Source: an uncultured Lachnospiraceae bacterium (lineage in GTDB: Bacteria > Bacillota > Clostridia > Lachnospirales > Lachnospiraceae). Taken from it: DNA of 46,375 nucleotides. The translations under genes were made by a program, and so were the position numbers. The DNA lies in NCBI GenBank assembly GCA_947385425.1, contig CANDKY010000014.1, positions 1 through 46,375 on the forward strand. The letters run 5' to 3'. Shown here piece by piece: positions 1-46,375 of this stretch. Each line of letters starts with the position of its first letter. The stretch's first letter is position 1. The notes under the pieces are model-generated. The model ran no database searches. It saw only the letters and a list, made by a program, of their open reading frames with translations, and was not told the DNA's origin.

Positions 1-253
1 GGGCAGTATTACGGTGTCGGCCGGCCTGGAAGACGGAAAGCTCCATATTTCCGTGGAAGACAATGGATGCGGTATTCCGCAGGAAGAGCTGCCGCTTGTT
101 TTCCGGCGTTTCTATGTGGGGGAAAATAACAGGGAAAGAACGGGATTGGGGCTGTATATTGCCCGCGGCATTGTGGAGGAACTTGGAGGTGTGATTAGCG
201 TTTATTCTGCGGTAGGGGAGGGAACAAAATTTGTTATGGAATTTCCCGTTTAG
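1..253 (+). CDS. Sensor histidine kinase, C-terminal fragment (cut by window edge)
   Basis: This is the last part of a two-component sensor kinase; the reading frame is open to base 2 and starts outside the window. Only the ATP-binding HATPase_c half is visible. It has a DNGCGIP box (G1), an FRRFYVG F-box and a TGLGLYIARGIVEELGG G2 box, and it ends with the usual beta-strand FVMEFPV before TAG. These boxes are diagnostic of HisKA/HATPase kinases. The partner regulator and the sensed signal cannot be seen. An apparent GTG start at 14 is internal and should be ignored. Confidence 0.9.
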   Translation, partial: GSITVSAGLEDGKLHISVEDNGCGIPQEELPLVFRRFYVGENNRERTGLGLYIARGIVEELGGVISVYSAVGEGTKFVMEFPV

Positions 254-254
254 C

Positions 255-298
255 TTCCGCCTGTGCAGAACCCGGAACGCCGGCTGCACAGGCGGGAA
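255..298 (+). terminator. Stem-loop after the kinase gene
   Basis: A long inverted repeat (arms around 255-268 and 284-298, core CCTGTGCAG / CTGCACAGG) starts two bases after the kinase stop. No clear U-tract follows, so it may be a terminator or an mRNA-stabilising hairpin. Confidence 0.5.
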
Positions 299-330
299 AT
301 AGCTGCATATGCTTTGTTTTGCACAGTTCC

Positions 331-657
331 TTAATTCTCAAGCTCGGCTTTCGCATCTATGGCCCATTGTTCGATTTCGCCGCATACTTCCACCCATTCG
401 TCAAAGGCGTCCTGCTCCAAAGTATCGTCGTTTTCCAGCACCTCGCCGCATTGGTTGAGCATATCGACCAGTGTGTTCATCTCATCGATATAATCGGCAT
501 AAGTTTCAGGGTCGGCGTTGATAATGGCGGCTAACTCGTTGATCGCGTCGCCGGCTCTGTTGTGGGCGTCGATGGCGGGCTGCTTATCCGGGCCGCCGCA
601 GGCGATCAGGGAGAAGCATACTGTCATTGCCAATAAATAAGAAATTATTTTTTTCAT
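331..657 (-). CDS. Small secreted lipoprotein, unknown function
   Basis: A 108-residue protein with a lysine-start signal peptide (MKKIISYLLAM...) and a lipobox LIAC at about residues 17-20, so it should be lipid-anchored on the outer face of the membrane. The mature part is acidic and helical, with several cysteines and tryptophans, and matches no family I recognise. An AGGAGG site lies about 11 bases before the ATG. It is convergent with the kinase fragment and is not obviously in an operon with it. Confidence 0.75.
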   Translation of the reverse strand: MKKIISYLLAMTVCFSLIACGGPDKQPAIDAHNRAGDAINELAAIINADPETYADYIDEMNTLVDMLNQCGEVLENDDTLEQDAFDEWVEVCGEIEQWAIDAKAELEN

Positions 658-711
658 TTTGGTTTAATCCTCCTGGTTTATGTATTGTGCCGTTATGCAG
701 GTTACGGGAAC

Positions 712-720
712 AGTATAGCA
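712..720 (-). promoter_or_regulatory. Extended -10 promoter for the small lipoprotein
   Basis: Read on the minus strand, TGCTATACT is an extended -10 (TGn plus TATACT) about 55 bases before the lipoprotein ATG. No good -35 is seen. The rest of the 157-base gap (658-814) holds nothing else recognisable. Confidence 0.4.
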
Positions 721-814
721 TTTTCTGCAAAGAGAGGGAGGGGCGCGCATGAATGCTACAGGAAACGGCATGAATCGACAGCAGGGCAAGAGGCCGGCCG
801 CCGGTTTGCAAAAC

Positions 815-2083
815 TTAAAGGGACAGGCGTAAAATAAACAGGCCGTTTTGGACGGAAAAAGAGTACATGCCGTTGTAATGTTCCACGATGGTACAGATAC
901 TGTGGACGCCGATCCCGTGTCCCGGCCTGGAGGCAGCCGGAACGCCATGGGAGAAAGGGACAGGTTCTTCACAGGAGTTGGAAACCTGTAAAAACATTTT
1001 TCCCTTTTTTTCATATGCGGAGACGTCAATTGAGCCGGGCAAGTCTTTTTCTGTCAGTTTCTGGCAGGCGTGCAGGGCATTTTCCAGGGCGTTGGACAAT
1101 AGGACGCACCAGTCGTTTTCCTGCAGAGGAATGTCCTGCGGGATGGCTGCTTTGATGTTGATTGTGATACCGCAATTTTTGGCACGCCTGGAGAAAGCGG
1201 AGAAGATAAGGTTAGTGGTTTCATTTTCACAGAATACAATTACCTTTGCCGTTTCAACTTCCGAACAGACTTTCTGAATATATGCCTGTGCCTGTCCGAG
1301 CCGCTCATTTTCGATGCAGGACAGGAGATACTGCATATGGTGCCGCAGATCATGGCGGTATCGTCCCGATTTCTGGTGGGATTCCCGGAGAACTGCGATT
1401 TCCCTGACAGCCTGCGTCATCTGCAGGTGCAGGATGGCCTGTGTCTGTTCCATACGGACACGGATACGTTCATCTTCCGAGGTACGCAGCACAAACATTA
1501 AATAGGATACGCAGCATACGAAGGGCATAAATTCTACTGCGGCCGGGTTCCCTGTTAACAGCAGTTCCGGGCGGAACAAGGTCAGGTAGTCATACCCATA
1601 GTACAGCAGAGGAATAAGCCCGAACCGGCATTTTTCCATTGTTGTGTAATGGGAAAGGGAACGGACGGACGGCGCGATAAAACGCAGCAGGAGCCAAAGC
1701 AGCGGCAAGGTGAGGATAAGTTCGGCGGTATCCTGCATCAGCGCGCCGCCCGAAAGTATGGCTACGGCTATAAGCGCGATCCACTTTCGGAGCTGACAGC
1801 AAAGATATGCGGTCAGGACAGAAATCAGCGGCCAGAGGAATTCGCCGCTCAAAATGCAGAGGGAGACGGCCAGAGGGATATGTGTGATGAAAGGATAAAA
1901 GTGTCTGACAAAATATACGCCGGAAAAAAAGCGGATAATGCCCTGGAACAGCATAATGGCAGCTATGCTGCCTGCCATGGCCAGTTTCTTCCGCCGTGTC
2001 CAGCGGATGCCGCAGAATCCGGCGGACAATATCAGGCCGAAGATTCCCACAGAGGCAAGGTTTATGGTAGATACAATATTCAT
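815..2083 (-). CDS. GHKL-domain sensor histidine kinase (AgrC-like)
   Basis: A 422-residue membrane kinase. The first ~200 residues are six or seven hydrophobic segments, as in AgrC-type peptide sensors. A coiled linker follows, then the phosphorylation motif RHDLRHH (His about 244), an N-box NALENALHA and a G-box GHGIGVHSI, which define the GHKL class that pairs with LytTR regulators. The ATG at 2083 is preceded by only a weak ribosome site, which fits translational coupling to the regulator gene upstream (on the minus strand). The kinase itself looks intact although its regulator is broken. No autoinducer peptide or AgrB gene is seen nearby, so the signal is unknown. Confidence 0.85.
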   Translation of the reverse strand: MNIVSTINLASVGIFGLILSAGFCGIRWTRRKKLAMAGSIAAIMLFQGIIRFFSGVYFVRHFYPFITHIPLAVSLCILSGEFLWPLISVLTAYLCCQLRKWIALIAVAILSGGALMQDTAELILTLPLLWLLLRFIAPSVRSLSHYTTMEKCRFGLIPLLYYGYDYLTLFRPELLLTGNPAAVEFMPFVCCVSYLMFVLRTSEDERIRVRMEQTQAILHLQMTQAVREIAVLRESHQKSGRYRHDLRHHMQYLLSCIENERLGQAQAYIQKVCSEVETAKVIVFCENETTNLIFSAFSRRAKNCGITINIKAAIPQDIPLQENDWCVLLSNALENALHACQKLTEKDLPGSIDVSAYEKKGKMFLQVSNSCEEPVPFSHGVPAASRPGHGIGVHSICTIVEHYNGMYSFSVQNGLFILRLSL

Positions 2084-2823
2084 GATAGGAAGACCTGCTT
2101 TCTGCTAAATGCGTATTCCAGATAAAGTTTTTTATCTCGGAGCATTTCCCATGGGGAATGGGTATTTCCGCAAGGCTGTCCATGGCAATGGACTTATAGG
2201 AAATATTCCGTACATATTCCATATTAATCAGAAAGCAGAAAGGATCGGTGCGGCCGCAGGAAATTGCCATAGGGCGCCAGTTCACTGCACAAATTGTCGA
2301 GGCTCCCGGTGCTTTCCAGGACAGCCCCGTTTTCCATATGGAAAGAAAGTGTCCTTCCGATTATTTCACAGTATTCCAGTTTTTCCAGATCAATCCGGGA
2401 GATACCGTTTTTGCACTGCAGGATCAGGCTGCGGTGCCGGGATTTTTTGCAGTCGTCGATAACGGAATCCATCAGCCTGAAAAAGCTCTCCGTCCATATT
2501 GGCTTCATCTGGTAGAAAAATGTGCCGACCGTGTAGGACTGTACCGCAAATTCGGCGGAGGATGTTAGAAAAATTATCTTTACCGTATTGTCGTACTGCC
2601 GGATTTCCTTTGCGGCGCTGATTCCGTTTTCACCGGGCAGGATAATATCCAGGAACAGGACGTCAAAGCGCATCCCCTTTTCGATGTCGGAAAGCAGTTC
2701 CAACGGGCTTTGGAAGGCGGCATATGTAATATCCCTGTTGCGTCTGACGCGGTATTGGTCGAGCAGGACATTGAGTTCATTTAGTGTGGATATGTCATCG
2801 TCACAAAACGCTATCTTTATCAT
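2084..2823 (-). pseudogene. LytTR-family response regulator, frameshifted
   Basis: The open frame starts at ATG 2823 (AAAGGA site 9 bases upstream) and stops at 2224 after 199 residues. It has a receiver domain with acidic pocket CDDD, phospho-acceptor Asp59 in FLDIILPG, and the first part of a LytTR DNA-binding domain. It then ends abruptly as RSFLLSD. The rest of LytTR (LINMEYVRNISYK..., IPIPHGKCSEIKNF) is present in a neighbouring frame from about 2230 down to 2090. The frames are separated by a 7-bp tandem duplication (2229-2242). As written, the protein lacks the C-terminal third of its DNA-binding domain and is probably inactive. The restored frame has no stop before the kinase start, so a second lesion is possible. 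A sequencing error is the alternative. Confidence 0.8.
2229..2242. repeat. 7-bp tandem duplication CAGAAAG x2 that shifts the regulator frame
   Basis: CAGAAAG occurs twice, back to back, inside the LytTR coding region. Removing one copy joins RSF directly to LINMEYV, the expected continuous LytTR sequence. Confidence 0.85.
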
Positions 2824-2977
2824 ATGATCTTTTTCCTTTATTCGATTAGGAAATCTCCATGCCCGTATATGAGGCATCACCAGTGATGGAATTGGGGCAG
2901 GGAGACTTTTTTATAGTAAGCCAAGAGGTATAAGTTATTTCCATACAGTTCCTTATCTGGATGGAACGGTTAATATT

Positions 2978-3165
2978 CAATGTCATTAACTTAAGCTTCT
3001 CGGAGCACTGCAGACCACATATCTCATCCGGACGCGCTTCCGCTCACGGCAGACGCAACGGTACTAAGGCGCCAAAACACGGCGCCTAAGTGCCGGCGTC
3101 TTTCGATGGTCCGGATTGAGATATATGGTCTGCAGCACCCCGAAAAGCTTAAGTTAATGACATTG
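2978..3165. mobile_element. Palindromic MITE-like element, copy 1
   Basis: A 188-bp element without a gene. Its ends are a perfect 21-bp inverted repeat (CAATGTCATTAACTTAAGCT and one more T, and its complement), continuing as an imperfect inverted repeat to about 57 bp. It is flanked by an 8-bp direct duplication TTAATATT (2970-2977 and 3166-3173), the mark of transposition. A second copy lies at 23332-23539 in the other orientation and a third begins at 46324. It was presumably mobilised by a transposase elsewhere. Confidence 0.85.
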
Positions 3166-3192
3166 TTAATATTGGGAACATAAGGAGGCTGC

Positions 3193-4779
3193 TTGACATG
3201 GCAGGCGGGTATTCCCTATAATAAAAATGCTAAAGCGGTGAAAACCGTAATATTTTGGAACCATGGCGGAGGATCTGTATCGGGTGCGGCTTTTGACGAG
3301 CGGTACGGTTATGATTCGCTGACCCTGGATGAAATGTATACGGCTTTTTCCAGCGTATGGGAGCCGTCGGAGGAAAAACAGCCCCTGGAATTGATTGGCT
3401 TTGACACTTGCCTGATGGCGACGGTGGATGTGGCATATACTTTTTCCGATATAGCCCATTATCTTGTCGCTTCGGAGGAAACAGAGCCTGCCAATGGCTG
3501 GAACTATTCGCAATGGGCAGGGGCGCTGGCCGAGGACAGTTCGATGGACGGCGAGGCGCTCGGCAAAGTGATTTGCGATACATACTATGCCGGCTGTGAG
3601 GAGCACGGGACGCAGGATAATACCACGCTTTCCCTCACGGATCTTACAAAAATACAGCCTTTGCTGGACGCTTATGAGGTTTTCGGCATGGAGGCGCTGG
3701 CGGCGGCCTGCACGGATCCCGGCTTTTTTTCGCAGTTTGCACGGGCTGCTGTCCAGAGTGAGAACTATGGCGGCAACACGAAAGAGCAGGGATATACGGA
3801 CATGGTGGATCTGGGGCATATGGCGCGGCAGAGCGCCGATATGCTGGAGTCCGCCAAAGACGTACTGGATGCGTTGGACGGGTGCGTCCTTTACCAGGTG
3901 GGCGGGGCGTACCGCGCAGAGGCGACGGGGCTTTCCTGTTATTATTCTTACAACGGCGATGTCGATGATTTTAACGGCTATGCGGGATTGGGTGCGAGTA
4001 CGGCCTTTAAGTATTTTTATGCGTATGAGCTGACAGGAGAGCTGGATGATTCCGGCATGGAGTACATAGCCGATATGGATTTTGACACATTGCCGGAGGT
4101 GCGGAGCCTGGAAACGGCGGGCTGGGACGGTATGACGCTGGAGGTGGACGAAGCGGGGACTTCTTTCCTGGATTTAGGCCCGGAGGCATATGATATCCTG
4201 GCGGGTATTGGTTTTGTCTTATATTATGTGGATGAGGAGGATGACCTTATACTGCTGCTGGGGACGGATAACGATATGGATGCCGACTGGGAGAACGGTG
4301 TATTCTCTGACAACTTCAGGGGTGTCTGGGGAGGGATTGACGGAAATCTTGTTTACATGGAGCTTAGTTTTGAGGGAGATGATTACAATCTGTATTCGGT
4401 GCCGGTGCTTTTAAACGGCGAGGAATATCATTTACAGGTGGCATATGATTTTATTGCCGGAAGCTGGAGCATTTTGGGCGCGAGGCAGGGGATTGACGAG
4501 AATGGCATGACGGATAAGGAACTGCGGCTCCTGCAGGAAGGCGATGAGATCACTACGCTCTGGTATATGGCTTCCGCCTCCGGGGATGATGATTTTGAAC
4601 CTTATATGGTTGATACGTTTGCCGTAACGGAGGGTACTGCCTTTGGGGAGCTGGAGCTGCCGGACGGGAGTTATTGTATGCTTTATGAAATGCGCGATGC
4701 CATGGATCATTATGCTTATTCGGATTAGGTCACGTTTGACTGCACCGGCGGTGAGATTTATACTACGGTATATGAATAA
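3193..4779 (+). pseudogene. Clostripain-like cysteine peptidase (family C11), degraded
   Basis: The open frame 3193-4728 (511 residues, apparent TTG start) carries the catalytic dyad of C11 peptidases: His24 in FWNHGGG and Cys73 in GFDTCLMA, then VASEETEP. Family members normally have a signal peptide and about 150-200 residues before NHGGG. Here only ~20 precede it and an in-frame TAA lies at 3181, so the 5' part is missing. At the 3' end an in-frame TAG (4726-4728) is followed in the same frame by 16 sense codons and a natural TAA at 4777, just before the next gene's ribosome site, so the TAG looks like a nonsense mutation. An AAGGAGG site (3182-3188) better serves an out-of-frame ATG at 3198 that stops after seven codons. 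The copy-1 mobile element lies 27 bases upstream. Confidence 0.75.
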
Positions 4780-4799
4780 TAGAAAGGAAGGAGTTTCTT

Positions 4800-6035
4800 A
4801 TGGGACTTATCAAGGCAGGAATAGGGGCGTTAGGGGGAACCCTTGCCGACCAGTGGAAGGAATTTTTCTATTGTGAGGCAATGGGGAAGGACGTTATGGT
4901 TACAAAAGGAAAGAAACGTACCGGCCCGCGTTCTTCAAACACAAAGGGGAGTGACAATATTATTTCCAACGGCAGTGTGATAGCCGTGGCCGATGGCCAG
5001 TGCATGATGATTGTGGAGCAGGGGAAAGTCGTTGAAGTATGTGCGGAGCCCGGTGAGTTCCGGTATGATACTTCAACGGAGCCGAGCATTTTTGCGGGAA
5101 GCCTCGGGACGGGCATAAAGGATACTTTTAAGGCAATCGGAAAGCGTTTTACTTTCGGGGGCGACACGGGAAAAGATCAGAGGGTGTATTATTTTAATAC
5201 GAAGGAACTGGTTGACAATAAATTCGGGACGCCGAACCCGATTCCGTTCCGGGTGGTGGATTCCAAAATCGGGCTGGATGTGGATGTATCTGTCCGCTGT
5301 TCCGGCGTTTACTCTTATAAGATTGCCGATCCGCTATTATTTTATACTTATGTCTGCGGCAATGTAGCCCAGGAGTATACACGGGAGGAACTGGACAGCC
5401 AGCTCAGGACGGAATTTATCAGTGCGCTTCAGCCCGCGTTCGGTAGGCTCTCCGATTTGGAGCTGCGCCCGAACCAGATTGTTTCCCACAACACGGAACT
5501 GGAGAACGCCATGAACCTTGCGCTGTCCAAGAAGTGGAGGGAACTGCGGGGGCTGAAGGTAGTCAGTGTTGCCTTGGGCTCCGTTACACTTCCTGAGGAA
5601 GATGCGGAAATGATCAAGCAGTTACAGCGCACTGCGGTTATGCAAAATCCCAATATGGCGGGGGCTGCCCTTGTGGGCGCCCAGGCGGATGCGATGAAGG
5701 CGGCCGCATCCAATACGTCAGGCGCGATGGCCGGTTTCATGGGGATGGGAATGGCAATGAACGCGGGCGGTATGAACGCGCAGAATCTCTTTGCCATGGG
5801 GCAGCAGCAACAGGCGCAGGCAGCGCAGCCCCGGGCATCCCAGGCTGAAGGGTGGACCTGTTCCTGCGGAGCAGTGAATAAGGGCCGGTTTTGCCAGGAA
5901 TGCGGCGCAAAGAAGCCGGAGGGAGCGCTGCAGTACCGGTGCGATAAATGTGGATGGCAGCCGGAGGATCCTGCACATCCGCCGAAATTCTGCCCCGAAT
6001 GCGGGGATCCTTTTGACGGGAAGGACAGGATATAA
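4800..6035 (+). CDS. SPFH-domain protein with C-terminal zinc ribbon (YdjI-like)
   Basis: A 411-residue cytoplasmic or membrane-peripheral protein. Residues ~30-280 form an SPFH/band-7 domain of the 'virion core protein' type. A Gly/Met/Gln-rich linker follows. The last 60 residues carry two zinc-ribbon knuckles (CSCGAVNKGRFCQECG and CDKCGW...FCPECG). The start is the ATG at 4800 with GGAAGGAG upstream. The order SPFH, zinc ribbon, TPM protein matches the content of the Bacillus ydjG-ydjH-ydjI genes, which are linked to membrane stress through PspA. No pspA gene is seen here. Gaps of 19 and 11 bases to the next two genes indicate an operon. Confidence 0.8.
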   Translation: MGLIKAGIGALGGTLADQWKEFFYCEAMGKDVMVTKGKKRTGPRSSNTKGSDNIISNGSVIAVADGQCMMIVEQGKVVEVCAEPGEFRYDTSTEPSIFAGSLGTGIKDTFKAIGKRFTFGGDTGKDQRVYYFNTKELVDNKFGTPNPIPFRVVDSKIGLDVDVSVRCSGVYSYKIADPLLFYTYVCGNVAQEYTREELDSQLRTEFISALQPAFGRLSDLELRPNQIVSHNTELENAMNLALSKKWRELRGLKVVSVALGSVTLPEEDAEMIKQLQRTAVMQNPNMAGAALVGAQADAMKAAASNTSGAMAGFMGMGMAMNAGGMNAQNLFAMGQQQQAQAAQPRASQAEGWTCSCGAVNKGRFCQECGAKKPEGALQYRCDKCGWQPEDPAHPPKFCPECGDPFDGKDRI

Positions 6036-6054
6036 GGGAAATAGGAGGAATCAG

Positions 6055-7140
6055 ATGGCAGCAATACAGGAGTACAAATGTCCGTGCTGCGGAGGTGCGA
6101 TTACCTTTGACAGCACAATACAAAAAATGAAGTGTCCCTACTGTGATACGGAATTTGAGATGGAGACGCTGGCGGATTATGATAAGGAGCTGAGAAGCGA
6201 GCAGGCCGACGATATGAGCTGGAAGACCGATACAGGGGACGGATGGCGGGAAGGCGAGACGGAGGGGATGCGTTCTTATGTATGTAGATCCTGCGGCGGT
6301 GAAATTATGGGCGATGAAAATACTGCCGCTGCTTCCTGTCCGTTTTGCGGCAACCCGGTTGTCATGATGGGGCAGTTTACGGGTTCGCTGAGACCGGATT
6401 ATGTGATCCCGTTCAAGCTGGATAAGCAGGCGGCAAAAGAGGCGTTAAAGAAGCATTATATGGGAAAACGCCTGCTGCCGAAGATCTTTAAGGATGAGAA
6501 CCATATTGACGAAGTGAAGGGTGTGTATGTCCCTTTCTGGCTGTTTGACGCCGATGCCGATGCGGATATGCGTTATAAGGCGAGCAGAATCAGGTCATGG
6601 AGCGACAGCAATTATCATTATACCGAAACAAGTTATTATGCGGTGCGCAGAAGCGGGAGTATTGCATTTGAGAATGTGCCCGTTGACGGCTCCGGGAAGA
6701 TGGCGGATGATTTGATGGAGTCGTTGGAGCCGTTTGATTTTTCTAAGGCAGTGGATTTCCAGACGGCATATCTGGCGGGTTATCTGGCGGACAAATATGA
6801 CGTGGATGCGGAACAGAGCGTGGAGCGTGCGAATGAGCGCATAAGAAAGAGCACGGAGGATGCCATCGCCGCGACAGTGAGGGGATATACGGCGGTTGCG
6901 CGGGAGTCGGGAAGTATAAAGTTAAACAATGGCAAAGTAAAGTATGTGCTGTTCCCGGTATGGCTCCTCAATACCACATGGAATGGGCAGAAGTATCTTT
7001 TTGCCATGAATGGGCAGAGCGGGAAGATGGTAGGGGATCTGCCGCTGGATAAGGGGGCTTACCGGAAATGGCTGTTCGGGCTGACAGGGGCTATCGGCGC
7101 GGCGGTATATGCCGTACTTTATCTGGCCAGCTTATTGTAG
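6055..7140 (+). CDS. Zinc-ribbon membrane protein (YdjG-like)
   Basis: A 361-residue protein starting at ATG 6055 with an AGGAGG six bases upstream. Two zinc ribbons lie at the N-terminus: CPCCGG...CPYCD (about residues 7-30) and CRSCGG...CPFCGN (about 78-100). A mixed alpha/beta body follows, with a Trp-rich FWLFDADADADMRYKA segment. A single hydrophobic helix at the C-terminus (LTGAIGAAVYAVLYLASLL) suggests a tail-anchored topology. It lies between the SPFH and TPM genes. The most likely role is as part of a membrane-stress or membrane-organisation complex. The family assignment rests on domain order and context. Confidence 0.75.
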   Translation: MAAIQEYKCPCCGGAITFDSTIQKMKCPYCDTEFEMETLADYDKELRSEQADDMSWKTDTGDGWREGETEGMRSYVCRSCGGEIMGDENTAAASCPFCGNPVVMMGQFTGSLRPDYVIPFKLDKQAAKEALKKHYMGKRLLPKIFKDENHIDEVKGVYVPFWLFDADADADMRYKASRIRSWSDSNYHYTETSYYAVRRSGSIAFENVPVDGSGKMADDLMESLEPFDFSKAVDFQTAYLAGYLADKYDVDAEQSVERANERIRKSTEDAIAATVRGYTAVARESGSIKLNNGKVKYVLFPVWLLNTTWNGQKYLFAMNGQSGKMVGDLPLDKGAYRKWLFGLTGAIGAAVYAVLYLASLL

Positions 7141-7151
7141 GGAGGCGGGCA

Positions 7152-7988
7152 ATGGGAAGGAAGAATAAGAAATTTACAGTGTTTTTTGCAATGTGCCTGT
7201 GCATGGCTTTTGTTATGGCGGCTGCGACGGCAGTTACGGCGGAGGCTGCAGGCGGTTTGGCCAGGTTGGTTGACCGGGCGGATCTGCTTTCTGACAGCGA
7301 GGAAGAAGAACTGTCGGGAGAACTGGACGAAATCAGTGAGCGGCAGCAGGTGGATATCGTAGTGGTTACGGTGGAGTCCCTGGAAGGGGCATCGGCTGCG
7401 GCGTATGCGGATGATTTTTTTGATTATAACGGTTATGGCTTCGGGACGGACAGGGATGGGATCCTCTTCCTTATCGGTATGGAGGAAAGGGACTGGTATA
7501 TATCCACCTCCGGTTACGGGATAACGGCTGTCACTGACGCAGGGCTGGAATACATGTCTGAAAAATTCCTGCCTTATTTAAGCGACGGTGAATACGCGGA
7601 AGCTTTCCATATATTTGCCGTACAGTGTGATGATTACATAACACAGGCGAAGGCGGGCGCACCTTATGATATTGACAATGTCCCGACAGAGCCGTTTTCG
7701 CCTTTGGGAGCCCTTTTGATTGCTTTAACGGCAGGATTTGTTACGGCGCTGATTGCCACGGGGGTTATGCGGCACGGCCTCCGTTCGGTCCGCAGCCAGA
7801 TTGCGGCGGACAGTTATATGAAACGAGACAGCCTGCGGATTACGAAGGATTATGAATTGTTCCTTTACCGGAATATTACCCGGACGGAGAGGGCGAAGGA
7901 AAGCAGCGCGCCACACAGCGGGGGAGGTTCGAGTACGCATACTTCATCCTCCGGGAGTACACATGGCGGCGGAGGCGGGAAATTCTGA
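7152..7988 (+). CDS. TPM-domain secreted membrane protein (YgcG/YdjH-like)
   Basis: A 278-residue protein with a signal peptide (about residues 1-30), a TPM_phosphatase domain (about 35-170: LVDRADLLSDSEEEELSGEL, then GILFLIGMEERDWYIST and GYG), one transmembrane helix (about 190-210) and a short basic cytoplasmic part. It ends in a Gly/Ser/His-rich tail (THGGGGGKF) typical of this family. The ATG at 7152 follows GGGAGGCGGG; a longer in-frame start overlaps the previous gene and is unlikely. It is the last gene of the SPFH operon and is followed by a terminator. Some TPM proteins aid photosystem repair or have phosphatase activity; the bacterial role is uncertain. Confidence 0.8.
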   Translation: MGRKNKKFTVFFAMCLCMAFVMAAATAVTAEAAGGLARLVDRADLLSDSEEEELSGELDEISERQQVDIVVVTVESLEGASAAAYADDFFDYNGYGFGTDRDGILFLIGMEERDWYISTSGYGITAVTDAGLEYMSEKFLPYLSDGEYAEAFHIFAVQCDDYITQAKAGAPYDIDNVPTEPFSPLGALLIALTAGFVTALIATGVMRHGLRSVRSQIAADSYMKRDSLRITKDYELFLYRNITRTERAKESSAPHSGGGSSTHTSSSGSTHGGGGGKF

Positions 7989-8052
7989 AATTATGTATTA
8001 CGCCTGTGCGGCTGGCGGCCCGTGCCGCGTGCTGCGGGAGATTGGCGAAACT

Positions 8053-8090
8053 ATAGCATTTAGACCATAATCGGTTTAAGTGCTATTTTT
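8053..8090 (+). terminator. Rho-independent terminator of the SPFH/TPM operon
   Basis: A 14-bp stem with two G-U pairs (8053-8066 with 8073-8086), a 6-base loop and TTTT. It lies 65 bases after the TPM gene stop. Confidence 0.7.
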
Positions 8091-8094
8091 GCCT

Positions 8095-8123
8095 TTACGT
8101 TCCATTCCGTCCGCGTTATAATC
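8095..8123 (+). promoter_or_regulatory. Putative sigma-A promoter upstream of ddl
   Basis: A perfect TATAAT (8118-8123) with a weak TTACGT -35 at 17 bp, just after the terminator and about 260 bases before ddl. The rest of the 395-base gap (7989-8383) shows no gene or riboswitch that I recognise. Confidence 0.45.
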
Positions 8124-8383
8124 GAAAGGGGAAAAACGGGAAACGGCGGCAGGCGAAAAGGTATATTGCCGCGGAACCGGGTTCCATTTGTATATAAATG
8201 CATATTTTACTATATAGCAGGCTTTATCCGCTTTATTTTGTAAAAAAAGGAGATACTGTCTGGTAGGCAGCGCAGTGCGTTACATAGGGAGTGCCTTTGT
8301 GCGCTGTGCGGAACGTTTGGGAATAGGAAGAACGTTTTGGGATAGGAAGAAACAGGAATATGGAAAAACCGGAGGGATTGTGT

Positions 8384-9415
8384 ATGAGAGTGGTAGTATT
8401 GGCCGGAGGGGTCAGCACGGAGAGGGATGTGTCTTTGAGTTCCGGCAGGATGATTTACGAGGCTTTGAAAAAAAACGGGCATCGGGCTATATTGCTGGAT
8501 GTCTATTTGGGATACACGGGAGACGATGCGGAAACAATTTTTGACAGGGATGAGGACTGGGCGGCTGAAATCGGTGCGGTAGGAGAGGAAAATCCCGATA
8601 TCGGTGCGGTGAAAGCCTTGCGTGCGGACGGGGACAGGAGTTTCTTCGGGCCGAATGTCATTCCGATCTGCCAGTCGGCCGATGTCGTATTCCTGGCTTT
8701 GCATGGGGAAAACGGGGAAAACGGCAAGATACAGGCATGTTTTGACCTGATGGGTATACGGTATACGGGGACGGATTATGTCAGTTCGGCGCTCTGTATG
8801 GATAAGGGGCTGGCAAAGGAGCTGTTTGACTATCACGGGATACCTACGCCGAAGGGGATACGTCTGGGCAAAGGGGATCTGGATCCGAAATCGGTACCTT
8901 TTCCCTGTGTGGTAAAAGCGTGCTGCGGGGGATCGAGCGTGGGAGTCGGCATTGCCCATAATGAGGAAGAATATGGGCTTGCGCTGGAAGAAGGTTTCCG
9001 CTATGATAAAGAGGTTATTATTGAACAATATATAAAAGGAAGGGAATTTTCTGTCGGGGTTATGGACGGAAAGGCATTGCCGGTGATTGAGATAGCGCCT
9101 TTATGCGGGTTTTACGACTATAAGAATAAGTACCAGGAGGGCAGTACGGTGGAAACCTGCCCGGCACAGATTTCCGAGAGGAAGACGAAGGAAATGCAGC
9201 ATCTGGCAGAGCAGGTTTTCCGTGTGCTGCGTTTAAAGAATTATGCGAGGATGGATTTTATGATGAGCGAGGAGGAGGAGATTTTCTGCCTGGAAGCCAA
9301 CACTCTGCCGGGAATGACGCCTACATCGCTTTTGCCCCAGGAGGCAGCGGCAGTGGGGATGGATTTTGGGGAATTGTGCGAGCAGATATTGAGGTCGGCG
9401 CTGGAGCGTGTCTGA
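8384..9415 (+). CDS. ddl: D-alanine--D-alanine ligase
   Basis: Joins two D-Ala with ATP to make the dipeptide used by MurF, in the cytoplasm. It is a 343-residue ATP-grasp enzyme. It shows the N-terminal Glu motif GGVSTERDVSL, an ATP-binding loop GGSSVGVGI, an omega loop FYDYKNKY (the Tyr-containing form of ordinary Ddl), and the metal/substrate motif EANTLPGMTPTSL. The ATG at 8384 has GGAGGG seven bases upstream and is preferred to the in-frame ATG 24 bases earlier. It is followed by murF, its pathway partner. A second ligase at 37800 belongs to the van cluster and has a different omega loop. Confidence 0.93.
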   Translation: MRVVVLAGGVSTERDVSLSSGRMIYEALKKNGHRAILLDVYLGYTGDDAETIFDRDEDWAAEIGAVGEENPDIGAVKALRADGDRSFFGPNVIPICQSADVVFLALHGENGENGKIQACFDLMGIRYTGTDYVSSALCMDKGLAKELFDYHGIPTPKGIRLGKGDLDPKSVPFPCVVKACCGGSSVGVGIAHNEEEYGLALEEGFRYDKEVIIEQYIKGREFSVGVMDGKALPVIEIAPLCGFYDYKNKYQEGSTVETCPAQISERKTKEMQHLAEQVFRVLRLKNYARMDFMMSEEEEIFCLEANTLPGMTPTSLLPQEAAAVGMDFGELCEQILRSALERV

Positions 9416-9425
9416 ATATGATGCT

Positions 9426-9642
9426 AGAGCGTGTTTGAAAAATCATTCCCACCATCTGCACGCGGTGTAACCGCTTCACCACTTTGCGCGATATTAAGAC
9501 TAAATTAGTCTTGACCATTTGGTCTGCCAAATTCAGGTTACATAGCCCGCTATGCGCCCTTCATTTGGCAAAGCATAATTGCTTTTAATCTCCCACAAAT
9601 TGTGACGCAAATCTGCCGGAAAGCATTTTTCAAATACGCTCT
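9426..9642. repeat. Interspersed palindromic repeat (family B), full-length copy
   Basis: A 217-bp sequence bounded by 18-bp inverted ends (AGAGCGTGTTTGAAAAAT at 9426-9443; complement with one mismatch at 9625-9642). It fills most of the ddl-murF gap. The 55 bases of the right end (9588-9642) recur at 21245-21299, and shorter pieces recur at 14036 and 14670. No coding capacity and no clear target duplication. The remainder of this gap, 9643-9809, shows nothing recognisable. Confidence 0.65.
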
Positions 9643-9809
9643 GGGGAGGAATGTTTCTGAGGAAGTTTTCGCAGGGAGGATTTTTTGAAGGGATCGGTGC
9701 CAAGGGAGATATTTTCCCGGACAGGAATGAAGGATTAGACGATATACCGTAAAAATGACGATTCACAGCATCATGTATAGGAAGGGCAGACGGGAAGGGG
9801 TAGGACAGG

Positions 9810-11273
9810 ATGAAAAATCTCACATTGAGAAATATTGCGGCGGCCTGCGGAGGAATATGGTATTGCGGGGGGAAGCGGCAGGCGGTGGCCGAAAGCGGAT
9901 ATGGCGGTACGTGCGGGGACAGAGGGAATGCTGCGGAAGAGAAGAAAGCGGCAGGGGAAAAAGAAGTAGCCGGTGTAGTCCTGGATTCCCGCCAGGTGGA
10001 GGAAGGATATCTTTTTATTGCCACAAAGGGGAAGCAGACGGACGGGCACTCCTTTATTCCGCAGGTATTGCAGAAAGGCGCGGCGGGTGTGGTGTGCGAA
10101 AAGCTCCCTGAGAAGATGGAAGATGGGGAGAATTTTATACTAGTGGAGGATTCTTTTCAGGCACTGAAGGATATCGCAAAATTTTACAGGGAACAGTTGG
10201 CGGTTAAAGTAGTAGGGATTACCGGAAGCGTAGGAAAAACCAGCACAAAAGAATTCATCGCTTCCGTGCTTGCACAGGGGTATCAGGTATTGAAGACCGA
10301 GGGGAATTTTAACAATGAAGTGGGGCTTCCGCTGACAATATTAAAAATCCGGGACTGCCATCAGATTGCCGTAGTGGAAATGGGAATCAGCGATTTCGGG
10401 GAAATGCACCGTCTAAGTGAGATTGCAAAACCGGATGTCTGTGTCTTGACGAATATCGGCCAGTGCCATTTGGAAAACCTGAAGTCACGGCAAGGAATAC
10501 TGAAGGCCAAAACGGAGATCTTTGACTTCATGGGGGAAGACGGCATTGTCTGCCTGAATGGTGACGATGATATGCTGGCCTCTGTGACGGAAGTGAAGGG
10601 AAGGAAGCCAATAACTTTCGGACGCGGGGAGAGCAATCGGATCCATGCGGGGGAAGTGGAGAACAGGGGGCTGTTTGGCAGCAGTGCCAGAATATATATA
10701 GGCGATAAGGAGTTTCATGCGGATATCCCTCTGCCGGGGGAGCATATGGTATACAATGCGCTGGCGGCGGCCTGCGTAGGAAACGTATTCGGGATAGGCG
10801 AAGAGGGAATATGCCGCGGGATAGCAAAGGTGGAAGCGGTGGGCGGCAGAAGCCATATTATACGGCTGGAGGATCGGGTAGTCATCGACGACTGCTATAA
10901 TGCCAACCCGGTTTCCGTATGTGCAGCCATTGACCTTTTGGATACGGCGCTGACAAGGAAAGTAGCCGTTTTGGGAGATATGTTTGAACTGGGGGAAGGG
11001 GAAAAGGAAATGCATGCGAAAGTAGGGGCCTATGCGGTGGAAAAAGGGATTGATGTCCTTATCTGCATCGGCGGCCTGGCAGAGTATATGTATAAGGAAG
11101 CCGGGAAAACTGCGGAAAGGCTGGGAATGCCGGCAGAGAATATCCATTATTTCCCCGGAAAAGAAGATTTCCTGGAAATATGGCACGATGTGCTGAAAAA
11201 GGGAGATACCATACTGATTAAGGCGAGCCACGGCATGGAATTTTCCAAAATCGTGAAAGAAATTGCGGAGTGA
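9810..11273 (+). CDS. murF: UDP-N-acetylmuramoyl-tripeptide--D-alanyl-D-alanine ligase
   Basis: Adds the D-Ala-D-Ala dipeptide to UDP-MurNAc-tripeptide, the last cytoplasmic step of the muropeptide. A 487-residue Mur ligase: an N-terminal substrate domain with DSRQVEEGYLFIA, a P-loop GITGSVGKTSTKEF (about residues 136-149), EGNFNNEVGLPLTIL, EMGISDFGEM, a central ATPase domain and a C-terminal domain with DDCYNANPVS. It starts at ATG 9810 after GGTAGGACAGG. An unusual Gly/Ala/Glu-rich stretch at about residues 22-50 makes the N-terminal domain longer than usual. If VanG is active, this enzyme must also accept D-Ala-D-Ser. Confidence 0.93.
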   Translation: MKNLTLRNIAAACGGIWYCGGKRQAVAESGYGGTCGDRGNAAEEKKAAGEKEVAGVVLDSRQVEEGYLFIATKGKQTDGHSFIPQVLQKGAAGVVCEKLPEKMEDGENFILVEDSFQALKDIAKFYREQLAVKVVGITGSVGKTSTKEFIASVLAQGYQVLKTEGNFNNEVGLPLTILKIRDCHQIAVVEMGISDFGEMHRLSEIAKPDVCVLTNIGQCHLENLKSRQGILKAKTEIFDFMGEDGIVCLNGDDDMLASVTEVKGRKPITFGRGESNRIHAGEVENRGLFGSSARIYIGDKEFHADIPLPGEHMVYNALAAACVGNVFGIGEEGICRGIAKVEAVGGRSHIIRLEDRVVIDDCYNANPVSVCAAIDLLDTALTRKVAVLGDMFELGEGEKEMHAKVGAYAVEKGIDVLICIGGLAEYMYKEAGKTAERLGMPAENIHYFPGKEDFLEIWHDVLKKGDTILIKASHGMEFSKIVKEIAE

Positions 11274-11275
11274 CG

Positions 11276-11404
11276 GTCGCGGAACTGGAACAAACAGCGA
11301 CTGCCGCTCCGATGCCCAGGAGACAGCGCGGCCATGCATTAGGGACGCGATATCTTCTGCAAGGCGTGGCATCGGAGAGGAAGTCGCGGGACTGGAATAG
11401 GAGA
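11276..11404 (+). other. Structured leader element, copy 1 (murF / polymerase gap)
   Basis: This element fills nearly the whole intergenic space. Hairpin P1 is GTCGC (11276-11280) pairing with GCGAC (11297-11301) around the loop GGAACTGGAACAAACA. Hairpin P2 has an outer stem 11307-11316/11368-11377 (10 bp, perfect), an inner stem of about 7+4 bp, and an apical region CCATGCATTAGGG. A second copy of the P1 5' part, GTCGCGGGACTGGAATAGG (from 11383), ends in the ribosome site of the next gene. The element before vanR (35521-35690) has the same loops with different, still-pairing stems, which is covariation. This suggests a structured RNA or a structured repeat. I know no named class that fits. 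Confidence 0.55.
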
Positions 11405-11411
11405 AATTTTA

Positions 11412-13031
11412 ATGGGCATGAAGAGGAACAGGGCGGGGGATAAGGCTGATTTATTTGACACGGTACGGGTGCAGGGAACGGAGATCTATTTGTTCCTGAT
11501 GCTCGCGGTGTATCCCCTATTTATGGGAAAGGGGTATGGGGAGCTGATTTATAGAAAGTGGGCATTATTCCTGTATGCTTCCATGGCTTTCGTGCTGGTC
11601 AGTGCTGTGAGCGGGGCTGCGGCATTTGCCGGAAAGAGGAGGGGCAGCAAAGGACAGCAGCCGAAATGGAAATTCGGGGACGGGTGGATTGCTGCGGACT
11701 GGTTTGTTTTTGCATATATGCTCAGCGTTATTATATCCTTTGCCGGCGCGGTTGATCACAAGACTGCTTTTTGGGGAATAGATACATGGTATATGGGGAT
11801 GGTGACGCAGATCTTGCTGGTGGGGATATATTTTGGGATTTCCAGGGGGTATAAAGAGTTAAAATACCTGGAATATCTGGCGGCGGCAGTAGTGATTATA
11901 GTAAACGGGATTATGATTCTGCAGCGCTTTGGCGTTAATGTGGCGCATCTCTATGACGGGTATGGGGAAGATGTAAGGCGTCTGTTTGTAACAACGCAGG
12001 GGCAGATAACATGGACCTCCAGCTATACCAACATACTTTTGGTGGCCGGGATGGGGATCTATTATCTGACGGAAAAGGGCCGTGAGAAAATCTTTCTGGG
12101 AATTTGCATCGGTTTCGGGTTCGGTGCAGGAATGCTCATAAATTGTGACAGCGGTATGATTGCGGTTGCCGCGGCGCTGATGGTGATGCTGTGGCTGGCG
12201 ATAGGAAGCAGGGAAAGGCTTCTTGCATTGACGGAAATGGTAATGGGGATGCTGGCGGCGACTGCAGTTGTGGGTATTTTTGAGAGGGTATTTGCCGGCA
12301 GGATGGTTCCGATAGATGCGGTATATTTGAAAGCGGCGCAGAGCTGGGTTGTATATGTGCTGCTGGCGGCAGCGGCTGTTTTCTATTTCCTGGTTAAAAA
12401 GGGCAGGATCCCCTGGGATGAGAAAGCGCGGACGGTAAAGACATTAAGAGGGATTTATATTTTCGGTGTCTGTCTGGGAATTATCGGCATGGTTATCCTT
12501 TTTATCCTGCATTGGAAGGGGTATTTTGCCGGTTCGCCCACGGAGACTTATTTCCGTTTTGATTATGAGTGGGGGAAGGGGAGAGGATTTATCTGGCGGG
12601 TCGGCGCGTCGGTATTTGCGGATTATAATGTGTGGAGAAAACTGTTTGGCTGCGGGCCGGACTGTTTTATGGTTTATTCCTATGATTTAATGGGAGAGGC
12701 CATGACTGAATTCTGGCCGACCCTGACGATAACCAATGTACATAATGAATGGTTTAGCTCAGTGGTCAACTATGGGATTGTAGGGGGAGCCATATATCTG
12801 GGGATTTTCGTGTCGGCGGCATACAGGCTGCTTAAGTCGGCCATAGAGAAGAACGGCGCGGTAATGTTCGGCATGGGACTGGCTGTAATCGGCTATATGG
12901 CACATGATCTGCTTTGCTATCAGCAGATTATCGGCACGCCATTGATTTTTATGCTGATGGGAATCGGTGTGGCGAAAGCCAGGGAGAAGGGCAGCCTGCA
13001 TTTAGGAACTGCAGAGCAGAAAAATAAGTGA
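11412..13031 (+). CDS. O-antigen ligase/polymerase-like membrane protein (Wzy_C)
   Basis: A 539-residue integral membrane protein with about twelve hydrophobic segments and a large extracytoplasmic loop between about residues 360 and 445. The signature HNEWFSSVVNYGIVGG (His about 444) matches the Wzy_C domain of O-antigen ligases and polymerases, which join undecaprenyl-linked glycans outside the membrane. In Gram-positive bacteria such proteins act in capsule, exopolysaccharide or wall-glycan transfer. Its substrate is not evident and no glycan operon surrounds it. The start is ATG 11412, with AGGAG in the tail of the structured element. It may be co-transcribed with murF. Confidence 0.75.
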   Translation: MGMKRNRAGDKADLFDTVRVQGTEIYLFLMLAVYPLFMGKGYGELIYRKWALFLYASMAFVLVSAVSGAAAFAGKRRGSKGQQPKWKFGDGWIAADWFVFAYMLSVIISFAGAVDHKTAFWGIDTWYMGMVTQILLVGIYFGISRGYKELKYLEYLAAAVVIIVNGIMILQRFGVNVAHLYDGYGEDVRRLFVTTQGQITWTSSYTNILLVAGMGIYYLTEKGREKIFLGICIGFGFGAGMLINCDSGMIAVAAALMVMLWLAIGSRERLLALTEMVMGMLAATAVVGIFERVFAGRMVPIDAVYLKAAQSWVVYVLLAAAAVFYFLVKKGRIPWDEKARTVKTLRGIYIFGVCLGIIGMVILFILHWKGYFAGSPTETYFRFDYEWGKGRGFIWRVGASVFADYNVWRKLFGCGPDCFMVYSYDLMGEAMTEFWPTLTITNVHNEWFSSVVNYGIVGGAIYLGIFVSAAYRLLKSAIEKNGAVMFGMGLAVIGYMAHDLLCYQQIIGTPLIFMLMGIGVAKAREKGSLHLGTAEQKNK

Positions 13032-13066
13032 CACCTCCTGGCTTGTCTATTTCTCCGATTGCACAG

Positions 13067-13110
13067 GCTCAAAAGCCTCAGCGCAGCTCACTACGCTGAG
13101 GCTTTTGGGC
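13067..13110. terminator. Bidirectional hairpin between convergent genes
   Basis: A 17-bp stem (arms 13067-13083 and 13094-13110, core AAAAGCCTCAGCG) with one mismatch and a 10-base loop. It lies between the polymerase-like gene and plsC, which converge. Confidence 0.7.
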
Positions 13111-13277
13111 AATTATGTACGCTCAGCGCTTTCTTTCCATACACAGCCCGTAGGTGCATTGAGCATTGTATGTAATTCATAATTTTGCACACTCGAAGAG
13201 ATATCCTGTGCAATCTGTATCACTTATTTTTCTACAGTTCCTTTTTTTCGGGGCATCGCGCAAGCGGCTGTGTATAT

Positions 13278-14012
13278 TTATACAAGCTCTTTATTTTTGA
13301 AATATGTTTCGCGGATAATCTGCTGTACGCGGGCACCCGCAAATTTCCGTTCCGCTTTGGGAAGCTCTGAAAGGAAGATGGGATCGCAATATTCGAGAAT
13401 AACGTGTGCCCGGCGGATTTTCGGAAGATGGTCTTCGAAAATGGCGGCTGAGTTATTCAGGCACATCGGGACAATCGGGCAGCCGGATTTCTCCGCAATC
13501 TTGAAACTTCCTTCATGGAAAGGGAGGAATGTGTCCGGGACTCTGTTCCTGGTCCCTTCCGGGAAGATGCAGATGGAAATCCCCGCCTTTATCTTGTCTA
13601 TTGCTTCCAGTATTGTCTTTAAGCCTTCTTTTATGTTGTCACGGTCTAAGAAGAGGCAGTGCAGGTTTTTCATCCAGTTCACAAGCAGCGGGTAACGCAG
13701 CATTTCTTTTTTGGCGATGTAGCCGGTGGGCCTGGGGACCCGTGTGTAGGTCAGCAGGATATCAAAATAACTGCGGTGGTTCCCTACATAAAGTACGGCA
13801 GTGTTTTTCGGGACTTTCTCTTCCCCAATGACGGTAAGCGATACGCCGGAGAACCATAAACATACGCGGAATGCCCAGTTGACAATAGCCAGGGAACTTC
13901 TGTTTTTCAGATCCATATTAAATTTTCCGATGATCCATTCCGCGATCAGCAGGGGTATGCTGAAAATGAGGAACAGGATGACAAATAGTGCCACACATGC
14001 AATTCGTATCAT
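13278..14012 (-). CDS. plsC: 1-acyl-sn-glycerol-3-phosphate acyltransferase
   Basis: Transfers an acyl chain to lysophosphatidic acid to give phosphatidic acid at the inner face of the membrane. A 244-residue protein with an N-terminal transmembrane helix, the catalytic HX4D motif NHRSYFD (about residue 79) and the FPEGTRN motif (about 150-156), then PIVPMCLNN. All four acyltransferase blocks are recognisable. ATG 14012 is chosen because AAAGGA lies about nine bases upstream; a TTG 30 bases earlier lacks a site. It stands alone, divergent from the PrcB-like lipoprotein. Confidence 0.9.
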   Translation of the reverse strand: MIRIACVALFVILFLIFSIPLLIAEWIIGKFNMDLKNRSSLAIVNWAFRVCLWFSGVSLTVIGEEKVPKNTAVLYVGNHRSYFDILLTYTRVPRPTGYIAKKEMLRYPLLVNWMKNLHCLFLDRDNIKEGLKTILEAIDKIKAGISICIFPEGTRNRVPDTFLPFHEGSFKIAEKSGCPIVPMCLNNSAAIFEDHLPKIRRAHVILEYCDPIFLSELPKAERKFAGARVQQIIRETYFKNKELV

Positions 14013-14035
14013 AAGCCAAGATCCTTTCAAATGAA

Positions 14036-14050
14036 TTTTCAAACACGCTC
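14036..14050. repeat. Fragment of repeat family B
   Basis: TTTTCAAACACGCTC matches the right end of the 9426-9642 repeat. It is followed by a small hairpin (CCAGGGTG / CGCCCTGG) upstream of plsC. Confidence 0.4.
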
Positions 14051-14190
14051 CAGGGTGTTACACGCCCTGGATTCATTATAATATTAAAAGGGGCAAAATG
14101 CCACTATAATCTAAGATAAATTTGGTAAGAAAGGTATAATTGAACGGTACAGCCAATAAAATAGGTAGAAAAGGAAGAGGATACTGCGGC

Positions 14191-14625
14191 ATGGGAAGAG
14201 GTTATGTTTTGCTTGGAATGGCCATGGCGGTTTTCATTTTCTGCCTGGCAGGGTGCGGTGTGGAGACAAAAGACGGAAATGAGAAAATAAAGGATTTGGA
14301 ATTTACGGTTTTAGGGGAAGAGAATATACCGGAGGAACTGAAGCAGGTGATAGAGGAAAAGAAGGAAAAGGAATTTAAGCTCACTTATCAGGATGGGGAT
14401 TTTTTGTATATATGTGTGGGGTACGGGAGGCAGGAAACAGGGGGATACAGTATTACGGTAAACGAATTGTATTTAACGGCAAATGCTATTTATGTAGATA
14501 CGAACCTGATCGGCCCGGAACCGGAGAACCGGGAATTGTATCACGGACAGGAGAAGGACGGGGCTTCTTATCCTTATGTGGTGGTAAAGCTGGAATATTT
14601 GGATAAAGCTGTAGTTTTTGATTGA
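14191..14625 (+). CDS. Lipoprotein with PrcB-like C-terminal domain
   Basis: A 144-residue protein. A signal peptide ends in lipobox LAGC (about residues 16-19), so it is membrane-anchored outside the cell. The second half (GGYSITVNELYLTANAIYV... then SYPYVVVKLEY) resembles the C-terminal domain of PrcB-like protease-complex subunits. The ATG at 14191 with AGGAAGAGG upstream is preferred over a TTG 51 bases earlier that would put residues before the signal peptide. A TATAAT at 14105-14110 may be its -10. Its partner is not visible nearby. Confidence 0.7.
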   Translation: MGRGYVLLGMAMAVFIFCLAGCGVETKDGNEKIKDLEFTVLGEENIPEELKQVIEEKKEKEFKLTYQDGDFLYICVGYGRQETGGYSITVNELYLTANAIYVDTNLIGPEPENRELYHGQEKDGASYPYVVVKLEYLDKAVVFD

Positions 14626-14669
14626 GTTTGTGTTTCGGATAAGATATACTGAAAAAATGGGGTGCACCG

Positions 14670-14697
14670 GCCGGAAAGTATTTTTCAAACACGTTCC
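14670..14697. repeat. Fragment of repeat family B
   Basis: GCCGGAAAGTATTTTTCAAA continuing to ACACGTTC matches the right end of the 9426-9642 repeat with few changes. It sits upstream of pyrC. Confidence 0.5.
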
Positions 14698-14783
14698 GGG
14701 GAATGAATTTCCGGCAGGTTTCATTCCGGCCTGATGGAACAGGCGTAGGTTTGCAGAAAAAGATAAGAGATTGGAGAGGACAA

Positions 14784-16142
14784 ATGTTTCTGATAAAGTC
14801 TGGATATGTGATAGATCCCAGGAGCGGGGTTGAGGGAGTCCGGGACATTCTGGCGGATCGGGGAAAGATTGTGAGGATAGCGGCGAAGATCCGGGAGGAG
14901 GATTTGGAAGGGGAAGAGGGCGGAAACTTCCGGTTGGCTGAGGAGGAAGGGAATAACCGTGGAAACATCAAGGCACCGGAAGCGGGAGGAAAGCTCCGGG
15001 TGTTTGACGCGGAAGGGATGGTTGTGGCACCGGGGCTGGTTGACGTACATGTGCATTTCCGGGATCCGGGATTTACGTATAAGGAGGATATTTTTACAGG
15101 AGCAAAAGCAGCGGCAAAGGGCGGTTTTACTACGGTGGTCCTGATGGCAAATACGAAGCCGCCGGCGGATAGCGCGGAGCGGTTAAGGTATGTGCTGGAG
15201 AGGGGGACGCAGACGGGAATCCATGTGCTGAGCTGCGGTAATATTACGGTAGGGATGAAGGGAGAGAAACTGACGGATATGGGAGCGCTCCGGGAGGCGG
15301 GAGCCGCCGGTTTTACGGACGACGGCATACCTTTGCTGAAGGAGGAGGTGGTGAGGGCGGCGATGGAAGAGGCGGCGCGGCTGGACAGGCCCCTGAGTTT
15401 CCATGAGGAAAATCCCGCGTTTATCCAAAACAACGGGGTAAACCGGGGCAAAGCTTCGGAGTATTACGGGATAGGCGGGTCGGACAGGCAGGCGGAGATC
15501 GATATGGTGAAACGGGATTTGGCATTGGCCGCGGGGACCGGTGCGGATATTTCCATACAGCATATCAGTACAAAAGAGGCAGTGGAGCTGGTGAGGGAAG
15601 CGAAACGGTCGAACCCCCATATCCATGCGGAGGCAACGCCACATCATTTTACCCTGACGGAGGAAGCGGTGATGGAACACGGGACGCTGGCGAAAATGAA
15701 CCCGCCCCTCAGGGAAGAGGCGGATCGGCTGGCGATCATCAAGGGCCTGCAGGACGGGACGATAGATATGATAGCGACAGACCATGCGCCGCACAGCAAG
15801 GAGGAAAAGGAAAAACCCCTTACGGTGGCGCCCAGCGGGATCATTGGCCTGGAAACCGCATTATCGCTGGGTATCCGGGAACTGGTGGAAAAGGGATATC
15901 TGACAATGGGGGAATTGCTGGAACGGATGGCGTGGGGGCCGGCGAGGTTTTACCGTCTGGATGCCGGATATCTGGCAGAAGGAGGGCCGGCGGATATTGT
16001 AATCTTTAAAAGGGAAGAAAAATGGCTGGTTGACAGGTTTGAGTCAAAATCCGCTAATTCACCGTTTTGCGGGATGGAATTGCCGGGGACGGTGTATGCC
16101 ACGGTTTGCGGCGGGAAAATCGTTTACCGGAAGACGGTGTAA
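14784..16142 (+). CDS. pyrC: Dihydroorotase
   Basis: Cyclises carbamoyl-aspartate to dihydroorotate, the third step of pyrimidine synthesis. A 452-residue amidohydrolase with zinc motif DVHVHFRDPG (about residues 86-95), TDDGIPL, HEENPAF, HISTKEAVELV, EATPHHFTLT and the catalytic Asp in DMIATDHAPHS. This is the class I, PyrC-type fold. The ATG at 14784 with AGAGGA just upstream is preferred to an earlier ATG. Residues about 40-72 are a Glu/Gly/Asn-rich insert not typical of the family. It is first in a pyrC-pyrK-pyrD cluster. Confidence 0.93.
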   Translation: MFLIKSGYVIDPRSGVEGVRDILADRGKIVRIAAKIREEDLEGEEGGNFRLAEEEGNNRGNIKAPEAGGKLRVFDAEGMVVAPGLVDVHVHFRDPGFTYKEDIFTGAKAAAKGGFTTVVLMANTKPPADSAERLRYVLERGTQTGIHVLSCGNITVGMKGEKLTDMGALREAGAAGFTDDGIPLLKEEVVRAAMEEAARLDRPLSFHEENPAFIQNNGVNRGKASEYYGIGGSDRQAEIDMVKRDLALAAGTGADISIQHISTKEAVELVREAKRSNPHIHAEATPHHFTLTEEAVMEHGTLAKMNPPLREEADRLAIIKGLQDGTIDMIATDHAPHSKEEKEKPLTVAPSGIIGLETALSLGIRELVEKGYLTMGELLERMAWGPARFYRLDAGYLAEGGPADIVIFKREEKWLVDRFESKSANSPFCGMELPGTVYATVCGGKIVYRKTV

Positions 16143-16227
16143 GGGAAACGGAATATTTATCGGGCGGCAGTTAAGGAGCCCAAGAGGCGGATAGCCGCGG
16201 CCGGTTTTTAAACAGGAGAGGATGGAT

Positions 16228-17016
16228 ATGGGACAGAAGAAAACGGAAGCAAAGGTATTGTATCAGCAGGAAATTGCAGACGGGATATTTGATATGTGGA
16301 TGGAGACGGATTTGGCGCAGACTGCTAAGGCCGGGCAATTTTTGTCCGTTTATCCGCGCAACGGAGGGACGCTGCTGCCCCGGCCGATCAGTATATGCGA
16401 GGCTGACAGGGAGGCCGGAAGGGTGCGTATCGTATACCGTGTGGCAGGGAAAGGGACAGCGGAACTGTCCGGATATCATGTAAACCGGAAGGTAAATGTG
16501 CTGGGAAATCTGGGGAACGGTTTTCCGCTGGATGCGGCGGAGGGCAAAAGGGTGTTTCTGACAGGCGGGGGGATCGGGATTCCGCCGATGCTGCAGCTTG
16601 CAAAGGATTTAAGGCAGGAGGGGAAAGCGGAAAGTGTGGCAGTTATCGTCGGCTACAGGGATCATCAGCTTTTCCTGAAGGAGGATTTGGAAAAGTATGC
16701 GCGGGTGTATGTGGCTACGGAAGACGGCAGTGCGGGTGTGAAAGGAAATGTAATGGATGCCATAGCGGAAAACGGGCTGGAGGCGGATGTGGTTATGGCC
16801 TGCGGCCCGATGCCTATGCTGCGGGCAATGAAACGGTATGCCCGGGAGAAAGGGATAGTTGCCTATATTTCGCTGGAAGAGAGAATGGCCTGCGGGGTAG
16901 GCGCATGCCTGGGGTGCGTGTGCCGGACAGTGGAGAAGGATGCCCATTCCCATGTGCATAATGCAAGGATTTGTACGGAGGGGCCTGTATTTTTGGCCAG
17001 CGATGTGGATATTTAG
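16228..17016 (+). CDS. pyrK: Dihydroorotate dehydrogenase B, electron-transfer subunit
   Basis: Passes electrons from PyrD to NAD+ through FAD and a [2Fe-2S] cluster. A 262-residue protein with an FAD-binding LLPRPISI motif, an NAD-binding GGGIGIPPM motif, and the cluster ligands CGVGACLGC...C with a last Cys in ARIC (about residue 250). The GGAGAGG site abuts the ATG at 16222, so the second ATG, 16228, with correct spacing is chosen. It lies 85 bases after pyrC and just before pyrD, the normal type 1B arrangement. Confidence 0.93.
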   Translation: MGQKKTEAKVLYQQEIADGIFDMWMETDLAQTAKAGQFLSVYPRNGGTLLPRPISICEADREAGRVRIVYRVAGKGTAELSGYHVNRKVNVLGNLGNGFPLDAAEGKRVFLTGGGIGIPPMLQLAKDLRQEGKAESVAVIVGYRDHQLFLKEDLEKYARVYVATEDGSAGVKGNVMDAIAENGLEADVVMACGPMPMLRAMKRYAREKGIVAYISLEERMACGVGACLGCVCRTVEKDAHSHVHNARICTEGPVFLASDVDI

Positions 17017-17077
17017 AGCTCCATCCGACCAGAGATCAAAAAACAGTAGTTGCAGGAATGGAATCAGGAGGAAAGAA

Positions 17078-17980
17078 ATGAATACGAAAGTAAAGATAGC
17101 AGGCGTGGAGTTCAAAAATCCGGTGATGACAGCGTCAGGAACCTTCGGATCGGGGATGGAGTATTCTGAGTTTGTGGATTTGAACCGGCTGGGGGCAGTA
17201 GTGACAAAGGGAGTGGCCAATGTGCCATGGGAGGGCAACCCGACGCCGCGTATAGCGGAAACCTACGGCGGTATGCTGAATGCGATCGGTTTGCAGAACC
17301 CGGGAATTGATGTTTTCGTGGAAAGGGACATGCCTTTTCTGGAAAAATATGATACAAGGATTATAGTCAATGTGTGCGGAAAGACGGTGGAAGACTATCT
17401 GGAAGTGGTGGAGCGGCTGGGGGATACGAAGGCGGATATGCTGGAAATCAATGTGTCCTGCCCGAATGTAAAGGAAGGCGCCATTGCTTTTGGACAGAAA
17501 GCGGACAGCCTGTATGGGATTACGTCAGCCGTAAAGAAAAAGGCCAGGCAGCCTGTCATTATGAAACTCAGCCCGAATGTGACGGATATCGCGGAGATGG
17601 CGCGGGCGGCGGAAGCGGCGGGGGCGGATGCATTATCGATGATTAATACGCTGACAGGGATGAAGATTGATGTGCATAAGAGGAAGTTTGTGCTCGCGAA
17701 CCGGACGGGAGGGCTTTCCGGGCCTGCGGTGAAACCGGTGGCGGTGCGCATGGTGTACCAGGCCGCGCAGGCGGTGAAAATCCCCATCATCGGCATGGGC
17801 GGGATTGCAAATGCGGAGGATGCTTTGGAATTCCTGCTGGCAGGCGCTACGGCTGTGGCGGTAGGGGCAATGAATTTTGTCAATCCTTATACTACGGTAG
17901 AGGTGGTGGATGGGATTGAGGAATATATGGAAAAGTATGGGATAGAGGATATCCGTTCCCTGATTGGCAGCGTAGAGTAA
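17078..17980 (+). CDS. pyrD: Dihydroorotate dehydrogenase B, catalytic subunit
   Basis: Oxidises dihydroorotate to orotate with FMN and works as a heterotetramer with PyrK. A 300-residue TIM-barrel protein: NPVMTASGTFGSG, GLQNPG, EINVSCPNVKEGA with the catalytic Cys of class 1B, MKLSPNVTDI, GLSGPAVKPVAVRMV and GMGGIANAEDALEFLLAGA. ATG 17078 follows CAGGAGGAAAG. Longer in-frame starts overlap pyrK and are rejected. pyrE and pyrF are not in the window. Confidence 0.95.
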   Translation: MNTKVKIAGVEFKNPVMTASGTFGSGMEYSEFVDLNRLGAVVTKGVANVPWEGNPTPRIAETYGGMLNAIGLQNPGIDVFVERDMPFLEKYDTRIIVNVCGKTVEDYLEVVERLGDTKADMLEINVSCPNVKEGAIAFGQKADSLYGITSAVKKKARQPVIMKLSPNVTDIAEMARAAEAAGADALSMINTLTGMKIDVHKRKFVLANRTGGLSGPAVKPVAVRMVYQAAQAVKIPIIGMGGIANAEDALEFLLAGATAVAVGAMNFVNPYTTVEVVDGIEEYMEKYGIEDIRSLIGSVE

Positions 17981-17995
17981 GGGGGCGCTTTACAA

Positions 17996-18727
17996 ATGAA
18001 GGAGAATACCAGGGGAAAGATGTTAAAAAAAGCTTTTCGGGCGGCATTTCCTCACACGATACCGATTTTCGCAGGTTTTTTGTTTTTAGGGATAACCTAT
18101 GGGATTTATATGAATGTTTCCGGTTTCAGCTTCTGGTATCCGATGCTTATGAGCCTGACGGTATTTGCAGGTTCCGTGGAGTTTGTAGCGGCGAATATGC
18201 TGCTTGGCGCATTCCATCCGCTGCAGGCTCTGGCTGTGACCTTGATGATTAATGCCCGTCATTTGTTTTACGGCATATCCATGCTGGATAAATACCGTGG
18301 GACGGGGCTTAAGAAGATTTACCTTATTTTCGGTATGTGCGACGAGAGTTTTTCCATCAATTATACGGCTAAGATACCGGAGGGCGTGGACAGGGGCTGG
18401 TTTATGTTTTTTGTGACATTGCTGAATCATTGTTACTGGTTTATGGGAGCTGCGCTGGGAGGTATTTTCGGTTCTTTTATCCGTTTTAACACGGAAGGGC
18501 TGGATTTTGTCATGACGGCGATGTTTGTGGTGATTTTTATGGAGCAGTGGATGAAGGGGGAGCATATGGGGCCTGACCATATCAGTTCGCTGATGGGAAT
18601 CGGGCTGTCTGTTGTCTGCCTGGCTGTATTTGGGGCGGAGGGCTTTATGATACCGGCCATGGCTGCAATATTGGGAGGTTTGACCTTGCTGCGCAGGCCT
18701 TTGGGGAAAGGGGGCGGGCTGGTATGA
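17996..18727 (+). CDS. azlC: AzlC-family branched-chain amino acid exporter, large subunit
   Basis: A 243-residue inner-membrane protein with about seven hydrophobic segments. The family motifs [14 protein letters not shown] and [11 protein letters not shown] are clear. AzlC and AzlD together export branched-chain amino acids and analogues. The start is ATG 17996, 15 bases after pyrD, so it may be transcribed with the pyrimidine genes, although there is no metabolic link. The stop overlaps the start of azlD as ATGA. Confidence 0.9.
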
Positions 18728-19053
18728 AAATGACATTGGCACAGCAGTTGTTTACTATTGTTATGGTGGTATTGGGGACGATGCTTACCCGTTTCCTGCC
18801 GTTTCTTGTTTTTCCGGCGGGGAAGACCACACCCGGATATATCCAGTATCTGGGGAAAGTACTGCCGCCGGCAGTGTTCGGCCTTTTGGTGGTGTATTGC
18901 ATGAAAAACGTAAATTGGCTGGGCGGAAGCCATGGGATTCCGGAATTGCTGTCCATTGCCGTGGTGGCAGGGCTGCATGTGTGGAAGCGGCAGATGCTGC
19001 TGTCTATTGCAGGGGGGACGGTTTGCTATATGTTGATTGTGCGGTTTGCATGA
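18724..19053 (+). CDS. azlD: AzlD-family branched-chain amino acid exporter, small subunit
   Basis: A 109-residue membrane protein with four hydrophobic helices and the AzlD pattern [12 protein letters not shown]...[14 protein letters not shown]. It overlaps azlC by four bases (ATGA), so the two are translationally coupled. The role is export of branched-chain amino acids with AzlC. A terminator follows. Confidence 0.9.
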
Positions 19054-19086
19054 TGGAGGAAGGGAAGCCGGTGTTTAAGGCTATGA

Positions 19087-19132
19087 AAAATGCAGCGGTA
19101 TGGCAAAAAGGATAACCATACCTCTGCATTTT
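19087..19132. terminator. Bidirectional terminator after azlD
   Basis: Arms 19087-19103 and 19116-19132 (AAAATGCAG, one mismatch, GGTATGG and the complement) end in TTTT on both strands. It separates azlD from the convergent CAP-domain gene. Confidence 0.8.
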
Positions 19133-19219
19133 ATTTTGGTACGAACCCGGGTAGAGGAAATACCTGCCGCAAAAACATTTCACGGGGCATATATTTTCCG
19201 CTCCTGAGTGTCTGCAATA

Positions 19220-21127
19220 TTAATATTTTACGATCGCATAAACTCCTGCACCGCCTGTCGTATCAAAGGTTATGGTGTCAGGATTGGAATCAAGGTCTTT
19301 CAAAATGGTAGAAACACCGCCTTCGCGTACCCGTATGACAACATAAGTTTTGTCAGACTGTACGAAATTCTTAGGTATACCTAATACAATCCGGATTGCC
19401 TCACCGTCAGAAGAAAGGAGGTTGTATTTGCCGTTGCTCATTTTTCCGAGTTCAATATTAATTATCGGGCCAACGGTTGCTTTTAATGATTCAGCTGTTG
19501 AATCAATGGTTGCCTTTGCCAGGGAACTTTTTTTCGCATCAAAGTTATAGAATTTGTTATAAGGTTTTTCATTTCCTGACAAAGCGTAGTTTTTGGAAAT
19601 ATCGGCTATTGGTGTGGATACAATTGTCCCTCTGCAGCCTGTTGCAAGGTAAATGCCTTCTGTGCTTGACTTTACGCCGTTGACAACGCTGGTAACAGGG
19701 ATAACAATGGATGGGGTTGCATTTGCGATTATATTATTGCTCTCCTGTGCGTTGTTGGAAGCGTTATCATCGCTGCTGCTGTCATTGTTATTATCGTTAT
19801 TATTATCATTGTTATTGCCATCTGACGGTTTATTTCCCGAAGCAGTTCCATTGCCTTCGCCCGGTGTGCCGGAACCGACGTTGCTGCCGTCGCCTGGTGT
19901 GTTAGAACCGGTGTTGCCGTCATTGCCGCCAGTCGTGCCGGAACCGGTGTTGCTGCCGTCGCCTGGTGTGTTAGAACCAGTGTTGCTGTCATTGTTGCCC
20001 GGTGTGTTGGAGCCGGTGTTGCCGTCATTGCCGTCAGTCGTACCGGAACCGGTGTTGCTGCCGTCGTCTGGTGTGTTAGAACCAGTGCTGCTGTCATTGT
20101 CACCCGGTGTGTTGGAACCAGTGTTGCTGTCATTGTCACCTGGTGTGTTAGAACCAGTGTTTTCACCGTTACCAGGTTGGTTATCCGTGTTATTATCTCC
20201 GTCATTGCTATTTCCATCGGAGGTTACTTCCAATGTTGTAGTTGCGCTGGCATTCCCTACTGTTGCAGTAAGGGTAGTTGTGCCGGCTGCCAGTCCGGTA
20301 ACCTTTCCGTCAGATACGGAAGCAATGGAAGAGTCCTCCACTGTCCAGTTTGGGTTGGTAACGATACCGGTAGGATTGCCGTTACCATACTGAACCCATG
20401 TGCTTTCGGATTTAACAGTGGCATTTACTTCCGGCAGATCTTTTGTGTTTCCAAGGGCAACCGTGGAATTGTCTTCGGTGGAAAGGGATAAGATATCGCT
20501 GTTTCTTGTTTCAACTTCTACTGTCTGTGTCCCGTCAGTTCCGGAATCGCCTGCGGAAGTAACGGTGCCCAGTTCCATAGCCCAGTAGTGTGTGCCGTTA
20601 TAATAAACATGGCCCATCCCGATAGCGGTAAAGTTGCCGCTTAGCATATTCCTTCTATGTCCCTGCCCGCCATACTTATAGTTATCTTCGCGCCATCCTA
20701 CAAATACTGCCTCTGCACTGGAATATCCCGCTGCAATATTTTCCCCGTAGGAATGGCCTGAATAACCGAATTCGTCAAAAGCCGTAAAGCAGCCTTGTCC
20801 ATTTGCCCTTGTATGGCTGTAAGACAACGCAAGCTCCGCCGCACGTTTCATGGCAATCTTTTCCAGTGTCTCGTCATAAGTCAGTTCGTCTAACTGCCCT
20901 GTCAATTCCGTTTTTGAGGTATCGTCTTCATTCCAATACCATGCCTGATCCCCTTTACGGAATTCATTGACCATATCAGTCACAGCGCGGGCTTCCGCTT
21001 GTCCGTATTCTACAGTTAATTGAATATTGACTGTATTTTCGGCGGCGGCTACTTTCCAGGTGCCAGTACTGAAAATCAGTACCGGAACCAAAAGCAGGGT
21101 ACTTACTTTTTTCATTATGGATTTCAT
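19220..21127 (-). CDS. Secreted CAP/SCP-domain protein with Ig-like domain and repeat linker
   Basis: A 635-residue exported protein. It has a signal peptide (to about residue 30), a CAP domain (about 45-190) with SHTRANGQGCF, GENIAAGY and GHRRNMLSGNFTAIGMG, then a bacterial Ig-like (Big_2) segment with SIASVSDGKVTGLAAGTTTLTAT. A ~150-residue Asn/Gly/Ser/Thr/Asp linker of repeated GSNTPGD units follows, then an uncharacterised C-terminal domain. CAP proteins act outside the cell; the bacterial function is largely unknown. ATG 21127 is chosen because AGGAGG lies nine bases upstream; earlier ATGs overlap that site. It has its own strong promoter. Confidence 0.85.
   Translation of the reverse strand: MKSIMKKVSTLLLVPVLIFSTGTWKVAAAENTVNIQLTVEYGQAEARAVTDMVNEFRKGDQAWYWNEDDTSKTELTGQLDELTYDETLEKIAMKRAAELALSYSHTRANGQGCFTAFDEFGYSGHSYGENIAAGYSSAEAVFVGWREDNYKYGGQGHRRNMLSGNFTAIGMGHVYYNGTHYWAMELGTVTSAGDSGTDGTQTVEVETRNSDILSLSTEDNSTVALGNTKDLPEVNATVKSESTWVQYGNGNPTGIVTNPNWTVEDSSIASVSDGKVTGLAAGTTTLTATVGNASATTTLEVTSDGNSNDGDNNTDNQPGNGENTGSNTPGDNDSNTGSNTPGDNDSSTGSNTPDDGSNTGSGTTDGNDGNTGSNTPGNNDSNTGSNTPGDGSNTGSGTTGGNDGNTGSNTPGDGSNVGSGTPGEGNGTASGNKPSDGNNNDNNNDNNNDSSSDDNASNNAQESNNIIANATPSIVIPVTSVVNGVKSSTEGIYLATGCRGTIVSTPIADISKNYALSGNEKPYNKFYNFDAKKSSLAKATIDSTAESLKATVGPIINIELGKMSNGKYNLLSSDGEAIRIVLGIPKNFVQSDKTYVVIRVREGGVSTILKDLDSNPDTITFDTTGGAGVYAIVKY
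19855..20170. repeat. Degenerate tandem repeats encoding the CAP-protein linker
   Basis: About ten imperfect units of roughly 30-36 bp (for example GGTGTGTTAGAACCAGTG on the plus strand) encode GSNTPGDN / GSGTTGGN units. Such repeats often vary in number between strains. Confidence 0.8.
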
Positions 21128-21171
21128 TTTCCTCATCCTCCTATGCAATGCATTTTCTATTTAGCACTATA

Positions 21172-21200
21172 ATTGTATTTTTCAGGTCTTGTCTTGTCAA
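21172..21200 (-). promoter_or_regulatory. Consensus sigma-A promoter of the CAP-domain gene
   Basis: On the minus strand TTGACA (21195-21200) and TACAAT (21172-21177) are 17 bp apart, about 45 bases before the start codon. Confidence 0.8.
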
Positions 21201-21244
21201 GGGGGGAAATGCAATTTGTGCTACTGTGTTTTGATATGCTTTTC

Positions 21245-21299
21245 ATCTCCCACAAATTGTGACGCACATCTGCCGGAAAGCATTTTTTGAACACGCTCT
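21245..21299. repeat. Right-end copy of repeat family B
   Basis: 55 bases from ATCTCCCACAAATTGTGACG to ACACGCTCT match 9588-9642 with only a few differences. Confidence 0.7.
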
Positions 21300-21409
21300 A
21301 AAGGATACACATTTTACTGCCGGGATAATTTAAGGCATAAACACATCCATTAATTCATACAATTACTGTAAGTACAGGTAATGGCAATGGATGGCGCGGA
21401 GGTGTTTTT

Positions 21410-22981
21410 GTGGAGTTAGTGAAAAAAAATATACATATGGATCGGCTCAAAGGCCAGGCGGCGACGCAGATCACTTTGGAAGATGATGTGAATATTTCGG
21501 ATGCAAAACCGGATGCGGGAAGGCTGGTTTATGACAGGGGAAGCGTGACGGTGGAGGAAGTAAAAGTTACGGAAGATCATGTGACGGTGAAAGGGAAGAT
21601 GCAGTTCCTTGTGATGTATCTGACGGAGGGGGAACATCCTTCCCCGGCATGCCTGGAAGGCAGCCTGCCTTTTGAGGAACAGCTTTATGCGGAGGGGGTG
21701 CAGAGCGGGGACAGTGTCAATGTAAAATGGAATCTGGAGGATTTGACCGTCGGGCTCATCAATTCCAGGAAGCTCAGTGTGCAGGCATTGATTTCACTGC
21801 GGATAACGGCGGAAATGATGTATGATGAGGAAACGGCAGTGGATCTGTACCATGAGGAGCCGGTGGAATACCGCAGGAAACCGCTGCGTATTGCACAGAT
21901 GGCAGTGAAGAAGAGGGATATTTTCCGTATCAAAGAGGAAATGGAACTGGCCCAGAATTATGCGAATGTTTTTCAGATTATATGGCAGAGCATAGAGCCT
22001 ACCAATGTGGAGTTCCGGGCGCAGGAGGGGAAAATATCCATACAGGGCGAGTTGAATGTGTTTTTCCTGTATGAGCCGGAGGCATCGGCGGAGGGGGAAG
22101 AGCAGGCTGTAAAGAGCTATGAGACAACAATCCCGTTTGGCGGGACGGTGGACTGCAGCGGCTGTGAAGACGGGATGGCAGTGGACATTGATTATATATT
22201 GGGCCATAAGGAAGTGGAAATACGGCCGGACTTCGACGGGGAACAGAGAGTTTTTGCCATGGAACTGGTGATGGATCTGGATATCGCCCTTTACGAAGAA
22301 GAGCGGCTGGACATTTTGTCCGGAGTATACGGCGTGGTCAAGGAAGTGGAGGCAGTCAGCAAACAGGCGCAGTTCAGGGGGATTTTCGCAAGGCCTTCGG
22401 GGAAAGTGAAAGTTGCGGAGCACCTGAAAGCCGGCGAGGCGGATGTTCCTATGGTGCAGCTTCTGCACAGTGAAGCGCAGATACAGATAGGGGAGGAAGA
22501 AATTGTAGAAAACGGTATCCATATACAGGGGACTCTGAATATCCAGTGCCTGTATCTTAGCAGCGATGAGAGGGCGCCCTACGGCTCCGTAAAGGGACAG
22601 ATACCGTTCAGTTATGTGCTGGAAGTGCCGGGTATCAACAATAATTGCATTTTTAAGATACAGACAGGGCTGGAGCAGTTGGCGGCGGCTATGCTGGACA
22701 GCAGTGAACTGGATATAAAAGCGGTCATGGATTTCCGGGCGATTGTATTTGAACAGCGCAAAGAGGATATCGTGACGGATATCGTGGTGTCGGAACTGGA
22801 TATGGATAAACTCAGCGGGCTGCCGGGGATTGTGATTTATATTGCGAAGGAGGGCGACAGTCTGTGGGATGTGGGGAAACGTTATTATGTGCCGATATCC
22901 CAGATTAAGGAAACCAATGATATGACTACGGATGAAATACGGCCGGGGGATAAGCTGCTGATCGTTAAAGGGTTAGCGTGA
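21410..22981 (+). CDS. DUF3794 (SPOCS) and LysM domain protein
   Basis: A 523-residue protein with several DUF3794/SPOCS segments (DRGSVTVEEVKVTEDHVTVKG..., similar blocks near residues 170-290 and 330-440) and a C-terminal LysM domain (about 475-523: AKEGDSLWDVGKRYYV...IRPGDKLLIV). LysM binds peptidoglycan. DUF3794 proteins are common in spore-forming Clostridia and are linked to the spore envelope. There is no signal peptide, which fits a mother-cell coat or cortex-associated protein. The start is GTG 21410 after GGAGG. It is monocistronic and followed by hairpins. Confidence 0.85.
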   Translation: MELVKKNIHMDRLKGQAATQITLEDDVNISDAKPDAGRLVYDRGSVTVEEVKVTEDHVTVKGKMQFLVMYLTEGEHPSPACLEGSLPFEEQLYAEGVQSGDSVNVKWNLEDLTVGLINSRKLSVQALISLRITAEMMYDEETAVDLYHEEPVEYRRKPLRIAQMAVKKRDIFRIKEEMELAQNYANVFQIIWQSIEPTNVEFRAQEGKISIQGELNVFFLYEPEASAEGEEQAVKSYETTIPFGGTVDCSGCEDGMAVDIDYILGHKEVEIRPDFDGEQRVFAMELVMDLDIALYEEERLDILSGVYGVVKEVEAVSKQAQFRGIFARPSGKVKVAEHLKAGEADVPMVQLLHSEAQIQIGEEEIVENGIHIQGTLNIQCLYLSSDERAPYGSVKGQIPFSYVLEVPGINNNCIFKIQTGLEQLAAAMLDSSELDIKAVMDFRAIVFEQRKEDIVTDIVVSELDMDKLSGLPGIVIYIAKEGDSLWDVGKRYYVPISQIKETNDMTTDEIRPGDKLLIVKGLA

Positions 22982-22983
22982 AA

Positions 22984-23024
22984 AGAAGCTCTAAGGCGTC
23001 AAAGGACGCCGCCTAAGAGCTTCT
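22984..23024 (+). terminator. Hairpin directly after the DUF3794-LysM gene
   Basis: Interrupted stem (AGAAGCTC/GAGCTTCT and GGCGTC/GACGCC) beginning three bases after the stop. No U-tract, so it may protect the mRNA end rather than terminate. Confidence 0.55.
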
Positions 23025-23065
23025 AGGATTTGCAATGCTACGCATGGCAAATCCGTTTCACGCGG

Positions 23066-23091
23066 AAAAACGCCGGGAAAGCGGCGTTTTT
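23066..23091. terminator. Rho-independent terminator
   Basis: A perfect 10-bp stem AAAAACGCCG / CGGCGTTTTT with a 6-base loop; T-run on both strands. Confidence 0.75.
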
Positions 23092-23216
23092 CCAGGTTTT
23101 TCATGGCCGGGTTTGTGCTGCTGCAGGGCGGCAGCATGCAAAAAAAGCAGGCAGAACCCCTCTGGGAATGGAACTGGCGTCTATGTTTTGAAAAATGCAT
23201 GAGAAACGAGCTGTGA

Positions 23217-23258
23217 AAAAGTGTCCGGGTATCCTTGGATAGCCGGGCACTTTTGTTT
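23217..23258. terminator. Second hairpin terminator in the same gap
   Basis: A 17-base stem with one mismatch and one G-U pair (23217-23233 with 23238-23254), a CTTG loop, flanked by AAAA and TTTTGTTTT. The 796-base gap 22982-23777 holds three hairpins and one mobile element, but no gene. Confidence 0.7.
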
Positions 23259-23331
23259 TCGGAAAGTATTTCAACTATATCTTTATATTATATCGGCAGG
23301 CCATTTTACAATGTCTGTTACAGTTCACTGT

Positions 23332-23539
23332 CAATGTCATTAACTTAAGCTTTTCGGGGTGTTGCAGACCATATATCTCAATCCGGACCATTGAAAGACG
23401 CCGGCACTTAGGCGCCGTGTTTTGGCGCTACACTACATGTAATGTAGTGTTAGTACCGTTGCGTCTGCCGTGAGCGGAAGCGCGTCCGGATGAGATATGT
23501 GGTTTGCGGCACCCCGGGAAGCTTAAGTTAATGACATTG
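23332..23539. mobile_element. Palindromic MITE-like element, copy 2 (inverted relative to copy 1)
   Basis: A 208-bp copy with the same terminal inverted repeats as copy 1, flanked by a 9-bp direct duplication GTTCACTGT (23323-23331 and 23540-23548). Relative to copy 1 it carries about 21 extra bases in the centre, themselves palindromic (ACTACATGTAATGTAGT). No gene inside. Confidence 0.85.
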
Positions 23540-23777
23540 GTTCACTGTAACCGATGTTTAGAGAAAACAGGAAGAAAACCGGAAAGATGCTTCCCTTTTT
23601 CCGCCATATGGTATTATAATAAGGAAAGAAGGGTGAAAATAATGGTTTCATTAAGGGTGTGATTCGTTATGAACGTCCAGTGATATGGAGATTCCCGCGG
23701 TTTGGCGGGGACTGCAGTATTTGGCTGTCTGGCATAGCATGGGGAAGCATAACCGTCAGGAAGATGGAGGCGGTAAT

Positions 23778-26700
23778 ATGGAAAAGGAATTGTTCTTTCA
23801 TATACTCGGGGTTGAAGAGACGAAAGAAGAGGAGGAAATCAGAAAGGCATACCTGGAAAAGCTGAAAGGGACGAACCCGGAGGATGATCCGGAGGGCTTT
23901 AAGAGGCTGCGGCAGGCTTACGAAGGGGCGCTGGCGTTTGCCGGGAATGAGGAAAACAGCAGCGGACAGGCTGTAGGGCCGGTCGATCTGTGGATGGAGA
24001 AGGTGGAAAGGCTGTATCGTGACTTGATGGATTGCCAGAAGCCCGGGCTGTGGGAGGAACTGTTTTCCGATCCGGTCTGTGAGGGGCTGGATACTTCGCT
24101 GGAAGCGAGGGAGCGCCTTTTGGATTTTCTGATGGAGAATAATTGTCTGCCTCATAAAATATGGGTGCTGCTTGACAATGTGTTTTGGCTGTTGGAAGAT
24201 TATGAAGAACTGAGCGGGGAATATCCTTTGAATTTTCTCAGGCTGGTCAGGTATTATGTGGAAAATGAGGATTTTATGCCCTATGGCTTTTTCCGGTACA
24301 GGCAGGCGGCCGGGGAGGAGGATCGGAGAGGGAACAGAGGGGAAGCGGACAAAGATGCTTATATAGCTGCCTATCTGGATGTGAAACAGCAGACGGACAG
24401 GGGCGGGACCGAAGGTCTTCTGCAAAAGCTGGAGGACATGCAGGTTTATAATGTTTACCATCCGTATGAGGATGTAGAGCGGATGCGGCTGTTGGCGCAG
24501 TCGGGACGGGCAGAGGAAAGCCGGATATGGATGGAAAGGCTTTGCCGGGATTATCCGGGGGATACATACATTGAAACCCAGGCGGGGAATTTGTTGTGGA
24601 AGCTGGGGGAGAAAAAGGCGGCATATGAGAAGTGGAAGTCTGTATTGGGAGAGGGTACGGAACACTATGGGGCGAAGTACGGCGTTGTGCGGTATCTGGT
24701 GGAAAGGCAGGAATATGTTTCCGCGAGGGAAATGATTGTGGATTTGCTGGAATGGGATCCGTACAGTGAGGAACTTAACCGTTGGCTTCAAATGGCAAAT
24801 GAGGATATGATTCAGGAAATGAGCGGGGAACCGGGGGCGGAAAACGCCGGTTTCCCGGTAGTAAACACCTGCCCGGAGGGGCTGCAGGAAGAGGAATGGA
24901 GGGAAAAGAACTTCAGGCTTGGGTGGTGCCTCTTCCAGAACGGGCATTTGGAAGAACTGGAGAAATTTATGGCAGGGATGCCGGAGGAATGGAAGGGGTC
25001 CCCTGCTTATAATCATCTGTATGGGAGGTATTTACACTATAGGGAACGGTATGAAGAGGCAATTCCGTATCTGGAGAAGTGGCTCGGATGGATCGGGACG
25101 GCCCCGGAGGATGGGACAGGGCAGAGGCGGCATATTTCGCAGGTATGCAGGGCAAACCTGAGCATAGGGGGCTGTTATGCGCAGCTTGGCAGGCTCGGTG
25201 AGGCGGACGGTTATATCCGGAAAGCAATCAGGGAAACCAATGATGAAAATGCGAAAATGGAATACCGCCAGTACTATGCGTCCGTTTTGCTGAGGAAGGA
25301 AGAGTGTGAGAAAGCGGCGGAGGTCTGTAATGAGATTCTGCGGGAAGACGACGGATATTATCCGGCGTATATTATCCGTCAGGAAGCTTATTACAAGCTG
25401 GGGCGTGCACAGGAGGTCATTGACGATTACTATCGGGCCGTGGAGATATATGCCGGATTCTGCCAGCCGTATTTGTTCGCGGCGGAAGTTTTCCTGGATT
25501 ACGGGCAATATGAGGATGCCATGGGGATATTGAAGCAGGCCGGTGAAAACCAGGTCGAGTTTACCGCGAAAATGAGGCTTTGTGAAATACGGCTGCTGCG
25601 CGGTATGGCAAAGAACAGGGGCGACAGGAGGGAAATAAGGAAACGGCTGGATAAACTGCAGAAGGAGCTGGAGGAAGGGGCGGCCAGTGATCTGGAGGAT
25701 AAGTCGGAGCTGGAATTTGAACAGGGGATGCTGTGGTGGGAGGACGGGAAGCGGAAAGAAGCGTTGGCCTGTATAGAACGGGCGATAGAACAGAATCCGG
25801 AGCGGCCCCAGTACAGGCTGGCCTGCGGGGATTTGTGCTGGGAGATGCGGAAATATGAGAAGGCCCTTGGAAAGTATAAGGCGGCCGAGGCCGATTATGC
25901 CGGCAGTGCGGGTTTTTATTATAGAAGGGGGCTGCATTACGGGGAACGCGGCAACGTAAAGTCGGCGATACGCGATCTGGAAAAGGTAATGGAACTGCAG
26001 GACGGGTATCAGGACACCTGCGAACGGCTGGCCGATTATTACTATACATTATATCAAAAGGAATACAGGAGAAGGGATTACGCGAAAGCGCTGCAGCTTA
26101 TCAGCAGGCAGATGGGCGGAAAAGGGGAGGAGAAGGATAAAGATTTTTTTATGCGCCGCGGGCTTATGTATATGGAAGCGCTGGAACCGGAAACGGCTAT
26201 TCCCGATTTTGAGAAGGCGATGGAATATGCGCCGGAGGACTGGAAGATACGCAACAGCCTGGGATGCTGCTATAAGTATATGGGCGAATATAAGAGGGCG
26301 ATGGAGTACTTTGAACAGGCGCTCAGGCGTACGGACAGGAAAAGGGAATCGGTTCCTTATAGCAACATGGCTGAGTGCTGTGAGGCGTTAGGGGAGTATG
26401 GGAACGCGATCCGCTATTACAAAGATGCGGTGAAAGCCTGCCGGAGAAAGGTGCTGTGGTCAGACGACAATGCATATATCCAGGCTATGAGGGACAAGAT
26501 AGAAGGTTTCATGAATAAGATAGGGGATCTGTCCTGCTATCGGGGGGATTATCTGAGGGCATTTTGGGATTATTCCTATTACGGCATAGGGGCGAACGCC
26601 GAGAGACTATGGCTGGCGCTGGGGCTGGACAGGCTGTGTATATTGGGATATAAAAGCAAGATCCTGTTTGCCGGAAAAGAGGAGAAGGCGATGCGGCAGA

Positions 26701-27221
26701 AAAAACTCGGCATGCTTTATCTGTGTGATATGGCGGAATATGCAAAGGCGGCCGAATGTTTCAGGAAAGCCGCGTCCGGTGAGAAGGAGCCGATGGAATT
26801 ATCGGAATATGAATGCTGTATGGCGATTGCTTACTACATGATGGGGCGGTATGAGGAAGCGAAGCGGCATGGGGAGGCGGCATTTTTCCATTTTTACAGA
26901 TCCGGGCAGGGGACAGTGGCGGATTATCTGGAATATAAACCGTTGATGCCGGAACGGCTGGGAAGGATTGGCTGGATGCTGCTTTGCGTAGGGCGGATGG
27001 AGGATGCGAAGACGCATTTCCGGGCGATAGACAAGGCAGGCCGGTGCAAATTCTGTACCCACAGGGAATGTTATAAAGGGAGGCTGTTCATGGGGTATCT
27101 GTATGAAAGCCATGGAAAGATGGAGCAGGCAAGAGAAGAGTTCAGGGCTGCGCTGCTGCTCAATCCAAACAGTGTGCAGTGCCGCCGGGCACTGAAGAGA
27201 GCGGAAAAGAAGCCGGGGTGA
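23778..27221 (+). CDS. J-domain-like protein with many TPR repeats
   Basis: A 1147-residue cytoplasmic protein. Residues 1-60 resemble a J domain (FHILGVEETKEEEEIRKAYL...GFKRLRQAYEGAL), but the HPD tripeptide that stimulates Hsp70 is replaced by NPEDD. The rest is a long array of tetratricopeptide repeats (for example ALACIERAIEQNPERPQYRLA and RAMEYFEQALRR), with a Cys-rich CKFCTHRECY near the C-terminus. ATG 23778 has GGAGG seven bases upstream. The Hsp70-like gene starts 40 bases later, so the pair probably works together, as HscC works with DjlB/DjlC in E. coli. Clients are unknown. Confidence 0.8.
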   Translation: MEKELFFHILGVEETKEEEEIRKAYLEKLKGTNPEDDPEGFKRLRQAYEGALAFAGNEENSSGQAVGPVDLWMEKVERLYRDLMDCQKPGLWEELFSDPVCEGLDTSLEARERLLDFLMENNCLPHKIWVLLDNVFWLLEDYEELSGEYPLNFLRLVRYYVENEDFMPYGFFRYRQAAGEEDRRGNRGEADKDAYIAAYLDVKQQTDRGGTEGLLQKLEDMQVYNVYHPYEDVERMRLLAQSGRAEESRIWMERLCRDYPGDTYIETQAGNLLWKLGEKKAAYEKWKSVLGEGTEHYGAKYGVVRYLVERQEYVSAREMIVDLLEWDPYSEELNRWLQMANEDMIQEMSGEPGAENAGFPVVNTCPEGLQEEEWREKNFRLGWCLFQNGHLEELEKFMAGMPEEWKGSPAYNHLYGRYLHYRERYEEAIPYLEKWLGWIGTAPEDGTGQRRHISQVCRANLSIGGCYAQLGRLGEADGYIRKAIRETNDENAKMEYRQYYASVLLRKEECEKAAEVCNEILREDDGYYPAYIIRQEAYYKLGRAQEVIDDYYRAVEIYAGFCQPYLFAAEVFLDYGQYEDAMGILKQAGENQVEFTAKMRLCEIRLLRGMAKNRGDRREIRKRLDKLQKELEEGAASDLEDKSELEFEQGMLWWEDGKRKEALACIERAIEQNPERPQYRLACGDLCWEMRKYEKALGKYKAAEADYAGSAGFYYRRGLHYGERGNVKSAIRDLEKVMELQDGYQDTCERLADYYYTLYQKEYRRRDYAKALQLISRQMGGKGEEKDKDFFMRRGLMYMEALEPETAIPDFEKAMEYAPEDWKIRNSLGCCYKYMGEYKRAMEYFEQALRRTDRKRESVPYSNMAECCEALGEYGNAIRYYKDAVKACRRKVLWSDDNAYIQAMRDKIEGFMNKIGDLSCYRGDYLRAFWDYSYYGIGANAERLWLALGLDRLCILGYKSKILFAGKEEKAMRQKKLGMLYLCDMAEYAKAAECFRKAASGEKEPMELSEYECCMAIAYYMMGRYEEAKRHGEAAFFHFYRSGQGTVADYLEYKPLMPERLGRIGWMLLCVGRMEDAKTHFRAIDKAGRCKFCTHRECYKGRLFMGYLYESHGKMEQAREEFRAALLLNPNSVQCRRALKRAEKKPG

Positions 27222-27261
27222 GAAGCGGAAACGGAATAAAGCCGGGATCGGGAGGTCATAT

Positions 27262-28953
27262 ATGATTATAGGTATAGATTTGGGAACTACGAACAGTCTT
27301 GCAGCATACTTTACGGAGGACGGCCCCAGGATTATTCCTAACCGTCTGGGGAAAAGGCTGACTCCGTCGGTAGTCAGCGTGGATGAGGAAGGGCAGGTTT
27401 ACGTGGGGGATTTGGCGGTGGAAAGAGGGCTGCTCTATCCGGGAAGCACGGCAAGCGTGTTCAAAAGGGATATGGGAAGCCAGAAGAAATATACGCTGCT
27501 GCAGAAGGCTTTTACGGCAGAAGAGTTGTCGTCTTTCGTGCTGCGTGCACTGAAAGAGGATGCGGAGGAATACCTGGGGGAAGAAGTGGCGGAAGCGGTA
27601 ATCAGCGTCCCTGCCTATTTTAACGATGCCAGACGGCGTGCCACGAAACGGGCAGGGGAACTGGCGGGGCTTAAGGTGGAGCGCATTATCAGCGAACCTA
27701 CGGCAGCGGCGATTGCATACGGCCTTTATCAGAACAGGGAGCATTCCCGTTTCCTTGTATTTGATCTGGGCGGCGGGACGTTTGATGTGTCTATTCTGGA
27801 ATTATATGAAACAATCCTGGAAGTAAGGGCTGTGGCCGGGGACAATTTCCTGGGCGGGGAGGATTTTACTGCCATCCTGGAAGATATGTTCTATGAAAAG
27901 TTCCCGCAGTTTGACAGGCTGTCGCTGGATGAGAAGACAAGGCGGCATATCCATAAACAGGCGGAAATCTGTAAGCTTGGTTTTTCGCAGGGCAAGGTGT
28001 CGGAAATGCATTGTAAGATTGGGGAGGAGGAGTTCGGTTTTAAGGCGGATTTGTCCGATTACGAGGATGCGTGCGAGGAGCTGTTTGACAAAATACGCCA
28101 GCCTGTGAAGCGGAGCCTGTCCGATGCCCATATCCGGCTCTCGGATATTGACAAGGTGGTATTGGTAGGAGGGGCGACAAAGAGCCCGGTGGTAAGAAGG
28201 TTTGTAAGCCGTCTGTTCCGTATGCTGCCGGATACGAATATTAATCCCGATGAAGCGGTTGCGCTGGGCACGGCGATCCAGGGGGCAATGAAGGAGCGGC
28301 GGGATGCCATAAAGGAAGTGATTCTCACAGATGTCTGCCCGTTTACTTTGGGGACCGAAGTGGTGCGGGAGTGGGAAAGGGGATATTTTGAAAACGGGGT
28401 TTTCTGCCCGATCATTGACAGGAATACGGTAATTCCTGCCAGCAGGACGGAACGGCTGTATACGGTAAAGGACAATCAGGATAAAATACGCGTGAAAGTC
28501 CTGCAGGGAGAGAGCCGTTTTGCGGCTAATAATCTGCTGCTGGGGGAACTGATGATCGATATCCCGTCGGGGAAAGCCGGGGAAGAATCCGTGGATGTGA
28601 CTTATACGTATGATATTAATTCCATTCTGGAGGTGGAAGTGAAAGTGGTTTCCACGCAGAAACTGGTAAAGGAGGTATTTGTCGGAAGGGATGTGGATAT
28701 GACGGAACAGGAGATACAGGAACGGCTGGAGACATTGTCTTATCTGAAAATCCATCCAAGGGACAGGGAGGAAAACAAGTATCTTCTCCTGCGCGGTGAA
28801 AGGATCTATGAAGAGAGCCTGGGCGATCGGCGTATCATGGTGGAGGCGGCGCTCCATAAATATGAGCAGGCGCTGGATACTTACGATATGGGAGAGATTG
28901 AAAAGGCGAAAGAAGAGTTTAAGAAAGTGCTGGAAGAACTGGATGAGTTTTGA
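27262..28953 (+). CDS. hscC: Hsp70-family chaperone, HscC-like
   Basis: A 563-residue Hsp70 with a full ATPase domain: GIDLGTTNSLAAYF (4-17), EAVISVPAYFNDARRRATK, SEPTAAAIAYG, FDLGGGTFDVSILE (about 167-180) and VVLVGGATKSPVVR. A shorter substrate-binding part follows, and it has no long DnaK lid. The short C-terminus and the neighbouring J-like gene favour HscC over the housekeeping DnaK. The ATG at 27262 follows GGGAGG. It probably handles a specific set of clients with the TPR protein upstream. A terminator follows the gene. Confidence 0.85.
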   Translation: MIIGIDLGTTNSLAAYFTEDGPRIIPNRLGKRLTPSVVSVDEEGQVYVGDLAVERGLLYPGSTASVFKRDMGSQKKYTLLQKAFTAEELSSFVLRALKEDAEEYLGEEVAEAVISVPAYFNDARRRATKRAGELAGLKVERIISEPTAAAIAYGLYQNREHSRFLVFDLGGGTFDVSILELYETILEVRAVAGDNFLGGEDFTAILEDMFYEKFPQFDRLSLDEKTRRHIHKQAEICKLGFSQGKVSEMHCKIGEEEFGFKADLSDYEDACEELFDKIRQPVKRSLSDAHIRLSDIDKVVLVGGATKSPVVRRFVSRLFRMLPDTNINPDEAVALGTAIQGAMKERRDAIKEVILTDVCPFTLGTEVVREWERGYFENGVFCPIIDRNTVIPASRTERLYTVKDNQDKIRVKVLQGESRFAANNLLLGELMIDIPSGKAGEESVDVTYTYDINSILEVEVKVVSTQKLVKEVFVGRDVDMTEQEIQERLETLSYLKIHPRDREENKYLLLRGERIYEESLGDRRIMVEAALHKYEQALDTYDMGEIEKAKEEFKKVLEELDEF

Positions 28954-28975
28954 AAGTTCCCGCCTGTAAGATCGG

Positions 28976-29013
28976 CGCAAAAGGCGCCCGGTATTTACCG
29001 GACGCCTTTTGCG
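28976..29013. terminator. Bidirectional terminator after hscC
   Basis: A stem of about 17 bp (CGCAAAAGGCG... with ...CGCCTTTTGCG, CCGGTA/TACCGG at the top) between convergent genes. Confidence 0.8.
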
Positions 29014-29022
29014 TATAAAAAA

Positions 29023-29652
29023 TTATTCGAGATCCGTTTCAACGGTTTTGCCGGCCTGTTCTGCCAGTTTGTCAAATTTTTCCATAACGGCATCATAAGT
29101 CTGCTGGCTGAGATCCGGCAGTTTGCTGCCCCATGTGCCTGTAGCCTGCTTAAAGCCTTTCTCAAAAGCGGAACGCATTTTTTCGATCTGATCCGGATCG
29201 CCGCCTGTCAGAGCGGTTGCGAAATCAATGATGCGGCTGGAGGTCTGCTCAACGCCCCAGTACCCGTCTTCGGCGATATCCTTCTGTGCCTGGGCTTTGG
29301 TAGCAGCGTCTACGGTGAAATCGCCGCCTGCAAGGAAGCTCCAGATGCTGTCTGCCTGTCCCAGTGTCTTCCCCTGTTTTGAAATCATCTGTTCTACAAG
29401 GCTCTTTAACTGGGAGGTACGCGCTTCGGCATCTGCTTTCATCTTGTCAACTAATGCTGTATTTTGCTTATATGTTTTTTTTGTAGTGTCTGCAGTATTC
29501 TTGGAAGGCTCATAAACAACGCCGGTGGAATCCGATTGTTTGTTATCGGTATCGGCTGTCTCTGGCTTCCTGTCTGTTTTTGCAGATGTAGTGTTATATG
29601 TGCCGTATAAATCGGCGGTACTGTTAGTACCTGTAAGTCCGTTTACGCCCAT
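29023..29652 (-). CDS. Uncharacterised soluble protein
   Basis: A 209-residue protein with no signal peptide or membrane segment. The first ~60 residues are Thr/Asn/Asp/Lys-rich and look disordered. The C-terminal part has an ordered pattern: QADSIWSFLAGGDFTVDAAT, AEDGYWGVEQTSSRIIDFATALTGGDP and FKQATGTWGSKLPDLSQQTYDAVMEKF. An AAGGAGG site precedes the ATG. I believe similar sequences occur in other Clostridia but cannot name a function. It is single and convergent with hscC. Confidence 0.75.
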   Translation of the reverse strand: MGVNGLTGTNSTADLYGTYNTTSAKTDRKPETADTDNKQSDSTGVVYEPSKNTADTTKKTYKQNTALVDKMKADAEARTSQLKSLVEQMISKQGKTLGQADSIWSFLAGGDFTVDAATKAQAQKDIAEDGYWGVEQTSSRIIDFATALTGGDPDQIEKMRSAFEKGFKQATGTWGSKLPDLSQQTYDAVMEKFDKLAEQAGKTVETDLE

Positions 29653-29788
29653 CGTTTCACCCTCCTTGGAATGTGTAAATCTGTTTCCTGGTTACAGGTG
29701 AGGAAAATATCCCCATCTTTCTTTATATATCGGCAGCGGGCGGGCGAAGGATAATAGCGGAAAGAAAAATTTGTTATATCTTCGGGCA

Positions 29789-29817
29789 TTGACGAAATAT
29801 ATGGGATTGTATATAAT
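29789..29817 (+). promoter_or_regulatory. Sigma-A promoter of the ispE-gntR-murI operon
   Basis: TTGACG (29789-29794) and TATAAT (29812-29817) with a 17-bp spacer, about 40 bases before ispE. Confidence 0.8.
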
Positions 29818-29829
29818 AAAAAAAATTCA

Positions 29830-29837
29830 TGTATACA
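29830..29837. promoter_or_regulatory. Palindromic TGTATACA, possible GntR/FCD operator
   Basis: The octamer TGTATACA lies just downstream of the likely transcription start. FadR-subfamily GntR regulators bind palindromes with a GT...AC core, and a member of that subfamily is the second gene of this operon, so autoregulation is plausible. Confidence 0.4.
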
Positions 29838-29857
29838 AAATGCAGGCGAGGTACAAT

Positions 29858-30763
29858 ATGGACACAGGGAACAGGAATACTCTTGTAAGGAAAGCTTATG
29901 CGAAGATTAATCTGGGCCTGGATGTTTTAAGGCGCAGGGAGGACGGATATCATGAGGTAAAGATGGTTATGCAGTCGGTTGGCCTGTATGATACCCTTAT
30001 TTTTTCGAAGGAGGAAAGAGGGGCCGGGATTTTAGTGGTTACGGATAAAGCGGAGCTTCCGGGGGATGAAAATAATCTGATTTACAAAGCGGCTAAGCTG
30101 CTGGCGGAGACGTACGAGATAGAGGAAGGGATAAAGGTGGAGCTGCGGAAGCGGATTCCCATGGCAGCAGGGATGGCCGGCGGGAGTACGGATGCGGCTG
30201 CGGTTTTCCATGGGATGAAGGAACTGTTCGGGCTGGGGATAACGGAAGAAGAGATGTGCCGTATGGCGGTGAAAATCGGTGCGGATGTGCCGTATTGCAT
30301 ACAGGGGGGGACTATGCTGGCGGAGGGGATCGGGGAAAAGCTGACAAGGCTGCCGGATATGCCGGAGTGTTTCCTTTTGCTGGCGAAGCCGGATATTGAT
30401 GTGTCGAGCAGATACGTTTATGAACACCTTCATGCAGACCGGCTGGCTTTTCACCCGGATATAGACGGCATGTGCAGGGCGATAGAGGACGGGGATCTGG
30501 CAGGTATTGCCCAGAGGATGGGAAATGTGCTGGAAACCGTTACCGTAAAGGAGTATCCTGTAGTGGGGGAAATCAAGGAGCTTATGAAAAGGAAAGGCGC
30601 GGCAAATGCGCTGATGAGCGGGAGCGGCCCGACGGTATTCGGCATATTTGAAACGGAAGAAGCGGCGGAGGATGCCTTGCGGTCATTGGAAAGGAAAGGG
30701 CTGGCAAAGCAGTTATCTGTAGCGGCTCCGGTAAACAGGGCGGAAGTGGCGCCGGGGTTATGA
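29858..30763 (+). CDS. ispE: 4-diphosphocytidyl-2-C-methyl-D-erythritol kinase
   Basis: ATP-dependent kinase of the MEP route to isoprenoids, which supplies the undecaprenyl carrier for wall synthesis. A 301-residue GHMP kinase with AYAKINLGLDV at the N-terminus, the ATP loop PMAAGMAGGSTDAAAV (about residues 100-115), GADVPYCIQGGTMLAEGIGE and C-terminal MSGSGPTVFGIF. ATG 29858 with GAGG upstream is chosen; the earlier ATG codons lie in the promoter/leader region. First gene of a five-gene operon. Confidence 0.95.
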   Translation: MDTGNRNTLVRKAYAKINLGLDVLRRREDGYHEVKMVMQSVGLYDTLIFSKEERGAGILVVTDKAELPGDENNLIYKAAKLLAETYEIEEGIKVELRKRIPMAAGMAGGSTDAAAVFHGMKELFGLGITEEEMCRMAVKIGADVPYCIQGGTMLAEGIGEKLTRLPDMPECFLLLAKPDIDVSSRYVYEHLHADRLAFHPDIDGMCRAIEDGDLAGIAQRMGNVLETVTVKEYPVVGEIKELMKRKGAANALMSGSGPTVFGIFETEEAAEDALRSLERKGLAKQLSVAAPVNRAEVAPGL

Positions 30764-30795
30764 CAGTGGTTCACAGAGGGATGGAGTGGTAATAA

Positions 30796-31494
30796 ATGGG
30801 TGCAGAAAGTATGCAGGTAAAGGTGGATGAGTTTTTGCCTTTGCGGGATGTGGTTTTTAATACTTTGCGAAAAGCGATACTGACCGGGGAGTTAAAGCCC
30901 GGTGAGCGCCTGATGGAACTCCATCTGGCGAACCGGCTGGGGGTGAGCCGCACACCGATACGGGAGGCTATCCGCAAACTGGAACTGGAAGGGCTGGTGA
31001 CGATGCTCCCCAGGCGCGGAGCAGAAGTGGCGCAGATAACGGAAAAGAGCCTGAAAGATGTGCTGGAAGTGCGTCGGGCATTGGATGCTTTGTGCGCGGA
31101 ACTGGCCTGCGGGCGGATTACGGAAGCGGAAGAGGCAAAGCTTGCCGCGGCCTGTGAGAAATTCGCGCAGGCGACGAAAACAAAAGACGCCACAGTGATT
31201 GCCATGGCGGATGTGGCATTGCATGACATTATTGTAGCGGCTACCGGAAACCAGAGGCTGGTACAGTTAGTGAATAATCTGGCGGAGCAGATGTACCGCT
31301 ACCGGTTTGAATATATAAAGGATGAAAGCCAGCATGAACGGCTGATAGAAGAGCATAGAATGATATATGAGAGTATTGTAAAAAAGGACAGGGCGGCTGC
31401 GGCGGAGGCGGCAAGGATCCACATTGATAATCAGGAAAAATCAATTATGCGGCAGATACAGTTGGATAATCGGCAGGACAGTATAAAACGGTGA
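30796..31494 (+). CDS. GntR-family transcription regulator, FCD subfamily
   Basis: A 232-residue repressor-type regulator. The winged helix at about residues 15-80 has AILTGELKPGERLMELHLANRLGVSRTPIREAIRKLELEGLV, the standard GntR recognition helix. The helical FCD domain follows, with metal/ligand His residues in ALHDIIVAATGN and EEHRMIYESI. It binds a small acid or metal-carboxylate, identity unknown. It starts 32 bases after ispE. Candidate operator: TGTATACA at 29830. Confidence 0.9.
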   Translation: MGAESMQVKVDEFLPLRDVVFNTLRKAILTGELKPGERLMELHLANRLGVSRTPIREAIRKLELEGLVTMLPRRGAEVAQITEKSLKDVLEVRRALDALCAELACGRITEAEEAKLAAACEKFAQATKTKDATVIAMADVALHDIIVAATGNQRLVQLVNNLAEQMYRYRFEYIKDESQHERLIEEHRMIYESIVKKDRAAAAEAARIHIDNQEKSIMRQIQLDNRQDSIKR

Positions 31495-31545
31495 AATCCG
31501 GCAATACTTTTCCTATAAATTACTTTTGGTGATAGGAGAAGCCGG

Positions 31546-31866
31546 ATGAGGAAATTATGGGAAACGGGGATATTACTGTTTGCAGTTGCGGGATTTTGGG
31601 GTATGATATATCCGGATCTCTGCTTTATATCGGATGTCTGCCAGGTGGAAACCGCAAAAACAGCAGAGGCCGGAGGGCAGGAGGAAGAGGGGAAGCAGGA
31701 GGAAAAACGGTCCGGCGGGGAAAGCGCGGACGCAGATGCACAGACTCCGGAAAGCAGGGCCGGAGAGGGCGGGGGAGCAGGGGCAGATATATATACGCGT
31801 CTGTGCGAGGCGGAACCGGGACAGATCCGGGTAAAAAGTAAATTGCTGGAAATATTTTTGCAATAA
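31546..31866 (+). CDS. Small single-span membrane or secreted protein
   Basis: A 106-residue protein with an N-terminal hydrophobic segment (GILLFAVAGFWGMIYPDLCF), a highly charged Glu/Gly-rich middle and a conserved-looking end (DIYTRLCEAEPGQIRVKSKLLEIFL). AGGAG lies six bases before the ATG, and it sits 21 bases before murI inside the operon, so I take it as real. Function unknown. Confidence 0.65.
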   Translation: MRKLWETGILLFAVAGFWGMIYPDLCFISDVCQVETAKTAEAGGQEEEGKQEEKRSGGESADADAQTPESRAGEGGGAGADIYTRLCEAEPGQIRVKSKLLEIFLQ

Positions 31867-31887
31867 CGGAAAGTAAGGGAAGATATC

Positions 31888-32730
31888 ATGTCGTTGATAA
31901 GGGAAAAGGAAGTAAGGAGCGAAGCCCCGGTCGGTGTATTTGATTCCGGGGTGGGAGGACTGACTGTTGCGAGGGAGATCATGCGGCAGATCCCGAATGA
32001 GAAAATCGTTTATTTTGGTGATACGGCAAGGGTTCCTTATGGGAGCAAATCAAAGGAGACGATAACGAAATTTTCAAGGCAAATTGTCCATTTCCTGCAG
32101 GAACAGCATGTGAAAGCGATCGTGGTAGCCTGTAATACGGCCAGCGCGTATGCATTGGAAGAAATAGAAAAAGAGATTGACATTCCGATTATCGGTGTGG
32201 TAAAGCCCGGTGCAAAGACGGCCGTGGAGGCGACAAGGAATGGAAGGATAGGGGTTATCGGTACGGAAGGGACCATAGGGAGTGATATTTATACTACATA
32301 TATCAGGGAAATGAAGCCGGATATTTCAGTGCAGGGTAAAGCATGCCCGCTCCTTGTCCCTCTGATCGAAGAAGGCTTGTGGAAGGATCCGGTGACGGAT
32401 GAGATTGCTACCCGGTATTTAAGCGGCCTGATAGACAGCGATATTGATACGCTGATACTGGGGTGTACCCATTACCCGCTGATACGTTCTACGGTGGGGA
32501 AGATTATGGGGGAGAAGGTGACGCTGGTGAACCCGGCCTATGAAACGGCGCGGGAATTGAAAGATCTTCTGGTGGAAGAGGAATTGTTAAATGGGAAGGA
32601 GCAGGAGCTTGGGGGGGACCGATACCGTTTTTATGTCAGTGATATGGCGGATAAGTTCCAGATATTTGCAAATTCCATATTAAAATACGGGATTCTTTCA
32701 GCGCGGAAGATCAACATAGAAAACTTTTAG
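31888..32730 (+). CDS. murI: Glutamate racemase
   Basis: Makes D-glutamate for peptidoglycan. A 280-residue enzyme with the two catalytic cysteines in VACNTASAYAL and GCTHYPLI, and the N-terminal GVFDSGVGGLTVAREI. Length and motifs are normal. ATG 31888 follows AAGGGAAG. It is in an operon with ispE, also a wall-precursor gene in effect. Confidence 0.95.
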   Translation: MSLIREKEVRSEAPVGVFDSGVGGLTVAREIMRQIPNEKIVYFGDTARVPYGSKSKETITKFSRQIVHFLQEQHVKAIVVACNTASAYALEEIEKEIDIPIIGVVKPGAKTAVEATRNGRIGVIGTEGTIGSDIYTTYIREMKPDISVQGKACPLLVPLIEEGLWKDPVTDEIATRYLSGLIDSDIDTLILGCTHYPLIRSTVGKIMGEKVTLVNPAYETARELKDLLVEEELLNGKEQELGGDRYRFYVSDMADKFQIFANSILKYGILSARKINIENF

Positions 32731-32784
32731 ATGGCGGCAAAAGCCGGTATGACGGTACATTTTATGAGGAAAGGCGGTTATGAT

Positions 32785-33234
32785 ATGACGAAAGAGGTTT
32801 TATTGTCCCTGCGTGGCCTGCAGTTTGACATGGTTTCGGCGGATGGGGATAAGATAGAGACGATAGTGCCCGCAGAATATTACAAACGCAATGACAGCCA
32901 TTATGTTGTATATGATGAGGCGGTGGAGGGATTTGAGGAGGGTACGAAGAACATATTGAAGTTTAAGAATCATTCTCTGGATCTGATGAAAAAGGGCCTG
33001 GTAAATGTACATATGATTTTTGAAGAGAACCGGAAAAATATGACTAATTACTCCACGCCTTACGGGGATATTCTGATCGGTATTGATGCTAGAAGCGTGA
33101 ATTATAAGGAGGAAGAAAACAGGATTGTGGTGGATGTGGATTATGCGCTGGAAGTGAATTATGAGCATTTTGCGGATTGCAGCATCAAGGTGGATATCCG
33201 TGCCCAGGGCGGGGAAGGGTTTTCGCTGCAGTAA
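32785..33234 (+). CDS. DUF1934 family beta-barrel protein (YwiB-like)
   Basis: A 149-residue cytoplasmic protein starting MTKEVLLSLRGLQ, with LKFKNHSLDLMKKGLVNVHMIFE, TPYGDILIGIDARSVNY and VDVDYALEVNYEHFADCSIKVDI, the DUF1934 pattern. The fold is lipocalin-like; no reaction is known. ATG 32785 with AAAGGCGG upstream is preferred over an ATG 54 bases earlier that abuts murI. Last gene of the operon. Confidence 0.85.
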   Translation: MTKEVLLSLRGLQFDMVSADGDKIETIVPAEYYKRNDSHYVVYDEAVEGFEEGTKNILKFKNHSLDLMKKGLVNVHMIFEENRKNMTNYSTPYGDILIGIDARSVNYKEEENRIVVDVDYALEVNYEHFADCSIKVDIRAQGGEGFSLQ

Positions 33235-33325
33235 GGAATTGTAAATAAGTAACTACTGATATTGCTTGTCTTTTTCTCCGGCATCAAGTTACTACGTAAC
33301 TGCTCAAAAATCAGTTACATAGCCC

Positions 33326-33369
33326 AAAAAAGGGATTGCCAGTCCTTAGGATGGAGGCAATCCCTTTTT
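33326..33369. terminator. Bidirectional terminator between convergent genes
   Basis: AAAAAGGGATTGCC (to 33340) pairs with GGCAATCCCTTTTT (33356-33369), with a 15-base loop. T-runs on both strands. Confidence 0.85.
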
Positions 33370-33416
33370 GATCCATACTTTTTGTCCCGTAAATGTTTAC
33401 CAGGAAAATCATGCTG

Positions 33417-33893
33417 CTATTTGAGCGGCTTTGCGCCGGCTTTTTCCTGCGCTTTTTCCAGGGCCTGCCTGAAACGGCTCTTTTTCTTCTGGGGCGCTGC
33501 AAGCGGTTTGCCGCGGAGCCCTTTTACATCCGTGATATATATGCCGCTGACAGTTGCTTTGACTTCCTTTTTGACAGGGATTAAATCAAAAATCTTTTCG
33601 TCGCTGACAAGAGTCATGATCTGCGGCCCGACCTTTGCCTTTACAACAGGGAGTTTGGAACCGCGCAGAAGCTTCGGTGTCTGTGCGACGACTGCCTGCG
33701 GGAGGCCGGAATCTTTTATCTTCATGCGTTTCTTGTCGATAATCAGCATCGAAACCGTTTGTTTCATCGCATCTATCTGTTCCTGCTGTTCTGCCTGCTT
33801 TTTCTGGGCTTTCCTGCCGAGGAAATAAAGTGCGGCAATGGCTATGGCCAATACGGCCAGAGTTACTATTAATACAATTGCTCCTGTACTCAC
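33417..33893 (-). CDS. Single-span membrane protein, unknown function
   Basis: A 158-residue protein. An N-terminal membrane helix (VLIVTLAVLAIAIAALYFLG, residues ~7-26) is followed by a Lys/Gln-rich coiled coil (to about 50), a compact domain with SMLIIDKKRMKIKDSGLP and KVGPQIMTLVSDEKIFDLIPVKKEVKATVSG, and a basic tail. GGGAGG precedes the ATG. It may be a cytoplasm-facing membrane scaffold. I do not recognise a named family. Confidence 0.75.
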   Translation of the reverse strand: MSTGAIVLIVTLAVLAIAIAALYFLGRKAQKKQAEQQEQIDAMKQTVSMLIIDKKRMKIKDSGLPQAVVAQTPKLLRGSKLPVVKAKVGPQIMTLVSDEKIFDLIPVKKEVKATVSGIYITDVKGLRGKPLAAPQKKKSRFRQALEKAQEKAGAKPLK

Positions 33894-33970
33894 ATCGTAC
33901 CTCCCGTTTCCTGTTTTATACAGATAATTTTAGCATTGTTTTGGGATTTAAGCAAGGGGGATGATGTATG

Positions 33971-33999
33971 TTGAAGAAAAAAGGGGAATGATATATAAT
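33971..33999 (+). promoter_or_regulatory. Sigma-A promoter upstream of cls
   Basis: TTGAAG (33971-33976), a 17-bp spacer and TATAAT (33994-33999), 44 bases before the cls ATG. It may also drive vanR and vanS by read-through. Confidence 0.75.
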
Positions 34000-34043
34000 G
34001 GGAAAAGCGGAAGTGTTTGAAGCGGGAGCGGGGTTAAGGGAAG

Positions 34044-35516
34044 ATGGCCATGGTATGGGAGGAACTGCAGGTATGGACTGAATTTGTATTCAGCCACTTG
34101 ATGATTATTAATTTGGTATTGGCGGTTATTATTATTTTTTTCCAGAGGAAGGAACCGCAGTCAGTTTGGACGTGGCTTCTGCTGCTGTATTTTATTCCTA
34201 TTTTAGGGTTTATTTTTTATCTGCTTCTGGGGACGGATATGCATAAGAAGCGGATGTTCCGTATTAAGGAAATCGAGGATAATATAAATGAGGCGATACG
34301 GAAGCAGGAATACTGGCTGCAGAGCAGGGAGTGGGGAGGTAAAAGCCCGGAGATCGAGGAGTATTCGGATCTGGTCATGTATAATCTGGGCGTGTCGGGG
34401 GCGGTGCTGACAAATGATAATGATGTCACGGTGTTTACGGACGGGAATGAGAAGTTTGACGCTTTGATCGCGGATATGGAGCAGGCTAAGGAGTATATCC
34501 ATGCCCAGTATTATATTATTAAGAATGATGTGTTGTTCCAGAGGATCAAGGAGGTGCTGGTCAGGAAGGCGGCGCAAGGGGTGGAAATCCGCATCCTCTA
34601 TGATGGCATGGGCGGGCGGTTTGTAAAAAAGAGCTGCTGGAAGGAACTCAACAGCCACGGGATCAAAACTTCCGAGTTTTTCCCGGCCTGGCTGCGGAGG
34701 CTGCATCTGAGGATTAATTACCGCAACCATCGCAAGATTGTGGTGATTGACGGGAAGATTGGATATGTCGGCGGTTTCAATATCGGGAAGGAATATATCG
34801 GGCTGGAAGAAAGGTTTGGGTATTGGAGGGATACCCATCTGCGCATTACCGGTTCGGCCGTGGCCTCTTTGGGGCTGCGGTTTGCGCTGGACTGGAATTA
34901 TGCCTCGAAGGAAAATCTGTTCCTGTCGGATAAATTTATGTATCATGGGGCTGTGGTGTCAAAGCAGCATTGCGATGTGCAGATTGTTTCCAGCGGGCCG
35001 GATTCCAGGTACTGCAATATCAGGGATAACTATCTGCGGATGATCGGGAAGGCGAAGAAGTGCATTTATATCCAAACACCTTATTTTATTCCGGATGAGG
35101 CGATTTTGTCAGCTTTGATGATTGCCGTGCATTCCGGGATTGATGTGAATGTGATGATTCCCTGCAAGCCGGATCACCCGTTCGTGTACTGGGCAACTTA
35201 CTCTTATATCGGTGATTTGGTTATGGAAGGGGCCAAATGTTATACGTACAACAATGGTTTCCTCCATGCGAAGGGGATGGTGGTCGATGACAAAGTGTTT
35301 TGCTACGGGACTGCGAATATGGATATCCGCAGTTTCGCCCTGAATTTCGAAGTCAATGCGGTGGTATATAATGAAGAAATGGCACGGAAAATGCGGGGGA
35401 TTTTTGAGGAGGACTTAAAAGTCTCCAGGCAGATTACAAAGAATGTCTATATGGGCAGATCCCTGCTGATACGCTTCAAAGAGCAGGTATGCCGGCTTTT
35501 ATCACCGCTTTTATAG
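34044..35516 (+). CDS. cls: Cardiolipin synthase
   Basis: Joins two phosphatidylglycerols to cardiolipin at the membrane. A 490-residue phospholipase-D-family enzyme. It has two N-terminal membrane helices (about 15-35 and 42-62), then two HKD motifs: NHRKIVVIDGKIGYVGGFN (about 230) and HAKGMVVDDKVFCYGTANMD (about 410). ATG 34044 has AAGGGA upstream. Membrane lipid changes matter for glycopeptide and peptide tolerance, so the position just upstream of vanR may be more than chance; that is inference. A structured element separates the two genes. Confidence 0.93.
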   Translation: MAMVWEELQVWTEFVFSHLMIINLVLAVIIIFFQRKEPQSVWTWLLLLYFIPILGFIFYLLLGTDMHKKRMFRIKEIEDNINEAIRKQEYWLQSREWGGKSPEIEEYSDLVMYNLGVSGAVLTNDNDVTVFTDGNEKFDALIADMEQAKEYIHAQYYIIKNDVLFQRIKEVLVRKAAQGVEIRILYDGMGGRFVKKSCWKELNSHGIKTSEFFPAWLRRLHLRINYRNHRKIVVIDGKIGYVGGFNIGKEYIGLEERFGYWRDTHLRITGSAVASLGLRFALDWNYASKENLFLSDKFMYHGAVVSKQHCDVQIVSSGPDSRYCNIRDNYLRMIGKAKKCIYIQTPYFIPDEAILSALMIAVHSGIDVNVMIPCKPDHPFVYWATYSYIGDLVMEGAKCYTYNNGFLHAKGMVVDDKVFCYGTANMDIRSFALNFEVNAVVYNEEMARKMRGIFEEDLKVSRQITKNVYMGRSLLIRFKEQVCRLLSPLL

Positions 35517-35520
35517 GGGG

Positions 35521-35690
35521 GACGGAACTGGAAACAGCATTTATATGGCACTTTGCATATGGATGCGGAACTGGAAAACAGCATCCATCTGCAAAGTGCC
35601 GCAGAGAGATAATTGCCCATGTATTAGGGGCAACTATCTCTCTGCGGGATATGGGCACTTTGCATATGGATGCGGTACTGGAATAGGATC
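35521..35690 (+). other. Structured leader element, copy 2 (cls / vanR gap)
   Basis: This element fills the cls-vanR gap and ends in the vanR ribosome site. P1: GGATGC (35561-35566) pairs with GCATCC (35581-35586) around the loop GGAACTGGAAAACA. P2: 35601-35611 pairs with 35635-35645 (GCAGAGAGATA), with TTGCCC/GGGCAA above it and an apical ATGTATTAG loop. The 3' part GGTACTGGAATAGGA matches copy 1. A 33-bp segment occurs twice (35544-35576 and 35650-35683), and the inverted segment 35581-35600 can pair with either, so two exclusive folds are possible. An extra GGAACTGGAA lies at 35524. Confidence 0.6.
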
Positions 35691-35695
35691 TTTTT

Positions 35696-36397
35696 ATGGC
35701 AGATAAGATAGTGGTAGTGGATGACGAGCCGGAAATTGCGGATTTGATTGAGTTATATTTGAGAAATGAGAATTATGAGGTATACAAATTTTATTCGGGA
35801 AGCAAAGCGCTTGGTTTCTTTCAGGAGAATGAACCGGATCTTGCCATCCTGGATATTATGCTGCCGGACATTAACGGGTTTGCGCTGTGCAAACAGATCC
35901 GGGAGCGGTATACGTATCCTATTATTATGCTGACGGCAAAGGATGAGGAGATAGATAAGATCACGGGGCTGTCGCTGGGGGCGGATGATTATATCACCAA
36001 GCCTTTCCGCCCGTTGGAGATGGTAGCCAGGGTAAAGGCGCAGCTTCGCAGGTATAAAAGGTATAATCATCCGCAGGCAGCGGAAGTGCCGGACTCTGTC
36101 ATTGAGTATTCCGGGCTGGTTATGGACGTAAGGACACATGAGTGCCTGTTGGACGAAAAGGCGCTCACCCTTACCCCTACGGAATTTGAGATACTGAGGA
36201 TCCTTCTGGAGCATAAGGGGGAAGTGGTGAGTGCGGAACGGTTGTTCCATGAGATATGGAAGGACGAGTATTACAGCAAAAGCAATAATACGATTACGGT
36301 ACATATCCGTCATCTGCGGGAGAAAATGGCGGATACGATAGAAAATCCGAAGTATATCAGGACAATATGGGGAGTGGGGTACAAAATTGGAGGATAA
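35696..36397 (+). CDS. vanR: VanR-type response regulator (OmpR family)
   Basis: Activates the resistance genes when phosphorylated by VanS. 233 residues: a receiver with VVVDDEPEI, phospho-acceptor Asp53 in LAILDIMLPD, MLTAKDEE and the Lys in DDYITKPFRP. A winged-helix OmpR DNA-binding domain follows (TLTPTEFEILRILLEHKGEVVSAE..., NTITVHIRHLREK, IWGVGYKI). Its start lies nine bases after AATAGGA at the end of the structured element. The gene overlaps vanS. The order R-S before the ligase matches vanG-type clusters of Clostridia. Confidence 0.9.
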   Translation: MADKIVVVDDEPEIADLIELYLRNENYEVYKFYSGSKALGFFQENEPDLAILDIMLPDINGFALCKQIRERYTYPIIMLTAKDEEIDKITGLSLGADDYITKPFRPLEMVARVKAQLRRYKRYNHPQAAEVPDSVIEYSGLVMDVRTHECLLDEKALTLTPTEFEILRILLEHKGEVVSAERLFHEIWKDEYYSKSNNTITVHIRHLREKMADTIENPKYIRTIWGVGYKIGG

Positions 36398-37529
36398 GGT
36401 AAGAGGTGCATTTAAAGCGGATTATACGCAGTTGAAGACAAAGCTGTTTATACAGCTTGTGGGGATAATGGTAATGGCTTTTGTTATCATTATCGCTCTG
36501 TATAAGGTGGTCTGGAGCAACCGGGGGGCGGATTGGACGGTTTCCGTTTTCCAGCGTCTCTTTATGATGGATTATGAAAGGGCTGTGAGTTTGTACCACA
36601 GGATTTTCCGCGGGAATATGGAAACGATATGGATGCTTGCCGTTTTCACTGTTTTTTTCGTATTGCTCCGGGTGGTTTTGAACCTGTTTACCAGATATTT
36701 TGACATTGTCAGCCAGGGGATAGACGCTTTGCTGAAGGAGAAAGGGGAAATACAGCTCCCTTCGGAAATGCTGGCAGTAGAGAGGCGGTTAAATGCGGTG
36801 AAGCAGGCGCTGGAGCAGCGGACGGCAGAGGCAGGGCAGGCGGAGCAGCGGAAGAATGACCTGGTGATGTATCTGGCCCATGATATCCGTACGCCCCTGA
36901 CTTCCATCATCGGTTATCTGAGCCTGATTGCGGAGGCGCCTGATATGCCGGGGGAGCAGAGGGATAAGTATGTCCGTATTACTTTGGACAAGGCTTACCG
37001 CCTGGAGAAGATGGTAAACGAATTTTTTGAAATTACCAGGTACAATCTGCAGCAGATTACGTTGGTGAAAGAAAACATCGATTTGTACTATATGCTGGTG
37101 CAGCTAACGGATGAGCTTTCCCCTGTCCTGGCGGAAAACGGGAATACGGTAAGGCTGGAGGCGGATGAAAGCCTGACGGTTTACGGGGATCCGGACAAGC
37201 TGGCGCGGGTGTTTAACAATGTACTGAAAAATGCGGCGGCTTACAGCTTTCCCAATACGGAGATCGTTATTCTGGCGGAGAATAAAGGAGGGTTCGTTGT
37301 GATTACGTTCCGGAATAAGGGGAATCCCATTCCGGAGGAAAAATTGGCAACGATATTTGAGCGGTTTTACCGTCTGGATGAGGCGCGGATTTCCAATACC
37401 GGCGGCGCGGGGCTGGGATTGGCGATTGCGAAGGAGATTGTTGCTTTGCATGGAGGGGCGATTACGGCGAAAAGTGAAGAGTTTGCGGTTTCGTTCGTTA
37501 TTGCGCTTCCGGCAGATCCTGCGGAGTGA
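36387..37529 (+). CDS. vanS: VanS-type sensor histidine kinase
   Basis: Membrane kinase expected to sense glycopeptide or wall stress and phosphorylate VanR. 380 residues: transmembrane helices at about 20-42 and 72-94 flanking a short external loop, a HAMP-like linker, an H-box YLAHDIRTPLTSIIGYL (His165), an N-box NVLKNAAAYS, and an F/G2 region IFERFYRLD...TGGAGLGLAIAKEI. The G1 box is FRNKGNPIPEEKL, the form usual in VanS proteins. The start is a TTG inside the last codons of vanR (11-base overlap), giving translational coupling. The short sensor loop is typical of this group. Confidence 0.9.
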   Translation: MEDKVRGAFKADYTQLKTKLFIQLVGIMVMAFVIIIALYKVVWSNRGADWTVSVFQRLFMMDYERAVSLYHRIFRGNMETIWMLAVFTVFFVLLRVVLNLFTRYFDIVSQGIDALLKEKGEIQLPSEMLAVERRLNAVKQALEQRTAEAGQAEQRKNDLVMYLAHDIRTPLTSIIGYLSLIAEAPDMPGEQRDKYVRITLDKAYRLEKMVNEFFEITRYNLQQITLVKENIDLYYMLVQLTDELSPVLAENGNTVRLEADESLTVYGDPDKLARVFNNVLKNAAAYSFPNTEIVILAENKGGFVVITFRNKGNPIPEEKLATIFERFYRLDEARISNTGGAGLGLAIAKEIVALHGGAITAKSEEFAVSFVIALPADPAE

Positions 37530-37544
37530 AATAACCGGTGTCAG

Positions 37545-37597
37545 TTTCTTAATGAAATGATATGGGTTTCTTAGGATTTTCTTAGGAATGATACAAT
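37545..37597 (+). promoter_or_regulatory. Candidate VanR-dependent promoter: phased TTTCTTA motifs and a -10
   Basis: TTTCTTA occurs at 37545, 37567 and 37578, spaced 22 and 11 bp, so all lie on one DNA face as OmpR-family sites do. The last overlaps the -35 position of a TACAAT -10 (37592-37597), which otherwise lacks a -35. This looks like an activator-dependent promoter. Confidence 0.5.
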
Positions 37598-37618
37598 AAG
37601 ATATTAAAGATTGGGGCG

Positions 37619-37657
37619 CCCCTGTCTGATAAGATTTTATCAGGCAGGGGTTTTTTT
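37619..37657 (+). terminator. Strong intrinsic terminator between vanS and vanG
   Basis: A 14-bp stem with one G-T (CCCCTGTCTGATAA / TTATCAGGCAGGGG), a GATT loop and seven T. It lies downstream of the candidate phased promoter, so either it ends the vanRS transcript and vanG has a later start, or the vanG transcript is attenuated. Confidence 0.85.
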
Positions 37658-37708
37658 GTGTGGAGAACGGCGGTGCCCGGAAGGTTAAAAAGGGATAGAA
37701 AAACAGAA

Positions 37709-37759
37709 CAGACAAAAAGCAGACAAAAAACAGACAAAAGACACACAAAAAACAAAAAA
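37709..37759 (+). repeat. 11-bp phased CAGACAAAA repeats upstream of vanG
   Basis: CAGACAAAA begins at 37709, 37720 and 37731, then CACACAAAA at 37742 and CAAAAAA at 37753: an exact 11-bp period with A-tracts in phase. This may be curved DNA, a regulator-binding array or an unstructured RNA leader. A possible -10, TAGGAT, lies at 37770. Confidence 0.6.
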
Positions 37760-37799
37760 GGTTTAAAAATAGGATAGAAAAAGGAAAAGAGGATGGAAA

Positions 37800-38852
37800 A
37801 TGAAAAAAATAGCAATTATTTTCGGCGGGTGTTCGCCGGAGTACAGTGTTTCGCTGCAATCGGCATATTCGGTAATAAGCCATATAGACAGGGATAGATA
37901 TGAGCCGGTATTGGTGGGGGTTTCTTCCCGCGGTGCCTGGTATTTGTATAAGGGGCAGGCGGAAAAAATAGCATCGGATACATGGTGCAATGAAGCGGAC
38001 TGCACTCCGGCGACGGTATCCCTGGACGGGGGGCATGGACTGCTGCTGGCAGGCAGGGAAGGATGGAGGGAAATGGCGGTAGATGCGGCTTTTCCTGTGC
38101 TGCATGGCAGAAACGGGGAGGACGGTACGGTGCAGGGGATGTTTGAGCTGGCAGGGATTCCGGTAGTGGGCTGCGGGCTTCTTGCTTCGGCATTATGTAT
38201 GGATAAGGACAGGGCGCATAAGCTGGCAGCGGCGGAGGGGATCCGGGTGCCGAAATCGTTTGTGTTCGGAAAGGGGATGGGCCTGGAGGAGGTTATCGGG
38301 CGGGCAGAGGGGATCGGATACCCGCTGTTCGTCAAGCCGGTAAAGGCCGGGTCGTCTTACGGTGTGTCTAAGGTATATAACGCGGAAGGGCTTCCGGGGG
38401 CCGTGGAAGCAGCCTTTGCCTATGACGGGAAAGTGATTGTGGAAGAGGGGATCGCGGGATTTGAAGTGGGATGTGCTGTTATGGGGGAGGATGTGCTGGC
38501 TGCAGGGGAAGTGGATGAGATAGAGCTTTCGGACGGTTTTTTTGATTTTGAGGAAAAGTATACGCTGAAGACATCGGCGATCCATGTGCCGGCGAGGATT
38601 CCGCGCGAAAAGGCGGAGGAAATCAGGCAGGCAGCGAAGCGGATTTACCGTGCTTTGGATTGCAGGGGATTTGCCCGGGTGGATATGTTTTTGGAGGAAA
38701 CAGGGGAGATTGTGTTTAATGAGGTAAATACCATCCCAGGTTTTACTTCCCACAGCCGGTTCCCGAATATGATGAAAGCGGTTGGAATATCTTTTACGCA
38801 GATGGTTTCATGTGCGATTGAGGAAGCTTTGGGAAGGGAAGTGAAGGGATGA
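37800..38852 (+). CDS. vanG: D-alanine--D-serine ligase, VanG type
   Basis: Makes D-Ala-D-Ser in place of D-Ala-D-Ala, which lowers vancomycin affinity of the wall target. A 350-residue ATP-grasp ligase: IIFGGCSPEYSVSLQSA, PVLHGRNGEDGTVQGMFELAGIPVVGC, KPVKAGSSYGVSKV, an omega loop FFDFEEKYTLKTSAIHVPARI (EKY at about 252-254), and NEVNTIPGFTSHSRFPNMM. The EKYTLK loop and the SHSR ending are as I recall them for VanG and related D-Ser ligases. They differ from the Ddl at 8384 (YDYKNKY). AGAGGA precedes the ATG. It overlaps vanXY by four bases. Confidence 0.9.
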   Translation: MKKIAIIFGGCSPEYSVSLQSAYSVISHIDRDRYEPVLVGVSSRGAWYLYKGQAEKIASDTWCNEADCTPATVSLDGGHGLLLAGREGWREMAVDAAFPVLHGRNGEDGTVQGMFELAGIPVVGCGLLASALCMDKDRAHKLAAAEGIRVPKSFVFGKGMGLEEVIGRAEGIGYPLFVKPVKAGSSYGVSKVYNAEGLPGAVEAAFAYDGKVIVEEGIAGFEVGCAVMGEDVLAAGEVDEIELSDGFFDFEEKYTLKTSAIHVPARIPREKAEEIRQAAKRIYRALDCRGFARVDMFLEETGEIVFNEVNTIPGFTSHSRFPNMMKAVGISFTQMVSCAIEEALGREVKG

Positions 38853-39607
38853 GGAAAGTAGTATGGAAAAGGGATGCGATCCATAACGGGAATTTGGTTG
38901 TGGTAAATGCAGGGTATCCCTTCCGGGAAGGGAAAAACAGGGGGAATTTGGTGGCCGTGAACAGACAGGAACGCCATGTCCTGCTGGATAGCCGTGCGGC
39001 CGGGATGCTTGCGGGGCTGATGGAGGGACTGGGCGGCTGGGAACAGATTGCGGCTGTCAGCGGATGGAGGAGCATGCGGGAGCAGCAGGAAATATATGCC
39101 GGGTCTTTGAAGGAAAACGGGGCGGATTATACCAGGCGGTTTGTGGCGCTGCCAAACCACAGTGAGCACCAGACTGGGCTTGCCATAGATCTGGGGGTGC
39201 GGCAGGGGCGGATTGATTTTATCTGCCCGGAATTCCCCTGTACGGGTATCTGCCGGGAGTTCCGTAAAAGGGCAGCGTCATTCGGGTTCGTGGAGCGGTA
39301 TCCGGAGGGAAAGGAGCATGTCACCGGGATAGCCCATGAGCCGTGGCATTTCCGCTATGTGGGAACGTCCCATGCGGAAATTATGGACAGGCATGGGATG
39401 GTATTGGAGGAATATATGGATTTCCTGAAGCAATATCCTTATGGTAAGGAGTGCTATTGTTACCGGACACAGGAAAGGGATATATGGGTTTCCTATCTGC
39501 GGGCGGAGAAGGAAGGGGATACCTGCCTGGAATTGGAGGAAGGGGCCGTTTATTCGGCCTCCGGGAACAATATGGACGGATATATTATTACCGTATGGAA
39601 CCCTTGA
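38849..39607 (+). CDS. vanXY: VanXY-type D,D-dipeptidase/D,D-carboxypeptidase
   Basis: Removes D-Ala-D-Ala dipeptide and the terminal D-Ala of precursors, so that D-Ser-ending ones prevail; in this class it is cytoplasmic. 252 residues and no signal peptide. The zinc site is SEHQTGLAIDLG (His107, Asp114) with EPWHFRY (catalytic Glu164, His167), and SGWRS (about 71-75) holds the conserved Arg. The ~60-residue tail after the catalytic domain is also seen in VanXY proteins. The ATG overlaps the vanG stop (ATGA), so the two are coupled. Confidence 0.9.
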   Translation: MRKVVWKRDAIHNGNLVVVNAGYPFREGKNRGNLVAVNRQERHVLLDSRAAGMLAGLMEGLGGWEQIAAVSGWRSMREQQEIYAGSLKENGADYTRRFVALPNHSEHQTGLAIDLGVRQGRIDFICPEFPCTGICREFRKRAASFGFVERYPEGKEHVTGIAHEPWHFRYVGTSHAEIMDRHGMVLEEYMDFLKQYPYGKECYCYRTQERDIWVSYLRAEKEGDTCLELEEGAVYSASGNNMDGYIITVWNP

Positions 39608-39651
39608 CATGGGTGCCAACCGTACAGGTGGAAAAGTTTTAAGGAGAGTGT

Positions 39652-41976
39652 ATGAAAAACAGAAATTACGGTGGTATGGATTATTTTAAAATAGTGGCGG
39701 CTTTTCTCGTTGTGGCTATCCATACATCGCCGCTTACGTCGTTTTCCGCTGAGGCGGATTTTGTGCTTACAAGGATTGCCGCCAGGGTTGCGGTGCCTTT
39801 TTTCCTGATGGTGACAGGGTATTTTACGCTGTCACGGTATTTGCTTGGAAAGAGGAAGGATTTTGCACTGTTGTGCAGGCAGGTGAAGAAAATCCTGCTT
39901 TTGTATGCGGCGGGTATTGGCATTTATCTGCCGGTGAATCTGTATGCGGGGCATTTTGAAGGGATGAGGGCGGGAGATATTTTGCGCATGGCAGTGTTCG
40001 ACGGGACTTTTTATCATTTGTGGTATCTCCCGGCGGCGGTATTGGGGATAGGCGTTGTTGTGCTGCTGGATCGTGTTGGCACACTTCTGGGAGGCGGGAA
40101 CCGGCAGAGGTGTTTTTGGTCAGTGGGGGGATGTGCGCTGCTGCTTTATACAGCGGGGCTGTTCGGGGACAGTTATTATGGGCTGCTGGAACCGGGGAGC
40201 TTTATTTACGGATGTTATGACAGGATGTTCCGGCTTTTTTCTTATACGAGGAACGGGTTTTTTTATGCCCCGGTGTTTTTGTGGATGGGGGCATGGGCGG
40301 CGCGCGGCCGTGGGAAGGAGAAGGGAAGGGGACGTTTCCAACTGTCAGGCTTAGGCGTGCAGGAATGCGGATGGGGCGCCGTGGCAGTTTATATTATCGG
40401 TTTTGCGGTATTTTTTGCCCTGATGGCAGCGGAGGGGCTGGCGCTCCACAGGATGGGGGTCCAGCGCCATGACAGTATGTATCTTGCCTTGCTGCCATGT
40501 ATGTTTTTCCTGTTTCGGCTCCTGTTAAATATGGATGTTAAGCCGGCGGCGCATCTGAGGACGGTTTCAACGTGGATTTATATGATACATCCGCTGATGA
40601 TCCTGATAGTACGCGGCGGGGCGGAAGCAGTGCATTTGGAGGAATGGCTCGTTGGAAACAGTTTGCTGCATTATTTGGCAGTCTGCCTGCTGTCATATGT
40701 TTTTGCCTCTGCAGGGCAGAAATTATTTTCCGGGAAAGGAGGGCCGCGCAGCGGGGGACATTCTTTTCGGTTTCCTGCTGGTTTGCGTGCGCTGTTTTGT
40801 GCAGTAAATGATGAGGGCAAATGTGTGTGTCCGGGGAGGGGGATTTCCCGGGAGGATGCCGGGAGGGAGCGGGCATGGATAGAGCTCAGCAGGGAAAATA
40901 TCCGTCAAAATGCGGCGGTTTTACAGGGGCTGCTGGCGCCGGGGTGCCGGTTAATGCCGGTGCTGAAGGCCAATGCTTACGGGCATGGGGCTGTTTTCAT
41001 GGCGCGGGAGCTGAATGCGTGCGGAATCAGGGATTTTTGTGTGGCGACGGTATCCGAGGCGGTGGAGCTGCGGAAAAATGGCATAAGGGGTGAAATCCTG
41101 ATTCTGGGTTATACCCATCCGGGGCAGTTCCGGCTTTTGCGAAGATATCATCTGGCCCAGACGGTGGTGGATGCTTCTTACGCCGGGATACTGGATGCTT
41201 ATGGGAAGAAGATGAAAGTGCATGTAAAAATAGATACCGGGATGCACCGGTTGGGGGAGCGGTGCGAACGGATAGGACAGATAGAAAGGATTTTCCAGTA
41301 TAAAAATCTAATCATAAAAGGGATTTATACCCATTTAAGCGCGGATGAAGCAGTCGGTTTGAAGGAAACGGCATTTACGGAGGCGCAGGGACAAGCGCTC
41401 CGTGAGGTAACAGGGCATTTGGAAAAGAAAGGGTATGGCTGCCCGAAAGTGCATTTGCTGGCAAGTTACGGTTTGCTGAATTATCCGGGGCTGGCGGGGG
41501 ATTATGCCAGGGTTGGGATTGCCCTGTACGGAGCCCTCAGCAACCGCAAAGATATGGACAGGGCGCCGGACGGGCTCCGGCCTGTGCTGTCGCTCAAGGC
41601 GCGGGTTGCGGTGGTGAAAGAGTTGCGCAGGGGGGAGGCGGCCGGGTATGGGTTCGGATATGTGGCATCACGGGACAGGCGGATTGCAGTACTGGCAATC
41701 GGCTATGCGGACGGCCTTCCCCGGGCGCTCTCGGCCGGGGGCGGGAAGGCGCTCATCAATGGGGGACAGGCCCCGGTGATTGGGTATATCTGTATGGATC
41801 AGACGATAGTGGATGTCACCGGTATCCCGGGTGTCAGGCAGGGGGATATTGCGGTCTTAATTGGGAAGGACGGAGGGGAAGAGATTACGGTATACGACCT
41901 GTCGGAGAGGGCCGGGACTATTACAAATGAGATATTCAGCCGCCTCGGGGGGAGGCTGGGGAGGGTCATGGTTTGA
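39652..41976 (+). CDS. vanT: Membrane-bound serine racemase, VanT type
   Basis: Makes D-serine for VanG. A 774-residue two-domain protein. Residues 1-360 are an acyltransferase-3-like membrane domain with about ten helices (MDYFKIVAAFLVVAIHTSP at the start), thought to take part in L-Ser uptake. Residues ~405-774 are an alanine-racemase fold with the PLP lysine in MPVLKANAYGHG (Lys439), IDTGMHRLG, and the C-terminal GYICMDQTIVDVTG block. This fusion occurs in VanT of vanC/E/G-type clusters. AAGGAG precedes ATG 39652, 44 bases after vanXY. Confidence 0.92.
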   Translation: MKNRNYGGMDYFKIVAAFLVVAIHTSPLTSFSAEADFVLTRIAARVAVPFFLMVTGYFTLSRYLLGKRKDFALLCRQVKKILLLYAAGIGIYLPVNLYAGHFEGMRAGDILRMAVFDGTFYHLWYLPAAVLGIGVVVLLDRVGTLLGGGNRQRCFWSVGGCALLLYTAGLFGDSYYGLLEPGSFIYGCYDRMFRLFSYTRNGFFYAPVFLWMGAWAARGRGKEKGRGRFQLSGLGVQECGWGAVAVYIIGFAVFFALMAAEGLALHRMGVQRHDSMYLALLPCMFFLFRLLLNMDVKPAAHLRTVSTWIYMIHPLMILIVRGGAEAVHLEEWLVGNSLLHYLAVCLLSYVFASAGQKLFSGKGGPRSGGHSFRFPAGLRALFCAVNDEGKCVCPGRGISREDAGRERAWIELSRENIRQNAAVLQGLLAPGCRLMPVLKANAYGHGAVFMARELNACGIRDFCVATVSEAVELRKNGIRGEILILGYTHPGQFRLLRRYHLAQTVVDASYAGILDAYGKKMKVHVKIDTGMHRLGERCERIGQIERIFQYKNLIIKGIYTHLSADEAVGLKETAFTEAQGQALREVTGHLEKKGYGCPKVHLLASYGLLNYPGLAGDYARVGIALYGALSNRKDMDRAPDGLRPVLSLKARVAVVKELRRGEAAGYGFGYVASRDRRIAVLAIGYADGLPRALSAGGGKALINGGQAPVIGYICMDQTIVDVTGIPGVRQGDIAVLIGKDGGEEITVYDLSERAGTITNEIFSRLGGRLGRVMV

Positions 41977-41991
41977 GCAGGGGATGGTTTT

Positions 41992-42038
41992 GCAGGGCAA
42001 AGCCTGTCCTGTGTCCAAGGATGCCCTGCTTGTTTTTT
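41992..42038 (+). terminator. Terminator of the van operon
   Basis: GCAGGGCA (41992-41999) pairs with TGCCCTGC (42022-42029), followed by TTGTTTTTT, 16 bases after vanT. The rest of the 324-base gap to 42301 is A/T-rich, has a possible TATAAA (near 42193) and no gene. Confidence 0.7.
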
Positions 42039-42300
42039 GCAGCTTGTTGGAATGTTTTTTTTTGCCATCCAAAATGATGCAAAGACAGGCAGGGCGTTTT
42101 GGGATGCAGGGCAGGTATTTGTTTTGTATTCGGGGGAGGATGGGCAAATTATTAAAAACTAATAAAAGGGGTTTTAAGATATGCAATTTTGTGGTATAAA
42201 TGAAATGTTGCCTGAATTATTCTTTTATTACTCTTTTGGCAATGAGGGAAAGGCCGGATTGTATGGTTAATGGTTAGTTCCCGGATAAAAAGGAGATTAT

Positions 42301-43476
42301 ATGAAAAATAATACGAAATTTGTAAAAACAGTTATGGCTGCTGCGGGTTTTTCCATGGCTGTATTTTTTGCAGGCTGCGGGGACGGCAGCCGGGAGGTGC
42401 CTTCCGAAGAGAGCGGTCAGGTGCAGGAGGCCGGGCAGCAGGAAGAAGCGGCGGACAGTGCGCAGGAGGCCGGGCAGCAGGAAGAAGCGGTGGACAGTGC
42501 GCAGGATGCCGGGGAAGCATATTTGGACGGGATTCTTGCATCAGATTATGTAAATCTGGGAGAATATAAAGGGATAGAAGTAGCCCAGGCCCTGCCGGAG
42601 GTTACGGAGGAAGAGTGTGATGCCTATATCGATTCTTTGCTCTGTATGAATCCTGACAGGGGGGTAATAGAAGGCGATACGGTAAATATCGATTACGCGG
42701 GGACGCTGGACGGTGTCGCATTCGACGGCGGAACTGCCGCCGGGCAGGATCTTGGGATTGGTTCCGGGCAGTTTGTCCCGGGGTTTGAAGAAGGGCTCAT
42801 CGGGGCGCGTGTCGGTGAGACGGTGGAAGTGCCGCTTACTTTTCCGGAGAATTACCATGAGGGGCTGGCAGGGAAAGATGTTGTCTTTACCGTGACGGTA
42901 AATTCTATCCGGGCAAAGGAACCGCAGGAACTGACGGAGGCTTTTGTCGAGCGGCTGGGCCTGGGGCTGCATACGGTGGAGGAACTGCGGCAGTATGCTT
43001 ATGATACGCTGTACGAGGAAGCGGCAGCGGAATACGAGGAGCAGGTGGAGGATGCGGCTCTGGCGGCAGTCCTGGAGCAGTGCGAGTTTGTAAAGGATCC
43101 TCCGGAGGCAATGGTGGAGCGGCATGTGGGGACTTTGACCTCCAATTTGTCGATGCAGGCGTCCGGCTATGGGCTTACCCTGTCCCAGATGATGGAAATG
43201 TATGGTATCAAGGAAGAAGAGTATCAGGAGCAGTTCCGGAATCAGGCAGTGGAATACGCGAACCAGCAGATCGCGATAAAGGCAATTGCCGATGCGGAAG
43301 GCTTAGAGGTGACAGAAGAGGAATTTGAGCAGGAAGTGGAGCGGCTGGCGGAAATTGCCGGCGCCGGTTCCGCGGAGAATATGATGAGGACAATGGATAC
43401 CGCAGGGTACAAGGAATATATGCTGAGCCTGAAAGTGCTCGAGCTGCTTCGGGAAAATGCGGTAGTAAAAAATTAA
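42301..43476 (+). CDS. Lipid-anchored trigger-factor-like peptidyl-prolyl isomerase
   Basis: A 391-residue predicted lipoprotein: a signal peptide with lipobox FAGC (about residues 22-25), a Gln/Glu/Ala-rich spacer with a 13-residue repeat, an FKBP-type domain (about 120-205: VNIDYAGTLDGVAFDGGTA, GSGQFVPGFEEGLIGARVGE, and FPENYHEGLAGKDVVF), and a helical region like the C-terminal chaperone arms of trigger factor. The ribosome-binding N-domain is missing, which suits export. It probably helps fold secreted proteins outside the membrane, as PrsA does. It should not be named tig without checking for the normal cytoplasmic gene. AAGGAG precedes the ATG. Confidence 0.85.
   Translation: MKNNTKFVKTVMAAAGFSMAVFFAGCGDGSREVPSEESGQVQEAGQQEEAADSAQEAGQQEEAVDSAQDAGEAYLDGILASDYVNLGEYKGIEVAQALPEVTEEECDAYIDSLLCMNPDRGVIEGDTVNIDYAGTLDGVAFDGGTAAGQDLGIGSGQFVPGFEEGLIGARVGETVEVPLTFPENYHEGLAGKDVVFTVTVNSIRAKEPQELTEAFVERLGLGLHTVEELRQYAYDTLYEEAAAEYEEQVEDAALAAVLEQCEFVKDPPEAMVERHVGTLTSNLSMQASGYGLTLSQMMEMYGIKEEEYQEQFRNQAVEYANQQIAIKAIADAEGLEVTEEEFEQEVERLAEIAGAGSAENMMRTMDTAGYKEYMLSLKVLELLRENAVVKN
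42423..42500. repeat. 39-bp tandem repeat, two units, in the lipoprotein spacer
   Basis: Two nearly identical 39-bp units (42423-42461 and 42462-42500) encode the EAGQQEEA(A/V)DSAQ repeat. They are in frame, so a change in copy number would only alter spacer length. Confidence 0.8.
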
Positions 43477-43548
43477 ATGCAGGGCTGCGGCCCCGCAGGA
43501 AGATTAAGTATATGGCATTGGCGGAAAACAGGTAAAGGAGTTGGAGAG

Positions 43549-44940
43549 ATGGATTTGACAGATATCAGGGATTTGTACCGGGAGAGCGGGAAGTTTACAG
43601 GGACAAAGGTGACAGTAGGAGGATGGATACGGAGTATCCGGGATTCTAAGACGTTTGGCTTTATTGTGGTTAATGACGGGACGTTTTTTGAGCCGCTGCA
43701 GATTGTATACAGTGATAAGCTGGATAATTTTGCGCAGATCAGCAGGCTGAATGTGGGGTCGGCGATTATTGTGAAGGGGACAATCGTGGCGACGCCGCAG
43801 GCGAAGCAGCCGTTTGAGATGCAGGCGGAGGAGGTTGTGGTGGAAGGGGCTTCCACATCGGATTATCCATTGCAGAAGAAGAGGCACAGTTTTGAGTATC
43901 TGCGGACGATTTCCCATCTGCGCCCGCGTACCAATACATTCCAGGCAGTGTTCCGTGTGCGCTCGCTGATTGCTTATGCAATCCATACTTTTTTTATGGA
44001 AAGAGGGTTTGTCTATGTGCATACGCCTATTATTACCGGGAGTGACTGTGAAGGGGCGGGCGAAATGTTCCAGGTAACGACGCTGAATATGGAGGAGCCT
44101 CCCAGGACGGAAGAGGGCAGGGTGGATTACAGCCGGGACTTTTTCGGAAAGCCTGCCAATTTGACGGTAAGCGGGCAGCTAAATGTAGAAACTTATGCCT
44201 TTGCGTTTAAAAATGTCTATACATTCGGGCCTACTTTCCGTGCGGAAAATTCCAATACGACAAGGCATGCGGCGGAATTTTGGATGATAGAGCCGGAAAT
44301 GGCTTTCGCGGATCTGGCCGATGATATGGCGCTGGCAGAGGCGATGTTAAAGCATGTGATCGGTTATGTACTGGAAAATGCAAAGGAAGAGATGAATTTC
44401 TTTAACCAGTTTGTGGACAAGGGGCTGATTGAACGGCTGGAGCATGTGCTGCGTTCCGATTTTGGGCATGTGACTTATACGGAAGCTATTGAGATTTTGG
44501 AAAAACATAACGATGAGTTTGAATATAAGGTATTTTGGGGCTGTGACCTGCAGACAGAGCACGAGCGTTTCCTCACGGAGAAGGAGTTTAAGCGCCCGGT
44601 GTTTGTGACGGATTATCCGAAGGAGATTAAGGCATTTTATATGAAGCTGAATGAGGACGGTAAGACGGTGGCGGCTATGGACTGCCTGGTTCCGGGCATC
44701 GGGGAGATTATCGGCGGGAGCCAGAGGGAAGACAGCCTGGAAGTTTTGGAGAAACGTATGGAGGAATTGGGTCTGCGCAGGGAAGATTATGGTTTTTATC
44801 TTGATTTGCGTAAATACGGTTCCGTGCGCCATGCGGGATTCGGCCTTGGCTTTGAGCGGTGTGTGATGTATCTGACGGGGATGGGGAATATCAGGGATGT
44901 GGTTCCTTTCCCGAGGACGGTAAACAACTGTGAGCTGTAA
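43549..44940 (+). CDS. asnS: Asparaginyl-tRNA synthetase
   Basis: Charges tRNA-Asn. A 463-residue class IIb synthetase with an N-terminal OB-fold ([21 protein letters not shown]), motif 2 region [28 protein letters not shown], and motif 3 [16 protein letters not shown]. The sequence [22 protein letters not shown] fits AsnRS rather than AspRS. The ATG at 43549 has AAAGGAG about eight bases upstream; an earlier ATG in frame lacks a site. No T-box leader is seen in the short gap upstream. Confidence 0.95.
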
Positions 44941-44988
44941 AATTGCCAAAGCCGGTAATTTGCACATTAGGTGAATCGGGGTTATGTA

Positions 44989-46308
44989 ATGGGAAAGAAA
45001 GTAGTGAGGGCAGTGAGTATTGGCATGGCATGCCTGATGGCATGGTCCTTTTCCGGGAGGGTGTATGCCTCTTCCATATCGGAGATAAAGAAGCAGAAGG
45101 AAGAAAATCAGAGACAGTTGAATAATGTGCAGGGGCAGATATCGGGCCTGGAGAGTGAACAGAGTGAAGTCGGGGGCGAAATAGAGGAACTGGATGCCAG
45201 TGTGGTGGAAATTATTGCCAGCGTGGAGATCATAAAGGATGAGATTGTCGAGAAAGAAGAACAGATCAAAGTGACGGAAGCGGAGTATGAGGCGGCTAAG
45301 CAGCAGGAGGAAGAGCAGTATGCATCCATGAAGCTGCGTATCCAGTTTATGTATGAAGAGGGGGATATATCTTATGTGCAGCTTCTCCTTACAAGTGAGA
45401 ATTTCAGTGACATGCTGAATAAGGCGGATTATATAGAACAGCTTTATGAATATGACAGGAAGATGCTGGAGGAGTACCAGAGGGCAAAGGATTATGTCCA
45501 TCAGGTATGGGATCGTCTGGAAGAGGAAAAATCGGAGCTGGAAGCGTCACAGCATGAATTGGAGGAAGAGCAGGCATATATGGAGGAGCTTCTGGAAGAG
45601 AAGCGTCAGCAGTATGAGAATTATAATGTATTGATTGCCAAGGCAAAGCAGCAGGCGGCGGCTTATAAGACAAGGATAAAGCAGCAGACTGCGCAGATAA
45701 GGAAGCTGGAGGAGGAAGAGCGGAAGCGCAGGGAGGAAGAGGAGCGGAAACGGAAGGAGGAGGAAGCACGGAAGAAAAAGGAAGAAGAGGCACGCAAAGC
45801 GGCAGCGGCTGCCGCCGCCGCGGAAGGTTCCGAGTCTTCCTCCGAGGGTTCCGGGACTTCTTCGGAGAATTCCGAGTCTTCCTCGGAGAGTTCGGAATCT
45901 TCTTCGGAAAGTTCGTCCGGGAGTTCCTCCTCGGGTTCGTCGGCGAACGTTTCGTCCGGGGGCAGCGCCGCCGGGCAGTCGATTGCGAATTATGCATGCC
46001 AGTTTATCGGGAACCCTTATGTTTCAGGGGGGACGAGCCTTACGGATGGGGCGGATTGTTCCGGCTTTGTATGGAGGGTATTCAAAGATAAAGGGTATTC
46101 GGTGCCGCGTACTTCGTGGGAATTGCGGAGTGTGGGGAGCGAAGTTTCTTATTCCAACGCGCAGCCGGGGGATATTGTATGTTACGCGGGGCATGTGGGG
46201 ATATACATAGGGAACGGAAATATAGTGCATGCCAGCACGCCGAAGTCGGGAATTAAGATAACTACGGCTACTTATAAGGCGATACTTTCGGTGCGCCGGG
46301 TGGCATAG
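44989..46308 (+). CDS. Secreted coiled-coil NlpC/P60 peptidoglycan hydrolase
   Basis: A 439-residue exported protein. A signal peptide (to about 28, ending RVYAS) precedes a long coiled coil (about 30-265, rich in Glu/Gln/Lys, including a SYVQLLLTSENFSDMLNK block typical of the PcsB/CwlO-type N-domain). A Ser/Glu linker (about 280-320) and a C-terminal NlpC/P60 domain follow, with Cys357 in DCSGFVWRVF and His402 in GHVGIYIGNG. Such enzymes cut peptide stems for division or elongation and are often switched on by FtsEX. ATG 44989 is chosen over a GTG 18 bases earlier; both have weak sites. Confidence 0.88.
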   Translation: MGKKVVRAVSIGMACLMAWSFSGRVYASSISEIKKQKEENQRQLNNVQGQISGLESEQSEVGGEIEELDASVVEIIASVEIIKDEIVEKEEQIKVTEAEYEAAKQQEEEQYASMKLRIQFMYEEGDISYVQLLLTSENFSDMLNKADYIEQLYEYDRKMLEEYQRAKDYVHQVWDRLEEEKSELEASQHELEEEQAYMEELLEEKRQQYENYNVLIAKAKQQAAAYKTRIKQQTAQIRKLEEEERKRREEEERKRKEEEARKKKEEEARKAAAAAAAAEGSESSSEGSGTSSENSESSSESSESSSESSSGSSSSGSSANVSSGGSAAGQSIANYACQFIGNPYVSGGTSLTDGADCSGFVWRVFKDKGYSVPRTSWELRSVGSEVSYSNAQPGDIVCYAGHVGIYIGNGNIVHASTPKSGIKITTATYKAILSVRRVA

Positions 46309-46323
46309 GGAGTGAGAGTGAGG

Positions 46324-46375
46324 CAATGTCATTAACTTAAGCTTTTCGGGGTGCTGCAGACCATATATCTCAATC
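46324..46375. mobile_element. Palindromic MITE-like element, copy 3 (cut by window edge)
   Basis: The first 52 bases match the end of copies 1 and 2 (CAATGTCATTAACTTAAGCT, then TTTCGGGGTGCTGCAGACC). The other end and any target duplication are outside the window. Confidence 0.8.

Follow-up and report, generated by a model that had tools for sequence, protein, structure and literature searches.

A candidate mobile structured repeat docked at ribosome sites in a Lachnospiraceae genome

The genome of an uncultured Lachnospiraceae bacterium contains a real family of small interspersed repeats, undescribed in the literature searched (supplements were outside the scope of that search), with a landing place that is unusually strict and precise for such a repeat. 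The family is probably a new, non-autonomous, dispersed structured repeat docked at native ribosome sites, and is considered here as a candidate mobile element. Small interspersed repeats are known in many bacteria; a border coinciding with native ribosome sites in most places would be a new targeting rule. The repeat also forms a structured leader before core genes of Lachnospiraceae, which bears on annotation and expression work, and its dozens of private self-complementary stems provide a natural test of selection on RNA versus palindrome correction at the DNA level.

Two copies in the window and the plan of the unit

The window, the whole stretch of 46,375 nucleotides analyzed, contains two copies of the repeat, one between murF and a gene called "Wzy-like" in a preliminary description of this DNA, and one before vanR. 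Their features are:

11276..11296, + strand: 3'-arm remnant (GTCGC) of a lost upstream unit, with linker GGAACTGGAACAAACA (direct reading)
11294..11398, + strand: complete subtype I unit, with apical CCATGCATTAGGG at 11332-11344 and an 8-nt 3' bulge at 11360-11367
11399..11403, + strand: Shine-Dalgarno sequence AGGAG of the Wzy-like gene, flush with the unit end (direct reading)
11412..13031, + strand: downstream gene of 539 aa, "Wzy-like" being the label of the preliminary description
35524..35577, + strand: linker and collapsed unit with its inner part missing, second linker from 35567 (reading; folds as a small hairpin)
35578..35684, + strand: complete subtype I unit (CCATGTATTAGGG; R1 match)
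35685..35689, + strand: Shine-Dalgarno sequence AGGAT of the VanR-family gene (direct reading)
35696..36397, + strand: VanR-ABDEGLN family response regulator (NCBIfam NF033117, 369.2 bits, cut-off 350)

Direct reading of the first copy gives the murF stop codon TGA (11271-11273), GTCGC (11276-11280), linker GGAACTGGAACAAACA (11281-11296), GCGAC (11297-11301), the apical CCATGCATTAGGG and a second GTCGC (11383-11387); GGGACTGGAATAGGAG reaches 11403 and the ATG of the Wzy-like gene lies at 11412. The last three bases of the linker are also the first bases of the unit. In the copy before vanR the same order of elements is present twice, as one collapsed and one full unit. Both copies match the covariance model R1, the murF unit with 82.2 bits (E 1.1e-16; itself among the 45 units used for building R1) and the vanR unit with 83.3 bits (E 5.6e-17; not among the units used), and the two (11276-11404 and 35524-35688) are copies of one repeat family, as had been proposed. 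Each folds better than its shuffled counterparts, with z scores of −4.35 for 11276-11404 and −8.21 for 35517-35697 and 0 of 200 shuffles as good in either case.

The preliminary description had divided the element into two stems, P1 and P2. Its order of parts was retained, and P1 as a stem of its own was not, being mostly the remnant of a lost unit's 3' arm joined to the linker and the next unit's 5' arm. The minimum-energy fold at the murF copy is a long hairpin, GCGAC...GTCGC (11297-11387), whose 3' side carries an 8-nt bulge, without P1; a P1 hairpin (11276-11301) would pair the leftover 3'-arm copy and compete for the 5' arm of the long hairpin. Comparable 3'-arm remnants were also present at other sites of the genome. 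Collapsed units that keep the outer stem and have lost the inner part were observed at loci L013 and L027 and at 35537-35566 in the window.

A unit is approximately 105 nt long and forms one long hairpin with a bulge of 7-8 nt on the 3' side. Its 5' half consists of ACA, GC and an outer arm of approximately 15-18 nt that is private to the site, followed by a conserved inner stem resembling CCCGGAAG; the apex takes two forms, like CTGGCCATGCATTAGGGACAG or GGATTTCAGGACGCAGGAGCGGCCGGAAATCC, and the 3' half runs through the other side of the inner stem, the bulge and the complement of the outer arm to GCGGNACTGGAAT. The constant letters are ACAGC and GCGGNACTGGAAT, and where units stand in tandem, a number of A residues connect the constant end with the next ACAGC. 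At one locus (L044) the 5' and 3' arms seem to come from different units, as after recombination within a run.

The outer stems are inverted repeats that differ in sequence between sites yet remain complementary. In an alignment of 45 rows, 91.7% of cells pair, 24 of 27 pairs are changed on both sides, and covariation reaches 0.703 compared with 0.201 in shuffles (0 of 500 as high) and at most 0.161 when slid, a result that leans towards pairing because the rows were chosen partly for arm pairing. The covariation between stems proposed earlier from two copies is also supported on 124 units found by sequence alone, where 9.58 of 12 outer positions are Watson-Crick versus 5.25 with the arms re-dealt (best of 200 re-deals, 5.65); 14 of the 124 have five pairs or fewer. 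Complementarity between diverging arms could reflect a selected function or DNA-level palindrome correction, instead of parasitism. Mismatches in the outer stems, counted in one unit from each of 88 clusters, comprised 82 G-U versus 19 A-C; on the sense strand they were strongly purine-purine, with 84 G-A versus 16 C-T and 54 G-G versus 3 C-C. The excess of G-U over A-C was considered as a sign of RNA-level selection and was significant at first, and was undone by this general purine bias of mismatches.

Copy number and placement in the genome

In the window alone, ACTGGAATAGGA occurs exactly twice, and with up to two mismatches 8 matches were counted where 4.11 would be expected (a number attained by 7 of 100 shuffles), which is near chance and makes the window by itself weak evidence for a repeat family. 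The genome-wide motif search called for in the preliminary description recovered 75 exact copies of ACTGGAATAGGA from the 4.42-Mb assembly, that of a Lachnospiraceae-like, gut-type bacterium, versus 0 for the reversed pattern; about a dozen of these loci do not have the full hairpin and are remnants, collapsed hairpins or lone end pieces. The model R1 derives from 45 last units: of 74 located, 46 came through a filter for length and arm pairing, and one of these, L045, was removed. The model ends at GGAAT, with nothing of the ribosome site included. At an E value of 0.001 or lower it detected at least 149 units in this genome, with scores up to 105 bits. They form 89 clusters, each confined to one strand; 48 hold a single unit, 27 hold two, 10 three, 3 four and 1 five. 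Since genome-scale R1 searches scored few candidates per genome (150 in this genome and 96, 13 and 10 elsewhere), the copy numbers and carrier counts given here are lower bounds. A chance motif is excluded by the exact and control counts together with the model matches.

Rfam 15 at the gathering score yielded 0 matches in the window and 0 in 16 further loci, in agreement with the earlier statement that no named RNA family was known with these loops. Below the cut-off, the murF copy gave nothing and the vanR copy gave 32 matches, mainly microRNA hairpins far under their own cut-offs. Further copies and carrier relatives were found, and with them neither of the outcomes named in advance as refuting the element, an Rfam match or a lack of other copies and of conservation, was observed. 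The main text of PMC6429828 makes no mention of Lachnospiraceae.

Placement was analyzed on 86 clusters, the other 3 of 89 lying at contig ends. A start codon on the same strand and a Shine-Dalgarno core occurred within 30 nt of 78 of the 86, compared with 634 of 20,000 random positions (3.2%), and the earlier placing of copies at start codons holds; in 65 of these 78 the base directly after the unit is already the first of the core. At most sites the constant end of the last unit, ...GGNACTGGAAT, directly adjoins the Shine-Dalgarno sequence of a gene on its own strand. This adjacency was not built into R1, because the model stops before AGGA; all units used for building it had AGGA next, and it then found others without AGGA. 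AGGAG was the commonest 5-mer after last units (51 of 89), and after internal units (n = 60) the 12 5-mers listed, which cover 53 of the 60, are linker words with AGGAG not among them. At some sites the ribosome word is weaker than AGGAG. The eight misses were C1, C10, C51:15759, C55, C58, C93, C111 and C160; by eye, five of these have a start that fails the rule on length, distance or ribosome word, and within 30 nt of C10, C51:15759 and C93 no start codon is evident.

The presence of AGGAGG is not enough to explain where the repeat is found: in the same stretches, 45 of 140 unit-free AGGAGG words precede a start. As insertions inside genes would be lost, sequence targeting together with selection may account for the placement. 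The longest neighboring upstream frame was on the same strand (ending within 300 nt) for 60 clusters, on the opposite strand for 23 and on neither for 3, with too little DNA in the remaining 3.

The 80 downstream proteins listed are varied by eye. An NCBIfam scan of eight downstream genes named seven, all of different functions and including gatA, IMP dehydrogenase, adenylosuccinate synthase, clpP, rex and dxr; the Wzy-like gene (11412..13031) had no match at E 1e-20. A gene-specific (metabolite) riboswitch was rejected, the downstream genes not being of one pathway, and the suggestion that the element is a cis-regulatory RNA specific to particular genes appears unlikely for the same unrelatedness. 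In the 67 last units with AGGA, AGGAG or GGAGG in the next 8 nt, the predicted mean unpaired probability of the 6 nt after the unit was 0.66 with the unit, 0.51 with the unit shuffled and 0.79 without it, and the real unit left them more open than the shuffled one in 46 of 67. According to these folds the unit would neither hide nor open the ribosome site.

The observations on stems and placement also bear on a functional leader, cis-regulatory or mRNA-stabilizing, in which selection keeps the hairpins for mRNA 5'-end protection, ribosome-site insulation or a global RNA-binding protein. Such a leader would be compatible with arms that diverge yet pair, with the sense orientation and ribosome sites at 78 of 86 clusters, and with a ribosome site more open than next to a shuffled unit. 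In addition, the terminal GGAACUGGAAUAGGAGG holds several GGA motifs, the kind bound by CsrA, which are putative CsrA-type sites. However, the same 6 nt are still more open with no unit at all, the genes share no evident pathway and are found without the repeat in related species, and the wobble comparison is unclean, the purine bias explaining much of the G-U excess. We regard a leader maintained for its function as somewhat unlikely, and as a rival to a docked, dispersed repeat.

Corresponding sites in relatives and distribution of carriers

Seven sites in two long stretches were compared with eight relatives; two of the sites (C11:12118 and C11:22837) gave no comparison. At C11:19637 the unit is absent in all eight relatives and AGGAGG is present at the same place, so that here the repeat is docked at a ribosome site that was already there, contrary to the earlier idea of an element that provides ribosome sites. 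C11:10582 is empty in 7 of 7 relatives and C2:111147 in 8 of 8. C2:106460 is also filled in G002, G003 and G013, is empty in G004, G005, G009 and G015, and shows a footprint without hairpin in G001. C2:101156 carries 3 units in G009, is empty in G001, G002, G003, G004 and G015, and is unreadable in G013. R1 agrees with these site readings and also finds a copy in G001, G002 and G003 elsewhere in the C2:101156 stretch. In a further genus, G044 carries runs at two sites, both of them empty in G330 (where the genes at one are 26 nt apart) and one of them empty in G331. In these sequence comparisons the ribosome site exists without the repeat, and presence differs in both directions between related species; the flanks compared are only about 67-83% identical and are too diverged for a target-site duplication to be definable at the empty sites read.

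For the copies in the window, murF was present in 71 named loci, five of which have a Wzy-like gene beside it, and the gap in those five contains no unit. One of these repeat-free gene pairs (L143) reads AGGAG there, before the start, and the AGGAG at 11399..11403 is accordingly judged to be a native ribosome site. L143, from a named uncultured Lachnospiraceae assembly, has a weaker copy (34.2 bits) at 212-314. The best match of vanR among 7 relatives, in G009 (78%), has AGGAT before its start and no unit; in G009 the best matches of vanR and of its upstream gene are on the same contig, about 7 kb from each other. At C2:106460 (L233) and its orthologs, the last bases of the upstream gene read GAACCGGAATAA or similar in several relatives and resemble the repeat linker GGAACTGGAATAA; the 5' junction at this site may use short homology.

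The R1 search detected at least 6 carriers among 16 genomes of the genus and none among 25 others. A family survey with one genome per genus detected at least 7 carriers among 299, own genome included, and in a class survey of low sensitivity the own genome was the sole carrier detected among 391. The same unit plan was found in 18 regions from five other genera; by eye, 15 of the 18 have a purine-rich ribosome word and a start next, and of the exceptions L239 runs straight into ATG, and L248 and L249 into a further unit. A phage origin was also considered and set aside: the one 18-nt pattern match in viral contigs (R1 E 0.074), on the strand opposite a long open frame, was judged a chance match.

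Of the two ideas in the preliminary description, a cis-regulatory RNA or a mobile structured repeat supplying ribosome sites, the mobile repeat is the better. A new structured repeat is thus what is retained from that interpretation, without the supply of ribosome sites and without gene-specific regulation. As a docked, dispersed element, the repeat would have spread by placing copies of itself immediately 5' of Shine-Dalgarno sequences that were already present. Insertion in this part of the spacer would be safe in that it spares the start codon and the ribosome site and leaves the hairpin upstream of both. It would then be transcribed within leader or intercistronic mRNA, where it may have a general effect, such as altered mRNA stability, and would not act as the switch of one pathway.

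Borders, candidate enzymes and known repeat systems

The 3' border of the repeat is fixed and its 5' border is variable, the remnant that precedes the first complete unit measuring 0-39 nt in 72 of 86 clusters and at least 40 nt in the other 14. A fixed 3' junction combined with graded 5' truncation is the pattern of a target-primed retroposon, although later deletion could mimic it, and the truncated 5' ends could also result from later deletion at hairpins. Tentatively, and with less assurance than for the docked repeat itself, copying may proceed from an anchored 3' end, as it does for a retroposon. In this scheme AGGAG would pair with the target, and synthesis would enter the unit and stop in the next hairpin, which would explain both fixed 3' and truncated 5' ends. 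Short repeats of ACTGGAATAAA or similar, slip-like in their junction, were seen at the 3' end or in linkers at L031, L057, L070, C51:15759, C63 and C160. Copies are more alike in G044 (median nearest-neighbor identity 0.85, n = 11) than in G000 (0.75, n = 87), which suggests more recent activity in G044.

Retroposition proper, by a group II intron-type or other reverse transcriptase acting on mRNA leaders and primed at ribosome sites, appears rather unlikely. It would fit the fixed 3' junction, the 5' truncation mainly in the first 40 nt, where a hairpin would halt synthesis, the short ACTGGAATAAA repeats at some 3' ends and the likeness of the G044 copies. PF00078 (RVT_1) occurs in 9 of 17 genomes, and within the genus in 4 of 5 carriers versus 2 of 6 non-carriers; this lean does not reach significance (Fisher 0.24). 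However, RVT_1 was not found in G009 (67 copies, 83% complete) and was found only once in G000, and 12 fetched RVT_1 loci contain no unit at E 0.01 (one 14.5-bit match, E 0.2). A bacterial retroposon of SINE type, whose RNA ending in AGGAG would prime on the Shine-Dalgarno complement of another gene and whose synthesis would stall in a hairpin, is doubtful; if true, every copy would have a fixed 3' border at a ribosome site and a ragged 5' border.

Mobilization of a REP-like repeat by a Y1 (HUH) transposase, for which the opposite-strand CCTCCT would be the target flank, is considerably less probable. IS200/IS605 elements insert beside a short target word, and the bulged hairpin, the oriented insertion, the fixed short flank word on one side and two Y1 matches in the own genome would all suit such an enzyme. 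PF01797 (Y1) is present in 13 of 21 genomes, but within the genus 4 of the 5 carriers and also 6 of the 8 non-carriers searched have it; G001 (97% complete, a draft of 420 contigs, 21 copies) has no match, 10 fetched Y1 loci contain no unit, and the heterogeneous 5' ends misfit an enzyme that cuts both ends. The Y1 transposase was consequently rejected as mobilizer, with no link to carriers and no unit beside the fetched loci. Y1 transposase and reverse transcriptase each went undetected in at least one of the carriers tested, and the enzyme search, which covered these two families, identified no autonomous element. Ordinary terminators or chance palindromes mistaken for a family are practically out of the question, since, although intergenic hairpins are common and the window motif count is near chance at two mismatches, the 75 exact 12-mers versus 0 in the control and 149 model matches up to 105 bits oppose them and a ribosome site, not a T-run, follows the hairpin.

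The dispersed repeat docked at ribosome sites can be compared with several known systems. The MIRU repeats of Mycobacterium are short, lie where genes of an operon meet, share the orientation of those genes and insert at stop/start overlaps with a small target duplication; here, unlike MIRU, it is the ribosome site that forms the fixed border, and the 5' border is variable. REP and BIME sequences with their RAYT transposase are bulged palindromes, intergenic and in tandem, with a conserved tetranucleotide GTAG at the hairpin foot. To our knowledge REP sequences are not tied to ribosome sites, and, unlike REP/RAYT, the present repeat has no Y1 transposase link in the genomes searched. Eukaryotic SINE-type retroposons have a fixed 3' end at the target and truncated 5' ends; the borders here are SINE-like, with no reverse transcriptase linked to the repeat in the searches made. 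By analogy, the repeat appears to work like a BOX- or MIRU-type repeat and is filed in none of the families compared.

In the portion of PMC3049150 that deals with them, MITEs such as RUP are non-autonomous, base-paired and present in many copies; the present repeat seems to differ from them, its outer stems being inverted repeats that vary from site to site. The same portion presents BOX of Streptococcus pneumoniae as small, highly structured and present in many copies, with tandem inner modules and possible co-transcription with its neighbors, and its authors call it parasitic and non-autonomous (PMC3049150). The likeness to BOX as portrayed there lies in a small structured repeat with tandem modules and many copies. 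By that description BOX is set apart, being composed of boxA and boxC ends with variable copies of boxB, whereas here a single hairpin unit repeats, its outer stems are private to the site and its last unit is docked at the native ribosome site.
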